From positions 4,798,001 to 4,862,000 of the forward strand of contig NZ_CP126170.1 of the NCBI RefSeq assembly GCF_033170385.1: 64,000 nucleotides of DNA, in the 5' to 3' direction. Every line of letters begins with the position of its first letter. Position 1 is the stretch's first letter. The position numbers and the translations under genes were made by a program. The notes under the pieces are model-generated. The model ran no database searches. It worked only from the letters and a program-made list of their open reading frames with translations, and was not told where the DNA came from. The stretch comes from Xanthomonas rydalmerensis (GTDB lineage: Bacteria > Pseudomonadota > Gammaproteobacteria > Xanthomonadales > Xanthomonadaceae). This document shows positions 1 to 64,000 of this stretch, piece after piece.

Positions 1-344
1 CTGCCAAGGCGAAAGCAACTGCCAAGGCGAAAGCAACAGACGATGCTGTCGCTCTATCGCGCAAAGCACCGCATCTACCGACTTCGATTGGCACAACGGC
101 AAAACGCGCAGCCAACGCCGTGAAAGACACCAGCACTCCTTCAGAATCGCTGGTGACACGCAAGGCAGGACGCGCAGCGGCAGTCCTCCCGAAACGCAAC
201 GCAGCGCAACTCCGCATGACGGCAGTCGTACGCTTTGCAAACAACAGGAGCCCAGATAGGGACGTCCCGCAAGTCGAGGATGGGGAAAAGGAGGCCGACG
301 ATCGGCTTTTTCCGATTCCCCATTCCCGTTTCCCCATTCCCAGC
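1..344. other. Gene-free leader with simple repeats
   Basis: No credible gene is seen. The first 40 bases hold two copies of a GCCAAGGCGAAAGCAACT-like unit with hexamer periodicity. Bases about 308-340 hold the GATTCCCCATTCCCGTTTCC type of C/T-rich repeat, an intergenic pattern I associate with Xanthomonas genomes. An open frame on the plus strand starting at 120 is antisense to the nuclease gene and is only a GC-driven shadow. Confidence 0.5.
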
Positions 345-2117
<1,773 letters not shown>

Positions 2118-2210
2118 GTGATCACTCTCCTTGTTTGCGCCGGCACGCGACGGGCGCGGAAACGAATGCGCCGCCCGAAGGCGGCGCAGTGGCGTGCGGG
2201 AGGCGCAAGG

Positions 2211-2729
2211 TTACTTCAGGTTGGCCAGCATCCAGTCCACGGTGGCGTGGATCTGCTCCTCGGTCAGCCCGGGATTGCCGCCCTTCGGCGGCATGATGCC
2301 CCCATCGGGGCCGGTATAGCCCTCGATGGCATGCTTGTAGAGCGTCTCCTTGCCCTGCGCGATGCGCTTGTCCCAGTGCGCATGATCCAACGTCGGCGCC
2401 TTGCCCACGCCCGTGGTGTGGCAGGCGGTACACAGGTTGTTGAAGATGGTCTTGCCGTCGGTGGTGCCGCCGTAGGCCGCCTGCGCCGAGGCCTTGGCCA
2501 GCGCCGCCGCCTGGGCGGCGGCCTGCGCCGCGGCGCCGGTGCTGCCGGCATAGACCGCGCCGACCGGCGCGATGCGTTCCTCGGTGCGCTTTTGCGCGAT
2601 CGGCGACACCTCCGGCGGGATGGCCCGCTGCAGGTAATGCGCGAACACGATCAGGCCGATAGTGATCAGCACCAGCAGGCCGATCACCATCGAGAAGCGC
2701 TTGAGAAATTCGAGGTCGTAATTCCGCAC
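2211..2729 (-). CDS. Membrane-anchored cytochrome c5-type monohaem protein
   Basis: 172 residues from a GTG start at 2729, which has an AAAGGGGTG ribosome site just upstream; a longer in-frame extension to 3023 would run through the TetR gene and is rejected. Residues about 14-34 form one membrane anchor. An Ala-rich linker follows, then a class I cytochrome c domain with haem motif CTACH at 100-104 and the distal methionine in GGIMPPKGG (Met146). This is the usual architecture of Xanthomonadaceae cytochrome c5, a periplasmic electron carrier tethered to the inner membrane. The physiological partner, possibly a terminal oxidase, cannot be read from the neighbourhood. Confidence 0.9.
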   Translation of the reverse strand: MRNYDLEFLKRFSMVIGLLVLITIGLIVFAHYLQRAIPPEVSPIAQKRTEERIAPVGAVYAGSTGAAAQAAAQAAALAKASAQAAYGGTTDGKTIFNNLCTACHTTGVGKAPTLDHAHWDKRIAQGKETLYKHAIEGYTGPDGGIMPPKGGNPGLTEEQIHATVDWMLANLK

Positions 2730-2880
2730 ATCACACCCCTTTGGCACGTGGTAATCCGGACCACCGCTACGCGACCGAGTATAGCCAGCGTTTGCGCCGC
2801 GCGGCACGCCGCAATGGCACGGAATCGCAGGCGATGCGTGCTGCATCGCAGCAGTTCGGCGCAGGCGGCATGACGTCGGC

Positions 2881-3489
2881 TCAGGCGCTGCCCACCGCGC
2901 GCAGGCAGAACCCGCACACAGCCTCGACCAGGCGATCGCTGTCGCGCGGGCCGTCGCGGCTGGGCGCGGTCGGGCCGACCAGGGCCTCGGTATAGGCGCC
3001 GACCAGGCATGCGGCCGCCGCATCCAGGTCCTGCGCGGGGAACTCGCCCGCGGCCACGCCGTCGGCCAGGATGCCCTTGAACACGTCGCCGAGCAGGCGC
3101 CGGCAGCGGATGCGCTCGGCGTCCACCTCCGGCTCCACCGGCTCGGCGATGAAGGCGTAGGCCAGGCCGGGGCCGGCCAGGGCGCGGCGCACGAACGAGG
3201 CGATGGCGTCGCGCAGGCGCTGCGCCGCCGGCGCCGGCGTGGCGGCGATGGCGCGCAGGATGGTCAGCTCGTGCTCCACCGCCGCGGTCAGCACCTCCAC
3301 GAACAGTTCGGCCTTGGACGGGAAATGCCGGTAGATCAGCCCGGTCGAGACCCCGGCCTCGGCCGCCACCGCGGTCACCGGGGCGCCGCGGAAGCCGTCG
3401 GCGGCGATCAGCCGGCGCGCCGCCAGCAGGATCCGCTGGCGGTTGCCGGCGAGGCGTTCTTCCATCAGGGCGGAGCGTTTGTAGGCCAT
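2881..3489 (-). CDS. TetR/AcrR-family repressor, likely of the liu genes
   Basis: 202 residues. The N-terminal helix-turn-helix (about residues 16-62) is typical of the family: [20 protein letters not shown], then [19 protein letters not shown]. The C-terminal ligand domain ends with a cysteine-rich helix. It is transcribed away from liuA with about 130 bp between the start codons, the classic layout of a local repressor and its target. A near-palindrome at 3504-3516 sits where such a protein would bind. A possible -10 (TAGAAT on the minus strand, 3501-3496) is so close to the start codon that the transcript may be leaderless. Control of leucine catabolism is inferred from position only. Confidence 0.88.
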
Positions 3490-3503
3490 GGCGTGATTCT
3501 AAG

Positions 3504-3516
3504 TTCAATTAATGAA
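3504..3516. promoter_or_regulatory. Putative TetR operator between the repressor gene and liuA
   Basis: TTCAATTAATGAA is a near-perfect inverted repeat (TTCA/TGAA arms) in a locally AT-rich stretch of an otherwise GC-rich region. It lies 15 bp upstream of the TetR start and about 106 bp upstream of liuA. Its place suggests an operator; no binding evidence exists in the sequence itself. Confidence 0.45.
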
Positions 3517-3621
3517 TTTCTGTTCACTTCTTTGCCGTTCCCGGCTACGCTGGGCGCTCTTGCCCGGCGCGGGTCCGATTCTAGGCGCCGCCGGCCACCC
3601 GCCATTCCCGGAGTTGCCGCC

Positions 3622-4785
3622 ATGCTGATGCCGTCGTTGAATTTCGAGTTGGGCGAGGAGGTCGACCTGCTGCGCGACAGCGTCGCCGCCTTCGCCGCGC
3701 GCGAGATCGCGCCGCTGGCCGAGCAGGCCGACCGCGACAACGCCTTCCCTGCGCCGCTGTGGCGCAAGCTCGGCGAGCAGGGCCTGCTCGGCCTCACCGT
3801 CGAGGAGGAATACGGCGGCAGTGCGATGGGCTACCTGGCGCACGTGGTGGCGATGGAGGAGATCTCGCGGGCCTGCGGCGCGATCGGCCTGTCCTACGGC
3901 GCGCATTCGAACCTGTGCGTGAACCAGTTGCGCAAGAATGCCAGCCCGGCGCAGAAGGCGCGCTACCTGCCCAAGCTGTGCAGCGGCGAGCACGTCGGCG
4001 CGCTGGCGATGAGCGAGCCGGGCGCCGGCTCGGACGTGGTGTCGATGAAGCTGCGCGCCGAGGCCCGCGGCGACCGCTACGTGCTCAACGGCAACAAGAT
4101 GTGGATCACCAACGGCCCCGACGCCGACGTACTGGTGGTCTACGCCAAGACCGACCCGAGCGGCGGCGCGCGCGGCATCACCGCATTCATCGTCGAGAAG
4201 GGCATGTCCGGCTTCAGCACCGCGCAGAAGCTGGACAAGCTCGGCATGCGCGGCTCCAACACCTGCGAGCTGGTGTTCCAGGACTGCGAGGTGCCGGCGG
4301 AGAACGTACTCGGCGAAGTGGGCGGCGGCGTGCGCGTGCTGATGTCCGGCCTGGACTACGAGCGCGTGGTGCTGTCCGGCGGTCCGCTGGGGCTGATGGC
4401 GGCGGCGCTGGATGTGGTGCTGCCCTACGTGCACGAGCGCCGCCAGTTCGGCGAGCCGATCGGCAGCTTCCAGCTGATGCAGGGCAAGCTGGCCGACATG
4501 TACGTGGGCCTCAACGCCTGCCGCGCCTATGTGTACGCGGTGGCGCGCGCCTGCGACGCCGGCCGCACCACCCGCCAGGACGCCGCCGGCGCGATCCTCT
4601 ACGCCGCCGAGAAGGCGACCTGGCTGACCGGCCAGGCGATCCAGGTGCTGGGCGGCAACGGCTACATCAACGACTATCCGACCGGGCGCCTGTGGCGCGA
4701 TGCCAAGCTCTACGAGATCGGCGCGGGCACCTCGGAGATCCGCCGCATGCTGATCGGCCGCGAGCTGTTCGAGCGGACCAAGTGA
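3622..4785 (+). CDS. liuA: Isovaleryl-CoA dehydrogenase
   Basis: 387 residues, the normal length of the family. It oxidises isovaleryl-CoA to 3-methylcrotonyl-CoA in leucine breakdown, passing electrons to ETF. The acyl-CoA dehydrogenase fold is clear: [15 protein letters not shown] and [21 protein letters not shown] in the middle domain, [20 protein letters not shown] at the C-terminus. The glutamate in [15 protein letters not shown] (Glu247) sits where isovaleryl-CoA dehydrogenases, unlike most relatives, place the catalytic base, which supports the specific name. The start at 3622 has GGAG about 8 bp upstream; a longer open frame from 3271 overlaps the repressor and is rejected. It heads the liuA-liuB-liuD series. 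Confidence 0.93.
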
Positions 4786-4834
4786 TGCGCTGCGAAAGAG
4801 GTATGGGCCGAAAGGCCGTTCCGACGTCACCGCG

Positions 4835-4858
4835 GCGGGGCTGAAGCCCCTCCCACAT
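4835..4858. repeat. Dispersed palindrome, GGGGCTGAAGCCCC type
   Basis: GGCGGGGCTGAAGCCCCTCCCAC lies in the 110-bp gap between liuA and liuB. The same unit recurs at 17981-18005, 20481-20510 and, inverted, at 20645-20670. It is a REP-like intergenic element and could form an mRNA hairpin between the two genes. Confidence 0.75.
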
Positions 4859-4897
4859 TCGCCGCCCAACCTTCCCTCCTCCCTCCACGGCCCAGCC

Positions 4898-6508
<1,611 letters not shown>

Positions 6509-6649
6509 GTGGGCGCATGCGCTCGGGGTGGCAGGCGCGTGCGCGCCGGGAGCGGCGGTGGCCATGCAGGTGGTCGCTGACGATTCCGGCAGCAGCGTGT
6601 CCGGCAATGGACTCCACGATCGGCTCTGCGGCGGTCGACGCGATTGCCT

Positions 6650-6790
6650 CCGCTTTTGCTCCTGCTTTTGCTCCTGCTTTTGCTCCTGCTTTTGCTCCTG
6701 CTTTTGCTCTTGCTCCTGCTTTTGCTCTTGCTCCTGCGTTTGCTCTTGCTCCTGCGTTTGCTCTTGCTCCTGCGTTTGCTCTTGCTTTGC
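6650..6790. repeat. GCT-phased hexamer tandem array
   Basis: Alternating GCTTTT, GCTCCT, GCTCTT and GCGTTT hexamers run for about 140 bp, first with a 12-bp and then an 18-bp higher-order period. The pattern implies slipped-strand expansion. No spacers of unique sequence are present, so it is not a CRISPR array. Confidence 0.9.
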
Positions 6791-6970
6791 CTTTGACTTA
6801 CCGGGCCCCCTCGGCGCGGCAGTCGCGGCGGGCGAATACCCGAAGGGCGACGCGCAGGATGCGCGTCGTTTTTCGCCGGCACATGGATGTGCCGGCGAAA
6901 AATGCCCGTCGTGGCTGCGAACCCGGAGCGCGTAGCGCGGAGGGCGCGCTGCGGGGTGTGCTTTCTTTTG

Positions 6971-7004
6971 GTTACTTTTCTTTGCACAAGCAAAGAAAAG
7001 TAAC
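6971..7004. repeat. 15-bp perfect hairpin, TTACTTTTCTTTGC family
   Basis: GTTACTTTTCTTTGC, a 4-base loop ACAA, then the exact inverse complement. A second copy at 7192-7228 has one extra G in the right arm. I associate this element with intergenic repeats of Xanthomonas genomes that often give rise to spurious predicted proteins. Confidence 0.85.
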
Positions 7005-7062
7005 TCGCCGCAAGGCGAAAGCTTTGCTCTTGCACTTGCTGCTACGGCGGCGGCCGCTGAAT

Positions 7063-7131
7063 TGTAGGAGCGGCTTTAGCCGCGACAGCGCGAGTCCATT
7101 CTGCCTGTCGCGGCTAAAGCCGCTCCTACAG
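7063..7131. repeat. Inverted pair of GTAGGAGCGGCTTTAGCCGCGAC units
   Basis: Two REP-like units face each other: TGTAGGAGCGGCTTTAGCCG at the left and its inverse complement at the right, about 20 bp apart. Each unit is also internally palindromic (CGGCTTTAGCCG). Closely related pairs occur at 18144-18210 and 60010-60078. Confidence 0.88.
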
Positions 7132-7668
7132 ACCTTCTCGCCTGACACACAAACTTCGAGCAACAGCAAAGGCTTTCGCCCTTGCGGGCGAGTTACTTTT
7201 CTTTGCTCGCGCAAAGAAAAGGTAACCAAAAGAAAGCGCGCCCTGCCTCGCGCCCTCCGCGCTGCGCGCTCCGGGTCCGCGTCCAGCCCGGGGATCCGCG
7301 GAAGGGGCTTGTCTGCTTCGCAGCCAAGTCCGGGGCAGTCGCCTCACGGCGCCAGCCCGCCCGCCGGGGCGAAGCAGTGCTTCGCCTTTTTCCGGCGAGC
7401 CCTGCCCCTGCCGCGGACGGCGCACGTCCCTGTGCGCCGCCCCTTCGGGGTTTTTCCCCGCGCTGGCCGCCGCTTCGGAAGGGAACCCGGTAAATCAAAA
7501 GCTGGGGCAGCAGCCAAAGCACAGCAACAGCAACAGCAAAGGCAAGTGCAACGGCGGCCGCAACCGCTATCGCTACGGCTGCTCCGGTTGAGCACCTCCA
7601 ACGCAACTCTTGCGCGCGTCTGCGCACCGCAAGCGCAACACCTCTAACCCTTTTCCAGGCACCCGACC

Positions 7669-9678
<2,010 letters not shown>

Positions 9679-9757
9679 GCGGCACGCGCCAGGCCGCGGT
9701 CGCCAAGGCCGCGGCAAGGCGTCACACTCGGCGCTGGTCCCTCGCCGTGCCTGCGCC

Positions 9758-10498
9758 ATGAAACTCACTGCCCACGTTCTCGACGGCCACACCCTGGACG
9801 TGCGCCCGGCGCCGCGCGAGCGGCCGTGGATGGACCAGACCGCCGAGCGCTACGCCTACCGCTGCCTGCCGCTGGACATCGCCAACGCGCACGGCTGGGA
9901 ATTGCTGTGCCAGACCGCGTTCGAGGCCGAGTGGAACGGCGGCAACGCGCTCGACGACCTGCGCGTGCAGCCGCCGCCGGGCACGCACGCGCCGGCAGTC
10001 AGCCACTTCGGCTACGGCGTGCTCACCTTCCATGTGCCGTGCCTGTTCCGCACCGAGGCAGGCGTGGATCTGTACGTCACTGCGCCGGTGAACCGGCCCA
10101 AGGACGGCATCGCCGGGCTTACCGGGCTGATCGAGACCGATTGGAGCCCGTACACCTTCACCATGAACTGGCAGTTCACCCGCCCCGGCCGGGTGCGGTT
10201 CGAGGCCGGCGAGCCGTTCTGCCACTTTTTCCCGGTGCAGCGCCGCGTCCTGGCCGAGACCGAGCCGAGCTGGCAGCCGCTGTCGCAAACGCCGGAACTG
10301 GAACGCGAGCACCAGGAATGGATGCGCAGCCGCGGGCAGTTCCTGCACGAGCTGGAACAGCCCGACTCCAACGCCAGCCGCGAAGGCTGGCAGCGCAGCT
10401 ACTTCCGCGGACCGGCGCCGGGGCAGTGCCCGGCCGGCGTGGAGCACCGGGTGAAACTGCGGCTGGCACCGTTCACCCGCGGCGACGACGTGGCGTGA
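9758..10498 (+). CDS. Conserved protein of unknown function, DUF6065-like
   Basis: 246 residues, no signal peptide and no membrane segment. Recognisable features are the PVNRPKDGIAGLTGLIETDW block followed by a Trp/Phe-rich beta segment (SPYTFTMNWQFTRPGRVRF) and FPVQ. The pattern agrees with what I recall of the DUF6065 family; the biochemical role is unknown. It lies 80 bp downstream of liuD on the same strand and may be cotranscribed with it. The C-terminus, with EHQEWMRSRGQFLHELE, is helical and charged. Confidence 0.65.
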   Translation: MKLTAHVLDGHTLDVRPAPRERPWMDQTAERYAYRCLPLDIANAHGWELLCQTAFEAEWNGGNALDDLRVQPPPGTHAPAVSHFGYGVLTFHVPCLFRTEAGVDLYVTAPVNRPKDGIAGLTGLIETDWSPYTFTMNWQFTRPGRVRFEAGEPFCHFFPVQRRVLAETEPSWQPLSQTPELEREHQEWMRSRGQFLHELEQPDSNASREGWQRSYFRGPAPGQCPAGVEHRVKLRLAPFTRGDDVA

Positions 10499-10505
10499 GG
10501 GCGGC

Positions 10506-10886
10506 TCAGCGCGGGTGGCGCTGGCGCACGCGCGTGGACAGGCGGAACACGCCGTAGGCCAACAGCATGCCCAGGCCCCCGGCAACGGCATGCGCCCAGT
10601 CGAACACGCGCGGGCCGAGGCCGCCGGCCTGGTCGCCCCACAGATTGAACAGCACCAGGACGATGGCGGTGAGCCCCAATCCGGCCAGGAACGCGGCGCG
10701 ATTGGCGCCGAGCGCATAGAACAGGAACGGCAGGCCCAGCCCGACCAGGAAATGCACCGGGAAGAAGTACACCGAACCGTAAGGCCGCAGCAGCGACCAG
10801 ACGATGGCAGCGAAGACCGCGACGAACACGAACAGGCCCAGCGAAAGCGCGCGGGTCTTGGCGGGGGGAAGGCGTGGCTCGGTCAT
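10506..10886 (-). CDS. Small integral membrane protein
   Basis: 126 residues. Four hydrophobic stretches are visible (around residues 14-33, 42-58, 63-81 and 93-113), with a basic C-terminal tail. AGGTGA lies a few bases upstream of the ATG at 10886. I do not recognise the family. It converges on the DUF6065-like gene, with only 7 bp between the two stops. Confidence 0.7.
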   Translation of the reverse strand: MTEPRLPPAKTRALSLGLFVFVAVFAAIVWSLLRPYGSVYFFPVHFLVGLGLPFLFYALGANRAAFLAGLGLTAIVLVLFNLWGDQAGGLGPRVFDWAHAVAGGLGMLLAYGVFRLSTRVRQRHPR

Positions 10887-10971
10887 GCGTCACCTGCGGG
10901 CAATCGTCGACCGTAGCCGAGGGCGGATCACGGCCCGGTCAAGACTGCGCGCAGCGCTCGGCTGCAGGCGC

Positions 10972-11535
10972 TCAATGCGCGGTGCGGCACCACTGCCGCT
11001 CGCACGGCACGCCATCGCGGTTGCCGTCCATCTCCACGCCCGGGCAATGCTGCAGGAAGTACATCGCTTCGGCGCAGGACGTCATCTGCGCGCAATGCGT
11101 GCGACCGTCGCACTGGAACGCGGGCGCTGTCGCCGGCGAGGCGTGCGCAGTGGCGGCTGGCGCAGCGGGTGATGGTGGCGCTGTGGTGGCTGCCTGCGGG
11201 GCCGCCACGAAGCGCAGCGCCGCGTAGGCGGCGAGCGCGAGCACCGCCAGCAGCATCAGCACGCCGAGCCAGCGGCCGCGACGCGTGCGCGGTGCGGCCA
11301 CCGCGCGCGCCTGCACCGCCGGCGCACGGCCGGGCCGCATCACCCGCAACGCCCGCGGCCGCCCCTGCGCGTCGTGCTCCAGGTCGAAGGAGATCAGCTC
11401 GCCCACCCGCGGGGGCACGCCGTCGTCGGGAAACGCCGCGCGTTGCACCTCGGCTTCGGTCTCGCGATGCGCCAAGCGCACCCGGCCGCAGCCGCGCTCC
11501 TCGTCCCACTGAATCAAGGTCCCGTGCGTACGCAT
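10972..11535 (-). CDS. Cold-shock-like domain, membrane anchor and Excalibur domain protein
   Basis: 187 residues, starting at 11535. Residues 1 to about 70 resemble a cold-shock domain (GTLIQWDEERGCGRVRL, then GELISFDLEHDAQGRPRAL). One hydrophobic segment follows (WLGVLMLLAVLALAAYAALRF, about residues 93-113), then an Ala/Pro/Thr-rich linker. The C-terminus is an Excalibur-type calcium-binding motif: CAQMTSCAEAMYFLQHCPG, then DGNRDGVPCERQWC, with paired cysteines and a DxDxDG-like loop. An N-terminal nucleic-acid-binding fold in the cytoplasm coupled through one span to an extracytoplasmic calcium motif is an unusual combination; function unknown. In-frame extensions upstream lack a ribosome site. 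Confidence 0.8.
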   Translation of the reverse strand: MRTHGTLIQWDEERGCGRVRLAHRETEAEVQRAAFPDDGVPPRVGELISFDLEHDAQGRPRALRVMRPGRAPAVQARAVAAPRTRRGRWLGVLMLLAVLALAAYAALRFVAAPQAATTAPPSPAAPAATAHASPATAPAFQCDGRTHCAQMTSCAEAMYFLQHCPGVEMDGNRDGVPCERQWCRTAH

Positions 11536-12271
11536 GGCGTCACCGCAAGAAAGTGCATCGCCGCGGTGGACGCCGCCGTGCCCGGTGCGTCCACCGTCCC
11601 CACCGCGCCTGCCCGCTCCCGCCAGCGCAGCCCCGCGCGCAGCATGCCACGGCCGGAGTATCCGCGCTGGCCTGCCGCGACCGCTGCATGCAGGCCCGGC
11701 TGCGTTGGCATGACCCGCCGTCCGCTTGCTGCCGCAGCGTCGGCGGGCGCAACTGTCTACCACCGGCTGCGCGGCGCTCGCTAGAGTCCGAAGCGTCGAG
11801 CAACGCCGACGCCCGCACACCGCGCGGCGCTGGCGATCGACGCGCAACCCGGCATCGCGGCCGCCGCATGGCGCCGCCCCCGCAGCATTCGTCCCCCGAT
11901 GCTGCCTGCCGGGCCCGCGCGTTTCCCCCACGCTCGACGCAACACGATCCTTCAGCGCAGTTGCCTTCCACACGGGGTCAGGAGAGCGACATGGACATGT
12001 CTTCGGTCCGCTAGGCCGTTTCCACCGCATCGCCGCTTCCACGGCTTCGCCGCCGCGTCCGCGCGGCGGAAGTGGACGCTGCACCTCCCAATGCATCTCT
12101 CGCTTCGTCTGCGCGCGCAGCCGGATGCATGCGCGTGCCTGTGGCACGGCGGGAGTCCCTCATCGCGGCCGCGCAGCAGCGCGGGCGTGCGGCCGGTCCG
12201 GGGCCAGGGGATGTCCGGACACAGGACGCGGCATTGCCGCACGCACCGACGCACACGACCGGAGGTCCATC
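11536..12271. other. Long gene-poor gap before the CxxCH protein gene
   Basis: 735 bp with no gene I can support. Open frames exist on both strands but have Arg/Ala/Pro-rich shadow composition. The one notable item is a very short frame (11991-12014) behind a strong ribosome site, described separately. The base composition looks slightly less GC-biased than the flanks. Confidence 0.5.
11991..12014 (+). other. Seven-codon minicistron with strong ribosome site
   Basis: AGGAGAG at 11980-11986 precedes ATG at 11991 and the frame MDMSSVR-stop. It could be a leader peptide for the gene at 12272, or the start of a decayed gene. There is no attenuator structure I can point to. Confidence 0.25.
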
Positions 12272-13618
12272 ATGCACCTGCCCCATCCGCGCATTCTCGC
12301 CATCGCCACCGCGCTGACTCTCGCAAGCGGCGCCGCCTCCGCAGGGCGGTTTCCGGATTTCGGCTACGCGCCGCCATCCACCTATACAGGGCCGGTGTTC
12401 CAGCTCAGCCAGGACTATCCGCAGCAGCCGCCCAGCGGCCCGTTGCCAAGCTTCTTCCAGAAACTGCCCCGACCGCTGACCAACAACTTCGAAACCTGGC
12501 GCGGCTATGCCGACGCGGTAAAGACCTACTGCCTGGAAGGCAACGTCGAAAGCGACTGGTACGTGCAGAACAACAAGCTACGGCGCTGGTACCACGCCCC
12601 CTGGCAGCACTACGGCCCGCACGGCCGCGAAGGCGTGCACGGGCTGACCCAGGAAGCGCCGATCCAGGCCAAGCAACTGGCGCCGACCCAGCTCACCTCC
12701 GGCCAGACCTTCGCGGTCGGCATCTACAACGATGTCGGCGGCTATACCTTCGGCCAGGTGTGGAAGGATCGGCAGAATCCGGATCCCAGCTTCACCACCA
12801 AGCCCAACACCTTCCGCGACGGCACCGTGGTGTGCAAGGCGCTGTTCGCCGACGTGGACCTGAGCCAGGTGCCGTTCCTGCAGAACCCGGTGCTGTGGAA
12901 CGCCTGGGTGCCGAACAGCTACGGTTCCACCGACCGCACGTTCAAGAAGGTGGCGCTGATCCAGATGGACTTCGCCGTGCGCGACAGCCGCATTCCCGGT
13001 ACCGGCTGGATCTTCGGCACCTTCCAGTACAACGGCGCGGTCAGCGGCAAGCCGGGCTGGCAGAACCTGGTGCCGGTGGGCGTGATGTGGGGCAACGATC
13101 CGCAGAACAGCAGCGACGACTACACCAACAAGCAGCCGACCCGAACCCGGATCAATCCGCGCATCCTGCAATCGGCGATCAACGCCAAGCCGGAACTGCC
13201 GCCGACCCACCTGGGCTGGAACGGCCGCCTCAACGGCCCGGTGGACAATCCGGTCAGTTCCTGCATGAGCTGCCACATGACCGCCGAGTCGCCGCAGCTC
13301 TCGCCGATGAACCCGACCTTCCAGACCGACCAGAAAAAGATCCCGCCGGTCGGCTCCAAGGAATGGATGCGCTGGTTCCAGAACATTCCGGCCGGGCAGC
13401 CGTTCGACGCGGCGGCAAAGAGCACCGACTACAGCCTGCAGCTGGCCGGCGGCATCGCCAACTTCTACGAATGGAAATGCACCCAGGACGGCGTGTTCGT
13501 CCGCGGCGGCAACCTGTGCGAGCAGAGCAAGACGCCGCTGAAGCTGATGCAGTCCACCACGCCGCCGCCGACGGTGTACCCGGTCGAGCGCGGGCCGAGC
13601 AACCAGGACCAGGAATAA
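12272..13618 (+). CDS. Secreted protein with CxxCH haem-binding motif, function unknown
   Basis: 448 residues. GGAGG lies 6 bp before the ATG. A signal peptide ends near residue 25 (ASGAASAG). The mature protein is rich in aromatic residues, and near residues 329-335 carries SCMSCHM, a CxxCH motif of a covalently bound haem c; only one such motif is visible. Around it are WNGRLNGPVDNPVSS and MTAESPQ. Other blocks are FGQVWKDRQNPDPSF and MDFAVRDSRIPGTGWIFGTF. It could be an orphan periplasmic cytochrome-like protein; I do not recognise the family or its partner. It stands alone, after a 735-bp gap, and converges on the next gene. Confidence 0.72.
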   Translation: MHLPHPRILAIATALTLASGAASAGRFPDFGYAPPSTYTGPVFQLSQDYPQQPPSGPLPSFFQKLPRPLTNNFETWRGYADAVKTYCLEGNVESDWYVQNNKLRRWYHAPWQHYGPHGREGVHGLTQEAPIQAKQLAPTQLTSGQTFAVGIYNDVGGYTFGQVWKDRQNPDPSFTTKPNTFRDGTVVCKALFADVDLSQVPFLQNPVLWNAWVPNSYGSTDRTFKKVALIQMDFAVRDSRIPGTGWIFGTFQYNGAVSGKPGWQNLVPVGVMWGNDPQNSSDDYTNKQPTRTRINPRILQSAINAKPELPPTHLGWNGRLNGPVDNPVSSCMSCHMTAESPQLSPMNPTFQTDQKKIPPVGSKEWMRWFQNIPAGQPFDAAAKSTDYSLQLAGGIANFYEWKCTQDGVFVRGGNLCEQSKTPLKLMQSTTPPPTVYPVERGPSNQDQE

Positions 13619-13633
13619 GCACGGCAATGCCCT

Positions 13634-13666
13634 GCCTGCCGCGCACCGCCCACGGCGCCGGCAGGC
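13634..13666. terminator. Stem-loop between convergent genes
   Basis: GCCTGCCG and CGGCAGGC form an 8-bp stem 16 bp after the stop of the CxxCH gene, before the convergent gene that ends at 13712. There is no T-run, so a terminator role is only inferred. Confidence 0.35.
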
Positions 13667-13711
13667 AAGGCCTTCACCGAACGCGACAAAACTGGTGCCG
13701 ATGGACGGGCG

Positions 13712-14062
13712 TCAGGCGCTCTGCTGCCTGCGCCACCAGGTCACCGCATCGATCAGGCCATAGGCCAGGAACGCCGCCAGCACCACCTGCACATTGAGGA
13801 TCGGCAGCGAGCGCAGGGAGTCGTAGGTACTGTTGTGCACCAGGACTTCCACGGCCCGGCCCGTAGGCGAACCACGCCGGTCCAGCACTGGGACCGCGTC
13901 GCCACTGGACCGATCCTGCGTCTCGTACACGATCACCGCGTCCCGCTGGAGAAAGTGGTTGATGCCCTTGTACAGGAACATCGACGACGAATACGCATGG
14001 AAATTCACCATCACCAGCAACACGAAGGTGATGTAGACGATGGCGCGTCGCAGATGGTTCAT
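13712..14062 (-). CDS. Small membrane protein with two spans
   Basis: 116 residues from the ATG at 14062, which has AGGGAG 8 bp upstream; a longer in-frame start at 14200 lacks one. An N-terminal span (IVYITFVLLVMVNFHAY) and a C-terminal span (LNVQVVLAAFLAYGLIDAVTWW) flank a short soluble loop containing EVLVHNSTYDSLRSLPI. The family is not recognised. It is transcribed alone. Confidence 0.65.
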   Translation of the reverse strand: MNHLRRAIVYITFVLLVMVNFHAYSSSMFLYKGINHFLQRDAVIVYETQDRSSGDAVPVLDRRGSPTGRAVEVLVHNSTYDSLRSLPILNVQVVLAAFLAYGLIDAVTWWRRQQSA

Positions 14063-14234
14063 GCTGGACTCCCTGGGCACCAACGCGGCGCCTGCGATCG
14101 GTGATCGCAGCAGCATGCAATAGCAGCACCAACAGAGCAACGCGGTGCGCTCACGGCGATGGCGTGCCGAGGGGCTGAGCGCACGCGGCGGAGTGCACAC
14201 TGCGAGCGACCTCGTCCTGGCGCGTCACGCTCGC

Positions 14235-14615
14235 TCACTCGATCTGCTGCCCGACCCACCAGGTCGTGCCGCCGGCGTCGCGGAAACCGCCACGCCGGTC
14301 GGGGTCGTTCTTCTGCATCGGCGCCTGCACCGCCGTGGCACCGGCGGCCAGCGCACGCTGGTAGGTCGCGTCCACGTCGCGCACGTAGACGTGCACATGT
14401 GCCGGCACCGGCGGCCAACCGTCCACCGCATCGCAGAACATCACCACGGTGTCGTCGATGCGCACCTCGCCGTGAGCGAAGCGACCACCCTCGCCGGGAA
14501 TCTGCCGTAACGGTTCGGCGTCGAACACCGCGACCAGGAAATCGATGGTCCGCTGCGCACCGTCGACGATGAGATACGGCGAGACCGAGGTGTAGCGTTC
14601 TGGCTTGAACGACAT
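14235..14615 (-). CDS. VOC-family (glyoxalase/bleomycin-resistance fold) protein
   Basis: 126 residues, one vicinal-oxygen-chelate domain of the PhnB/YerK-like type: VSPYLIVDGAQRTIDFLVAVF at the N-terminus, HGEVRIDDTVVMFCDA in the middle, VHVYVRDVDATYQRALAAGA, and DAGGTTWWVGQQ at the end. Such proteins bind a divalent metal and act as isomerases, dioxygenases or antibiotic-binding proteins; substrate cannot be told from sequence. It is followed by no cotranscribed gene. Confidence 0.85.
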   Translation of the reverse strand: MSFKPERYTSVSPYLIVDGAQRTIDFLVAVFDAEPLRQIPGEGGRFAHGEVRIDDTVVMFCDAVDGWPPVPAHVHVYVRDVDATYQRALAAGATAVQAPMQKNDPDRRGGFRDAGGTTWWVGQQIE

Positions 14616-14728
14616 CGAAGGCTCCTGAGATTGGCTATCGGACGGGGACCAATGCTTTCGGCGATGAAGCGTTTCATGCGATGGGCGGTGATATCAGGAT
14701 GAAGCTGGAAAGGCGCGTGCAGACCCAC

Positions 14729-15139
14729 TCACAACGCGCACGAACTCACCCGTGCCGCCAGGGTAAAGGGCACCGCGCCGAGGTCATCCAGGCCTTCGAC
14801 GTCGAACGCGTACATGCCCTTGACCACGAGCGTCAGTTGCCCGTCGCGCGCGAGGTTGAAGGTCAGCGTCTCGACGTCGACGGGGTGGTGCGCGCCCGCC
14901 AGGTAGAGCGAGCCGTCGATATAGCCATCTTGCGGGTTGCGGGGGAAGTCGAAGCGCTTGCCGGCCAGGTCGCCGAGCCTGAGCGAGGGCAGCGCGATGC
15001 CGTCCAGGCGGATCGACGTGTCCACGATTTCGCCGGCATGCAGGAACGGGTGCAGCAGGATCTCCAGCGAGGCGGCATCCGGCAGCCCGGACAGGATCGC
15101 GTGGCGCGGCTTCAGGACGCTGGGCGAGAACGTCGACAT
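14729..15139 (-). CDS. Hypothetical protein downstream of the Pat-like acetyltransferase
   Basis: 136 residues, no signal peptide, no membrane segment, mixed beta-rich composition (GDLAGKRFDFPRNPQDGYID, VDVETLTFNLARDGQLTLVV). Not recognised. It begins 12 bp after the stop of the large acyl-CoA-synthetase/acetyltransferase gene on the same strand and is almost certainly cotranscribed with it, so it may be a substrate or regulator. That link is inference from spacing only. Confidence 0.7.
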   Translation of the reverse strand: MSTFSPSVLKPRHAILSGLPDAASLEILLHPFLHAGEIVDTSIRLDGIALPSLRLGDLAGKRFDFPRNPQDGYIDGSLYLAGAHHPVDVETLTFNLARDGQLTLVVKGMYAFDVEGLDDLGAVPFTLAARVSSCAL

Positions 15140-15151
15140 CGCGGCCGCCCT

Positions 15152-17848
15152 TCAGTGTTGCGTCACCGGCAACACCACGTCCATCAGCGTGGCGTCGTCC
15201 GGATCCGGCGTGGCCTTGAAACCGAGTTGCTGGCACATCGCCAGCATGGTGCGGTTCTCGCGCAGCACCTGGCCTTCGACCATCTTCAGGCCGAGCCAGC
15301 CGGCGTACTCGATCATGATCCGCATCAGCTGCCAGCCGATGCCGTGGCCCTTGAGGTCGGAGCGGATCAGGATGCCGTACTCGCCGCGGTCGTAATCGGC
15401 GTCGGCATGCAGGCGCACCGCGCCGAGCATGTCGCCGCTGCGCGGTTCGATCGCCACCAGCGCGATCGAGCGCGCATAGTCGAGCTGGGTCAGGCGCGCG
15501 ATGAATTCGTGGCTGAAATGCTTGACCGCCTGGAAGAAGCGCAGGCGCAGGTCCTCGTCGGTGACGCGGGCGAAGAAGCTGCGGAACAGCGCGTCGTCCT
15601 CCGGCCGCACCGGGCGCACGAGCGCGGCGCTGCCGTCGTTGAGCACGATGCGCCGCTCCCACTCCTTGGGGTACGGGAAGATCGCGAAGCGCGGATGGCC
15701 GCGGCCCTTGTGCAGGCGCCGCGACGGCGCCACCGCCACCCGCGCGTCGACCGCGATCACGCCATCGCGGTCGGCCAGCAGCGGGTTGATGTCCAGTTCG
15801 CGGATCTCCGGCAGATCGGCGGCCAGTTGCGCCAGTTTCACCAGCACCATCGCCACCGCGCGTTCGTCGGCGGCGGGTACGTCGCGGTAGGCCTTGAGGA
15901 TGCGGCTGACGCGGGTGCGGCCGATCAGTTCGTGGGCCAGGCGCAGGTCCAGCGGCGGCAGCGCCAGCGCCTTGTCGTCGATCACCTCCACCGCGGTGCC
16001 GCCGCGGCCGAACACGATCACCGGGCCGAAGGTGGGATCGTCGGCGATGCCGGCGATCAGCTCGCGCGCCTTCGGCCGCAGCAGCGAGGGCTGCACCAGC
16101 ACGCCGTCGATGCACGCCTCCGGACGCGCGGCACGCGCGCGGGCGAGGATGCCCTCGGCCGCATCGCGCACCGCCTCCACGCTCACCAGGTTCAGGCGCA
16201 CGCCGTCCACGTCGGACTTGTGCGGAATATCAGCCGAATGGATCTTCACCGCCACCGCCGATCCCTGCGCCAGCATCGGTGCGGCCACCTGCGCCGCGGC
16301 CTCGGCATCGGCGGCGTGTGCCACCGCCGCGGTGGGAATGCCGTAGGCGGCCAGCAGCCGCGTGGTCGCCAGCGGGTCCAGCCAGGTCTGCCCGGCGGCC
16401 AGCGCGGCGTCGACGATGCCGCGCGCGGCGACGGCGTCGAAGGCGAAATCGTCGGGCAGGCTCGGCGGCGTTTCCATCAGCGCCGCCTGCGCCTCGCGGT
16501 AGCGGACCAGGTGCATGAAGCCGCGCACCGCGTCGGCCTCGGTGGCGTAGGTGGGGATGCGCGCGGCATTGAGCGTGGCGGTGGCGCTCTCGTCGTTGCC
16601 CAGCCATACCGCGAACACCGGCTTGTCGCGATGATGGCGCGGGCGCTGGCCGAGAATGCGGGTCAGCGCCTGCGCCGCGTCGGCGGAGGAGGTGAACGCG
16701 GTCGGCACGTTGACCACCAGCACCGCGTCGTTCTCCGGATCGTCCAGCAGCGCGCCGGCGGCGGCGGCGTAGCGCTCGCCGTCGGCGTCCACCACGATGT
16801 CCACCGGGTTGCTGTGCGACCACTCCTGCGGCAGTGCCTGCTCCAGCCGCTGCTGGGTGGGCGCCGACAGCGCCGCCAGGGTGCCGCCGAGATCGGACAG
16901 CGTATCCACCGCCAGGCGGCCGACGCCGCCGCCGTTGCTGAGGATGGCCAGGCGTCGCCCCGGGAAGGTGCTGAGCCGGCCCAGCGTCTCCGCTGCGGCG
17001 AACAGTTCGTCCAGCGCGCGCACCCGCAGCAGGCCGGCGCGGGCGAACGCGGCGCCGTATACCGCATCGGAACTGGCCAGTGCCTGCACGTGGGTGTCGG
17101 CGTTGGGATCGATGCGCAACTGCCGGCCCGACTTCACCACGACGACGGGTTTGGCGCGCGCGGCGGCACGCGCGGCGGACATGAACTTGCGCGCGTCGCG
17201 GATGTGTTCGACGTAGAGCAGGATCGCGCGGGTGCGGTAGTCGGTGGCGAAGTAGTCGAGCAGGTCGGCGAAGTCCACGTCCAGCGCGTCGCCCAGCGAG
17301 ACCACCGCGGAGAAGCCGACCGCGCGCGCCACGCCCCATTCCACCAGCGCCGCGGCGATGGCGCTGGATTCGGAGATCAGCGCCAGGTCGCCTGGCTGCG
17401 GGCAGTGCGCGGCGATGCTGGCGTTGAGCCGCGCATGCGGCGCGATCACGCCCAGGCAGTGCGGGCCGAGGATACGCAGGCCCTTGGCGCGCGCGGCGCT
17501 CTCCACCCGCGCCGCGGCCGATCCCGGTCCGCTGCCGAGCCCGGCGGTGAGGATGATCGCCGCGGCCACGCCGCGCCGGGCGGCGATCGACACGATGCGC
17601 GGCACCATCCGCGCCGGCGCGGTGATCACCACCAGGTCCGGCACCCACGGCAGGTCGGTGAGCCGGCGCACCGTGGGCACGCCGTCGATCTCGCGGTAGC
17701 GCGGACTGACCCAGCCGATCTGCCCGGGAAACCCGGCCGCGCGCAGGCTGCGCACCACCGCGCGCCCGGCGGAGCGCTCGCGCGGGCTGCCGCCGACGAT
17801 GGCGACCGAGGCGGGGCGGAACACGGACTGCAGGTGATAGGTGCTCAT
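15152..17848 (-). CDS. Pat/PatZ-type NDP-forming acyl-CoA-synthetase-like protein lysine acetyltransferase
   Basis: 898 residues from the ATG at 17848; longer in-frame starts lack support. In order: a CoA-binding Rossmann domain (about 1-110, SVAIVGGSPRERSAG), succinyl-CoA-ligase-like domains (about 130-460), an ATP-grasp region (about 500-700, VKIHSADIPHKSDVDGV), and a C-terminal GNAT acetyltransferase (about 720-890, RPVRPEDDALFRSFF, then SDLKGHGIGWQLM). This is the architecture of the enzymes that acetylate and inactivate acetyl-CoA synthetase and other metabolic proteins. In such enzymes the synthetase part serves as a regulatory, usually inactive, sensor. The next gene (14729-15139) is tightly linked. 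Confidence 0.9.
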   Translation of the reverse strand: MSTYHLQSVFRPASVAIVGGSPRERSAGRAVVRSLRAAGFPGQIGWVSPRYREIDGVPTVRRLTDLPWVPDLVVITAPARMVPRIVSIAARRGVAAAIILTAGLGSGPGSAAARVESAARAKGLRILGPHCLGVIAPHARLNASIAAHCPQPGDLALISESSAIAAALVEWGVARAVGFSAVVSLGDALDVDFADLLDYFATDYRTRAILLYVEHIRDARKFMSAARAAARAKPVVVVKSGRQLRIDPNADTHVQALASSDAVYGAAFARAGLLRVRALDELFAAAETLGRLSTFPGRRLAILSNGGGVGRLAVDTLSDLGGTLAALSAPTQQRLEQALPQEWSHSNPVDIVVDADGERYAAAAGALLDDPENDAVLVVNVPTAFTSSADAAQALTRILGQRPRHHRDKPVFAVWLGNDESATATLNAARIPTYATEADAVRGFMHLVRYREAQAALMETPPSLPDDFAFDAVAARGIVDAALAAGQTWLDPLATTRLLAAYGIPTAAVAHAADAEAAAQVAAPMLAQGSAVAVKIHSADIPHKSDVDGVRLNLVSVEAVRDAAEGILARARAARPEACIDGVLVQPSLLRPKARELIAGIADDPTFGPVIVFGRGGTAVEVIDDKALALPPLDLRLAHELIGRTRVSRILKAYRDVPAADERAVAMVLVKLAQLAADLPEIRELDINPLLADRDGVIAVDARVAVAPSRRLHKGRGHPRFAIFPYPKEWERRIVLNDGSAALVRPVRPEDDALFRSFFARVTDEDLRLRFFQAVKHFSHEFIARLTQLDYARSIALVAIEPRSGDMLGAVRLHADADYDRGEYGILIRSDLKGHGIGWQLMRIMIEYAGWLGLKMVEGQVLRENRTMLAMCQQLGFKATPDPDDATLMDVVLPVTQH

Positions 17849-18458
17849 GGCGGCGGCAGAGGCGAGCGAATGCGCTAACGGTACACGGCTGGCCGCGGCG
17901 CGGGGATGATCCGGGTCTTGCGGCGCACCGTACCGCGCGTTCGGCGACAGTGCGCACTGTCGCGATTCCGGCGTTCGCGCGTCGGAGCTGAAGCCCCTCC
18001 CACAAGGACTCCGGTCGGCCGCCCGGTGCTCATGGCTCGCGTGTGCTGCTGGATCAGGAGCGGCACCGCCGGCAGCAGACCTCCTTGGGGGGAGCGTTTC
18101 AGGACACCTCGAATCACCGTTTCTGCGGCGCATCGCGCTGTCTCGTAGCGGCTTCAGCCGCGACGAGGCTCTACCGGTAAGACACGGTCGCGGCTGAAGC
18201 CGCTCCTACGCGTGTGCGTTTGTGCTTGCTCGAGGCGCCCTTCAGTCGCGACGCGACCGAGCCTAAGGCGAGGCGACCGCGCAAGCGCAGCGCCCTGATC
18301 GGGCGGCGATCCCCTCCCCCACAGGAAGGCCCGCAGCACCGTCACTCACCCGGCCTCGACCTCCAAGGATCCGCAGAGCCCATCGGGCACCCCGCACGCA
18401 GCCCGGGTCAGCAGACGGTCGCATTGGCGGCCGCATAATGCGGCGATGGAGACGACTC
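17849..18458. repeat. Gene-free region with dispersed palindromes
   Basis: About 600 bp. It holds one GGAGCTGAAGCCCCTCCCAC unit at 17981-18005 and a facing pair of GTAG(GAGC)GGCTTCAGCCGCGAC units at 18144-18210; the left unit of the pair has lost the GAGC. No gene is supported. The promoters of the divergent Pat-like gene and the antiporter must lie here, but I cannot point to them. Confidence 0.75.
18144..18210. repeat. Inverted pair of GCGGCTTCAGCCGCGAC units
   Basis: TAGCGGCTTCAGCCGCGAC at the left faces GTCGCGGCTGAAGCCGCTCC at the right, about 25 bp apart. It is the same family as 7063-7131 and 60010-60078. Confidence 0.88.
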
Positions 18459-20288
18459 GTGCATAGCGGCGGCCTGGAACTGGCGCTGGTGCTGCTGCTG
18501 GCCGCGGTGATCGCGGTGCCGGTGTTCAAGCGCCTGGGCCTGGGCGCGGTGCTGGCCTACCTGGCCGCAGGCGTGGTGCTGGGGCCGGACGGGCTGGGCT
18601 TCGTGCAGGACACCGAGCGCATCCTCAACGCGGCCGAAATCGGCGTGGTGATGCTGCTGTTCCTGATCGGCCTGGAGCTGTCGCCAGCGCGATTGAAGCT
18701 GATGCGGCATGCGGTGTTCGGCGCCGGCAGCGCCCAGGTCGCGCTGACCGCGCTGCCGCTGGGCGCGCTGGCGCTGTGCATGGGTCTGAACTGGAAGAGC
18801 GCGCTGGTGATCGGCCTGGCGCTGGCGCTGTCGTCCACGGCGGTGGGCCTGCAGCTGCTGGCCGAGCGCAAGGCGCTCAACAGCGACTACGGCCGGCTCG
18901 GCTTCGCCATCCTGCTGTTCCAGGACCTGATCGCGATCCCGCTGCTGGCGGCGGTGCCGCTGCTCGGCGGCGCCAAGAACGACACCCTGACCTGGTCGGA
19001 AGTGGGCCAGGCGCTGGGCGCGCTGGCGGTGGTGGTGCTGTGCGGGCGCTTCGTGCTGCGCCACCTGTTCCGCACGGTGGCGCGCACGCGCATGCCCGAG
19101 GTGTTCACCGCCAGCGCGCTGCTGGTGGTGCTGGGCAATGCCTGGTTCCTGCAGAAGGCCGGGCTCAGCCCCAGCCTGGGGGCGTTCCTGGCCGGCGTGC
19201 TGCTGGCCGATTCGGAGTTCCGCCACGAACTGGAGGCGCAGATCGAGCCGTTCCAGGGCCTGCTGCTGGGCGTGTTCTTCATCGCCGTGGGCATGGGCAT
19301 CGACCTGGACCGCATCGTCGCCGAGCCGTGGCTGATCGCGGGTGCCGTGGCCACGCTGCTGCTGGTCAAGTTCGCGCTGCTGGCCGGCATCGCCCGCGTG
19401 CTGCGCCTGCCCTGGCGCAGTGCGCTGCTGCTGGGCAGCCTGCTGTGGCTGGGCGGCGAGTTCGCCTTCGTGGTGTTCACCGAGGCGCAGCGGGTGCGCC
19501 TGCTCGACGACGCCACCCACGACCGCCTGGTCGCGGTGGTCGGCGTGTCGATGGCGCTGACGCCGCTGCTGCTGATCGGCATGCAGCGCCTTCTCGGCGC
19601 CAGCGAGGCCGGCAAGGGCAAGCGTCCGCAGCTGCCGGCGGAACAGTACGACACCGTGGATGCGCAGCGCGCGCAGGTGCTGATCGCCGGTATGGGCCGC
19701 TTCGGCCAGATCGTGGCGCGCCTGCTGACTGCGCAGCGCATCCCGTTCGTGGCGCTGGAACACAATCCGGACACGGTGGAGGACCTGCGCCGCTTCGGCA
19801 ACAAGATCTACTACGGCGACCCCAGCCGCGCGGACCTGCTGCGCGCGGCCGGCAGCGACGGCATCCGCATCTTCGTGGTGGCGATGGACGACCCGGAGAC
19901 CAACATCAAGACCACGCGGCTGATCCGCCGGCTCTACCCCACCGCCAAGGTGCTGGCGCGCGCACGCAACCGCCAGCACGCCTGGCGGCTGATGGACCTG
20001 GGCGCCGAACCGTTCCGCGAGGTGTTCGCCTCCAGTCTGGAACTGAGCGAGCAGGTGCTGCTCGGTCTCGGCCTGGACCCGGCGACCGCGCGCGACCGCA
20101 TCGCCCGCTTCCGCGAGCACGACACGCAACTGCTGCGCGCCCAGCACCTGGTCTACGACGACGATGCCGCGTTGGTGCAGACCGCACGCGCGGCGCGCGC
20201 CGATCTGACCAAGCTGTTCGAGGCCGACGTCAACGATCCCACGGCCGGGCCGGCGGATGCGACCGGCGCGGGGCAGCCGCGCGGTTGA
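18459..20288 (+). CDS. CPA2-family monovalent cation:proton antiporter (KefB/KefC type)
   Basis: 609 residues from a GTG at 18459, chosen because GGAG lies 7 bp upstream and the protein then begins HSGGLELALVLLLA as relatives do; an ATG at 18438 would add seven residues. Residues 1 to about 375 are a multi-span Na+/H+-exchanger domain (LGYLAAG-like AYLAAGVVLGPDG, FLIGLELSP, LALSSTAVGLQLL, LGAFLAGVLLADS). From about residue 406 is a TrkA-N/RCK domain with the Rossmann signature AGMGRFGQIVARLL. Expected role: potassium efflux coupled to proton entry at the inner membrane, gated by a ligand of the RCK domain. No KefF/KefG-type ancillary gene lies next to it. Confidence 0.9.
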   Translation: MHSGGLELALVLLLAAVIAVPVFKRLGLGAVLAYLAAGVVLGPDGLGFVQDTERILNAAEIGVVMLLFLIGLELSPARLKLMRHAVFGAGSAQVALTALPLGALALCMGLNWKSALVIGLALALSSTAVGLQLLAERKALNSDYGRLGFAILLFQDLIAIPLLAAVPLLGGAKNDTLTWSEVGQALGALAVVVLCGRFVLRHLFRTVARTRMPEVFTASALLVVLGNAWFLQKAGLSPSLGAFLAGVLLADSEFRHELEAQIEPFQGLLLGVFFIAVGMGIDLDRIVAEPWLIAGAVATLLLVKFALLAGIARVLRLPWRSALLLGSLLWLGGEFAFVVFTEAQRVRLLDDATHDRLVAVVGVSMALTPLLLIGMQRLLGASEAGKGKRPQLPAEQYDTVDAQRAQVLIAGMGRFGQIVARLLTAQRIPFVALEHNPDTVEDLRRFGNKIYYGDPSRADLLRAAGSDGIRIFVVAMDDPETNIKTTRLIRRLYPTAKVLARARNRQHAWRLMDLGAEPFREVFASSLELSEQVLLGLGLDPATARDRIARFREHDTQLLRAQHLVYDDDAALVQTARAARADLTKLFEADVNDPTAGPADATGAGQPRG

Positions 20289-20760
20289 GGTTGGCGGTTT
20301 GGGCGTGACCAGGGCTGCAGGGTCTGCAGTGTTGCTGGCGTGCGATGCGGTGTGCGGTCGCGTCGCGGCCGATCACCGCGCACACGCCACCGCCGTGCGC
20401 GACCGGGTCGCGATGGGGAGACTGACCAATCGCCGAGCTGCACCCGGATTGCGACATGATGCGGGCGTCATCCGGCATGGTCGCGTCGGGGCTGAAGCCC
20501 CTCCCACAATGACAGTCGAACGCGTCCGCCGCGGTGACGCCTTTGCTGGCGACAACAGGGACGCTAGGACCAGGCAGGGTATGCCGGTTCGCCAAGGCCA
20601 ATGCTCGGTAAGCGCGCTGTGTCCGCACGCCACCAATCCTTCCCTTGTGGGAGGGGCTTCAGCCCCGACTGCAGGCTCCAGCCGCCGTCGCTGTGCCGCT
20701 CCTGCTGAGATGAAGGCATCCCCGAGCACTGGCGCTCACGCCAGCGCCCGGGGCACCGCC
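20289..20760. repeat. Gene-free region with two GGGGCTTCAGCCCC palindromes
   Basis: A unit at 20481-20510 (TCGCGTCGGGGCTGAAGCCCCTCCCACAA) and its inverse at 20645-20670 (TTGTGGGAGGGGCTTCAGCC...) face each other about 140 bp apart. The rest shows no gene I can support. The region separates the convergent antiporter and zwf genes and may end both transcripts through the hairpins. Confidence 0.75.
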
Positions 20761-22539
20761 TCAACGCTTGCGCGCCGGACGCTGCGCGGTGCTGCTGGCC
20801 GCGCGCTTGACGGCTTTTTTCGCAACTTTCTTCGCGGCCTTCTTGGCCACCTTCTTCGCCGGCGCCGAGGCGGCCTCGCTCCTGCTTGCCTTGCGCGGCG
20901 CGGCAGAGGCTGAGGCATTGGCCGGCTTGGCCGCGCTGCGCTTCGGCGCCGGCGTCACCGGCCGGGTTTCGGTGGTGGCGCCGGCCTCCGGCGGGCGACG
21001 CGGCGGTGGGCGACGCCCGGCAGTCAGGGTGCGCCAGGTGTGACCGCCGTTGAGCGCCAGCAGCGCATCGGCCGCAGCCGGGCCGGCGCTGCCGGCCGGG
21101 TACTGCGGGGTTTCGTCGGCCGAGGTCTGCCACGCGTCGAGGATGGGCTGCACGATGGTCCAGGCCGCCTCGACCATGGTCGCGTCCTGGAACAAGCCGG
21201 CCTCGCCGTGCATGCAGTCCTGCAGCAGGCGCTCGTAGCCCACCGTGTATTCCTTGGGGAACCAGTCGCGGTAGCGGAAATCCATGCGCACCGGCGCCAG
21301 GCTGACCCGCGCGCCCGGACGCTTGACGTCGAACTGCAGCGAGATGCCCTCGTCGGGCTGGATGTGCAGCACCAGCCAGTCGGGGCCATAGCCGCCGATC
21401 TCGGCGCTGCGCAGCGGCGCCAGTGGTGCCGGCTTGAAGCGGATCGCGATCTCGGTGGTGCGCTCGCGCAGGCGCTTGCCGGTGCGCAGGTAGAACGGCA
21501 CGCCAGCCCAGCGCCAGGTATCGACCTGCAGCTTCATCGCCACGTAGGTCTCGGTATTGGAATCCGGCGGCACCGTGTCCTCCTCGCGGTAGCCGGGCAC
21601 GGCGTTGCGGCCGATCGCGCCGGCGGCGTACTGGCCACGCACCACGTCGGCAGGACTCAGTGGCCGTACCGCCTCGATCACCTCGGCCCGCCTACGCAGC
21701 ATCGCGGCGGGGGTGAACGCGGCCGGCGGTTCCATCGCGATCATCGCCAACAGTTGGAACAGGTGGTTGGGCACCATGTCGCGCAGGCAGCCGGTGGGAT
21801 CGTAGAAACCGCCGCGGCCTTCCACGCCGATGGTCTCGGCCGCGGTGATCTGCACGTGGTCGATGCGGTCGCGGTTCCACACCGGCTCGAACAGGCCGTT
21901 GGCGAAGCGGAACGCGAGGATGTTCTGCACCGTTTCCTTGCCAAGGAAGTGATCGATGCGGAACACCTGGTCCTCGTCGAGTACGCGGCCGACGATGGCG
22001 TTGAGCTCGCGCGCGCTCTGCAGGTCGTGGCCGAACGGCTTCTCCACGATCACCCGGCGCCAGCCGCCGGTGGCGCTCTGCTTGACCAGCCCGGCCGCGC
22101 CCAGTTGCTCGATCACCGGGGCGAAGAAGCGCGCCGCGGTGGCCAGGTAGAACAGCACGTTGCCGCCGGTGCGGTACTGCGTACCGATCTTGTCCAGCAA
22201 TGCGCCCAGCGAGCGGTAGGTGCCGGCATCGTTGAAGTCGCCGCGCAGGTAGTGCAGGCGCGAACGCAGCCAGCCCCATACCTCCTCGTCCAGGCCGTCG
22301 GCCTTGAACTCGGCGTCGCGGTCGGCCATCAGGCCGCGCATCGCATCGCCGAGCATGCGCCGCCACGCCACTTCGCTGACCGCACCGTGGTCCACGCCGA
22401 TCACCGCGAACTCCTCGGGCAGCGCGCCGCTGTGGCGCAGGTTGTACAGCGCCGGCAGCACCAGGCGGCGGGTCAGATCGCCGCGGGCGCCGAACACCAC
22501 GATCAGGCAGGGAGGAGTGGTCTGGGAAGCATCGCTCAT
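20761..22539 (-). CDS. zwf: Glucose-6-phosphate dehydrogenase with a Lys/Ala-rich C-terminal tail
   Basis: 592 residues. The first roughly 505 are a normal glucose-6-phosphate dehydrogenase: FGARGDLTRRLVLPALYNL binds NADP, RIDHFLGKETVQN carries the substrate lysine and catalytic histidine, and TGKRL and the KP(A)PLAPL region are present. It opens the pentose phosphate and Entner-Doudoroff routes. The last 87 residues (20764-21024) are unlike the family: a Pro/Arg stretch, then repeats such as KKVAKKAAKKVAKKAVKR, resembling histone-H1/AlgP-like DNA-binding tails. The ATG at 22539 overlaps the stop of the GH15 gene by 4 bp (ATGA), so translation is coupled. The tail is in frame and ends in a normal stop; it could be a real fusion or an extension by repeat growth. 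Confidence 0.92.
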   Translation of the reverse strand: MSDASQTTPPCLIVVFGARGDLTRRLVLPALYNLRHSGALPEEFAVIGVDHGAVSEVAWRRMLGDAMRGLMADRDAEFKADGLDEEVWGWLRSRLHYLRGDFNDAGTYRSLGALLDKIGTQYRTGGNVLFYLATAARFFAPVIEQLGAAGLVKQSATGGWRRVIVEKPFGHDLQSARELNAIVGRVLDEDQVFRIDHFLGKETVQNILAFRFANGLFEPVWNRDRIDHVQITAAETIGVEGRGGFYDPTGCLRDMVPNHLFQLLAMIAMEPPAAFTPAAMLRRRAEVIEAVRPLSPADVVRGQYAAGAIGRNAVPGYREEDTVPPDSNTETYVAMKLQVDTWRWAGVPFYLRTGKRLRERTTEIAIRFKPAPLAPLRSAEIGGYGPDWLVLHIQPDEGISLQFDVKRPGARVSLAPVRMDFRYRDWFPKEYTVGYERLLQDCMHGEAGLFQDATMVEAAWTIVQPILDAWQTSADETPQYPAGSAGPAAADALLALNGGHTWRTLTAGRRPPPRRPPEAGATTETRPVTPAPKRSAAKPANASASAAPRKASRSEAASAPAKKVAKKAAKKVAKKAVKRAASSTAQRPARKR

Positions 22540-24326
22540 GGATGGGTGTCCTGTTCGCCGATCAAGCCATGCAGGCGCAGCGCCGCGTGGACCAGCGCCA
22601 CGTGCGAATAGCCCTGCGGGAAATTGCCGAGCATGCGGCCGCTGCGCGGGTCGTACTCCTCGGCCAGCAGGCCGACGTCGTTGCACAGGCCGAGCAAGCG
22701 TTCGAACAGCGTCTGCGCCTGCTCGCGGCGGCCGAGCAGCGCATAGTTCTCCACCAGCCAGAAACTGCAGGCGATGAAGGTGCCCTCGCCGGCCGGCAGG
22801 CCGTCGCCGCTGTCGTCATCGGCGCGGTAGCGTTCGACCAGGCCGTCGATGCTCAGGCGTTCGGCGATGGCGTCGGCGGTGGCGGCCACGCGCGGATCGT
22901 CCGGCGGCAGGAAGCCGACCAGCGGGATCAGCAGGGTGGCCGCGTCCAGGCGCTCGCTGCCGTAGCTCTGCACGAAATAGCCGTCGCGGTGCACGCCCTG
23001 CGCCAGCACCTGCGCATGGATCTCGTCGGCCAGCGCGCGCCAGTGCGCGCGTTGCGCGGCATCGGCGTCGGTGACGCCATCGCGCGCGCCGCAGTCGAAG
23101 GCCAGCCACGCCATCACCTTGGAATGCACGAAGTGCTGGCGCTTGTCGCGGATTTCCCAGATGCCTTCGTCCGGATCTCGCCAGCGCTCTTCCAGCACCT
23201 CCAGCAGTTGCCGCGCCAGCGAGCGGCCATGCACCGCCGAGGCCATGCCCTCGTGGTGACCGCGGTGGAACGCGGCGATCACCTCGCCGTAGACGTCGAG
23301 CTGGAACTGGCCGACCGCGGCATTGCCCACACGCACCGGCGAGGCGCCTTCATAACCGGGCAGCCAATCCACCTCCCATTCGGACATGCGCCGCTCGCCG
23401 CCGATGCCGTACAGCGCCTGCAACTGGTCCGGCGACCCGGCCACGGTGCGCTGCAGCCAGCCATGGAAGGCGGCGGCTTCGTCGAAGTAGCCGGCCGCGC
23501 GCAAGGCGGTCAGGGTGAACACCGCATCGCGCAGCCAGCAGAAACGGTAGTCCCAGTTGCGCTCGCCGCCCAGGCGTTCGGGCAGCGAGGTGGTGGGCGC
23601 GGCGACGATCGCGCCGGTGGGCAGGTAGCTCAGGCCCTTCAGCACCACCAGCGAGCGCCGCACTGCCTCGGTCCACGGGCCGGCATCCAGGCAGCGGTGC
23701 GACCAGCCATGCCAGAACGCCTCGGTCTGCGCCAGCGCCTGTTCCGGTTCCAGCAACGGCGGCAGTTCCAGGTGCGAGGCGCCGTGGCTGAGCACGAACC
23801 AGGTGCTCTCGCCGGCCTCCAGCACGAACTCGGACTCGGTGGCGAAGCCGTGGCCTTGCATGGTCTGTGGGCTGCGCAACGCGATCTGGTCCGGCCCGGC
23901 CACCGCCTGCAGGCCGCCGTCGATCTGCGAGACCCAGGGGATGGTGCGGCCGTAGTTGAAGCGCAGCTGCAGCTGCATGCGCAGCGGCACCTTGCCATGC
24001 AGGCCGCGCACGATCCGCACCACGTGGTTGTGCGTCACCTCGTCGTGGCTGGCGACCATGAAGTCGAGCAGCGCCACCGCACCGGTGTCGGTCTCGAACC
24101 GCGTCTCCAGCACCAGGCTGCCGTCGCGGTAGGCGCGGGTGCTGGTGAAGGCGCCCTGTGGCGCGATCGCCCAACGGCCGTGGTCGGGTTCGCCGAGCAG
24201 GGCGGCGAACAGGGCATCGGAATCGAAGCGCGGCAGACACAGCCAGTCGATCGAGCCGCAACGGTCCACCAGGGCCGCGCTGCGGCAATTGCCGAGCATG
24301 GCGTAGTCTTCGATTCGCGAGGCCAT
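22536..24326 (-). CDS. Glycoside hydrolase family 15 protein (glucoamylase/trehalase-like)
   Basis: 596 residues, no signal peptide, so cytoplasmic. The N-terminus has the usual start of this family (IEDYAMLGNCRSAALVDRCG). The catalytic (alpha/alpha)6 barrel holds ERNWDYRFCWLRDAVFTL and, near the C-terminus, EEYDPRSGRMLGNFPQGYSH, both diagnostic for prokaryotic GH15. Likely substrate is trehalose or an alpha-glucan; glucose released could feed the coupled glucose-6-phosphate dehydrogenase after phosphorylation. The gene is first of a two-gene operon (ATGA overlap with zwf). It diverges from the response regulator with 121 bp between starts. Substrate is inferred. Confidence 0.88.
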   Translation of the reverse strand: MASRIEDYAMLGNCRSAALVDRCGSIDWLCLPRFDSDALFAALLGEPDHGRWAIAPQGAFTSTRAYRDGSLVLETRFETDTGAVALLDFMVASHDEVTHNHVVRIVRGLHGKVPLRMQLQLRFNYGRTIPWVSQIDGGLQAVAGPDQIALRSPQTMQGHGFATESEFVLEAGESTWFVLSHGASHLELPPLLEPEQALAQTEAFWHGWSHRCLDAGPWTEAVRRSLVVLKGLSYLPTGAIVAAPTTSLPERLGGERNWDYRFCWLRDAVFTLTALRAAGYFDEAAAFHGWLQRTVAGSPDQLQALYGIGGERRMSEWEVDWLPGYEGASPVRVGNAAVGQFQLDVYGEVIAAFHRGHHEGMASAVHGRSLARQLLEVLEERWRDPDEGIWEIRDKRQHFVHSKVMAWLAFDCGARDGVTDADAAQRAHWRALADEIHAQVLAQGVHRDGYFVQSYGSERLDAATLLIPLVGFLPPDDPRVAATADAIAERLSIDGLVERYRADDDSGDGLPAGEGTFIACSFWLVENYALLGRREQAQTLFERLLGLCNDVGLLAEEYDPRSGRMLGNFPQGYSHVALVHAALRLHGLIGEQDTHP

Positions 24327-24447
24327 CGTGGGCGCCGGGACGGGGGAGCGGCGAGTCTGCCAGCGCCGGTGTTTGCGTTACGTAATCGCCGCGCGGTGCC
24401 GTTCAGGCGCGCGCAAGCAGCCGGCTGCCGCTACACTGGGCCTGCGC

Positions 24448-25158
24448 ATGACTTCCGATCCCGCTGCCGCCGCCTTGCGCACTCTGGTCCTGGAGGATGA
24501 TCCGATACTGCGCGATCGCATCCTGGTGCCGGGCCTGCGCCGCTTCGGCTTCGCCGCCGATGGCTGCGGCACCGGCGCGGAACTGCAGCAGCGGGTGCAG
24601 CGCGACGGCGCCGAGATCGTGGTGCTGGATGTCGGCCTGCCCGACACCGATGGCTTCACCCTGGCCGGCGCGCTGCGCCAGCAGTACCCGGACATCGGCA
24701 TCGTCATGCTGACCAGCCTCGGCCAGACCGAGGACCGCATCCGCGGCCTGACCGGCGGCGCCGATGCCTACCTGTCCAAACCGGTGGAAATCGACCTGCT
24801 GGCCGCGACCCTGCACAGCCTGGCGCGGCGCGTGAGCGGGCGCCCGCCCACGGCGCCGGCGCGCGGGCGCTGGCAGGTGAGCGAAGACGGCTGGTGCCTG
24901 CTGTCGCCGGCCGGCGCCGCCGCCGCATTGACCGGCAGCGAACGCCGGTTGTGCCTGCGCCTGCTCGAGCAACCTGGGCTATTGGTGGCGCGCGAGGCAT
25001 TGATCGCCGCCCTGACGGACCGCGTCTACGACTTCGACGCGCACCGCCTGGATTCGATGGTGCACCGCCTGCGCAGCAAGGTGCAGCGCCGCTGCGGCGA
25101 GCCGCTGCCGCTGGCGGCGGTGCACGGCAAGGGCTACATCTTCGATCCCGCCGGTTAG
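24448..25158 (+). CDS. OmpR/PhoB-family response regulator
   Basis: 236 residues. Receiver domain about 12-125: acidic pocket LEDD (Glu16-Asp18), phosphoacceptor Asp61 in VVLDVGLPDTDGF, Thr89 and Lys111 in YLSKPVE. The C-terminal half is a winged-helix DNA-binding domain (LTGSERRLCLRLLEQPGLLVAREAL, DAHRLDSMVHRLRSKVQRRCG, VHGKGYIFDP). It converges on the histidine kinase gene 51 bp away, an unusual but possible cognate arrangement. The nearby adhesin (26776) is a candidate target by position only. A longer in-frame start at 24328 overlaps the neighbouring promoter region and is rejected. Confidence 0.9.
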   Translation: MTSDPAAAALRTLVLEDDPILRDRILVPGLRRFGFAADGCGTGAELQQRVQRDGAEIVVLDVGLPDTDGFTLAGALRQQYPDIGIVMLTSLGQTEDRIRGLTGGADAYLSKPVEIDLLAATLHSLARRVSGRPPTAPARGRWQVSEDGWCLLSPAGAAAALTGSERRLCLRLLEQPGLLVAREALIAALTDRVYDFDAHRLDSMVHRLRSKVQRRCGEPLPLAAVHGKGYIFDPAG

Positions 25159-25181
25159 CGCGCGCCCTCGCTGGCGCGCGC
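25158..25181. terminator. Bidirectional stem-loop between response regulator and kinase
   Basis: GCGCGCGCC, loop CTCGCT, GGCGCGCGC: a perfect 9-bp stem starting at the last base of the regulator's stop codon, between two convergent genes. It lacks a T-run, so it may act with Rho or only as an mRNA end-protector. Confidence 0.5.
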
Positions 25182-25209
25182 CACGCTGCACGGACAGTCG
25201 AGCCAGGTG

Positions 25210-26565
25210 CTACGCCGACGCCGCATCGGCGTGCGGCAGCACGATGCGGAAACGCGTGCCCACGCCCACCGTGCTGTCGACCTGGATGTGGCCGCCAGCG
25301 CGCACCACCAGGTCGCGCACCACCGCCAGGCCCAGTCCGGTGCCGCTGTCGGCAGGCTTGGTGCTGTAGAACGGCTCGAACACCTGCGCGGCTACCTCCG
25401 CCGGCATGCCGTGGCCGTCGTCGGCGACCTCGATGACGGTGGTGTCGTCCTCGCTGGACACAGCGATGTCGAAATGACCACGGTCGGCGATCGCATCGCG
25501 GCTGTTGGACGCCAGGTTCAACAGCATCAAATCGAACTGGCTGCGCTCGAAGCGGATCGGCGCCGGCGTCGCCGGTAGCGCACAGCGCAGCACGATCCGC
25601 GCTTCCAGCAACTGCCGCAGCATCGGCTGCAGGGCCTCCACCGCCACCGCCGCGTCGAAGCGTTCGACATGCTCGGCATCGCGGCGGCTGAAGCGCAGCA
25701 GCCGGCGCACGATGGTCATGCCGCGCTCGGCCGATGTCTCCACCGCTGCCAGGCTGTCCTCCAGTTGCGCGATGCGCTGCGCGTCGCTGGCGAGGTCGTC
25801 GTCGTGGCGCGCGGCGGCGAAGCCGGACATCACCGCCAGGATGTTGTTGAAATCGTGGGCCAGGCCGCTGGCCATGCGCTCGGTGATCTCGCGCTTCTGC
25901 GCGTGGATCAGCTGGGTCTGCGCGCGTTCGCGCTCCTGCATTTCCTGCTGCAGACGCTGGCCGCGCGCGTTGGACTCGCGCAGGCTTTCGCGCAGCGCCT
26001 CGGTGGTGCGGTCCAGCAGCAGTGCCACCAGCAGGTAGCTGAACAGCACTGGCGGCACGTTGTAGAACGCGCGTGCCGGCTCGTCGGCGAAGTCCACCAG
26101 GACATCGCGCCAGACGCCGACGCCGAGCATCAGCAGCAAGGCGACGAACGTCACCCACAGCGCGCGGCGCCCGAGCACCAGACCGGCCAGGATCAGGACC
26201 AGCATCTGCGCCAACTGGTCCGGCAACTGGTTCTGGAAGCCGTGGATCGCGGCGTTGACCAGCAGCGAGCCGAGCATCGCCCCCAGCGCCAGCCGCACCC
26301 CGCCACGCAACGCGCCGTGGCGCACGCGCACGAAGCCGATGGCCGCGCACACGCCGATCAACAGACTCATGCCCAGCGACACCACCATGCCCGGCGGCAG
26401 CGGCTGCCCGCGCAACTGCGGCCAGGCCAGGACCACCGCGACCGCGATCGTGGCGGGAATGGTCACCGCCAGGAACAACAGCAGCAGTTGGATCACCCGC
26501 GCATTACGCCGATCCACCTCGTCCAGCAGCGGCGCGCGGCCCAACCAGTTCCAGAACGCCTTCAT
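25210..26565 (-). CDS. Membrane sensor histidine kinase
   Basis: 451 residues. The N-terminal half has about six hydrophobic segments (residues about 25-50, 60-80, 88-110, 120-150, 168-185), then a coiled linker rich in Glu/Arg/Gln (LRESNARGQRLQQEMQERER). The dimerisation/phosphoacceptor site is His237 in GLAHDFNNILAV, the NtrB-like type. The ATP-binding domain shows NLASNSRDA (N box), EVADDGHGMP (G1) and GTGLGLAVV (G2). No periplasmic sensor domain is seen, so the signal is probably sensed in or at the membrane. Paired by position with the convergent PhoB-type regulator, and divergent from the trimeric adhesin gene 210 bp away. Confidence 0.9.
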   Translation of the reverse strand: MKAFWNWLGRAPLLDEVDRRNARVIQLLLLFLAVTIPATIAVAVVLAWPQLRGQPLPPGMVVSLGMSLLIGVCAAIGFVRVRHGALRGGVRLALGAMLGSLLVNAAIHGFQNQLPDQLAQMLVLILAGLVLGRRALWVTFVALLLMLGVGVWRDVLVDFADEPARAFYNVPPVLFSYLLVALLLDRTTEALRESLRESNARGQRLQQEMQERERAQTQLIHAQKREITERMASGLAHDFNNILAVMSGFAAARHDDDLASDAQRIAQLEDSLAAVETSAERGMTIVRRLLRFSRRDAEHVERFDAAVAVEALQPMLRQLLEARIVLRCALPATPAPIRFERSQFDLMLLNLASNSRDAIADRGHFDIAVSSEDDTTVIEVADDGHGMPAEVAAQVFEPFYSTKPADSGTGLGLAVVRDLVVRAGGHIQVDSTVGVGTRFRIVLPHADAASA

Positions 26566-26775
26566 GCCGCGGTGCCCAGCCCGTTCAGTGAGAATCCTGT
26601 GATGATCATGCGAGAACTTGCGGGTGACAAGCCGGTGACGGCGGGCCTAAGTTCACATGACGGAGCGCGCCCGGGGACGACGGCGCGACATCCAGACCAC
26701 TCCTGACCGATACGGAGGCGCACACGCGCCGCCGACGTCGCCTTCTGCCCTGCCGTTTCCCAGCCCGAGATCGCC

Positions 26776-29121
26776 ATGAACGATTGTACTTCCCCCCTTG
26801 GCACCGCCGCCCGTCATCCGATTCCCCGCGCCTACAGCACCCTGGCCCTGGCCTGCGCGCTGTGCCTGACCTCGACGGCCATGGCGCAGACGCCCACCGC
26901 CGCGGCGACCGCGGCGGCCGGCACCGCCCAGCCCGCCACCACCACCGGCACCGACGCCACGGCCACCGACGCCAACGCGACCCCGACCGCGGACACCTAC
27001 GACCCCAGCGTCTACTTCAAGGCCACCGGCAGCGCCAACAGCAATGCCGGCGCCGACGCCGAAGGCGACGAAGCGCTGGCCGCCGGCGAATCCGCTTCGG
27101 CGGTCGGCACCGGCGCCATGGCGCTGGGCGGCGGTGCGGTCGGCTATGCCGACCACGCGCTGGCGGTTGGCCACAACAGCCTGGCCACCGAGATCTCCAC
27201 CACCGCCGTCGGCGGCATGCTCGACGTGGACTACTCGTACCTGTCCGGCGGCGTGAAGATCCTGCAGCAGACCTCCGCCACCGGCATGGCCGCCACCGCG
27301 CTGGGCGCGGGCGCCCAGGCCAGCGGCAAGTTCAACGTGGCCGCCGGCGCCGGCGCGATCGCCAGCGACCGCTCCAGCGTCGCCGTCGGCGGCATCGTCG
27401 ACGTGGGCGAAGACAGCTTGAGCAGTGAAGGCATGCAGTTGCAGGCCACCCAGGCCACCGGTCCGCTGTCCACCGCGCTGGGCGGCGGCGCGCTGGCCAC
27501 CGCCTACAACGCGACCGCAGTCGGCGCACTGGCCGAGGCCAGCGCGAACCGCACCCTCGCCGTGGGCTCCACCGCGCTGGCCAACCAGTACGCCGCCGTG
27601 GCAGTGGGCGCGCAGAGCCAGGCCACGGCCGAGTGGGCGACCGCGTTCGGCAACGCCGCCCGCGCCTGGGGCACCCACAGCGTGGCCCTCGGCCCCAGCG
27701 CGTTCGCGCAGAACGACGACGCCACCGCGGTCGGGCCGGCCGCGTTGGCCCTCGGCACCGGCTCCACCGCGCTCGGCAACGGCTCCTGGGCCGGTGGCAC
27801 CCGCAGCCTGGCCCTCGGCGCGGCGACGGTGTGGAACGGCAACTTCTTCCTCGATACGCCGGTGCTGTTCTACGACAGCATCGCCATGGGCACCAACGCC
27901 GACGTGTTCGGCGACCGCTCGATCGCGATCGGCGCCGGTGCGCGCGTGGGCAACTCGCAGTTCGTCGACGGTAAGCTGACTATCACCAACAACAGCGTGG
28001 CGCTGGGCGCCGGGTCGATCACCGAACGCGACAACACCGTGTCCATCGGCGCGGCGGGCAGCGAGCGCCAGCTCACCAATCTGGCCGCCGGCACCATGGA
28101 CACCGATGCGGTCAACCTGGCGCAACTGCGCAACGTCGCCGCCGCGTTCGGCGCCGGCAGCGTGGTCGACGCCAACGGCAACCTGATCGGCGGCAACTAC
28201 CTGGTGCAGGGCAATCACTACACCGACCTGGGTTCGGCGATGGGCGCGCTCGACACCGCCCTGACCGGCTTCGGCAACCGCCTCAACACCATCGGCGGGT
28301 CGGGCGGCATCAGCATCGGCGACGGCGGCGGGGCGGCCAGCGCCCCCAGCACCGGTGCCGGCACCAACGCCGTGGCCGTGGGCTCCGGGGCCACCGCCAA
28401 CGGCAACAACGGCCTGGCGATGGGCGCGCAGGCCCTGGCCTACGGCCCCAACGACACCGCCATCGGCGGCAATGCCCAGGTCAATGCCGACGGCAGCACC
28501 GCGGTCGGCGCCAACGCCCGCGTCGCCGCGGTGGCGACCAATGCGGTGGCGGTCGGCGAGAGTGCCAGTGCCTCGGCCGCCTCGGCCACCGCGCTCGGCC
28601 AGGGCGCCTCGGCCAGTGCCGCCAACTCCGTGGCACTGGGCCAGGGCTCGGTCGCCGACCGCGCCAACACGGTGTCGGTGGGCAGCGCCGGCAACGAGCG
28701 CCAGGTCGCCAACGTCGCCGCCGGCAGCGCCGACACCGACGCGGTCAACGTGGCGCAGATGCGCGCCGGCAACAACGCCACCCTGAGCAGCGCCAACGCC
28801 TACACCAACACCCGCATCACCGCGCTGGACGACAGCTTCAACCAGTTGCGCACCGACACCGAGCATCGCCTGGACGGCATGGACCGGCGCATGGACAAGC
28901 TCGGCGCGATGAGCGCGGCGATGCTCAACATGGCGGTCAACGCCGCCGGCACGCAGAGCCCGCGCGGGCGCGTGTCGGTCGGTGCCGGCTTCCAGGGCGG
29001 GCAGCAGGCGCTGTCGGTCGGCTACGCCCGCAAGATCGGCGAGCGCGCCTCGTTCAGCCTGGGCGGCGCCTTCAGCAGCGGCGAGTCCTCGGCCGGCATC
29101 GGCGTGGGTATCGATCTGTGA
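26776..29121 (+). CDS. Trimeric autotransporter adhesin (YadA/Hep-Hag type)
   Basis: 781 residues. A long signal peptide with a hydrophobic core (YSTLALACALCLTSTAMAQ, cleavage near residue 38) is followed by an Ala/Thr-rich stretch. The passenger is built from head repeats with the pattern AVGxxAxAxGxxxxALGxxA (about residues 95-640), interrupted by neck-like segments RQLTNLAAGTMDTDAVNLAQL and RQVANVAAGSADTDAVNVAQM. A short coiled coil then leads to the YadA anchor, about the last 75 residues (AMLNMAVNAAG, GRVSVGAGFQGGQQALSVGYA, SFSLGGAF, ending in leucine after an aspartate). It is expected on the cell surface, attaching cells to host or each other. A perfect hairpin follows the stop (29125-29152). 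Neighbouring kinase/regulator and protease genes may act on it; that is inference. Confidence 0.93.
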   Translation: MNDCTSPLGTAARHPIPRAYSTLALACALCLTSTAMAQTPTAAATAAAGTAQPATTTGTDATATDANATPTADTYDPSVYFKATGSANSNAGADAEGDEALAAGESASAVGTGAMALGGGAVGYADHALAVGHNSLATEISTTAVGGMLDVDYSYLSGGVKILQQTSATGMAATALGAGAQASGKFNVAAGAGAIASDRSSVAVGGIVDVGEDSLSSEGMQLQATQATGPLSTALGGGALATAYNATAVGALAEASANRTLAVGSTALANQYAAVAVGAQSQATAEWATAFGNAARAWGTHSVALGPSAFAQNDDATAVGPAALALGTGSTALGNGSWAGGTRSLALGAATVWNGNFFLDTPVLFYDSIAMGTNADVFGDRSIAIGAGARVGNSQFVDGKLTITNNSVALGAGSITERDNTVSIGAAGSERQLTNLAAGTMDTDAVNLAQLRNVAAAFGAGSVVDANGNLIGGNYLVQGNHYTDLGSAMGALDTALTGFGNRLNTIGGSGGISIGDGGGAASAPSTGAGTNAVAVGSGATANGNNGLAMGAQALAYGPNDTAIGGNAQVNADGSTAVGANARVAAVATNAVAVGESASASAASATALGQGASASAANSVALGQGSVADRANTVSVGSAGNERQVANVAAGSADTDAVNVAQMRAGNNATLSSANAYTNTRITALDDSFNQLRTDTEHRLDGMDRRMDKLGAMSAAMLNMAVNAAGTQSPRGRVSVGAGFQGGQQALSVGYARKIGERASFSLGGAFSSGESSAGIGVGIDL

Positions 29122-29124
29122 CGT

Positions 29125-29152
29125 ACCGCGGCGCCGCGTGCGCCGCGGTTTT
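29125..29152 (+). terminator. Rho-independent-like terminator after the adhesin
   Basis: ACCGCGGCG, loop CCGCGTG, CGCCGCGGT, then TTTCTCC. A perfect 9-bp stem placed 3 bp after the adhesin stop and 30 bp before the protease start. The T-tract is short and interrupted, so termination may be partial. Confidence 0.65.
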
Positions 29153-29185
29153 CTCCTTCTCTCCTCTCTCTTCCAGGATCCGCAG

Positions 29186-31075
29186 ATGATGTCTTCCAAC
29201 ACCCTCGCCGCTGCCCTCGCCGCCATCCTGTTCGCCGGTGGCGCGCAGGCGGCCACTCCCACCATCCCCCTGGGCGGCGTGCAGGGCCCGGTGCCGCAAT
29301 CGGCCAGCGCCAACGACCTGGGCCAGCGCTTCATCGTCAAGACCCGCGATGGTGGCACCCAGGCACGCAGCATGCTCGCCACCACCCTGAGCAGCGCGGT
29401 GGCGCGCAGCGGCATGCAGCGCGCCCAGATCGGCAGCAATGGCCTGACCCTGCGCAGCGCGGTCAGCGCCAAGGTGCTGCGTGACATGGCGGTACCGGGC
29501 TGGCACGTGGTGCAGACCTCGCGCCACCTCAGCGACAGCGAGCGCGCCGCCTTCATCAACGAACTCAAGGCCGACCCGTCGGTGGAATCGGTGCAGGTCG
29601 ACCGCCTGTACCAGCGCCTGGACGAGGCCAGCGTGCGCGGACCGGCCGTCGCCGCGGCCGCCGCCTCCACCACCCCCAACGATCCGGCCTACGCCAAGCT
29701 GCAGTGGAACTTCAACAACGCGGTCGGCGGGGTCAACGCCGAGCAGGGCTGGACCCGCTCCACCGGCAAGGGCGTGGTGGTGGCGGTGGTCGACACCGGC
29801 GTGGTCAAGAACAACCCCGACCTGGCCGCCAACGTGCTGCCGGGCTACGACATGATCACCGACCATCGTGTCTCGCGCCGCGCCACCGATGGCCGCGCGC
29901 CCGGCGGCGACGACCTGGGCGACTGGGTGGAGGCCGACTACTGCGTCCCGCTGGGCGCCAGCGGCAATGCACCGGAAAACAGCTCCTGGCACGGCAGCCA
30001 CGTCTCCGGCACCATCGCCCAGGTCACCAACAACAACCTGGCCACCGCCGGCCTGGCCTACGACGCCAAGATCCTGCCGGTGCGCGTGCTCGGTTCCTGC
30101 GGCGGCTTCGGCAGCGACATCGCCGACGGCATGCTGTGGGCCGCCGGCCTGCCGGTGGACGGCCTGCCGACCAACCCGAACCCGGCCGAAGTGATCAACA
30201 TGAGCCTGGGCAGCAGCGGCCCGGACAGCTGCCCGCAGCTCTACCAGGACGCGATCGACAAGATCAACGCCAAGGGCACCATCATCGTGGTCGCCGCAGG
30301 CAACTCCAATGCCGATGCCGGCACCTACACCATGTCCTCGTGCAGCGGCGTCATCAGCGTCGGCGCCTCGCGCATCAACGGCGGCCGCGCCAGCTACTCC
30401 AACTACGGCACCCGCGTGGACCTCGCCGCGCCGGGCGGCGGCGGCGACGTCGACGGCAACCCCGGCGGCTACATCTTCCAGGTGATCAACGGCGGCACGC
30501 AGAGCCCGACCAGCGACTGGCAGATCGGCGGCATGGCCGGCACCTCGATGGCCTCCCCGCACGTGGCCGCGGCGGTGGCGCTGGTGCAGAGCATCGCCAA
30601 GACCCCGTTCACCTGGACCGGCATGCGCGAGCTGCTGCGCGCCAGTGCGCGGCCGTTCCCGGTCGCCATCGCCACCAATACCCCCATCGGCACCGGCATC
30701 CTGGACGTGGACATGCTGCTGCAGATGGTCACCAACCCGCCGTGCGATCCGTCGGACAGCAGCTGCGTGCCGCCGACCAAGACGATGACCAACAAGGTCG
30801 AGATGCGCGGCCTCAGCAGCCAGGGCGGCGACGCGCTGTACAGCTTCCAGGCCGCGGCCGGGAGCACGGTCAGCTTCATGACCTTCGGCGGCACCGGCAA
30901 CGTGGCGATGTACGTGTCGGCCGGCAAGGTGCCGACCAGCAGCAGCGCCGACGCCCGCTCCACCCGCCCCGGCACCACCACCCAGACGGTCCGCCTCACC
31001 CCGTCCAGCGCCACGACCTACTACGTGCGTCTGAGCGGCAGCTACAGCGGCCTGACCGTGGTCGGCCGGCAGTAA
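29186..31075 (+). CDS. Secreted S8 (subtilisin-like) serine protease with PPC domain
   Basis: 629 residues. Signal peptide about 1-22 (FAGGAQA). A propeptide (about 40-150; FIVKTRDG) precedes the catalytic domain with the triad Asp203 (VVDTGVV), His272 (WHGSHVSGT) and Ser454 (AGTSMASPHVAAAVA), plus the oxyanion asparagine in AAGNSNADAG. The last roughly 110 residues form a pre-peptidase C-terminal (PPC) domain (LSSQGGDALYSFQAAAGS), usual in type II-secreted proteases. The expected role is extracellular protein degradation. AGGA lies 8 bp before ATG 29186; a second ATG follows directly. It is read in the same direction as the adhesin, and a strong terminator follows at 31181. Confidence 0.93.
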   Translation: MMSSNTLAAALAAILFAGGAQAATPTIPLGGVQGPVPQSASANDLGQRFIVKTRDGGTQARSMLATTLSSAVARSGMQRAQIGSNGLTLRSAVSAKVLRDMAVPGWHVVQTSRHLSDSERAAFINELKADPSVESVQVDRLYQRLDEASVRGPAVAAAAASTTPNDPAYAKLQWNFNNAVGGVNAEQGWTRSTGKGVVVAVVDTGVVKNNPDLAANVLPGYDMITDHRVSRRATDGRAPGGDDLGDWVEADYCVPLGASGNAPENSSWHGSHVSGTIAQVTNNNLATAGLAYDAKILPVRVLGSCGGFGSDIADGMLWAAGLPVDGLPTNPNPAEVINMSLGSSGPDSCPQLYQDAIDKINAKGTIIVVAAGNSNADAGTYTMSSCSGVISVGASRINGGRASYSNYGTRVDLAAPGGGGDVDGNPGGYIFQVINGGTQSPTSDWQIGGMAGTSMASPHVAAAVALVQSIAKTPFTWTGMRELLRASARPFPVAIATNTPIGTGILDVDMLLQMVTNPPCDPSDSSCVPPTKTMTNKVEMRGLSSQGGDALYSFQAAAGSTVSFMTFGGTGNVAMYVSAGKVPTSSSADARSTRPGTTTQTVRLTPSSATTYYVRLSGSYSGLTVVGRQ

Positions 31076-31180
31076 GGCCCGATCGCGCGGCGGCGCCGTT
31101 CGCCGCCGCGCACCGTGCGCGGGAGGACATCCTCCCGCAGCGGTTCCGAAAGCAGCGACGTGCCCACCATGACGCAATTC

Positions 31181-31207
31181 GCCCGCCCTCCGGCGGGCAT
31201 TTTTTTT
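31181..31207 (+). terminator. Strong rho-independent terminator of the protease gene
   Basis: GCCCGCC, loop CTCC, GGCGGGC, then A and eight T. About 105 bp after the protease stop. Confidence 0.9.
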
Positions 31208-31245
31208 GCTTGGTGGCGCACGCCGATGCCGCGCGATGCCGCAAG

Positions 31246-31370
31246 CCCCTCTCCCACCGGGAGAGGGGTTGGGGTGAGGGTGCGGCACAAGGCGCGGTGC
31301 AAGGGCGACACGAGGCGGCGCCCTACCCTCATCCGGCCCTCCGGGCCACCTTCTCCCGGTGGGAGAAGGA
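31246..31370. repeat. Compound inverted repeat, CCCTCTCCC...GGGAGAGGG type
   Basis: CCCCTCTCCC-ACC-GGGAGAGGGG, then TTGGGGTGAGGGT, about 50 bp of spacer, ACCCTCATCCGGCCCTCCGGGCC and CTTCTCCC-GGT-GGGAGAAG. It forms two nested hairpins and ends 7 bp before the stop of the ankyrin gene. The pattern is a dispersed intergenic repeat I associate with Xanthomonadaceae. Confidence 0.8.
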
Positions 31371-31376
31371 AGAGCG

Positions 31377-34300
31377 CTAGCGGCTTTCGCGCAGGAAGCG
31401 GGCCATCGACGACACCCCCGGTAGCGCCGGCTGGAACTGCCCGGCGACGTCGACGAAACCGCGCATCACCGCGATCTCGCGCGGGGTGCGATTCAAGGTA
31501 TCGCGCAGTTCCGGATCGGCACCGGCGCGCAGCAGGCGCTGCACCAGCAGCGGCAGGCCGTGCAACGCGGCCAGGTGCAGCGGGCCGAAGCCGCGCGGAT
31601 CCTGCACCTCCAGGCTGACCTCCTCGTCGAGCAGGCGCTCGACGCCGGCCAGCACCACCGGCTCCTCGCAGGCCGTGCCCGGCTCGGCGCGCGCGCCCAG
31701 CAGCAACAGCAGCGGCGTCACCCCGCCGGCGGAGCCGCGGTCGGCCTCGGCACCGGCCAGCAGCAAGGTGTCCAGCAGGGCCAGCAGGCGCGTCTTGTCG
31801 CGCGCGGTGAAGCCGTACAGCGCGGCGCAGTGCAGCGGCGCCAGTTGCTGGGCGTCGCCGGCATGCACGTCGGCGCCGGCGGCCAGCAGCCGCGCGGCGA
31901 TGTCCGGCAAGCCCAGCGCGCAGGCCAGCATCAGCACGGTGACGCCGCCCGGCAGGCGGTGTTCGATCTGCGCGCCGGCCTGCAGCAGGGCGGCGACGAT
32001 CTCGGTCTGGCGCATGCTCACCGCCGCCGACAGCGGCGTGGCGCCGCTGGCCGCAGCGTGCTGCAGATCGGCGCCGCGCGACAGCAGCAGCTTCACGGCC
32101 GCGGCATGGCCACCGCCGGCGGCACGCAGCAGCGCGGTGCAGCCCTGCGCGTCCACCGCATCCACCGGCAAACCCAGATCGATCAGCCGGCGGATCGCCT
32201 CGGCGTCGCCGACCATCGCCGCGGCCGGCACGTCGGCCTCGCGCAGCGGGCGCCGCGGCAGCGGCCAGGTGCGCCAGTCCAGCCAGTCGGCCAGGTCGCG
32301 GCGGCCACTGGCCAGGGCCACGCCGAGCGGGGTCTGGCCGTCGGCGGCGCGCGCATCCGGCGAGGCGCCCTGCTGGATCAGCAGTTTCAGCGAGGCCTCG
32401 CGGCCCAGCGCGGCGGCCAGGTGCAGCGCGGTCATGCCGTGGCTGTCGCGCGCCTCGCGGTCGGCGCCGCGTTCGAGCAACTGCAACTGCAGCCGCAGCC
32501 AGCCCAGCCGCACCGCCAGCGACAGCGGCGGGTCGCCGGCCGGCGACGGCGCGAACGGATCGGCGCCGCGCTCGAGCAGTTCCAGCGCGAACTGTTCCAG
32601 CGCGCGCGAGGCGTGATCGTGCTGGGCGCAGGCGGCGAGCAGCCGGGTCAGGCCGCCGCGGCCGGCCGGCGACACGCCGTGGCGCAGCATCGCCTGCAGG
32701 CTGGGCACCGCCTCCACGCCGCGCGAGAGCAGCGCGAACATCGGGGTGTCGCCGCAGGCATCGAGCACCTCCGGCTCGGCGCCGTGCGCCAGCAGCCAGT
32801 CCACCGCCTGCGCGTTCAACGCCAGCGGCGCATCGTGCAGCAGCGCGCCCAGTTCCTCGGCCGCACACAGCCGCGCCAGCGCGGCGAGGCCGTCGCGCGG
32901 CTGGCCCAGTTGCAGGCCCTCGCGCAGCAGTTCCAGCGGTGGCCGGTCGGGCAGGCCGGCCGGGCCGGTCTCGCCCTGGCCGTCGCTGACCGCGGCCGGC
33001 AGCGGGTAGTCCGGGTCCAGCGCGGAGACGATCGCCCAGCGCCCGGCCTCGGCGGCCAGGTCGACCGCGCGGCGGCCGCTCTGGTCCGGCTGCGCCGGCG
33101 CCACGCCCAGGTCGAGCAGGCGCCGGATCAGGCCGGTGGCGACGTGGTCGGCAGTGCAGGCCAGCAGGATCGCGTTGCGGCCGTCGCCATCGACCGCAGT
33201 GAGGTCGGGCTTGTGCGGCAACAGCCGTTCCAGCACCGCCACACGACCGTGGCGGGCGGCTTCCAGCCACGGCGTGCGGCCCAGCGCGTCGCGCGCTTCC
33301 AGGTTGGCGCCGGCACCAAGCAGGGCCTGCACGATCTCCACGTGGCCGGCCTGCGCGGCCTCGTGCAGCGCGCTGCGGCGCTGGCGGTCGCGCGCGTCCA
33401 CCCGCGCCTTGTGCTTGAGCAGCAACTGCACGCCGGCCGGATCGTCTTCCTCGGTGCCGGCCGCGGCCAGCAGCACCGGGCTGGCCTCGGCCGGTTCGGG
33501 CTTGGCGCCGCGCTCGAGCAGGAACTTGGCCATGCGCCAGTTGCCGACCTGGCAGGCCACCGCCAGCGGGGTCAGGCCGTCGCGGTTGGCCGCGTCCAGT
33601 TCGGCGGCGGCGTCGCGCAGCAGCGCGGCCACGCCCGGATCGGAACTGCGCGCGGCGTGATGCAGGGGGGTGTTGCCGTCGCCGTCGCTGGCGCGCGGGT
33701 CGGCGCCGTTGGCGAGCAGGGTCATCACCGCCTCCGGGCGGCCATGCCAGCTGTCGCGGGTGGCGGCCAGCAGCGGCGTCATGCCCAGGTGCGGGCGATT
33801 GACGTCGACGCCGCGCACGATCAGTTCGCGCAGCAGGCGCAGGTCCGGCAGCACCGCGGCCAGCACCGGCAGGCTGCGCTGGTCGCGCCACTCGGCGGCG
33901 GGCAGCGCATGCGGATCGGCACCGGCCTGCAGCAACTGCAGCGCGCGATCGACGCGGCCACCGCGGGCGGCGTCGTACAGCGCCGCATGCAGTTCGTCCT
34001 GCGCCGGCGGCGGCTCGTCCGCGCGCGGCGCGGCGGTGGCGCTGAGTTCGGCGAACAGGTCGGCGGAGGACACCGGCGGGGTCAGCGCCTGCGGCGGCGC
34101 CACCCGTTGCAGGCCGGCGTGCAGCAGCGGCGACAGCAGCGCATAGGCCAGCGCCAGCGGCCAGCGCGCGGCCTCGGCAAGCAGTCCCGGCCAGGCCAGC
34201 ACCACGCCGAGCCCGGCCAGCACCAGCACCAGCGCGGCCACCGCCAGCCCGCGCCAGGCCTGCACGTCCTGCTGCGCCAGCGCGTGCCAGCGCGCGCCCA

Positions 34301-34694
34301 GCGGGCCGCCCTCGCTGTCGCTGCCGTGCCACAGCGGCCAGGTCCGCCACAGGCCGAGCAACGCGGCACTGGCGGCCACGCTCAGCGCCAGCGCCGCGGC
34401 CAGGCTGCCGCTGTCGTGCAGCGCCGCCAGCGGCCAGGCCACCAGCACCGCGACCAGCGCCATGCCGCCGGCCCACAGCACCAGCAGCGGCGCCGCCGCG
34501 CCGATCAGCTCGCGCGCCGCGCGCGGACGCGGCCGGCTGCCGCGGTGCCAGGACAGCGCCAGCGCGAACGCCGGCTGCGCCAGCCATGCGCCCAGCGCGG
34601 CGGCCAGCGGGCCGAATCCGGCGGCCAGCGCCAGCACCGCGCCGAGCGCGGCGGCGAGCATCGGCGCACGCGCGCGGGGAAAGGAGTCAGTCAT
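31377..34694 (-). CDS. Large membrane-anchored ankyrin-repeat protein
   Basis: 1105 residues. The first roughly 200 are hydrophobic with about five membrane segments ([93 protein letters not shown]). A variable stretch follows, then from about residue 235 to the end more than 20 ankyrin repeats (motifs such as [21 protein letters not shown] and [21 protein letters not shown]). Ankyrin arrays mediate protein binding; here they are tethered to the inner membrane, probably facing the cytoplasm. The ORF is intact. It overlaps ycgL upstream by 8 bp, indicating cotranscription. Ligand unknown. Confidence 0.87.
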
Positions 34695-34947
34695 CGTGTC
34701 GATCGGTGGTGCCGGGCAGTCGCGGCGGCAATTGCAGATGGAAGCCGCAGCCGGCGAGGTTGGCGCGCACCGCGGCCGGATCGGCGCGGGCCAGCGTGCG
34801 CTCGGCGGTCAACGCCACCTCGAGCACGAACGCCAGCGGCTGCAGCGACGCCAGCAGGTCCGGCGGCAGACGGCCGAAGTCGTCGCGGGCGGCGAGATAC
34901 AGATAGGTGTCCGGCTTGCGATGGCTTTTGTAGACGTAGGCTTGCAT
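34687..34947 (-). CDS. YcgL-domain protein
   Basis: 86 residues, single YcgL domain: [27 protein letters not shown] and [19 protein letters not shown] followed by a Gly-Phe-His-Leu-Gln-Leu-Pro-Pro element. The family is small, cytoplasmic and of unknown function in gamma-proteobacteria. Its 3' end overlaps the ankyrin gene by 8 bp. Confidence 0.88.
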
Positions 34948-35102
34948 GCCCGTGGCGTGCGCCTGGCGTGGAAAGGCAAGCGATTGTGGAGGAAATGCGC
35001 CAGCGGCGAAAGCGCACGCCGGCCCTGCGCTGAACGGATCCGGGCCGGAGCGCTATTCACGTTCGCAGTGCGGGCGTTTCACGGCATGACCGAATGCGTC
35101 GA

Positions 35103-35108
35103 TATACT
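35103..35108 (+). promoter_or_regulatory. Possible -10 box ahead of the pigment operon
   Basis: TATACT stands out in the 178-bp gap between the divergent ycgL and ketosynthase genes, 18 bp before the ATG at 35126. No convincing -35 accompanies it at the usual distance. Confidence 0.3.
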
Positions 35109-35125
35109 CCGATGATTGACCTTGT

Positions 35126-36364
35126 ATGGAATACCGCGTGACCGAAGCGTCCCCGTCGCCCCGCATGGCTCCCGTGGCCATCCGTGCCTACACCGCGACC
35201 AACGCGCTCGGCAGTGGACTGCAGGCCCAGGCCGCGGCGCTGCGCGAGGGCCGCAGCGGGCTGCGCCGCAACGACTTCGGTCCGCAACCGCTGGAATGCT
35301 GGATCGGCCGGGTGGACGGGCTGGAAACCGCCGCGCTGCCGGACGCCCTGGCCGCCTGGGAATGCCGCAACAACCGCCTGGCCTGGCTGGCCCTGCAGCA
35401 GGACGGCATGGCCGCCGCCGTGGCCGCCGCGGCGCAGCGGCATGGCGCCGAACGGGTGGCGGTGGTGATGGGCACCTCCACCTCCAGCATCGGCGCCAGC
35501 GAGGAGGCCTATACCCGGCTCGAACACGACGCGGACGGCCCGCGCCTGCCTGCCGACCTGGACCGGCCGATCGTGCACACCCCGCATTCGCTCGGCGATT
35601 TCGTGCGCGCCGCCACCGGCCTGCGCGGGCCGTGCATCACCGTCGCCACCGCCTGCTCGTCCAGCGCCAAGGTATTCGCCCAGGCGGCACGGCTGATCGC
35701 CGCCGGCGTGGTCGACGCGGCGCTGGTCGGTGGTGTGGACACGCTGTGCGGCAGCGTGCTGTTCGGCTTCAACTCGTTGCAGGTGGTGTCGCCGGAACCG
35801 TGCCGGCCATTCGACGTGCGCCGGGTCGGGCTGTCGCTGGGCGAGGCCGGCGGCTACGCACTGCTGGAACGCGCCGATGCCGCCGATGCGCCGCCGGCGC
35901 AGGCGCTGCTGTGCGGCTACGGCGAATCCAGCGATGCCCACCACATGTCCGCGCCGCATCCGCAGGGGCTGGGCGCCGGCCTGGCGATGCGCGGTGCGCT
36001 GCAGCGCGCCGGGGTGGACCCGGCCGAAGTCGGCTATCTCAACCTGCACGGCACCGCGACCCCGGCCAACGACAGCGTCGAGGCCGCCGCGGTGGCGGCG
36101 CTGTTCCCGCCGACCCTGCACGCCAGTTCGACCAAGGCCTGGACCGGGCACACGCTCGGCGCCGCCGGCATCGTCGAGTCGGTGTTCGCCTTGCTGGCGC
36201 TGCGCGACGGCCTGCTGCCCGGCACCCTCAACAGCGAACTGCCCGATCCCGCCTGCGGCCCGCAGATCCGCTTCGCCACCGCCCATGCACAGGTCCGCTA
36301 CGCGATGAACAACTCCTTCGGCTTCGGCGGCAACAACTGCTCGCTGCTGTTCGGCCGCGCATGA
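35126..36364 (+). CDS. Xanthomonadin/aryl-polyene beta-ketoacyl-ACP synthase
   Basis: 412 residues, FabF-like. The catalytic triad is intact: Cys177 in TVATACSSSAK, His308 in NLHGTATP and His342 in GHTLGAAG. It carries out the repeated Claisen condensation that extends the aryl starter into the polyene. First of four plus-strand genes joined by ATGA overlaps. The ATG at 35126 is used here; a GTG at 35138 or ATG at 35165 is possible. The neighbour chain-length factor probably forms a heterodimer with it, as in described aryl-polyene systems. Pigment assignment rests on the whole locus (XanB2, ACP, ligase, MMPL). Confidence 0.9.
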   Translation: MEYRVTEASPSPRMAPVAIRAYTATNALGSGLQAQAAALREGRSGLRRNDFGPQPLECWIGRVDGLETAALPDALAAWECRNNRLAWLALQQDGMAAAVAAAAQRHGAERVAVVMGTSTSSIGASEEAYTRLEHDADGPRLPADLDRPIVHTPHSLGDFVRAATGLRGPCITVATACSSSAKVFAQAARLIAAGVVDAALVGGVDTLCGSVLFGFNSLQVVSPEPCRPFDVRRVGLSLGEAGGYALLERADAADAPPAQALLCGYGESSDAHHMSAPHPQGLGAGLAMRGALQRAGVDPAEVGYLNLHGTATPANDSVEAAAVAALFPPTLHASSTKAWTGHTLGAAGIVESVFALLALRDGLLPGTLNSELPDPACGPQIRFATAHAQVRYAMNNSFGFGGNNCSLLFGRA

Positions 36365-37149
36365 GCACGCCCATGCTGCGCGCGACGATCGAAGGCATCG
36401 GTTTCTGGGCACCCGGGCTGCCCGGGTGGGCGCTGGCGCAGGCGTTCGCGCGCGGCGACGGCGTGCTGCTGGAGACGCCGGCACGGCCGTCGCCGCAGTT
36501 GCTGGCGCCCAACGAGCGCCGCCGTGCGCCGGACACGGTGGCGGTGTCGCTGGACGCGGCGCTGGCCGCCTGCCAGGACGCCGGCCGCGACCCGGCCACG
36601 CTGCCGTCGGTGTTCACCTCCACCCACGGCGACCTGGCGATCACCGACTACATGTGCACCACCCTGGCCAGCGAGCCGCTGGCGATCTCGCCGACCAAGT
36701 TCCACAACTCGGTGCACAACGCCGCCGCCGGCTACTGGACCATCGGCGCCGGCGCCACCGCCGCGGCGACCGCGATCAGCGCGCACAGCGGCAGCTTCGC
36801 GCAGGGCCTGCTGGAAGCGCTGTCGCAGCTGGCCGCGGGCGAGGACGCGGTGCTGCTGGTCGGCTACGACAGCCGCTCGGTGGGCGCGCTGGGCCGCATC
36901 GCGCGCAGCGAGGGCCTGCTCGGCGGCGCGCTGGTGCTGAGCGCCGGCACGCGCGACGACAAGCCGCAGCTGCAGGTGCAACTGCACGACGGCACCGCGC
37001 CGATCGGCGACGGCCCGCTGGCACGGCATGCCGCGGGCAATGCGATGGCACCGATGCTGCCGCTGTTCGACGCGCTGGCGCTGGGTGGCAGCGGCTGCGT
37101 GCTCGATGCCGGCGGCGGCCGCTGCCTGCAGGTGGAGCTGCGCGCATGA
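36361..37149 (+). CDS. Ketosynthase-like chain-length factor
   Basis: 262 residues, a shortened ketosynthase-like protein (Ketoacyl-synt_2 type): IEGIGFWAPGLPGWA, FTSTHGDLAITDYMCTTL, SPTKFHNSVHNAAAGYW. The nucleophile cysteine of normal synthases is replaced in the HNSVHNAAAG segment, so it should be non-catalytic and set chain length or activate its partner. ATG overlaps the stop of the preceding synthase by 4 bp. Confidence 0.85.
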   Translation: MSTPMLRATIEGIGFWAPGLPGWALAQAFARGDGVLLETPARPSPQLLAPNERRRAPDTVAVSLDAALAACQDAGRDPATLPSVFTSTHGDLAITDYMCTTLASEPLAISPTKFHNSVHNAAAGYWTIGAGATAAATAISAHSGSFAQGLLEALSQLAAGEDAVLLVGYDSRSVGALGRIARSEGLLGGALVLSAGTRDDKPQLQVQLHDGTAPIGDGPLARHAAGNAMAPMLPLFDALALGGSGCVLDAGGGRCLQVELRA

Positions 37150-37967
37150 GCCGCACGCCACTGACCGCCGCCGACGCCGCGATCCTGATTCCGGCCCTCA
37201 ACGAACGGCTGCGCATCCGCGAGGTGGTCAGCGACGCGCTGGCGCACTGCCCGCGGGTGATCGTGGTCGACGACGGCTCCGACGACGGCACCAGCGACTG
37301 CATCGCCGACCTGCCGGTGACCCTGCTGCGCCACCCGCAGCGCCGCGGCAAGGGCGCGGCGCTGCGCAGCGGTTTCGCCGAGGCGCAGCGCCAGGGCGCG
37401 CGCGCGGTGATGACCATGGACGGCGACGGCCAGCACAGCGCCGCAGACTTCCCGCGGCTGCTGGCCGCGGCCAACCGCCACCCCGGTTGCGTGATCGTCG
37501 GTGCGCGCCTGCGCAAGCGCGCCAGCCAGCCGCCGATCCGCCGCATCGGCAACGACTTCGGCGACTGGGGCATCGCCTGGGGCTGCGGCTTCCGCCTGGT
37601 CGACAGCCAGAGCGGCCAGCGCCTGTACCCGCAGTCGGTCTACACCCTGCCCGACGTGCCCGGCGAAGGCTTCGTGTTCGAGGCGCAGCTGCTGATCTCG
37701 GCCGCGCGCCAGGCCGGCGCGCGGGTGGTGGCGGTGCCGATCGAGACCCGCTACGCCAGCCAGACTCCCGGCACGTTCCGCAAGAGCCACTTCCGGCTGG
37801 TGCGCGATCTGTGGAAGATCACCTCGCACGTGATCGTGCAGGTGTGGACCTACGGGCACGTGGTGCGCGAGTACCGGCGCACCCGCGCCAACCCGGTGCT
37901 GATCGACGACGTCGACGGCACCCTCGACACGGCACCCCTGGCCGTCGGCAAGGAAAAGACGACATGA
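37146..37967 (+). CDS. Family 2 glycosyltransferase of the pigment locus
   Basis: 273 residues. GT2 (GT-A fold) features: ILIPALNERLRIREVV, IVVDDGSDDGTSD (UDP-sugar loop), RRGKGAALRSGFAEA, and the DxD-like MDGDGQH. No membrane segment. It probably transfers a sugar to the aryl-polyene carrier lipid or head group; the acceptor is inferred. ATGA-type 4-bp overlaps link it at both ends to its neighbours. Confidence 0.88.
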   Translation: MSRTPLTAADAAILIPALNERLRIREVVSDALAHCPRVIVVDDGSDDGTSDCIADLPVTLLRHPQRRGKGAALRSGFAEAQRQGARAVMTMDGDGQHSAADFPRLLAAANRHPGCVIVGARLRKRASQPPIRRIGNDFGDWGIAWGCGFRLVDSQSGQRLYPQSVYTLPDVPGEGFVFEAQLLISAARQAGARVVAVPIETRYASQTPGTFRKSHFRLVRDLWKITSHVIVQVWTYGHVVREYRRTRANPVLIDDVDGTLDTAPLAVGKEKTT

Positions 37968-39589
37968 ATGCAACGCAGGCGGATGTGGCGATTCTGGGCG
38001 GCGGACTGGCCGGACTGACCCTGGCGCTGCAGTTGCGCCAGCGCGACCCGCAGCTGCGCATCCGCGTGCTGGAACGGCGCGCGCATCCCGTGCGCGAGGC
38101 CGCCTTCAAGGTCGGCGAATCCTCGGTGGAGATCGGCGCGCACTATTTCGCCGAGGTGCTGGGCCTGCGCGAGCACCTGGATGCCGAACAGATCCGCAAG
38201 TTCGGCTTCCGCTTCTTCTTCTCCGACGGGCGCGCCGACATCGACCAGTGCACCGAGCTGGGGGTGAGCCAGTTGCTGCCTACCCCGTCGTGGCAGATCG
38301 ACCGCGGCCGCTTCGAGAACTTTCTCGGCGAACGCGCGCGTGCCCTGGGGGTGGAGTTCCTCGACGGCAGCACGGTGCGCGGCGTCGACCTGGCCGAGGA
38401 CGACGGCGAGCACTGCGTGCGCTACGGCCGCGATGGCGCCGAAACCCGCCTGCAGGCGCGCTGGGTGATCGACGCCAGCGGCCGCGCCGGCCTGCTCAAG
38501 CGCAAGCTCGGCCTGGCGCAGGACAACCCGCACCAGGCCAATGCGGTGTGGTGGCGGGTGGACGGGCTGGTCGATCCCAACGGCTGGTCGCAGGACAGCG
38601 CCTGGCTGCAGCGCTGCACGCCACCGGACCGCTGGCGCTCGACCAACCACATGTGCGGCCCCGGCTACTGGTTCTGGCTGATCCCGCTGTCCTCCGGCGC
38701 GCATTCGCTGGGCATCGTCTGCGATGCCGCCATGCATCCGCTGGAGACGATGAACACCCACGCCAAGGCGATGGACTGGCTGCGCACGCACCAGCCGCAG
38801 GTGGCCAGCACGCTGGAGCGCAGCGAGCACACGGTGCAGGACTTCCTATTCCTGCGCGACTTCTCCTACGGCTGCAAGCAGGTGTTCTCGGCGCAGCGCT
38901 GGGCGCTGACCGGCGAAGCCGGCGTGTTCCTGGACCCGTTCTATTCGCCGGGCAGCGACTTCATCGCCATCAGCAATACCTATATCTGCGAGCTGATCGG
39001 GCGCGAGCGTGCCGGGCGCGACATCGCGCCCTACGCCGAGCTGTACCAACAGCTGTACTTCTCGTTCTACGAGAACACCCTGACCCTCTACCAGGACCAG
39101 TACCCCTTGTTCGGCGACGCCCAGGTGATGCCGGTCAAGGTGATCTGGGACTACACCTACTACTGGTCGCTGCTGGCGCCGCTGTACTGCACCGACCGCA
39201 TCGCCGACCTGGCGGTGCTGGGCCGGCTGCGCCCGGCGCTGCAGCACGCCAGCGCGCTCAACCTTGGCGTGCAGGCGCTGCTGCGCGACTGGGGCGCGGC
39301 CAACCGCGCGCAGGCCGCGGCGGTGGCCGACGGGCGCCTGCTGGACCAATACCTGATCGGCTGGTTCCACGAACTCAACCGCGCCCTGAGCGACCGGCTG
39401 GACGACGCCGCCTTCGTCGCCCGCCTGCATGGCAATGTCGCGCGCATGGCGGAGCTGGCCGGGGAGATCCTGGCCCGCGCCCGCCAGCAGCATCCGGCGC
39501 TGGCCGACCACGGCCTGCTGGACGCCTGCCGCGAGGCGCAGACGCCGCTGCCTGTGCTGTCGCCGGACTGGTACGCGGACGCCGCCTGA
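37964..39589 (+). CDS. Flavin-dependent halogenase-like oxidoreductase (first copy)
   Basis: 541 residues. N-terminal FAD site ILGGGLAGLTLALQL (Gly12-Gly17), then KVGESSVEIGAHYF. Lys79 in RKFGFRFFF lies where PrnA-type tryptophan halogenases keep their catalytic lysine, and the halogenase signature WxWxIP is present as WFWLIP (about residue 234). Xanthomonadins are brominated, so this is a good candidate for the brominase, although the family also contains non-halogenating oxidoreductases. Last gene of the four-gene ATGA-coupled plus-strand operon. A second, shorter relative lies at 49911-51272. Confidence 0.82.
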   Translation: MNATQADVAILGGGLAGLTLALQLRQRDPQLRIRVLERRAHPVREAAFKVGESSVEIGAHYFAEVLGLREHLDAEQIRKFGFRFFFSDGRADIDQCTELGVSQLLPTPSWQIDRGRFENFLGERARALGVEFLDGSTVRGVDLAEDDGEHCVRYGRDGAETRLQARWVIDASGRAGLLKRKLGLAQDNPHQANAVWWRVDGLVDPNGWSQDSAWLQRCTPPDRWRSTNHMCGPGYWFWLIPLSSGAHSLGIVCDAAMHPLETMNTHAKAMDWLRTHQPQVASTLERSEHTVQDFLFLRDFSYGCKQVFSAQRWALTGEAGVFLDPFYSPGSDFIAISNTYICELIGRERAGRDIAPYAELYQQLYFSFYENTLTLYQDQYPLFGDAQVMPVKVIWDYTYYWSLLAPLYCTDRIADLAVLGRLRPALQHASALNLGVQALLRDWGAANRAQAAAVADGRLLDQYLIGWFHELNRALSDRLDDAAFVARLHGNVARMAELAGEILARARQQHPALADHGLLDACREAQTPLPVLSPDWYADAA

Positions 39590-39686
39590 TCCACGCGCAG
39601 GGCCGTGCGGCCCTGCAACAACGCGCGCTCCGCACAGCGCCGCGCGCCGCCAGCGGGCGCCACAATTACGCGGCCTGCGTCACATG

Positions 39687-39701
39687 GGGCGAATATCGCC
39701 C
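39687..39701. promoter_or_regulatory. Perfect palindrome upstream of the esterase gene
   Basis: GGGCGA-ATA-TCGCCC in the 206-bp gap before the tannase/feruloyl-esterase gene, 95 bp ahead of its start. It could be an operator. Confidence 0.25.
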
Positions 39702-39795
39702 GTACATTCGCGTTTTCGCACGCACCGCGGTTGACGCCCCGCGCCGCCGGCGCGACACAGGCCCGCCGCGCCCGCGCCTTTCAGGAGAGAACCGC

Positions 39796-41472
39796 ATGCG
39801 CTCCACGCTGCTCGCCTTGGCCCTTCCCCTGGCCGCTCTGGCCACCGCTTCCACCGCACACGCGCAGACGACCGAGCGTGCTCCGGCGTCGCCGGCACCG
39901 CTGCAGCAGTCGTGCGACGCGCTGGCGAGCCGGCTCGCCTATCCCGGCACCCGCTTCACCGCGGTGCGCAGCGCGGCCGCCGGCGCCCTGCAGGTGGCCG
40001 GCCAGCCGATCGGCGCGCACTGCCAGATCACCGGCCTGATGCACGAACGCGTCGGCAGCGACGGCCAGTCCTATGCGATCGGCTTCGAGATGCGCCTGCC
40101 GGCGGCATGGAACGGGCGTTTCTTCTACCAGGCCAACGGCGGCATGGACGGCAACGTGGTCCCCGCGCTCGGCGACATCGGCGGCGGCGGCCAGCGCGAC
40201 AACCCGCTGCGCATGGGCTTTGCGGTCATCAGTTCCGACGCCGGGCACAGCAATGCGCAGAACCCGCTGTTCGGCCGCGATCCGCAGGCGCGGCTGGACT
40301 ACGGCTACCAGGCGGTGCAGGCGCTGACCCCGATGGCCAAGCGCGTGGTGCAGATCGCCTACGGCAAGGCGCCGGACTACAGCTACTTCGGCGGCTGCTC
40401 CAACGGCGGCCGCCACGGCATGGTCGCCGCCGCGCGCGATGCGCAGGACTACGACGGCATCCTGGTCGGCGACCCCGGTTTCCACCTGCCCAAGGCGGCG
40501 ATCGCGGACCTGGCCGCGGCCCAACAATTGGCGGCGCTGGCCGGCGGCAGCGACACGCGCAGCGGCCTAAACGCGGCCGAGCGCAGCCTGGTGGCCGAGC
40601 GCATCGTCGCCACCTGCGATGCGCTGGACGGCGTGCGCGACGGCATGGTGCAGGACGTGCTCGCCTGCCAGCGCCGCTTCGACCTGAACCGCGACGTCGC
40701 CACCTGCGGCAGCGCCGGGCGCACCGGCCAATGCCTGACTCCGGCGCAGAAGCGCGCGCTGGTCGCCATCCACGCCGGCGTGCGCAACAGCGCCGGAACG
40801 CCGCTGTACGCACCCTTCCCCTACGACCCGGGCATCGCCAGCGGCGACTGGGCCGGCTGGCGGCAGGACGCCTCGCTGACCCTGGTGCCCGGATCGGTGG
40901 CCTTCGGCTTCGTCACCCCGCCGGAGGACCCGGCGATGCTGCAAGACCTGAAGCGGTACGCGCTGCAGTTCGACATGGACCGCGACGCGCCGAAGATCTT
41001 CGCCACATCCGGCGCCTTTCGCGAATCCGCCTGGTCGTACATGACCCCGCCGAACGAGACCCGGCTGACCACGCTGAAGGCGCGCGGCGGCAAGCTGCTG
41101 ATCTACCACGGCACCGGCGACGGCATCTTCTCCTTCGCCGACACCGCGGCCTGGTACGACCGCCTGCGCACGGCCGATGCCGACGCCGCCAGCTACGCGC
41201 GCCTGTTCGCGGTGCCGGCGATGGCCCATTGCGCCGGCGGACCGGCCACCGACCAGTTCGATGCGCTGACCCCGCTGGTGGCCTGGGTCGAGCAGGGCCA
41301 GGCGCCGACTGCGATCGTCGCCAACGCACGCGGCAGCGGCAGCGCCGCGCCCAACAACGAGGTGCCGGCCAGTTGGAGCAGCCAGCGCAGCCGGCCGCTG
41401 TGTCCGTATCCGCAGGTGGCGCGCTACGTCGGCGGCGACGTGGAGGCGGCGTCCAGCTTCGTCTGCCGCTGA
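39796..41472 (+). CDS. Secreted tannase/feruloyl-esterase family hydrolase
   Basis: 558 residues. Signal peptide about 1-23 (STAHAQ). The family core is clear: CQITGLM, AWNGRFFYQANGGMDG, GFAVISSDAGHSN, the nucleophile serine in FGGCSNGGRHGMVAAAR, and a C-terminal GTGDGIFSF (acid) and MAHCAGG (histidine). These enzymes release gallate or ferulate-like phenolic acids from esters; the plant wall is the natural target. AGGAGAGA precedes the ATG. It lies 206 bp after the halogenase-like gene, inside the pigment locus, and converges on the ketoreductase. It is not a known pigment gene; the shared theme is only phenolic acids. Confidence 0.9.
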   Translation: MRSTLLALALPLAALATASTAHAQTTERAPASPAPLQQSCDALASRLAYPGTRFTAVRSAAAGALQVAGQPIGAHCQITGLMHERVGSDGQSYAIGFEMRLPAAWNGRFFYQANGGMDGNVVPALGDIGGGGQRDNPLRMGFAVISSDAGHSNAQNPLFGRDPQARLDYGYQAVQALTPMAKRVVQIAYGKAPDYSYFGGCSNGGRHGMVAAARDAQDYDGILVGDPGFHLPKAAIADLAAAQQLAALAGGSDTRSGLNAAERSLVAERIVATCDALDGVRDGMVQDVLACQRRFDLNRDVATCGSAGRTGQCLTPAQKRALVAIHAGVRNSAGTPLYAPFPYDPGIASGDWAGWRQDASLTLVPGSVAFGFVTPPEDPAMLQDLKRYALQFDMDRDAPKIFATSGAFRESAWSYMTPPNETRLTTLKARGGKLLIYHGTGDGIFSFADTAAWYDRLRTADADAASYARLFAVPAMAHCAGGPATDQFDALTPLVAWVEQGQAPTAIVANARGSGSAAPNNEVPASWSSQRSRPLCPYPQVARYVGGDVEAASSFVCR

Positions 41473-41487
41473 GCGCCGACCGCCGTT

Positions 41488-41508
41488 GCGCCGCCGGCGT
41501 GGCGGCGC
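41488..41508. terminator. Stem-loop between the esterase and ketoreductase genes
   Basis: GCGCCGCC-GGCGT-GGCGGCGC, a perfect 8-bp stem between two convergent stops, without a T-run. Confidence 0.5.
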
Positions 41509-41533
41509 GACATCCGCCTCGTCTTTGGCGCGG

Positions 41534-42271
41534 TCAGCCCATGCCGCCGTTGATGCCGATGACCTGGCCGTTGACGTAGGCGGCCGCGTCCGAGCACAGG
41601 AAGGCGACCAGCGCGGCCACTTCCTCCGGCTTGCCGGTGCGCCCGGCGGGGACCATCTGCTTGATCGTCTCCGGCGGGAACGCGCTCTCGGCCATCGCGC
41701 CCTGGATCACGCCCGGCGCGACCACGTTGACGCTGATCCCGCGGCTGGCCATTTCCCGCGCCAGCGACATGCTGGCGCCGTGCAGCGCGGCCTTGGCCGC
41801 GGCGTAGTTGGTCTGCCCGCGGTTGCCCAGCACCGCCGCCACCGAAGACACGCTGACGATGCGGCCCCAACGCGTGCGCGCCATCGGCAGCAGCAGCGGC
41901 TGGGTGACGTGGAAGAAGCCGTGCAACGACACGTCGATGACGGTGTGCCACTGCGCCGCGGTCATGCCCGCCATCGGCGCGTCGTCGTGGATGCCGGCGT
42001 TGTTGACCAGCACCTGGATCGGCCCGGCCTCCAGCAACGTCGCCAGCGCCTGCGCGCTGGCCTGCGCGTCGGCCACGTCGAACGCCACCGCCTCGGCGCT
42101 GCCGCCGGCGGCGACGATCGCCTCCACCACCTCCGCGGCCCGCGCGACGTTGGCATTGGCGTGCACGATCACGTGCAGGCCCTGCGCGGCCAGGGCGTGG
42201 CAGATCGCGCCACCGAGATCGCCGCTGCCGCCGGTGACCAGGGCACGACGCGAAGAAGAGGAAGCTGTCAT
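41534..42271 (-). CDS. 3-oxoacyl-ACP reductase (FabG-like), pigment locus
   Basis: 245 residues, classical short-chain dehydrogenase: TGGSGDLGGAI (NADPH), NNAGIHDDAPM, catalytic Ser in VSVSSVAAV, and Tyr/Lys in TNYAAAKAALHG. It reduces the 3-oxo intermediate after each condensation. It ends the minus-strand series and is separated from the hotdog dehydratase by the MgtC gene. ATG at 42271; the much longer open frame to 43189 runs through MgtC in the wrong frame and is rejected. Confidence 0.9.
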   Translation of the reverse strand: MTASSSSRRALVTGGSGDLGGAICHALAAQGLHVIVHANANVARAAEVVEAIVAAGGSAEAVAFDVADAQASAQALATLLEAGPIQVLVNNAGIHDDAPMAGMTAAQWHTVIDVSLHGFFHVTQPLLLPMARTRWGRIVSVSSVAAVLGNRGQTNYAAAKAALHGASMSLAREMASRGISVNVVAPGVIQGAMAESAFPPETIKQMVPAGRTGKPEEVAALVAFLCSDAAAYVNGQVIGINGGMG

Positions 42272-42450
42272 CGGCAAGGCTCCGCTGGCGACCGGCGGCG
42301 GCCGCAGACAAGGGGCCGCCATCGTAGAGCAAACCCGGACGCGTTGCGCCATGCGGACTCGCTGCCGCAGCCGACAGCGGCGCTGCGCGCATCGATCGCG
42401 ATATCGCACCGGTACAGCCAGCGCCTGCGGCCGCCCCGCGGCCGTTCGAC

Positions 42451-43167
42451 TCAGTCGCGGGTGCTGGTTTCCCAGGTGCCGTGCACGACCTCGCCCTTGC
42501 GTTCCAGCCGCGCGATCACCGCATCCAGTTCGTCCGGGTGCGCCGCACTGCTGACCAGCGAGGCCACCAGCTCGGTCTGCTCGTCGCCGCGCTCGATCAG
42601 GTCCACCGCGCTCACCGGGTAGTGGGCCGCCTCCAGTTCCTCGACCAGGCGCTCGCGCAGTTCGGGCACGGCGGACGTCGCCACGGTGAGCCGCACCGCA
42701 TAGTGCATCTCGGTGGCTTGGGCGGTGATTGGGATGCGGTTGATCGCGTTGACCAGCGGCCGCAACAAGGTGTTGCCGCCGATCACCATGACCGTGAGCA
42801 GCGCGGCCTCGGCCAGCATGTCCGCGCCGGCGCAGCAGCCGACCGCGCCCGAACACCAGAGCGTGGCGGCGGTGTTGAGCCCGCGCACGTTCATGCCTTC
42901 CTTCATGATCACCCCGGCGCCGAGGAAGCCGATGCCGGAGACCACGTAGGAGATCACCCGCACTGCCTCGGCGCTGCCGGCGATGCTCATGCCCAGATCG
43001 ACGAAGGCCGCCGCGCCCAGCGCCACCAGCACGTTGGTGCGCAGGCCGGCGGTGCGCTGGCGGTACTGGCGTTCGGCGCCGATCAGGGTGCCGAGCAGGA
43101 ACGCCGCCACCAGGCTGACCACCGTGTCCAAGAACGCGGCGGCATGGAAGGTTTCGATGGACCGCAT
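42451..43167 (-). CDS. MgtC/SapB-family membrane protein
   Basis: 238 residues from the ATG at 43167 (GGAG 8 bp upstream). Four to five spans in the first 145 residues (TVVSLVAAFLLGTLIGAERQ, LVALGAAAFVDLG, VISYVVSGIGFLGAGVIM, ALLTVMVIGGNTLL) with the conserved GAERQ and NVRGLNTAATLW motifs, then a C-terminal ACT-like cytoplasmic domain. MgtC proteins help survival in low Mg2+ or acid and modulate the F1F0 ATPase. Placed between two pigment genes with a 178-bp gap on one side and about 96 bp on the other. No pigment role known. Confidence 0.9.
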   Translation of the reverse strand: MRSIETFHAAAFLDTVVSLVAAFLLGTLIGAERQYRQRTAGLRTNVLVALGAAAFVDLGMSIAGSAEAVRVISYVVSGIGFLGAGVIMKEGMNVRGLNTAATLWCSGAVGCCAGADMLAEAALLTVMVIGGNTLLRPLVNAINRIPITAQATEMHYAVRLTVATSAVPELRERLVEELEAAHYPVSAVDLIERGDEQTELVASLVSSAAHPDELDAVIARLERKGEVVHGTWETSTRD

Positions 43168-43263
43168 CAACAAGCTCCGTTGTTCCCATCCCGTCGCGAT
43201 CGACGTGGCGCTACCTTGCCACACCCGCGCTGCGGCGCCCTGACGCCGGCGGCAGGCGCCGGC

Positions 43264-43713
43264 TCAGCCGGCCGCGCCCAGCACCACCGTGGCGCGGCCC
43301 TCGGCCAGCAGTTGCCCGGCATGGGTGATGCGGAAGGCGTACTGCTGGCTGTCGTCGGCCTGCAGCAGCACCTCGGCCTCGCCTTCGATCGGCCCGGCCA
43401 GGTCCTGCAGTTCGCTGACGTGCAACTGCACCCCGCGCAGCGCCACCAGCATGCCCGGCCGCACCGGCGTGCCGGCGGCACGCCCGAGCAGGCCGCCGTG
43501 TACCGCCATCGCCTGCGCGCCGTACTCGCACAGGTGCAACGCGCGCAGCCGCCCGCCGCTGCGCAGCGGATGCGTGGCCTGGCGATGCGCGCCGCTGCGC
43601 AGCCGCACGCGCTGCGCGTCCCAGGCCACCACCTCTTCCCACAGGCACATCAGCCCCTGGTGCGGGACCAGGGCGGCGATGGCGTCGCGTCCGTGCAATG
43701 GCTCAGTGTGCAT
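43264..43713 (-). CDS. Hotdog-fold 3-hydroxyacyl-ACP dehydratase, pigment locus
   Basis: 149 residues. FabZ/FabA-like single hotdog domain: VPHQGLMCLWEEVVAWD near the N-terminus (PH motif at the usual place), YGAQAMAVHGGLL in the central helix, and a sheet ending with RATVVLGAAG. It would dehydrate the 3-hydroxy intermediate to the trans-2-enoyl form, which this pathway keeps unreduced. It overlaps the MMPL gene by 11 bp. A second, smaller hotdog protein is at 47703. Confidence 0.82.
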   Translation of the reverse strand: MHTEPLHGRDAIAALVPHQGLMCLWEEVVAWDAQRVRLRSGAHRQATHPLRSGGRLRALHLCEYGAQAMAVHGGLLGRAAGTPVRPGMLVALRGVQLHVSELQDLAGPIEGEAEVLLQADDSQQYAFRITHAGQLLAEGRATVVLGAAG

Positions 43714-46060
43714 GGCGGGTCTCCTCGGCTTCGCTGGCGGTCTCGCGCGAAATCAGCAGCGCCAGCACGAAATTGAACAGCACGCCCAGCGCCACGGTGC
43801 TGCCGATCGCGCGCAGCACCGGGATGCTCGAGGCGGCCAGCAGCGCAAACACCAGCAGAGTCATCAGGCTGCACACGATCAGCGCATGCAGGGTGCGCAA
43901 CTGGTCGGCGCGATCGTCGCCGGCGTGGTCGAAGAACAGCGCGTAGTCCAGGCCCAGCCCGGCGGCCAGGATCAGCGCGATCAGGTGGAACAGGTTCAGT
44001 TCGACCCCGCAGCCGCGCAGGATCGCCAGAATCAGTAGCGTGGTCAGCGCCATCGGCAGCAGCACGCGCACGATCCGCCGCGGCGTGCGCAAGGCGATCG
44101 CCACGGTCAGCGCCAGCAGCACCGCGGCCACGCCCAGCGCGGCCAGCACGCGACCGCGGTAGGCAGCGACCAGCGATTCGGAGGCATCCTTCAGGTCCAG
44201 CAGTTGCGCACCGCTGCCCTGCACCGCGCGCGCCAGCTGCGCCGGATCGCGCAGCCCGGTCAGCGACACCAGTGCGGTGGTGCGATCCGGTCGCTCCAGC
44301 AGCAGGCCATCGACGGGGGTCGCCAGCGGCGTGCCATGCAGCGCGCGCGCGGTCAGCAGCGGCGCCGTGCGCGCGACCTGCAGGTCGGCCAGGAACGGCG
44401 CGAAGGCGTCGGCGCGGAACGGCGTGGCGGCCACCGCGGCGGCCATGATCGCCTGCGCCTGCGCCGGATCGGGCAAGGCGGCCTGGCGCCGACGCTGGGT
44501 GGCGGCGCTGGGCAGGTAGCGCGCGGCCATGTCGTAGCCGGCCAGCTCGCCCTGCGCCACCAACGCGTCCAGGCGCGGGCGCAGGCGTTCGGAGGCGACC
44601 AGCGCCGCGTCGGCGGACGCGGCCGGCAGGGCCAGGACATAGCGCACGTCGGGCGCGCCCAGTTCCTGGCGCAGGTGCGCGTCGCGGGCCAGGCCGTCGG
44701 CCGGCACCGGGGTCAGCTTGGACAGGTCGTTCTGCCAGAACGGCCCCGGCGCGAACACGATGATCGCGCCCGCCAGCAGGGCCAGCGGCAGCAGCGACCA
44801 GCGCGGCCGCGGCAGCCGCGCGATGCCGCGCCACAGCCGCTCCAGCATCGGCGAGTCGGCATGGTCGCGCGGCGAGGGATCGATCAGCGCCGGCAGCAGC
44901 AGGCGCGTGGTCAGCGCCGCCACCAGCAGGCCGGCGATGGTGAACACCGCCAGCTGGCGCAGGCCGTCCACGCCAGAAAACAGGAAGGTGACGTAGGCGA
45001 TGCAGGTGGAGACCACGCCGGTGGCCAGGGTCGGCCACAGATGGCGCGCGTTCTCGCGCGGATCCAGGCCCGGGCGCTGGTGGCTGAACAGGTGGATCGG
45101 ATAGTCCTGGACCACGCCGATCAGGGTGAAGCCGAACGCCACGGTGATGCCGTGCACGCCATCGAACAGCAGCGCCACCGCACCGAGCCCGGCCAAGCCG
45201 GCGCTGGCCAGCGGCAGCACGCCCAGCACCGGGATCTTCCAGCTGCGGTAGGCGACCAGCAGCAGCACGATCAGCCCCACCGTATCCAGGGTGCCGATCC
45301 ACTGCGCCTCGTTCTGGGTGCGCCCGCCGATCTCCACCGAGAACGCGCCCGGACCGGTCAGGGTGAGCTTGCTCGCACTACCCACGGAGACCTTGGCGAA
45401 GGCGGCATGGATCGCGTCCACCGCACGCTGCTGACCGGTGGGATCGAAGCCGGCGGCGCGGGTCTGCGCCACCAGCAGCGCGTCCTTGCCGGCGCGGTCG
45501 AACCAGACGCCCTCGCGCTGCTGCGGGCCGCCGGCCGGCTGCAGGCTCTCGGCCAGGTGCAGCACCTCCAGGGTCGGGTCGCGCGGCAGCAGCGGCTCCA
45601 CCATCGCCGCCGCCGGCGAGCCCAGGTCCTGCAGCCGCGCCTGCAGCGCATCGCGCAGGGTCGGCGCATCCAGCGGCCTGGCGTCGAAGCTGTCGCTGAG
45701 CAGGTAGCGGTACGGCAGCAGGCGCGCGGGAATCGCGTCCAGGCCGGCATCGGCGCCATTGGCGACCAGTTCGAACACGTCGTGCTGCGCGGCCAGTTCG
45801 GCGTGCAGCGCCTGCGATTGCTGCGCCAGCGTGGCCGGATCGGCCCCGGACAGCGACATCAGCAGCAGCCGCGAGCCAGGGCCTTCGCCGAGTTCGTCGA
45901 GCAGGAGTTTTTGCGCGGGGGTGCGGGCTTCCGGCATGAACTTGCGCAAGTCCCCCGACACCTGCAGCGCATTGCCCAGCCAGATCCCGGCCACGGTCAA
46001 CAGCGCCAGCCACAGCAGCGCCAGCGAGATGCGCATCTTCGAACTGAGGGCACGCTTCAT
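43703..46060 (-). CDS. MMPL/RND-family exporter, pigment locus
   Basis: 785 residues from the ATG at 46060, chosen for GGGAA 7 bp upstream; an ATG at 46078 adds six residues. One N-terminal span is followed by a large periplasmic loop (about 35-240), a block of five spans (for example ITVAFGFTLIGVVQDYPIHL and GVVSTCIAYVTFLFSGVDGL), a second loop and another block (FHLIALILAAGLGLDYALFF). The YPIH and LDYALFF elements fit MMPL proteins. It should move the aryl-polyene, or its lipid form, out of the inner membrane. The preceding gene encodes a LolA-like carrier, consistent with outer-membrane delivery. Confidence 0.9.
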   Translation of the reverse strand: MKRALSSKMRISLALLWLALLTVAGIWLGNALQVSGDLRKFMPEARTPAQKLLLDELGEGPGSRLLLMSLSGADPATLAQQSQALHAELAAQHDVFELVANGADAGLDAIPARLLPYRYLLSDSFDARPLDAPTLRDALQARLQDLGSPAAAMVEPLLPRDPTLEVLHLAESLQPAGGPQQREGVWFDRAGKDALLVAQTRAAGFDPTGQQRAVDAIHAAFAKVSVGSASKLTLTGPGAFSVEIGGRTQNEAQWIGTLDTVGLIVLLLVAYRSWKIPVLGVLPLASAGLAGLGAVALLFDGVHGITVAFGFTLIGVVQDYPIHLFSHQRPGLDPRENARHLWPTLATGVVSTCIAYVTFLFSGVDGLRQLAVFTIAGLLVAALTTRLLLPALIDPSPRDHADSPMLERLWRGIARLPRPRWSLLPLALLAGAIIVFAPGPFWQNDLSKLTPVPADGLARDAHLRQELGAPDVRYVLALPAASADAALVASERLRPRLDALVAQGELAGYDMAARYLPSAATQRRRQAALPDPAQAQAIMAAAVAATPFRADAFAPFLADLQVARTAPLLTARALHGTPLATPVDGLLLERPDRTTALVSLTGLRDPAQLARAVQGSGAQLLDLKDASESLVAAYRGRVLAALGVAAVLLALTVAIALRTPRRIVRVLLPMALTTLLILAILRGCGVELNLFHLIALILAAGLGLDYALFFDHAGDDRADQLRTLHALIVCSLMTLLVFALLAASSIPVLRAIGSTVALGVLFNFVLALLISRETASEAEETRHAH

Positions 46061-46160
46061 TGCCGCGTTCCCATGCATGCCCGCCCTGCGCGATCAGCGG
46101 CGGCACGCGCAGCCGTCAGCCCGGCAGCGCGCTGCCGGCGCCCATCACCTGATGCGTGGT

Positions 46161-46808
46161 TCACGCCGCGTCGCCGTGGCACAGCGCGGTCAGTGCAGCC
46201 CCGTCGACGAGTGTACCGGCGGCCTGCGCGGCCCCGGCCAGCAGGGTGCGCTGGACGTCGCCCTTGGCCGGGGTGGTCTCGATGCAGCGCAGTTCAGCGC
46301 CACGGCCGTACAGGCGCAGGCTGCGCACGTGCGCGGCCACCGCCGGGTCCTTGGGCTGCAACTCCAGTTGCCAGCGCTCGCGGGTGCCGGTGCTGCTGAT
46401 GGTGTACTGCTGCTGCAGCAGCGCGCGGTCGCCGGACAGCAGCGCGCCGAAGCCGCTCTGCAGGCCGGCCAGTTCCGGCACGCGCGCCAGCGAGAAGCGC
46501 CGCGGCGGCTTGCCGTCGCGCTCCAGCGTGGCTTCGCCGCCGCGCAGGGTGGTGGTCTCGTGGTACGGCGCGTTGACCTCGCGCACCAGGGTCTGCGCAT
46601 CCGGGCGACGGTACTCGCCCTGCACCCGCAGCGGGGTCTTCAGCAGCGCCGAGCCGCGCAGTTCGACGAAGGCGGTGCTGACCGGCGCCGGCCGCGCCAG
46701 CTTCTGCAGGATCCAGTCGGCGTCCAGCGCCTCAGGCGATGCGGCGCACAGCGGTGCGGCGCTGCACAGCAGTATCAGCATCCACGGCAAGGTGCGGCGC
46801 ATCGGCAT
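46161..46808 (-). CDS. LolA-like periplasmic carrier protein, pigment locus
   Basis: 215 residues. Signal peptide about 1-23 (LCSAAPLCAAS). The rest matches the outer-membrane lipoprotein carrier (LolA) fold as found in aryl-polyene clusters: KLARPAPVSTAFVELRGSALL, RVQGEYRRPDAQTLVREV, RRFSLARVPELAGL. It may carry the lipidated pigment through the periplasm. Its 5' end overlaps the acyltransferase gene by 77 bp, unusually long for this operon. Confidence 0.82.
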   Translation of the reverse strand: MPMRRTLPWMLILLCSAAPLCAASPEALDADWILQKLARPAPVSTAFVELRGSALLKTPLRVQGEYRRPDAQTLVREVNAPYHETTTLRGGEATLERDGKPPRRFSLARVPELAGLQSGFGALLSGDRALLQQQYTISSTGTRERWQLELQPKDPAVAAHVRSLRLYGRGAELRCIETTPAKGDVQRTLLAGAAQAAGTLVDGAALTALCHGDAA

Positions 46809-47706
46809 GGCGGTTGTTCCAGAAGTCGTAGAAGTTGAACCAGTTGTAGGGCGCGGAGCGGGTGTAATGCTCCAGCCTGGCGGCGTAATCGCGGATGAGC
46901 GCGGCCAGCACCGGCGCGCGCTGCCGGCGCGGCAGGTCCAGGCCTTCGCTGAAGGTCTCGAACACCAGCTCGTAGCGGTTGCCGCCGCGGTACAGGCCGA
47001 ACGCCAGCACCACCGGCACCTTGAGCGCGGCGGCGATCAGCCACGGCGAGGTCGGGAACAGCGCGCCCTGGCCGATGAAGGCGGCCGGCAACGCCGGATC
47101 CTCCGGGCGCGGCCGGTCCACCAGCAGCGCGACCAGCGCGCCCTCGTCTGCGGCCTGCTTGATCGCCATGACGATCGAGGTGCTGTCCATGCCGGCGTCG
47201 ATGATGTTGGCGGCCAGCTGCGGGTTCAGCGCGCCCAGCAGGTCGGTCATCGCCGGATTGTGCGCCTTGTCCAGCACCACCTTGACCTGCACGTCCGGAC
47301 GCTCGGTGGCCAGCACCCGCAGCGCGTCGAAGCTGCCCAGGTGCGAACCGAAGATCAGCACGCCGCGGCCGCGGTCCATCTGCGTGTGCAACTGGTCCAG
47401 GCCGCGGATGTCCACCCGGAACCGGTGCATCTGCCCGCACAGCATGAACACCCGGTCGAGGATGGTCGAGGCGAAGGTGTGGATGTGCCGCGCCACCTCC
47501 AGCAAGGTGGCCGGGCGGTCGAACACGCGGCTGAGGTAGTGCCGCGAATCGCGCCGCTCCGGGCCGCGCACCAGCAGGAAGTACAGGGTGATCGGATACA
47601 GCAGCAGGCGCCCGACGGCGCGGCCGCCGTAGCGGGCGATGCTGCGGATCAGCCACAGGGCGAAGCGGCCGCCGCCTTCCGGGCGCTGCTTCCAGCCGGC
47701 GCTCAC
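46732..47706 (-). CDS. LpxL/HtrB-like acyltransferase, pigment locus
   Basis: 324 residues. One N-terminal hydrophobic segment (VGRLLLYPITLYFLLV), then the lauroyl/myristoyl-type acyltransferase core with the HxxxxD motif in GSHLGSFDALR, VKVVLDKAHNPAM and LVDRPRPEDPALPAAFIGQGALFPTSPWL. It probably moves the polyene from ACP to a lipid or sugar acceptor at the inner membrane. The C-terminal 25 residues lie in the overlap with the LolA-like gene. Confidence 0.85.
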   Translation of the reverse strand: MSAGWKQRPEGGGRFALWLIRSIARYGGRAVGRLLLYPITLYFLLVRGPERRDSRHYLSRVFDRPATLLEVARHIHTFASTILDRVFMLCGQMHRFRVDIRGLDQLHTQMDRGRGVLIFGSHLGSFDALRVLATERPDVQVKVVLDKAHNPAMTDLLGALNPQLAANIIDAGMDSTSIVMAIKQAADEGALVALLVDRPRPEDPALPAAFIGQGALFPTSPWLIAAALKVPVVLAFGLYRGGNRYELVFETFSEGLDLPRRQRAPVLAALIRDYAARLEHYTRSAPYNWFNFYDFWNNRHADAPHLAVDADTAVQRRTAVRRIA

Positions 47707-47990
47707 GGCGCCGCCTCGGCGTTGAGTTCGCCACTCACCAGCAGGTCATCGCCGCGCAGCACGCGGAAGCGCCAGCGCGGCGCGGCGCCGTCCAGTTCCA
47801 CACGCGCCGGCTGGCCGGGAAACAGCGGCTGCACGAACTTCACCTGCGGCAGGCGCAGCGGCGCGCGCGCGCCGTGCGCCGCCTCGACGGCCTGCAGCAC
47901 GTGGTCCAGCACCACGACGCCGGGCACCACCGGACGGCCTGGGAAGTGGCCGGGCAGGCTGGGATGATCATGCGGTACGACGAATTGCAT
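47703..47990 (-). CDS. Small hotdog (FabZ-like) dehydratase, pigment locus
   Basis: 95 residues, a minimal hotdog domain with the FabA/FabZ signature HPSLPGHFPGRPVVPGVVVLD, including the GHFPGxPxxPG loop and its catalytic histidine. It lacks the longer C-terminal part of FabZ and may pair with the 149-residue hotdog protein as a heteromeric dehydratase. ATGA overlap with the acyltransferase gene. Confidence 0.85.
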   Translation of the reverse strand: MQFVVPHDHPSLPGHFPGRPVVPGVVVLDHVLQAVEAAHGARAPLRLPQVKFVQPLFPGQPARVELDGAAPRWRFRVLRGDDLLVSGELNAEAAP

Positions 47991-47999
47991 ACGGGCGAC

Positions 48000-48776
48000 T
48001 CATATCCTGGGTTCGAGCATCGCACGGACGGCCTGGTGCGCGCGCTGGGTCAATTCCTGGCGGTTCAGCGGGCCGTCCTCGCCGTTCACCCGGATCGGCG
48101 TGCCGATCCGCACCCGGATGACGCCGGGCCGGACCCGGAACAGGCTGGTTGGCGGCAGCACCTTGCCCGCCCCGTCCAGCGCCACCGGCACCACATCCAC
48201 CCCCGCGTCGATCGCGGCCTGCAGCAGCCCGGCCTTGAAGTCGGCCAGTGCGCCGCTGCGGCTGCGGGTGCCTTCCGGGAACAGGCACAGGTCCTGGCCG
48301 CGGCGCAGCAGCGCCGCCGCCTCGCGCCGCATCATCGCCCCGGCGCGGCGGCTGTCGCGGTCCAGGAACAGCATGCCGGTCGCACGCGCATACCAGTTCA
48401 CGAACGGCACCTTCAGCATCTCGTCCTTGAGCAGGAAGCGCAGCGGCACCGGCAGCGCCATGAACAGCGCGCAGATGTCGATGATCGACTGGTGGTTGCT
48501 GACGAACAGGTGGTTGCGCGACCAGTCCACCCGCTCCTGGCCCTCCACCTGCAGCCGCGCCCCGGCGCCGAACAGCAGCACCGGCGCCCAGAAGCGCGCG
48601 CCCATGCGCAACGGCAGGCGCGGCCCGGTCAGCCATAGTAGGACCAGCGCGACGACGATGCCCAGCGCGGTGAACGCCAGGGTGAATACCAGCTGCAGGG
48701 CGTTCCACACGGCCCAGGCCATGCGCGAGGGCATCCCTGCCTGCGGCAACTTGGTGTTTTCCTTGATGATCTGCAC
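48000..48776 (-). CDS. PlsC-type 1-acylglycerol-3-phosphate acyltransferase, pigment locus
   Basis: 258 residues. An N-terminal membrane span (LQLVFTLAFTALGIVVALVLLWL), then catalytic SNHQSIIDICALF (HxxxxD), LLKDEMLKVPFVNWY, and the substrate motif FPEGTRSRSG. It could acylate a glycerol or lipid carrier with the polyene or a fatty acyl chain. It begins 27 bp after the membrane-protein gene and ends 9 bp before the small hotdog gene. Confidence 0.87.
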   Translation of the reverse strand: MQIIKENTKLPQAGMPSRMAWAVWNALQLVFTLAFTALGIVVALVLLWLTGPRLPLRMGARFWAPVLLFGAGARLQVEGQERVDWSRNHLFVSNHQSIIDICALFMALPVPLRFLLKDEMLKVPFVNWYARATGMLFLDRDSRRAGAMMRREAAALLRRGQDLCLFPEGTRSRSGALADFKAGLLQAAIDAGVDVVPVALDGAGKVLPPTSLFRVRPGVIRVRIGTPIRVNGEDGPLNRQELTQRAHQAVRAMLEPRI

Positions 48777-48803
48777 GACCTAGCGTCCCCTGCACTTCGC
48801 GCG

Positions 48804-49535
48804 TCAGCGCAATAGATCGCGCCAAAAAACCGGCCCCAGCCGCGCCAGCTGGTGCAGGAAGTCGGGCAGATTACGGTAGGGACGCTGCGGAAACCAGCGC
48901 CCGCGCATCAGGTACTCGCCGACGAAGAAGCCGCCGATGACTCCGTAGCCCAGCAGGTTGGCGAACAGCGAGGCGCGCGCGTCGCTGATCGGCAGCGGCG
49001 CGGCCAGGCCCAACTGCGCCAGCACCCCGCTGGGCTGGGCGCACAGCGCCAGCAGCAGGTTGAGCAGGGTCAGCCCCACCAGCAGCAGGGTCCAGGCCAG
49101 GGTCAGGCGGCGGGTGTAGCGCAACTGCTCCGGGGTGATCGGCATGCCGGCCTGGCGGTAAAGGGCCTCGACGATGCGGGTGATCAACGGCGTGCGCCCG
49201 CGCTGCAGGCTGCGACCGAAGAACCAGGCCACCCAGGCGGTGAACAGCACCGGCGGCGCGGCCAGCAGCAGCAGGGCGTGCGGCGAGCGCCACAGCGGCA
49301 CCAGCGCCGCCGTCGCGGCGATGGCCAGCGCCCAGGCCCAGGGCCGCCAGCGCGCCATCGGCTCCACCAGCACCATCAGCACCAGCGCCGCCCCGGCCAG
49401 CACCGCCAGATCCGGGCGGTGCGCGGCGTTGGCCCAGTGCGCCAGCGGCGAGTAGGCCAGCGCCAGCAGCACGCCCAGGGCCAGCGCCCAGGGCGCGGCG
49501 TCGGCCGGCTCAGCTGGTCTTGTTGGCTTCGACAT
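48804..49535 (-). CDS. Integral membrane protein of aryl-polyene loci (COG4648-like)
   Basis: 243 residues. About five to six spans in the first half and centre (WALALGVLLALAYSPLAHW, LAVLAGAALVLMVLV, WAWALAIAATAALVP, LLLLAAPPVLFTAWVAWF, LTLAWTLLLVGLTLLNLLLAL) and a conserved basic stretch (GRTPLITRIVEAL). Proteins of this kind recur in aryl-polyene loci; their role is unknown, perhaps in membrane handling of the product. It overlaps the end of the ACP gene by 26 bp. Confidence 0.8.
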   Translation of the reverse strand: MSKPTRPAEPADAAPWALALGVLLALAYSPLAHWANAAHRPDLAVLAGAALVLMVLVEPMARWRPWAWALAIAATAALVPLWRSPHALLLLAAPPVLFTAWVAWFFGRSLQRGRTPLITRIVEALYRQAGMPITPEQLRYTRRLTLAWTLLLVGLTLLNLLLALCAQPSGVLAQLGLAAPLPISDARASLFANLLGYGVIGGFFVGEYLMRGRWFPQRPYRNLPDFLHQLARLGPVFWRDLLR

Positions 49536-49779
49536 GCGCTGACAGCGCGCGCAGCGAGGCGAAGATGCGGCGGTTCTCGTCGTTGTCCGAGCGCAGTTGG
49601 AAGCCGTAGCGCTTGCTGATCGCCAGCGCCAGTTCCAGAGCGTCGATCGAGTCCAGCCCCAGGCCGGTATTGAACAGCGGCGCCTCCGGATCGATGTCGC
49701 CGGGCTGGACGTCTTCCAGGTTCAGGCTCTCGACCAGCAGCTCGGCCAGTTCACGTTCGGCGGCGGTTTGCGAAGACAT
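49510..49779 (-). CDS. Acyl carrier protein, pigment locus
   Basis: 89 residues. The phosphopantetheine serine is Ser44 in GLGLDSIDALELALAI. It carries the aryl starter and the growing polyene. ATG at 49779 has TGGAAG upstream; a longer start at 49845 has none. First gene of the minus-strand operon, so it should be made in the largest amount. This is the only ACP seen in the locus; I believe it corresponds to XanC of X. campestris. Confidence 0.92.
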   Translation of the reverse strand: MSSQTAAERELAELLVESLNLEDVQPGDIDPEAPLFNTGLGLDSIDALELALAISKRYGFQLRSDNDENRRIFASLRALSAHVEANKTS

Positions 49780-49910
49780 CCAGGGGCTTCCAGGCGAAAG
49801 GACGGGTGCGACAAGATGGTGCATCGGGCGCTGCGGCGCAACCATCGGCCCGCGAACAGCACGCTATCATGCCGTTTCGCCCCGCCGTTGCGCCCGCAGG
49901 TTCCCTCAGG

Positions 49911-51272
49911 ATGACGTCCCCCGCTGTTGCTTCCCTTCTCCCCACCGCAAGCGCCGCCGCGGCAGACACGCCCGACGTGCTTGTGATCGGCGGGGGGCCG
50001 GCCGGCTGCGCGGCGGCGATCGTCCTGGCGCAACGCGGCTGGCGGGTGACGGTGCTGGAAAAGGACCACCACCCGCGCTTCCACATCGGCGAATCGCTGC
50101 TGCCGATGAACATGCCGATCCTGCAGCGGCTGGGCGTGCTCGAGCAGGTGCGGGCGATCGGCGTGCTCAAGCTCGGCGCCGACTTCCCCAACGATGCCGG
50201 CGGCTACAACACCTTCCGTTTCGCCCACGCGCTGGGCGCGCAGTCCGACTTCGCGCTGCAGGTGCCGCGCGCCGACTTCGACCGCGTGCTGTTCGCGCAT
50301 GCGCGCGCAGTCGGCGCCGACGTGCACGAGGGCGTCCGGGTCGAGGCAGTGCAGTTGGACGGCGAGACGCCGACGGTGCAGGCGCGCAGCGCCGATGGCG
50401 TGCGCCACTACCGGCCGCGCTACCTGATCGACGCCAGCGGCCGCGACACTTTCCTCGGCAACAAGCTCAAGCTCAAGCGGTCCAACCCGCGGCACCAGTC
50501 GGCGGCGCTGTTCAGCCATTTCCGCGGCGTGGCGCGGCGCCCGGGCGAGGACGCCGGCAACATCAGCATCTACCGCCACGCGCACGGCTGGATGTGGCTG
50601 ATCCCGCTGCCCGACGATGTGATGAGCGTCGGCGCGGTGTGCGACCCGGAGTACATGAAGACCCGCAAGGGCTGCGACAGCGAGGCGTTCCTGCTGCGCA
50701 CCCTGGCGCTGAATCCGGACGTAGTCGAGCGCATGGCCGGCGCGCAGCGCGTGGCGCCGGTGCACGCCACCGGCAACTACGCCTACGAATGCACGCGCAT
50801 GAGCGGGCCGCGCTGGCTGATGCTCGGCGACGCCTACGCCTTCGTCGACCCGATGTTCTCCTCCGGCGTGTACCTGGCCATGCACAGCGCCGAGCGCGGC
50901 GCGGCCATGGTCGACGCGGTGCTGCGCGAGCCGGCCAGCGAGGCGCGGCTGCAGCGGCGCCTGGAACGGCACCTGCGCGGCGGCCTGGACGAGTTCAAGT
51001 GGTTCATCTACCGCTTCACCTCGCCGACCATGCGCGAGCTGTTCGCGCAGCCGCGCAACGTGCTGCAGGTGGAACAGGCGGTGGTGGCGATGCTCGCCGG
51101 CGACGTCTTCGACAACCGCGCGGTGCTGCGCCGCCTGCGCGTGTTCCGCGCCATCTATGCGCTGTCCGCGGTGGCGATGCTGCCGCGGGCATGGCGCGCC
51201 TGGCGCCACCGCCGCCGCCAGGCCCGCGAATCGTTCCACGGCGACACCTTGCACGGAGACACCACCCCATGA
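49911..51272 (+). CDS. Flavin-dependent halogenase-like oxidoreductase (second copy)
   Basis: 453 residues from the ATG at 49911, which has a CAGG about 10 bp upstream; an ATG at 49869 would add 14 residues. FAD site VLVIGGGPAGCAAAIVL, GD-type LMLGDAYAFVDPMFSSGVYLAMHS at the C-terminal FAD end. Like its relative at 37964 it keeps a lysine at the halogenase position (Lys87 in VLKLGADF) and a WxWxIP motif (WMWLIP, 227-232). It may halogenate, or hydroxylate or epoxidise, the aryl head or chain. Divergent from the ACP gene and joined to xanB2 by ATGA. Confidence 0.82.
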   Translation: MTSPAVASLLPTASAAAADTPDVLVIGGGPAGCAAAIVLAQRGWRVTVLEKDHHPRFHIGESLLPMNMPILQRLGVLEQVRAIGVLKLGADFPNDAGGYNTFRFAHALGAQSDFALQVPRADFDRVLFAHARAVGADVHEGVRVEAVQLDGETPTVQARSADGVRHYRPRYLIDASGRDTFLGNKLKLKRSNPRHQSAALFSHFRGVARRPGEDAGNISIYRHAHGWMWLIPLPDDVMSVGAVCDPEYMKTRKGCDSEAFLLRTLALNPDVVERMAGAQRVAPVHATGNYAYECTRMSGPRWLMLGDAYAFVDPMFSSGVYLAMHSAERGAAMVDAVLREPASEARLQRRLERHLRGGLDEFKWFIYRFTSPTMRELFAQPRNVLQVEQAVVAMLAGDVFDNRAVLRRLRVFRAIYALSAVAMLPRAWRAWRHRRRQARESFHGDTLHGDTTP

Positions 51273-52285
51273 GCCGCCCGCACCTGCAGTTTCCGCACCA
51301 CACGCAGGGCCATCCGCAGTTGCAGGTGGACTACATCGCCGAGACCGACCCGAGCCCGTTGCTGGGCGAGGACCGGGTGCTGGCGGTGTTCGGCTTCGGC
51401 GAGACCGCGCCCTACCACGACGACCCGCGCTACCTGCGCGTGCCGTTGCAGCCGCACGGTCCGCGCATGCTCGAGGTATGGCGTACCGACGCCCCGGTGC
51501 ACAGCGGCCGCGACGGCGACATCGCCTGGGCCAGCGACGGCCGCCTGCAGTTCGGCGTCATCGAGATCGACGAACGCCAGGTCGACCTGGACATCGAGGA
51601 AGCCGCCGCGCTCGCCTACGCGCAGATCACCGCCTTCGTGTCCGGCAGCGCCACCCCGCGCCTGCTGCGCATCTGGAACTACCTCGACGCGATCACCCTG
51701 GGCAGCGGCGACCGCGAACGCTACCGGCGCTTCTGCGTCGGCCGCGCGCGCGGACTGGGCGATTTCGACGCCACCCAGCTGCCCGCGGCGACCGCGGTCG
51801 GCCGCTGCGACGACGCGCGGGTGATGCAGATCTACTGGCTGGCCGCCGCGCAGGCCGGCACCCCGCTGGAGAACCCGCGCCAGGTCAGCGCCTACCGCTA
51901 CCCGCGCCAGTACGGCCCGCAGCCGCCCAGTTTCGCCCGCGCGATGCTGCCGCCGGCCGGCAGCGACATGCCGCTGCTGCTGTCGGGCACCGCCAGCGTG
52001 GTCGGCCACGCCTCCATGCACCAGGGCCAGTTGCTGGCGCAGCTGGAAGAGACCTTCGCCAACTTCGACGCCCTGCTGGCAGCCGCCCGCAGCCACGCCC
52101 CGGACCTGCCGCCGCAGTTCGGCGACGGCACCCGCCTGAAGGTCTACGTGCGCGAAGCCGCCGACCTGCCGCTGGTCGCCAATGCCCTCGACGCCCGCTT
52201 CGGCGACCGCGTGCCGCGCCTGCTGCTGCACGCGGTGATCTGCCGCGACGAACTGGCGGTGGAGATCGACGGGGTGCACGGCTGA
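51269..52285 (+). CDS. xanB2: Bifunctional chorismatase XanB2 (3- and 4-hydroxybenzoate synthase)
   Basis: 338 residues, FkbO/Hyg5-type chorismatase. It converts chorismate to 3-hydroxybenzoate, the xanthomonadin starter, and 4-hydroxybenzoate, the ubiquinone head-group precursor (established for X. campestris XanB2). Recognisable parts: LAVFGFGETAPYHDDPRYLRVPL, LRIWNYLDAITLGSGDRERYRRFC, RQVSAYRYPRQYGPQPPSFAR, GTASVVGHASMHQGQ and VNAL-like VANALDARFGD. Its ATG overlaps the stop of the flavoprotein gene by 4 bp. It makes the locus self-sufficient for its starter. Confidence 0.93.
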   Translation: MSRPHLQFPHHTQGHPQLQVDYIAETDPSPLLGEDRVLAVFGFGETAPYHDDPRYLRVPLQPHGPRMLEVWRTDAPVHSGRDGDIAWASDGRLQFGVIEIDERQVDLDIEEAAALAYAQITAFVSGSATPRLLRIWNYLDAITLGSGDRERYRRFCVGRARGLGDFDATQLPAATAVGRCDDARVMQIYWLAAAQAGTPLENPRQVSAYRYPRQYGPQPPSFARAMLPPAGSDMPLLLSGTASVVGHASMHQGQLLAQLEETFANFDALLAAARSHAPDLPPQFGDGTRLKVYVREAADLPLVANALDARFGDRVPRLLLHAVICRDELAVEIDGVHG

Positions 52286-52483
52286 GGCAGCGCGTCGCTG
52301 CGTGCGCGAGCTCGCCATCGCCGCGCCGGCGCTGCGGTTGGCTCGATCAGGCGTCGAACGCTGCGAGGTGTTAGGCCATCACTGCGGCCGCGGTTCGCCG
52401 CTTGCAAAGACGCGCACCGATTTCCAAGTCGCGTCGCCGGATGATCGGTGGCGCCCGTTCCAGACCTTTTGCACCGGCATGCC

Positions 52484-53020
52484 ATGTCCGACAGTCGCCG
52501 CAAGATCGTGATCGTGTCCGGTGCGCCTGGCGCAGGGAAAACCACCTTGGCGGTCCCGCTCGCCAAACGGCTCGGATTTCCGCTGTTCTGCAAGGATGTC
52601 ATCAAGGAAACCCTGACCGACGCCCTCGGCGACAGCGGCGGCGATCTCGCCGCATCGCGCCGGATCGGCGGCGCGGCGATGGAACTGCTCTGGTCGCTGG
52701 CGCGCCATGCGCCGCAGGCGGTGCTGGAAGCCAATTTCCGGCCGCGCAGCGCGTACGAACGCGACAAACTGGTCAGCCTGGACGCCGTCATCGTCGAAGT
52801 GCACTGCGACTGCGGCCCCGACGAAACCGCCCGACGTTTTCGGGAGCGCGCCGCGGCCAGCACGCATCACGCAGCGCATCCGTTGAAAGCACTGCCGCCG
52901 GACATGCTCGCCGAGTACGCCGGACCGGTCGGACTAGGAGCCGTGGTCGCGGTGGATACGCGCATGCCGGTGGACGTGGAGCGCCTCGTCGCCGAGGTGT
53001 CGAGACGCTTGTCCGAGTGA
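52484..53020 (+). CDS. P-loop AAA/kinase-like protein
   Basis: 178 residues. Walker A GAPGAGKTT near the N-terminus in IVIVSGAPGAGKTTLAVPLA, followed by FCKDVIKETLTDAL; no other family signature is convincing. It resembles zeta-toxin/adenylate-kinase-like small kinases, but no antitoxin gene is adjacent. It lies between xanB2 and the aryl-ACP ligase, pointing towards the ligase gene. By eye, its GC content is lower than that of its neighbours, which may mean recent arrival. The ATG at 52484 is preferred over 52448. Confidence 0.75.
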   Translation: MSDSRRKIVIVSGAPGAGKTTLAVPLAKRLGFPLFCKDVIKETLTDALGDSGGDLAASRRIGGAAMELLWSLARHAPQAVLEANFRPRSAYERDKLVSLDAVIVEVHCDCGPDETARRFRERAAASTHHAAHPLKALPPDMLAEYAGPVGLGAVVAVDTRMPVDVERLVAEVSRRLSE

Positions 53021-53139
53021 AGCGAGCCGTCGCTTCGAACGCGAGCGACGCCGGGCACACACAGGCTCCATCATGCGCAGCCCGTCCTAACGGGTCGACA
53101 ATCCGATCGGCCTGGTGACCGATGCAACCTGCCTGCGCC

Positions 53140-54504
53140 TCAGGCGTCGCGCTCTCCAGCCAACAGCGCCAGCATCCGATCGCGCGGCAGCTTGCCGGTC
53201 TCGTTGCGCGGCAGGGCGTCGAGCAGGCGCAGCCGGCGCGGCAGGAACACCGGGTCCAGTTCGCGGCGCAGCGCGGCCAGGATCTTGGCTTCGTCCAGGG
53301 TCGGCGCGACCACCACCGCGGCGATGCGGCCGACCGCCTGGCCGGGTTCCGGCTCCAGCTGCAGCATCGCGCCGTCGACCACGCCCGGCAGGGCCAGCAG
53401 GCGCCGGGTGAGGTCGGCCAGCGAGGCACGCTTGCCGGCGATCTCCAGCAGGTCGGCCTGACGGCCGCGCACCTGGAACCGGCCGTCGGCGTCCACTTCC
53501 ATCAGGTCGGCCAGCAGCACCGGCTGCGGCAGATGCGGCGCGTGCACCAGGGTGCCGTCTGGCTGCGGCGCCACGCGCACGCCGGGCAACGGCGTCCACG
53601 GCACTTCGCAGGCGGTGCGGCGGCTGGCGAACACGCAGGTCTCGGTGGAGCCGAACATCTCGCGCACCTGCCCGCCGAAGCGCGCCTCGGCGGCGGCGGC
53701 CAGCTCCTGCGCCAGCGGCGCGGTGGCCGAGACGATGCCGGCCAGCGGCGGCAGGGCGACGCCGGATTCGACCAGCGCGCGCAGATGCACCGGCGTGGTC
53801 ACCAGCAGCCGCGGCGCCGGCAACTGCGCCAGCGCGCGTGCCACGTCCTCGGGAAAGAACGGGCGCCCGGCGTGCACCGCCAGCGGCGTCACCAGCGGCA
53901 GCAGGATCGACAGCTCCATGCCGTACATGTGCTGCGGCGGCACCGTCGCCAGCACCTGCGGCACCGCCGTGTCCGGCCACAGCCCGACCAGCGCCAGCAG
54001 GTCCTGGCGGGTGCTGGTGAGGAAGCTGCCCCAGGTCTTGGGATTGGGCTTGGGCGCGCCGGTGCTGCCGGAGGTGAAGCCGATCGCGACCAGCGCATCG
54101 TCGGCCAGCTGCGGCATCGGCCCGTCCAGCGACGGCAGCGTGTCCGGCAACTGCCAGTAGCGCGGCGGCGGCTCGGCCAGCGCCAGGTCGCCCAGGCAAT
54201 AGCAGTCGGCATGGGTGCGCTGCACCTCGGCCACCACCGCCGGCGCGCGCGAGGACGGCAGCAGCGAGGTCTGCCCGTGCAGCGCCACCGCGCAGAACGC
54301 AACCATGAAACGGTAGCGGTCCTCGCACAGGTTCAGCGCATGCCGGCCGGCCGGCAGCACTGCGGCCAGGCCGCGCACGTGGCCAAGAAAGGTGGCCAGA
54401 TCGATGTGCTCGCCGTTGGCGAAGGCCAGCGGACGGTGCGCGTCGCCGACGGCAAGCGGATGCAACAGGGGCGCGGCGGGAATCTCGGAGGAAACGGCGG
54501 ACAT
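53140..54504 (-). CDS. Aryl-AMP/ACP ligase of the pigment pathway
   Basis: 454 residues, ANL superfamily: P-loop FTSGSTGAPKPNPKTW, the adenylate motif EMFGSTETCVFASR, and the hinge RQADLLEIAGKRASLADLT. The C-terminal lysine region is present as RNETGKLPRDRM. It activates 3-hydroxybenzoate with ATP and loads it on the locus ACP. I believe it corresponds to XanA2 of X. campestris. GGAGGAAA lies about 10 bp before the ATG. On the minus strand, upstream of the cydAB genes' 3' end, separate from the other minus-strand genes. Confidence 0.88.
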   Translation of the reverse strand: MSAVSSEIPAAPLLHPLAVGDAHRPLAFANGEHIDLATFLGHVRGLAAVLPAGRHALNLCEDRYRFMVAFCAVALHGQTSLLPSSRAPAVVAEVQRTHADCYCLGDLALAEPPPRYWQLPDTLPSLDGPMPQLADDALVAIGFTSGSTGAPKPNPKTWGSFLTSTRQDLLALVGLWPDTAVPQVLATVPPQHMYGMELSILLPLVTPLAVHAGRPFFPEDVARALAQLPAPRLLVTTPVHLRALVESGVALPPLAGIVSATAPLAQELAAAAEARFGGQVREMFGSTETCVFASRRTACEVPWTPLPGVRVAPQPDGTLVHAPHLPQPVLLADLMEVDADGRFQVRGRQADLLEIAGKRASLADLTRRLLALPGVVDGAMLQLEPEPGQAVGRIAAVVVAPTLDEAKILAALRRELDPVFLPRRLRLLDALPRNETGKLPRDRMLALLAGERDA

Positions 54505-54591
54505 GCGGGGCGGCGGCTCGGGCGGGCGATGACCCGCACGGCGCGGGAAGCCGGTAGCTTGGCCGCCACCGCCGCCGCTGGCAAGCCGGCC

Positions 54592-54610
54592 GGCCGCCGC
54601 AGCGGCGGCC
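54592..54610 (-). terminator. Stem-loop at the 3' end of cydB
   Basis: GGCCGCCG-CTG-CGGCGGCC on the transcribed strand, one base after the cydB stop. Perfect 8-bp stem, no T-run; may stabilise or end the cydAB mRNA. Confidence 0.5.
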
Positions 54611-54611
54611 G

Positions 54612-55628
54612 TCAGTGGTGGTAGCCGGTGTCGGCGGTGATCTTGCCGCGGAACACCCGGTACGACCACGCGGTGTAGCCCAGGATCACCGGCAGCAGCA
54701 CCGCCAGCCCGACCAGCACGAAACCCTGCGAGGACGGCGGCGAGGCCGCTTCCCAGATGGTCAGCCCGGGCGGCACGATGTTCGGCCAGATACCCAATAC
54801 CAGGCCGAAGAAGCCGAGCACGAAGAAGCACAGAGTCAGCACGAACGGGCGCGCATCGCGGCCCTGCGCCATCGCCGCGCGCCACAGCGCCACCGCGTTG
54901 ACCAGCACCAGCAGCGGCACCGGCGACAGCCACCAGAAATTCCCGTCGTGGAACCAGCGCGCCATGATCCGCGAGTCTAGGAACGGCAGCCAGGCGCTGA
55001 CCAGGCCCATGAACACCACCACCACCAGCACCAGCGGCCGGGTCAGGGTACGGGCGATGTGCTGCATCGCGCCTTCGGTCTTGAGGATCAGCCAGCTGCC
55101 GCCGAGCAGCGCATAGCCGAACACCACCGCCGCGCCGGTGAGCATCGAGAACGGGCTGAACCAGGCAAGTACCCCGCCCAGGTACTTGCCGTCCTGCAAC
55201 GGCATGCCTTCCACCAGCGCGCCCAGGATCACCCCTTGCCAGAACGCCGCGCACAGCGAGCCCAGCGCGAACGCCCAGCCCCACAAGTACTTGGAACTGC
55301 GCGCCTTGAAGCGGAACTCGAAGGCCACGCCGCGGAACACCAACGCGACCAGCATCATCAGCACCGGCAGGTACAGCGCCGACAGCACGATCGCATAGGC
55401 CTTCGGGAACGCCGCCAGCAGGCCGGCGCCACCCAGCACCAGCCAGGTCTCGTTGCCGTCCCAGATCGGCGCGGCGGTGTTCATCATCAGGTCGAGCTGG
55501 TCCTCGTCCTCGGCGAACGGCGCCAGGATGCCCAGGCCGAGCACGAAGCCGTCCAGCAGCACGTACATCAGCACGCCGAAACCGATCACGCCGAACCAGA
55601 TCACCGGCAATACGGTCGCCATGTCCAT
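54612..55628 (-). CDS. cydB: Cytochrome bd (CIO-type) quinol oxidase subunit II
   Basis: 338 residues, about eight spans. Typical parts: IWFGVIGFGVLMYVLLDGFVLG, NTAAPIWDGNETWLVLGG, AFPKAYAI, VFRGVAFEFRFKA. The protein partners CydA to reduce O2 with quinol electrons without pumping protons, useful at low oxygen or with cyanide-like inhibitors. Its ATG shares one base with the cydA stop (TGATG), so the two are translationally coupled. Confidence 0.95.
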   Translation of the reverse strand: MDMATVLPVIWFGVIGFGVLMYVLLDGFVLGLGILAPFAEDEDQLDLMMNTAAPIWDGNETWLVLGGAGLLAAFPKAYAIVLSALYLPVLMMLVALVFRGVAFEFRFKARSSKYLWGWAFALGSLCAAFWQGVILGALVEGMPLQDGKYLGGVLAWFSPFSMLTGAAVVFGYALLGGSWLILKTEGAMQHIARTLTRPLVLVVVVFMGLVSAWLPFLDSRIMARWFHDGNFWWLSPVPLLVLVNAVALWRAAMAQGRDARPFVLTLCFFVLGFFGLVLGIWPNIVPPGLTIWEAASPPSSQGFVLVGLAVLLPVILGYTAWSYRVFRGKITADTGYHH

Positions 55629-57028
55629 CAGCGGGTCTCCTCGATGTCGTCGTCGGCCGCCGACAGCGGCCGCGCCGGGGTCTTGTCGCCCTCCTGCATG
55701 CGCGGCGCCGGCTCGTGCGGCAGCGGCCCGTGGCGCAGCATGCGCAGGATGTACCAACTGCCGAACCCGAACACCAGCGCGTAGGCGAGCACGTACACGC
55801 TCAGCGAGATCCACACCATCGCCGGGCTGACCGGGCTGACCGCGTCGCGGGTATGCAACAGGCCGTAGATCACGTACGGCTGGCGCCCGATCTCGGTGAC
55901 GAACCAGCCGGCGACCAGCGCCACGAACCCGGCCGGCAACATCGCATTCCACGCCAGGTGCAGCGCGCGCCGCCGCAGCAGGGTGCCGCGCCACCAGAAG
56001 AACAGCGATACCAGCGCCAGCAGCAGCATCGCCATGCCCAGCCCGACCATCACCCGGAACGCGTAGAACACCGGCTTCACCGGCGGCCGCTCGTCGGCCG
56101 GCACGGAGGTCAGCGGTGCGATCTCGCCATTCAAGGTATGGGTGAGGATCAGGCTGCCCAGGCGCGGAATGGCGACTTCGTAGTCGTTGCGCTCCGCCGC
56201 CTCGTTGGGCACCGCGAACACCACCAGCGGCACGCCCTGCCCCGGCGCCTCGCCGTGCCAGTGCCCTTCCATCGCCGCCACCTTGATCGGCTGGTGCTCG
56301 AGCGTGTTCAGGCCATGCGCATCGCCGGCGGCGATCTGCAGCGGCAGCGCGATCGAGGCAAACGCCACCGCCAGCTTGAGCATGCGCCCGGCCGCGTCCA
56401 GATGCTCGCCGCGGCGCAGGTACCAGCCGCTGACGCCGCCGATCACGAAGCAGGTGGTGATGAACGCGGCCAGCACCATGTGCGTGAGCCGGTACGGGAA
56501 CGACGGGTTGAAGATCACCTCGCGCCAGTTGGCCGGCTGGAACACGCCCTCGACCACGGCGTAACCGGCCGGGGTCTGCAGCCAGCTGTTGGCCGACAGG
56601 ATCCAGAAGGTAGAGATCAGCGTGCCGATCGCGACCAGGCAGGTGGCCAGGAAGTGCAGCTTCTCCGGCACCTTGTGCCAGCCGAACAGCATCACCCCCA
56701 GGAACGAGGCTTCCAGGAAGAACGCGGTCAGCACCTCGTAGCTGAGCAGCGGGCCGAGGATGTTGCCGGCACGTTCGCTGAGCACCGCCCAGTTGGTGCC
56801 GAACTGGAAGCTCATCACGATGCCGCTGACCACGCCCATGCCGAAGGACACGGCGAAGATCTTCAGCCAGAAGAAGTACAGATCGCGCCACACCGTGTCG
56901 CGGGTGCGCAGCCAGCGCCATTCCAGGAACGCCAGCCAGCTCGACAGGCCGATGGTGAAGGCCGGGAACAGCACGTGGAAACTGATGACGAATCCGAACT
57001 GGATGCGCGACAGCAGCAGGGCGTCCAT
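55628..57028 (-). CDS. cydA: Cytochrome bd (CIO-type) quinol oxidase subunit I
   Basis: 466 residues, nine spans. RIQFGFVISFHVLFPAFTIGL opens the protein with the haem-b595 ligand histidine; LSYEVLTAFFLEASFLG and the quinol-site GDAHGLNTLEHQPIKVAAMEGHW follow. The Q-loop is short and the GRQPYVIYGLLHTRDAVSP motif is present, both features of the cyanide-insensitive (CIO) class. Upstream lies a 480-bp gap to the divergent peptidase gene; no ANR/FNR palindrome was found by eye. Confidence 0.95.
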   Translation of the reverse strand: MDALLLSRIQFGFVISFHVLFPAFTIGLSSWLAFLEWRWLRTRDTVWRDLYFFWLKIFAVSFGMGVVSGIVMSFQFGTNWAVLSERAGNILGPLLSYEVLTAFFLEASFLGVMLFGWHKVPEKLHFLATCLVAIGTLISTFWILSANSWLQTPAGYAVVEGVFQPANWREVIFNPSFPYRLTHMVLAAFITTCFVIGGVSGWYLRRGEHLDAAGRMLKLAVAFASIALPLQIAAGDAHGLNTLEHQPIKVAAMEGHWHGEAPGQGVPLVVFAVPNEAAERNDYEVAIPRLGSLILTHTLNGEIAPLTSVPADERPPVKPVFYAFRVMVGLGMAMLLLALVSLFFWWRGTLLRRRALHLAWNAMLPAGFVALVAGWFVTEIGRQPYVIYGLLHTRDAVSPVSPAMVWISLSVYVLAYALVFGFGSWYILRMLRHGPLPHEPAPRMQEGDKTPARPLSAADDDIEETR

Positions 57029-57509
57029 GAGTAGCGCCTGAGGCAGCGGAAACGATGCCTATTGTTGGTGCGGCGCGGCGAAATGGGATGTGACGGTTTG
57101 TCGCAGCGGCGTCTTGTTGCAGCCGCTGCGGTGCGGGATTGCGCATGCACCCAGGCACGTCCAGCACAACGACACTCACGCGATCGGGCGGACGCCAACG
57201 GCGCCGATCCAGCGTAGCGGCGCACGTGGCAGAAACGTGCGTGCAACGCGCTGCGAATTGCGGACCGCGTCTGCATCACACCGATGCAGTTGCGGCAGGA
57301 CTGCCAGCGCAAGCCGGCAGTGCCGACAGCATAATCGGCGACCTCGAGCAGGCGCCGCTCCCTGAATTGGCGCTGCCATGGCCGGATTGCGATACACGGC
57401 AGCGACGCGCCCGGATCGCCCTGCCGCAACCCGCCCATGACCGATGGCGCAATCGCCGCCGCCCTGGTGGCTGCTACGCTTGCGGTTTGCCGTTCGCCCG
57501 GAATTCCAG
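57029..57509. other. Divergent intergenic region between cydA and the S9 peptidase
   Basis: 480 bp without a supported gene; the open frames are Arg/Ala/Thr-rich shadows. It must hold the promoters of both genes. I saw no repeats of the dispersed families here, and no clear -10/-35 pair. Confidence 0.4.
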
Positions 57510-59894
57510 ATGCGTCGTCTCGCCCTGAGCGCTGTTGCGTTGCTGTCCCTGTCCTGCCTGCCGCCGCTGGCCGCGGCCCAGGATGCCCCCGCCCCGCTGA
57601 CCATCGAGCAGGCCATGGCCGATCCGGACTGGATCGGGCCGCCGGTCGAGGACGCCTGGTGGGCCTGGGACGGGCACCAGGTGCAGTACCAGCTCAAGCG
57701 CACCGGCAGCCCGGTGCGCGACACCTACCGCCAGGGCGTCGACGGCGGCGCCGCGCAGCGGGTCGAGGACGCGCAGCGCAGCACCCTGGACGCGGCCAAT
57801 CCGGTCTACGACGCACGCCGCCAGCGCATGCTGTTCGTGCGCAACGGCGACGTGTTCCTGCGCGACCTGCGCAGCGGCGCGCTGACCCAGCTGACCCGCA
57901 GCAACCAGGCCGCGGCGCGGCCGCAGTTCACCACCGATGGCGGTGCGCTGTGGCGGGTCGGCAACGACTGGTACCGCTGGAGCCCCGGCGGCGGCGTGCA
58001 GCAGGCCGCGGTGCTCAAGGCCGAGCGCGATCCCAACGCTGCACCCAAGCCCGACGTGCTGCGCGACCAGCAGCTGCGCACCCTGGAGACCCTGGCCCGC
58101 GATCGCGCGCAGCGCGAACTGCTGCGCCAGCAGGAGCAGGCCTGGCGCCGCGCCGACAGCAGCCGCGCGCCGGCGCCGGTGTACCTGGGCGACGACGTGG
58201 TGGTCGACGACAGCGCGCTGTCGCCGGACGGCCGCCACCTGCTGGTGGTCACCCACGCCAAAGGCGCCGAGGAGGGCCGCGACAGCAAGATGCCGCGCTA
58301 CGTGACCGAATCCGGCTACGCCGAGTTCCAGGAAGCGCGCACCCTGGTCGGGCGTAATTCGCCGGTGGCGCAGACCCTGTGGCTGGTCGATGCGGTGGCC
58401 GGCAGCGCGCGTAAGCTCGACCTGTCGGTGCTGCCCGGCATCGGCACCGATCCGCTGGCGGCGCTGCGCAAGGCGGCCAAGCAGGAGCCGCTGCAGGGCC
58501 CGCGCGCGGTGCGCGTGGAAACCGACGGCGACGGCAGCGGCGCCTCCATGCACTGGAGCGAGGACGGCCGCAACGTCGCCGTGCTGCTGCGCGCGGTGGA
58601 CAACAAGGACCGCTGGATCGCCAGCGTCGACCTGGACAAGGCGGTGCTGCAGCCGCGCCACCGCCTCACCGATCCGGCCTGGATCAACTGGAACTTCAAC
58701 GATTTCGGCTGGATGCCGGACAACCAGACGCTGTGGCTGCTGTCCGAGCAGTCCGGCTATTCACACCTGTACACCCAGCGCGGCAACGAGAAGCCGCGCC
58801 AGCGCACCTCCGGCAAGTGGGAAGTGTCCGCGCCGGTGGTCAGCGCCGACGGCCAGGGCTTCCTGTTTCTGTGCAACCGCAAGTGGCCGGGCGACTACGA
58901 GGTGTGCAAGCTCGACCTGCGCAACGACAGCGTCGCCGAGCTGACGTCGCTGGACGGCGTGGAAGACTTCGCGCTGTCGCCGGACGGCCAGCAGTTGCTG
59001 GTGCACTACTCCGGCCCCTACCTGCCGCCGCAACTGGCGGTGCTGCCGGCCGCCGGCGGCAACGCGCGCGTGCTCACCGACACCCGCAGCGCGGCGTTCA
59101 AGGCACGCCAGTGGGTGCAGCCGCAGTTCGTGCAGATGCCGTCCAAGCACGGCGCCGGCACCGTCTGGGGCAAGTACTATGGTCCGGCGCAACCGGAGCC
59201 GGGCAAGCGCTATCCGGTGGTGATGTTCGTGCACGGCGCCGGCTACCTGCAGAACGTGTCGGCGCGCTACACCCCGTACTTCCGCGAGCAGATGTTCCAC
59301 AACCTGCTGGTGCAGAAGGGCTACATCGTGCTGGACCTGGACTACCGCGCCAGCGCCGGCTACGGCCGCGACTGGCGCACCGCGATCTACCGCGACATGG
59401 GCCATCCGGAGCTGGAGGACTACCTGGACGGCCTGGACTGGCTGGTCGACAGCAAGCAGGGCGACCGCGGCCGCGCCGGCATCTACGGCGGCTCCTACGG
59501 CGGCTTCATGACCTACATGGCGCTGTTCCGCAGCCCCGGCACGTTCAAGGCCGGCGCCGCGCTGCGCCCGGTGGCCGACTGGAGCCAGTACAACCACGAG
59601 TACACCTCCAACATCCTCAACACCCCGGACCTGGACCCGGAGGCCTACCGCACCTCCTCGGCCATCGAGTACGCCAACGGGCTGCGCGACCACCTGCTGA
59701 TCGCCCACGGCATGGTCGACGACAACGTGTTCTTCAAGGACTCGGTGGACATGACCCAGAAGCTGATCGAGCTGCACAAGGACAACTGGGAGATCGCGCC
59801 CTACCCGCTGGAGAAGCACGGTTTCACCCGCGCCGATTCCTGGCTGGACGAGTACAAGCGCATCCTCAAGCTGTTCGAGCGCGAGCTGCGCTGA
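57510..59894 (+). CDS. S9-family prolyl/dipeptidyl peptidase (DPP4-like), periplasmic
   Basis: 794 residues. Signal peptide about 1-23 (LPPLAAAQ). The N-terminal 530 residues form a beta-propeller (repeats such as SPDGRHLLVVTHAKG and MHWSEDGRNVAVLLR). The C-terminal alpha/beta hydrolase holds the triad Ser662 (GIYGGSYGGFM), Asp737 (HGMVDDNV) and His770 (EKHGF). DPP4/DAP-like enzymes release dipeptides from the N-terminus of peptides. A 480-bp gap separates it from cydA. ATG at 57510; a frame from 57444 lacks a signal peptide in the right place. Confidence 0.93.
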   Translation: MRRLALSAVALLSLSCLPPLAAAQDAPAPLTIEQAMADPDWIGPPVEDAWWAWDGHQVQYQLKRTGSPVRDTYRQGVDGGAAQRVEDAQRSTLDAANPVYDARRQRMLFVRNGDVFLRDLRSGALTQLTRSNQAAARPQFTTDGGALWRVGNDWYRWSPGGGVQQAAVLKAERDPNAAPKPDVLRDQQLRTLETLARDRAQRELLRQQEQAWRRADSSRAPAPVYLGDDVVVDDSALSPDGRHLLVVTHAKGAEEGRDSKMPRYVTESGYAEFQEARTLVGRNSPVAQTLWLVDAVAGSARKLDLSVLPGIGTDPLAALRKAAKQEPLQGPRAVRVETDGDGSGASMHWSEDGRNVAVLLRAVDNKDRWIASVDLDKAVLQPRHRLTDPAWINWNFNDFGWMPDNQTLWLLSEQSGYSHLYTQRGNEKPRQRTSGKWEVSAPVVSADGQGFLFLCNRKWPGDYEVCKLDLRNDSVAELTSLDGVEDFALSPDGQQLLVHYSGPYLPPQLAVLPAAGGNARVLTDTRSAAFKARQWVQPQFVQMPSKHGAGTVWGKYYGPAQPEPGKRYPVVMFVHGAGYLQNVSARYTPYFREQMFHNLLVQKGYIVLDLDYRASAGYGRDWRTAIYRDMGHPELEDYLDGLDWLVDSKQGDRGRAGIYGGSYGGFMTYMALFRSPGTFKAGAALRPVADWSQYNHEYTSNILNTPDLDPEAYRTSSAIEYANGLRDHLLIAHGMVDDNVFFKDSVDMTQKLIELHKDNWEIAPYPLEKHGFTRADSWLDEYKRILKLFERELR

Positions 59895-60367
59895 GCCGGC
59901 CGCGCGCCGAGGCGCGTGCCATCGACGTGCGGCAGGCGCCCGGGAGCCACCGCGCGGCGCCCGCAGGACCCCGCCAACCACCGGCGTCCGCCACGCATCG
60001 CGCCGTTCCGTAGGAGCGGCTTCAGCCGCGACGAGGCGTTACCGCGAATGCCCAGTCGCGGCTGAAGCCGCTCCTACGCGAGCGCCCACAGCTGCCGGGG
60101 CCCGGTGATGCCCGTGCCATGGCGGCGTTGGCCGCCGCTGCGTCCGGCCCGAGCAAACCGGCACGATCTTGCTGTCGGCGCCGCTCCTGGCGACACCGCA
60201 TCCGCCTTGCCCTGACCGTATCGCGACAAAGACCGCGCGCTCAGCACATGCGCGCGGCCGCCCCCCTCGCGCACCACCCGGCTTGCGCCCTGGTCCGTCG
60301 TCCCTATCCTTGCCGGACGGCCGCCGGCGCGATGGCACCAGCGCCGCCCCTCCCCGAAGGACCGCCG
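59895..60367. repeat. Gap with an inverted REP-like pair
   Basis: 473 bp without a supported gene. At 60010-60078 GTAGGAGCGGCTTCAGCCGCGAC faces its inverse copy about 25 bp away, the third and best-conserved pair in the window. The element follows the peptidase stop by 115 bp and may form the end of that transcript. Confidence 0.8.
60010..60078. repeat. Inverted pair of GTAGGAGCGGCTTCAGCCGCGAC units
   Basis: Both arms are intact: CGTAGGAGCGGCTTCAGCCG at the left and CGGCTGAAGCCGCTCCTACG at the right, enclosing a variable loop of about 25 bp. Confidence 0.92.
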
Positions 60368-60928
60368 ATGCCGCCCCCGCCGCTGCCCCTGACCGCCGCC
60401 CGCAACCAGACCATCGATGCGATGGCCAAGCTCTCGCTGCTGCTGGGGGTGCTGTCGCTGTTGTATTCGCTGGGCCAGGCGCTGCTGCTGATGGCGTTGC
60501 CGGACGGAGCGATCGAGGGCGTGCTGCGCGAGGCCGGCCTGCCGTTGCCGCCGCTGCTGCAATGGTGCGTGGCCCATGCGCTGGCGCTGTCCTGGCTGTC
60601 GGCCCTGCTGTCGGCGGGCCTGTGCGCGGCATCGTGGGCGCTGCTGCAGCGGCGCGACTGGGCGCGGCGGGCCTTCATCGTGTTCCTGGTGGTCACCGCC
60701 GCAGCCAACTTCGCGGTGCTGCCACTGCTGTGGCAACTGCTCGACCTGCTGCAGGCCTGGGCGCCGCAGCGCGCCTTCGACCCGCAACAGCTCCAGCACG
60801 ACCTGGCCCTGAGCCGTATCACCCTCGTGGTCAGCGGCGCGCTGACCGCCCTGGTCTTCGCCGGCCTGCACGGCTGGCTGGTCTACCAGTTGTGCCGCCC
60901 CGCACTCCGCGCCGAGTTCCACCGCTGA
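60368..60928 (+). CDS. Integral membrane protein, unknown family
   Basis: 186 residues from the ATG at 60368, which has GAAGGA upstream; earlier starts from 60119 are read through a gap and rejected. Four spans: LSLLLGVLSLLYSLGQALLLM, CVAHALALSWLSALLSAGLCA, AFIVFLVVTAAANFAVLPLLW and ITLVVSGALTALVFAGLHGWL. No recognisable motif. It precedes hemF by 75 bp on the same strand and may share its transcript. Confidence 0.7.
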   Translation: MPPPPLPLTAARNQTIDAMAKLSLLLGVLSLLYSLGQALLLMALPDGAIEGVLREAGLPLPPLLQWCVAHALALSWLSALLSAGLCAASWALLQRRDWARRAFIVFLVVTAAANFAVLPLLWQLLDLLQAWAPQRAFDPQQLQHDLALSRITLVVSGALTALVFAGLHGWLVYQLCRPALRAEFHR

Positions 60929-60994
60929 CGCACGCCGACCGGCCTGCGCGGTCCGCGCAGCCCGGCGCTGACGCCTGACACAGGCAGCTTCTAG

Positions 60995-62166
<1,172 letters not shown>

Positions 62167-62257
62167 GCCGCCACCTTCTGGGGCGGCATCCCCCGATGGG
62201 GCATTGCCGACAGCCCCTCGCGATCACCAGGTCTGCGTCGTCTGCCGGGATCTGCGA

Positions 62258-62737
62258 TCAACTGCCCTTGTTGCTGAGAATGGTGATGTGGCCATTGGTC
62301 TCCAGCAACGCCAGGCGCAGGTCGTCGATGCCCTGGCACCCCTGCTGGCGCATCGCCGCCTCGAAATCGGCATGGCTGACCAGTTCGCGGCGCAGCACCT
62401 GGCGGAACACGTGGCCGTCGCGGGCCAGCACCACCGGTTCGCCCTCGATCAAGCGCTCCACGCGGGCGCTGCGCGAGGTGACCAGGCCGACCGTGAAGTT
62501 CAGCGCGATCAGCGTCGCCGCCAGCAACAGACCGCCGCCGAGCGAGGTGTCCTCGCCGAGCAGGGCGTTCTGCACCGCATTGCCTAGCAGCACGATCAAC
62601 AGCATGTCGAACGGCGTCAGCTGGCCCATGGCGCGCTTGCCCGACACCCGCACCATCACCAGCACCGCCACGTACACCACCACCGCGCGGAAGACGAATT
62701 CCCACCATGGCATCGACAGATGGAAAAGATCGGGCAT
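62258..62737 (-). CDS. DUF421 (YetF-like) membrane protein
   Basis: 159 residues. Three spans (WWEFVFRAVVVYVAVLVMVRV, FDMLLIVLLGNAVQNALL, LLLAATLIALNFTVGLV) flank the conserved GKRAMGQLTPFDMLLIVLLG motif, then a cytoplasmic domain with EGEPVVLARDGHVFRQVLRRE. YetF-type proteins are poorly understood membrane proteins. Convergent with DUF2164. Confidence 0.9.
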   Translation of the reverse strand: MPDLFHLSMPWWEFVFRAVVVYVAVLVMVRVSGKRAMGQLTPFDMLLIVLLGNAVQNALLGEDTSLGGGLLLAATLIALNFTVGLVTSRSARVERLIEGEPVVLARDGHVFRQVLRRELVSHADFEAAMRQQGCQGIDDLRLALLETNGHITILSNKGS

Positions 62738-62821
62738 CGCACGGCTCGCAGGGATGGTGGAGCGGCGACCTTACGCTGTGACGTGCAGACGGCGATAGGG
62801 CCAGGTCCGGCGCGCGGGCAT

Positions 62822-62858
62822 AAAAAAGCCCCGCGGACCAGGGGGAGGTCGGCGGGGC
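62822..62858 (-). terminator. Rho-independent terminator of the sX13-like RNA
   Basis: GCCCCGC-C, inner GACC stem, C-rich loop, GGTC, then GCGGGGC followed by six T. It doubles as the last C-rich-loop hairpin of the small RNA. Confidence 0.9.
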
Positions 62859-62946
62859 CAGGGAACGGAGACTTGGGGAGGAGTCGCCGTTCCTGGATCT
62901 GCTCCAGGGGATGGGAGGAGATCCGCGACAGGTATTGCGCCTGTCG
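62822..62946 (-). ncRNA. sX13: sX13-like small regulatory RNA
   Basis: The transcript, read leftward from about 62946, folds into a chain of clean hairpins. SL1: CGACAGG-CGCAATA-CCTGTCG (62946-62926). SL2: GGATCT...AGATCC with a TCCCATCCCC loop (62924-62895). SL3: GGAACGG...CCGTTCC with an inner GAC/GUC stem and a TCCTCCCCAA loop (62893-62862). SL4: GCCCCGC...GCGGGGC with inner GACC-TCCCCC-TGGTC, then six T (the terminator). Unpaired C-rich loops complementary to ribosome sites are the hallmark of Xanthomonas sX13. A -10-like TTATAT precedes it. Position and strand, downstream of and co-directional with polA, also match sX13, and recall Spot 42 (spf) in enterics. sX13 is known to control virulence and type III secretion mRNAs in X. 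euvesicatoria; the target list here is unknown. Confidence 0.85.
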
Positions 62947-63260
62947 AGGGATATAAGAACATTTCCCACCTTGCTCGTTCGTGAAGATTTAAGTTAAAAA
63001 TTTGTCAGATTAAGGACGGATTCATTCCCAAAACTTCGCCCGAAATACACCGCGTCAAAATTCCGTTCAAACGCTGCAGTGCCGGGTGTTTCAGGGTGTG
63101 ACGCCAGTTGGCATTTCAGGGCTTTCAGCGCGCGATCGGGTCAAAAAAACAACGCGAATGGGAAAGCGAAAATCACTGGCGGGATAATCCGTCCGAAAAC
63201 CGGATTCCATTCGCAGCGGGCGACGCGCGCGCTGTCTACGCAAGACACCGCAACACCAGG
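62947..63260. promoter_or_regulatory. AT-richer region upstream of the sX13-like RNA
   Basis: About 310 bp between the small RNA and the 3' end of polA, clearly poorer in GC than the rest. It holds TTATAT (62954-62949, minus strand) as a plausible -10, but no clear -35. No protein gene is supported. Confidence 0.55.
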
Positions 63261-63290
63261 CCGGGCCCTGGAGCCATCTCCAGGACCCGG
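63261..63290 (-). terminator. Stem-loop at the 3' end of polA
   Basis: Four bases after the polA stop the transcribed strand reads CCGGGTCCTGGAG-ATGG-CTCCAGGGCCCGG. As RNA this is a full 13-bp stem with one G-U pair; on the other strand that pair is a C-A mismatch, so the structure is directional. No T-run follows. Confidence 0.6.
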
Positions 63291-63294
63291 GTGG

Positions 63295-64000
63295 TCAATG
63301 CGCCTCGTCCCAGTTGTCGCCCACGCCGCTGTCCACCACCAGCGGGACCTTCAGCTCCGCCGCGGCGGACATCCGCCCCGTCACTTCCGGCAGCAAGGTG
63401 TCGACGAAGTCGGCATCGGCTTCGAACACCAGTTCGTCGTGCACCTGCAGGATCATCAACGCGCGGTCGCGGTGGTCCTGCAGCCAGGCGTCCACGCCGA
63501 CCATGGCGCGCTTGATGATGTCGGCGGCGGTACCCTGCATCGGCGCGTTGATCGCGGCGCGCTCGGCACCGGCGCGCAGGCCTTGCTGGCGGGCGTTGAT
63601 GTCGTTCAGGTACAGGCGGCGGCCGAACAGGGTCTCCACGTAGCCCTGAGTGCGGGCCTGCTCGCGCATGCGCTCCATGAAGTCGCGCACACCCGGGTAG
63701 CGGCTGAAGTACAGCGCCACGTAGTCCTGCGCCTCGCCGCGGCCGATGCCCAGGTTGCGGGCCAGGCCGAACGCGCTCATGCCGTACATCAGGCCGAAGT
63801 TGATCGCCTTGGCGGCGCGGCGCTCGTTGCCGGTGACCTCTTCGAGCTTGCGCCCGAACACCTCGGCGGCGGTGGCGCGATGCACGTCCACGCCGCTGCC
63901 GAAGGCGCGCAGCAGGCCCGGATCCTCGGACAGGTGGGCCATGATCCGCAGCTCGATCTGCGAATAGTCGCAGGCGATCAGCTTGCGCCCGGGCGGGGCG
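63295..64000 (-). CDS. polA: DNA polymerase I, C-terminal part (cut by window end)
   Basis: 234 residues of the polymerase domain are present; the start lies beyond the window. Motif A is read from [10 protein letters not shown] at the edge, motif B (O-helix) in [14 protein letters not shown], and motif C in [10 protein letters not shown]. Palm and fingers of a family A polymerase are clear. It repairs gaps and matures Okazaki fragments. A directional stem-loop and the sX13-like RNA follow its stop. Confidence 0.95.

What the first reader, a model, noticed from the sequence alone, without database searches (positions are those of the whole stretch)
62822..62946. sX13-like small RNA downstream of polA
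Seen: four hairpins in 125 nt, three with exposed C-rich loops (TCCCATCCCC, TCCTCCCC, TCCCCC), ending in a T6 terminator, co-directional with polA. Known: sX13 in X. euvesicatoria is an Hfq-independent virulence regulator with C-rich loops, and Spot 42 sits next to polA in enterics. Inferred: this is the sX13 ortholog, and its loops should pair with GGGG-containing ribosome sites elsewhere in the genome.
Basis: partly seen in the sequence, partly recalled or inferred. Interest (0 to 1): 0.7.

Follow-up and report, generated by a model that had tools for sequence, protein, structure and literature searches.

The report
sX13 small RNA beside polA
This is the known Xanthomonas regulatory RNA sX13, encoded just behind the DNA polymerase I gene, and comparison with other bacteria suggests that it is one branch of an old, widespread family of stress-promoter RNAs whose loops resemble the ribosome's message-binding sequence.

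Summary
On the minus strand 62946-62822, four stable hairpins, three with C-rich loops, end in T6, co-directional with polA. Rfam places it in sX13, RF02232: 116.1 bits, E 1.3e-21, full length. The identification is supported. A type III secretion role is unlikely here: the only HrcV-type gene is flagellar FlhA.

New: the first hairpin is not in the published 115-nt RNA, whose 5' end falls in its loop, yet it covaries; I expect the transcript to start near 62947.

A model of sX13 from 17 sequences matches directly behind polA in 27 of 57 polA loci not used to build it, 12 at E<=0.01, the rest weaker; ErsA and anti-hemB loci are among them. A widened model hits 75 class genomes outside the family at E<=1e-3; in 67 the best match lies within 2 kb of polA, engB or a cytochrome c gene. 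A sigma-E-type promoter scores >=10 of 12 in 53 of 66 such loci, against 1.8% of shuffles. So sX13, ErsA and anti-hemB look like one polA-engB lineage, perhaps with Spot 42. My literature searches found no such report.

The parts
62822..62947 (-). sX13 sRNA gene, predicted full transcript of about 126 nt (Rfam/published form: 62936-62822, 115 nt)
   Evidence: Rfam RF02232 116.1 bits at 62936-62822; model R1 including the 5' hairpin 130.1 bits at 62947-62822 (this sequence is one of the 17 R1 was built from)
62926..62946 (-). HP0, 5' hairpin, only its 3' half inside the published 115-nt RNA
   Evidence: fold; 98.3% of cells paired and 4 of 7 pairs with double changes in 17 sX13 sequences; 9 of 9 HP0 pairs with double changes in 72 class-wide matches (alignment fitted to the model)
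62895..62924 (-). HP1, loop CAUCCCCU (62913-62906)
   Evidence: fold; published stem 1/loop 1
62862..62893 (-). HP2, loop CCUCCCCA (62881-62874)
   Evidence: fold; published stem 2/loop 2
62822..62859 (-). terminator hairpin with loop UCCCCCU (62846-62840) and T6 (62827-62822)
   Evidence: fold, sequence
62954..62981 (-). promoter-like elements CGAACGA - 16 nt - TCTTA, in register with CGAACTA...TCATA of some other Xanthomonadaceae; weak in this genome
   Evidence: read by eye; score 8 of 12, not above chance (one search lists another 8-point placement for the window)
63295..63999 (-). polA, C-terminal part (window edge cuts the rest)
   Evidence: Pfam DNA_pol_A E 7.5e-96
62258..62737 (-). downstream gene, YetF/DUF421 membrane protein (context only)
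   Evidence: Pfam PF04239 E 1.1e-13

Best explanation
The element is the sX13 ortholog of this xanthomonad: a trans-acting regulatory RNA of about 126 nt with its own promoter and intrinsic terminator. Its three exposed C-rich loops pair with G-rich stretches at or near ribosome-binding sites and thereby mostly block translation; this step was shown by others in X. campestris pv. vesicatoria and is inferred here by orthology. The 5' hairpin HP0 is part of the primary transcript and the published 115-nt 5' end lies in its loop, so that end is either processed or HP0 was missed (inferred from covariation and promoter position in relatives). By locus, architecture, loops and promoter, sX13 descends from an older RNA at the polA - sRNA - engB - cytochrome c locus of Gammaproteobacteria, ancestrally driven by a sigma-E-type promoter, which also gave ErsA and anti-hemB (inferred).
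For: Rfam match over full length; one match in the genome; 237 of 247 family genomes match at E<=0.001, 196 over the cut-off. Published biochemistry and genetics of sX13. HP0 covariation. R1 gives 30 matches at E<=10 in 351 kb from 57 polA loci not used to build it; 27 lie directly behind polA on its strand (12 of them at E<=0.01) and 3 elsewhere. R2, with ErsA and L110 held out, hits all 6 Rfam-confirmed ErsA loci (E 2.4e-5 to 0.079) and the anti-hemB locus L110 (E 8.5e-4). Class-wide: 115 of 274 genomes at E<=0.1. Of 77 non-family sites at E<=1e-3, 42 hold polA, 19 engB without polA, 6 the cytochrome c gene only, 10 none; by genome 67 of 75, or 66 of 74 without G415, which is in R2's training. 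Rfam's anti-hemB model covers 54 of 81 non-family R2 sites. Sigma-E-type promoter score >=10 of 12 in 53 of 66 loci against 1.8% of shuffles, spacer 16 in 49 of 53. ErsA is sigma-22-dependent.
Against: No expression data here. The window copy's own promoter scores no better than chance, and only 2 of 18 Xanthomonadaceae copies reach 10 of 12. Of the 27 R1 matches behind polA, 15 have E above 0.01, among them L110 (0.16) and most ErsA loci. Most anti-hemB matches are below its cut-off (13 of 274 genomes above it), and that model also rings in 3 of 14 control genomes. 159 of 274 class genomes show no R2 match at E<=0.1. A phylum-wide draw gave 11 of 299 genomes, one of them outside the class and without polA, engB or the cytochrome gene nearby. 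Sequence identity between sX13 and ErsA or anti-hemB is low by eye. sX13 acts without Hfq in print, whereas an ErsA effect on anr needed Hfq.
Confidence: 0.85

Rival explanations
1. It is only the terminator and 3' untranslated tail of polA, with no independent regulator.
For: It lies on the polA strand and ends in an intrinsic terminator.
Against: Full-length match to an experimentally studied sRNA family; 347 nt of other sequence lie between; relatives have a promoter just upstream of HP0; in 19 of 77 non-family sites the RNA sits beside engB with no polA in the fetched flanks of about 1.5-2 kb.
Confidence: 0.04
2. sX13, ErsA and anti-hemB are unrelated RNAs that converged on C-rich loops at a convenient spot; the models merely find C-rich terminators.
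For: Low sequence identity by eye; the covariance models include a terminator; R2 also hits an ordinary terminator in the own genome (L151) and the loop statistics come from sequences that the model selected.
Against: Whole-genome searches, with the other terminators of each genome as competitors, put the best match at the polA/engB/cytochrome c locus in 67 of 75 non-family genomes; covariation in all helices; same promoter type and mostly 16-nt spacing; the anti-hemB model and R2 agree on 54 sites, though 29 of 83 listed anti-hemB matches and 27 of 81 R2 sites do not coincide.
Confidence: 0.12
3. HP0 is a DNA inverted repeat (operator) beside the promoter and not an RNA helix, so the RNA is the published 115 nt.
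For: The published length of 115 nt; RNA lacking its 14 terminal nucleotides still complements.
Against: The arms change sequence freely while pairing is kept, unlike a protein-binding palindrome; where the promoter scores >=10, its -10 element ends 2-13 nt before HP0 in 51 of 53 loci, which puts the start at HP0.
Confidence: 0.12

Closest known systems
sX13 (Rfam RF02232; Schmidtke et al. 2013, PMC3771888)
   Same: Sequence, structure, loops, polA synteny, terminator
   Different: Published RNA starts inside HP0; no HrcV above cut-off in this genome, so the type III secretion part of the published role is probably not available
ErsA / Pseudomon-1 (Rfam RF01719)
   Same: polA-engB locus, C-rich loops, terminator hairpin, sigma-E-type promoter
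   Different: Separate Rfam family; the Rfam model starts some 20 nt inside the R2 match (L081: 3837 against 3815); Hfq needed in one published assay
anti-hemB / Burkholderia RNA 7 (Rfam RF02837)
   Same: CCUCCCU-loop hairpin and terminator; its Rfam model hits many of the same polA/engB sites as R2
   Different: 81-position model; its best class-wide match (G352, L202) shows neither polA nor engB within 1.5 kb and no sigma-E-type promoter that I could see
Spot 42 (E. coli spf)
   Same: Same gene order polA-spf-yihA; spf is the best R2 match in the 4.5-kb E. coli stretch, 15.2 bits, next 6.1
   Different: The score is only suggestive (E 0.034); no C-rich loops (recalled); described in print as Hfq-dependent and without sequence similarity to sX13

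Membership tests
sX13 (RF02232) | Covariance-model score above gathering cut-off | tested here: met
   116.1 bits against 50
sX13 (RF02232) | Three stems with 4C/5C apical loops | tested here: met
   fold against published structure
sX13 (RF02232) | Located downstream of polA | tested here: met
sX13 (RF02232) | Expressed, about 115 nt, stress-responsive | not testable with these tools
   no transcript data
sX13 (RF02232) | Represses 4G-motif mRNAs without Hfq | not testable with these tools
   only the presence of the hfq 4G site was checked
sX13 (RF02232) | Promotes hrp type III secretion | tested here: inconclusive
   no HrcV above cut-off in this genome; the single match is FlhA, 855.5 bits, beside FlhB; HrpX and HrpG were not looked for
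ErsA (RF01719) | Rfam score above cut-off | tested here: not met
   not reported for the window; related only through the wider lineage
anti-hemB (RF02837) | Rfam score above cut-off | tested here: not met
   not reported for the window; one sub-threshold match elsewhere in the genome
Spot 42 | Rfam score above cut-off | tested here: not met
   not reported for the window

The most novel reading that the evidence does not exclude
sX13, ErsA, anti-hemB and many unnamed RNAs (and perhaps Spot 42) are one ancient RNA of the polA - engB - cytochrome c locus of Gammaproteobacteria (in the sense of the genome collection's class): ancestrally an envelope-stress (sigma-E) regulated RNA whose loops copy the anti-Shine-Dalgarno CCUCC, present in tandem copies in some lineages, and in xanthomonads re-wired to another promoter.
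Probability: 0.75. Interest if true: 0.7.

Novelty: new member of a known kind. Interest (0 to 1): 0.55.

Why it matters
The 2013 sX13 paper left open whether the polA locus of other bacteria also encodes such RNAs. The comparison here answers yes for dozens of gammaproteobacterial genomes, predicts a common sigma-E-type control and a common mode of action (loops that compete for G-rich ribosome sites), and links separately named Rfam families. It also predicts that the annotated 5' end of sX13 is too short, which affects constructs and probes.

Tried and rejected
Only the hfq site was checked; pilH, XCV3927, HrpX and HrpG were not looked for. The MAFFT alignments of the distant group (A2, A3) misaligned HP2 and were not used for a model; the distant sequences were aligned through R1 instead (A5). 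The second extra R2 match in the own genome (L151, 30.6 bits) folds as an ordinary terminator and was rejected. In the phylum-wide draw 11 of 299 genomes matched at E<=0.001: 5 of the family, 2 of the order, 3 of the class, 1 outside it; how many of the 299 belong to the class is not shown, so this rate cannot be set. I make no claim for Alphaproteobacteria (the published alpha-r7 RNAs were not tested).

Rows and choices: A1 holds the window and 16 of the 19 Rfam-positive loci (20 scanned). The 57 loci are L054-L110; L054 and L055 are labelled Lysobacteraceae, so 'not used to build R1' and not 'outside the family'. Rfam was run on 40 of these 57. The 20 loci of the named promoter set were picked by eye from the 57, with starts set by hand. 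L134 was left out of the promoter count because its locus is short (66 of 67 counted). One search was given 64 of the 67 locus-linked sites; the 3 inverted ones (L159, L166, L180) were left out. Shuffles are mononucleotide. Of the 8 genomes whose best match is not at the locus, 3 have loci cut short by contig ends (1.7-2.1 kb). The sigma-E consensus, the anti-Shine-Dalgarno core and the c4 label of the cytochrome are recalled; Pfam confirms cytochrome c only.

Searches behind the statement that the wider lineage was not found in print: in the open-access library only. Papers seen: PMC3771888 (abstract, outline, sections 6, 8, 14, 16, 22, 23, passages); PMC8575079, PMC5819304, PMC6234868 and PMC5688073 (passages only); Ferrara 2015 (title in a reference list only); the rest as search listings.

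Full report
What is there. The minus strand 62946-62822 folds into four hairpins, far more stably than shuffles (z -8.1, 0 of 200). Rfam's only gathering-level match in the 64-kb window is sX13 at 62936-62822, 116.1 bits. The sX13 model has one match in the 5.04-Mb genome. polA lies upstream on the same strand, a YetF/DUF421 gene downstream. In the genome's family 237 of 247 genomes match sX13 at E<=0.001, 196 of 247 above cut-off, 51 of 54 genera. The window's genus (g1) is not the one that holds X. melonis (g17): the 232,901-base contig of G140 (L002) has the length of the X. melonis contig of L036. From recalled taxonomy I infer the translucens/sacchari/albilineans side of Xanthomonas.

What is known. 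In X. campestris pv. vesicatoria sX13 is a 115-nt RNA behind polA with three C-rich loops; its action needs these and 4G motifs of target mRNAs near translation starts; it works without Hfq, represses hfq, and promotes hrp gene expression. It rises in high salt, at 37 C and in minimal medium. It was described as exclusive to Xanthomonadaceae. In the present genome hfq keeps the 4G site, but the only HrcV-family match is below cut-off and is FlhA beside FlhB, so the type III secretion branch of the published role is unlikely to apply.

The 5' hairpin. The Rfam 5' end falls in the loop of HP0. In 17 sX13 sequences the HP0 stem is paired in 98.3% of cells, with double changes at 4 of 7 pairs, against 28-60% of cells for slid partners. 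Across 72 class-wide matches all nine HP0 pairs show double changes (the alignment is fitted to the model). In 51 of 53 relatives with a promoter score of 10 or more the -10 element ends 2-13 nt before HP0; the weak -10-like TCTTA here ends 7 nt before it.

The wider lineage. I fetched 80 named polA loci. Beyond the sX13 loci many have, behind polA, hairpins with CCUCCC and UCCCC loops and a GC-rich terminator. Rfam, run on 40 of the 57 loci L054-L110, calls six ErsA, two sX13 and one anti-hemB. Model R1, built from 17 sX13 sequences, gave 30 matches at E<=10 in those 57 loci; 27 are directly behind polA on its strand, 3 elsewhere. Twelve of the 27 have E<=0.01; the others, among them L110 (0.16) and all ErsA-type loci but L081, are weak one by one and count mainly through their common position. 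R2, widened to 33 sequences without ErsA, L110, L060, L095 or L101, found L110, L060, L095, L101 and the six Rfam-confirmed ErsA loci; of its 23 matches at E<=10 in 48 loci 18 are behind polA and 5 elsewhere.

Whole genomes are the control against chance terminators. The Rfam sX13 model itself matched 13 of 274 class genomes, 10 outside the family; of the 7 of these 10 that were fetched, 4 lie behind polA. R2 matched 115 of 274 genomes at E<=0.1. I examined 77 non-family sites, that is all 81 at E<=1e-3 less four tandem copies within loci already counted: 42 hold polA, 19 engB without polA, 6 the cytochrome c gene only, 10 none. By genome the best match is at this locus in 67 of 75; G415 is one of the 67 and was in the training set. 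The weakest engB match has E 9e-32. With the three family members, 45 loci hold polA, 42 with the RNA on its strand and 3 with the RNA inverted. Where the genes remain together the order is polA, sRNA, engB (reverse), cytochrome c. The anti-hemB model, searched on its own, matches 124 of 274 genomes at E<=0.001, only 13 above its cut-off, and rings in 3 of 14 control genomes. Of 81 R2 sites 54 carry an anti-hemB match at E<=2.4e-6; of the 83 such matches 29 lie elsewhere or at sites below the R2 threshold. Refolded without the model, 68 of 72 class-wide matches show CCCC and 56 of 72 CCUCC in a hairpin loop, against 17.6% and 6% of 720 shuffles; the model that selected them knows these loops, so this describes more than it proves. 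CCUCC is the anti-Shine-Dalgarno core (recalled).

Promoter. A GGAACTT-16-TCTGA-type element (consensus recalled) scores >=10 of 12 in 53 of 66 class loci, 18 of 20 hand-picked named polA loci and 6 of 6 ErsA loci, against about 2% of shuffles; of 18 Xanthomonadaceae copies (one of which, L121, is the window's own copy as refetched) only 2 reach 10, and the window scores 8. ErsA is reported as sigma-22-dependent (a discussion passage and a reference title). I infer ancestral sigma-E control, weakened or replaced in xanthomonads.

Spot 42 sits at the same place in E. coli and is the best R2 match of that stretch, but at 15.2 bits this is a hint only.

Verdict. The given finding is a correct call of a known RNA. 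Its surroundings, followed outward, show a larger lineage that my searches did not find in print, with a testable correction to the sX13 gene model.

Noticed in passing
own genome G000:C1:4326616-4326721 (L150:1617-1722): Behind a phasin gene (Pfam Phasin_2) lies a tail of two hairpins, both with UCCCUCCC loops, ending in a terminator; matched in 20 of 20 genus genomes; in the 10 sequences aligned the loops are invariant and the stems vary; no Rfam family at gathering score. It may be a second C-rich-loop RNA.
   Followed up: partly
L114/L125 (G415): Four tandem copies of the sRNA between polA and engB, each, by eye, with its own sigma-E-type promoter and terminator; two copies in L142, L149, L156, L161 and L189.
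   Followed up: partly
L159, L166, L180: The match is on the opposite strand, convergent with polA.
   Followed up: no
L063:6622-6699: In one Luteibacter a match cut by the end of the locus lies about 2.9 kb behind polA, as if something had been inserted.
   Followed up: no
own genome G000:C1:245246-245348: A sub-threshold anti-hemB match (29.8 bits) elsewhere in the window's genome.
   Followed up: no
own genome G000:C1:2597797-2599803 (L112): The only match to the HrcV model is flagellar FlhA beside FlhB; no HrcV above cut-off.
   Followed up: yes
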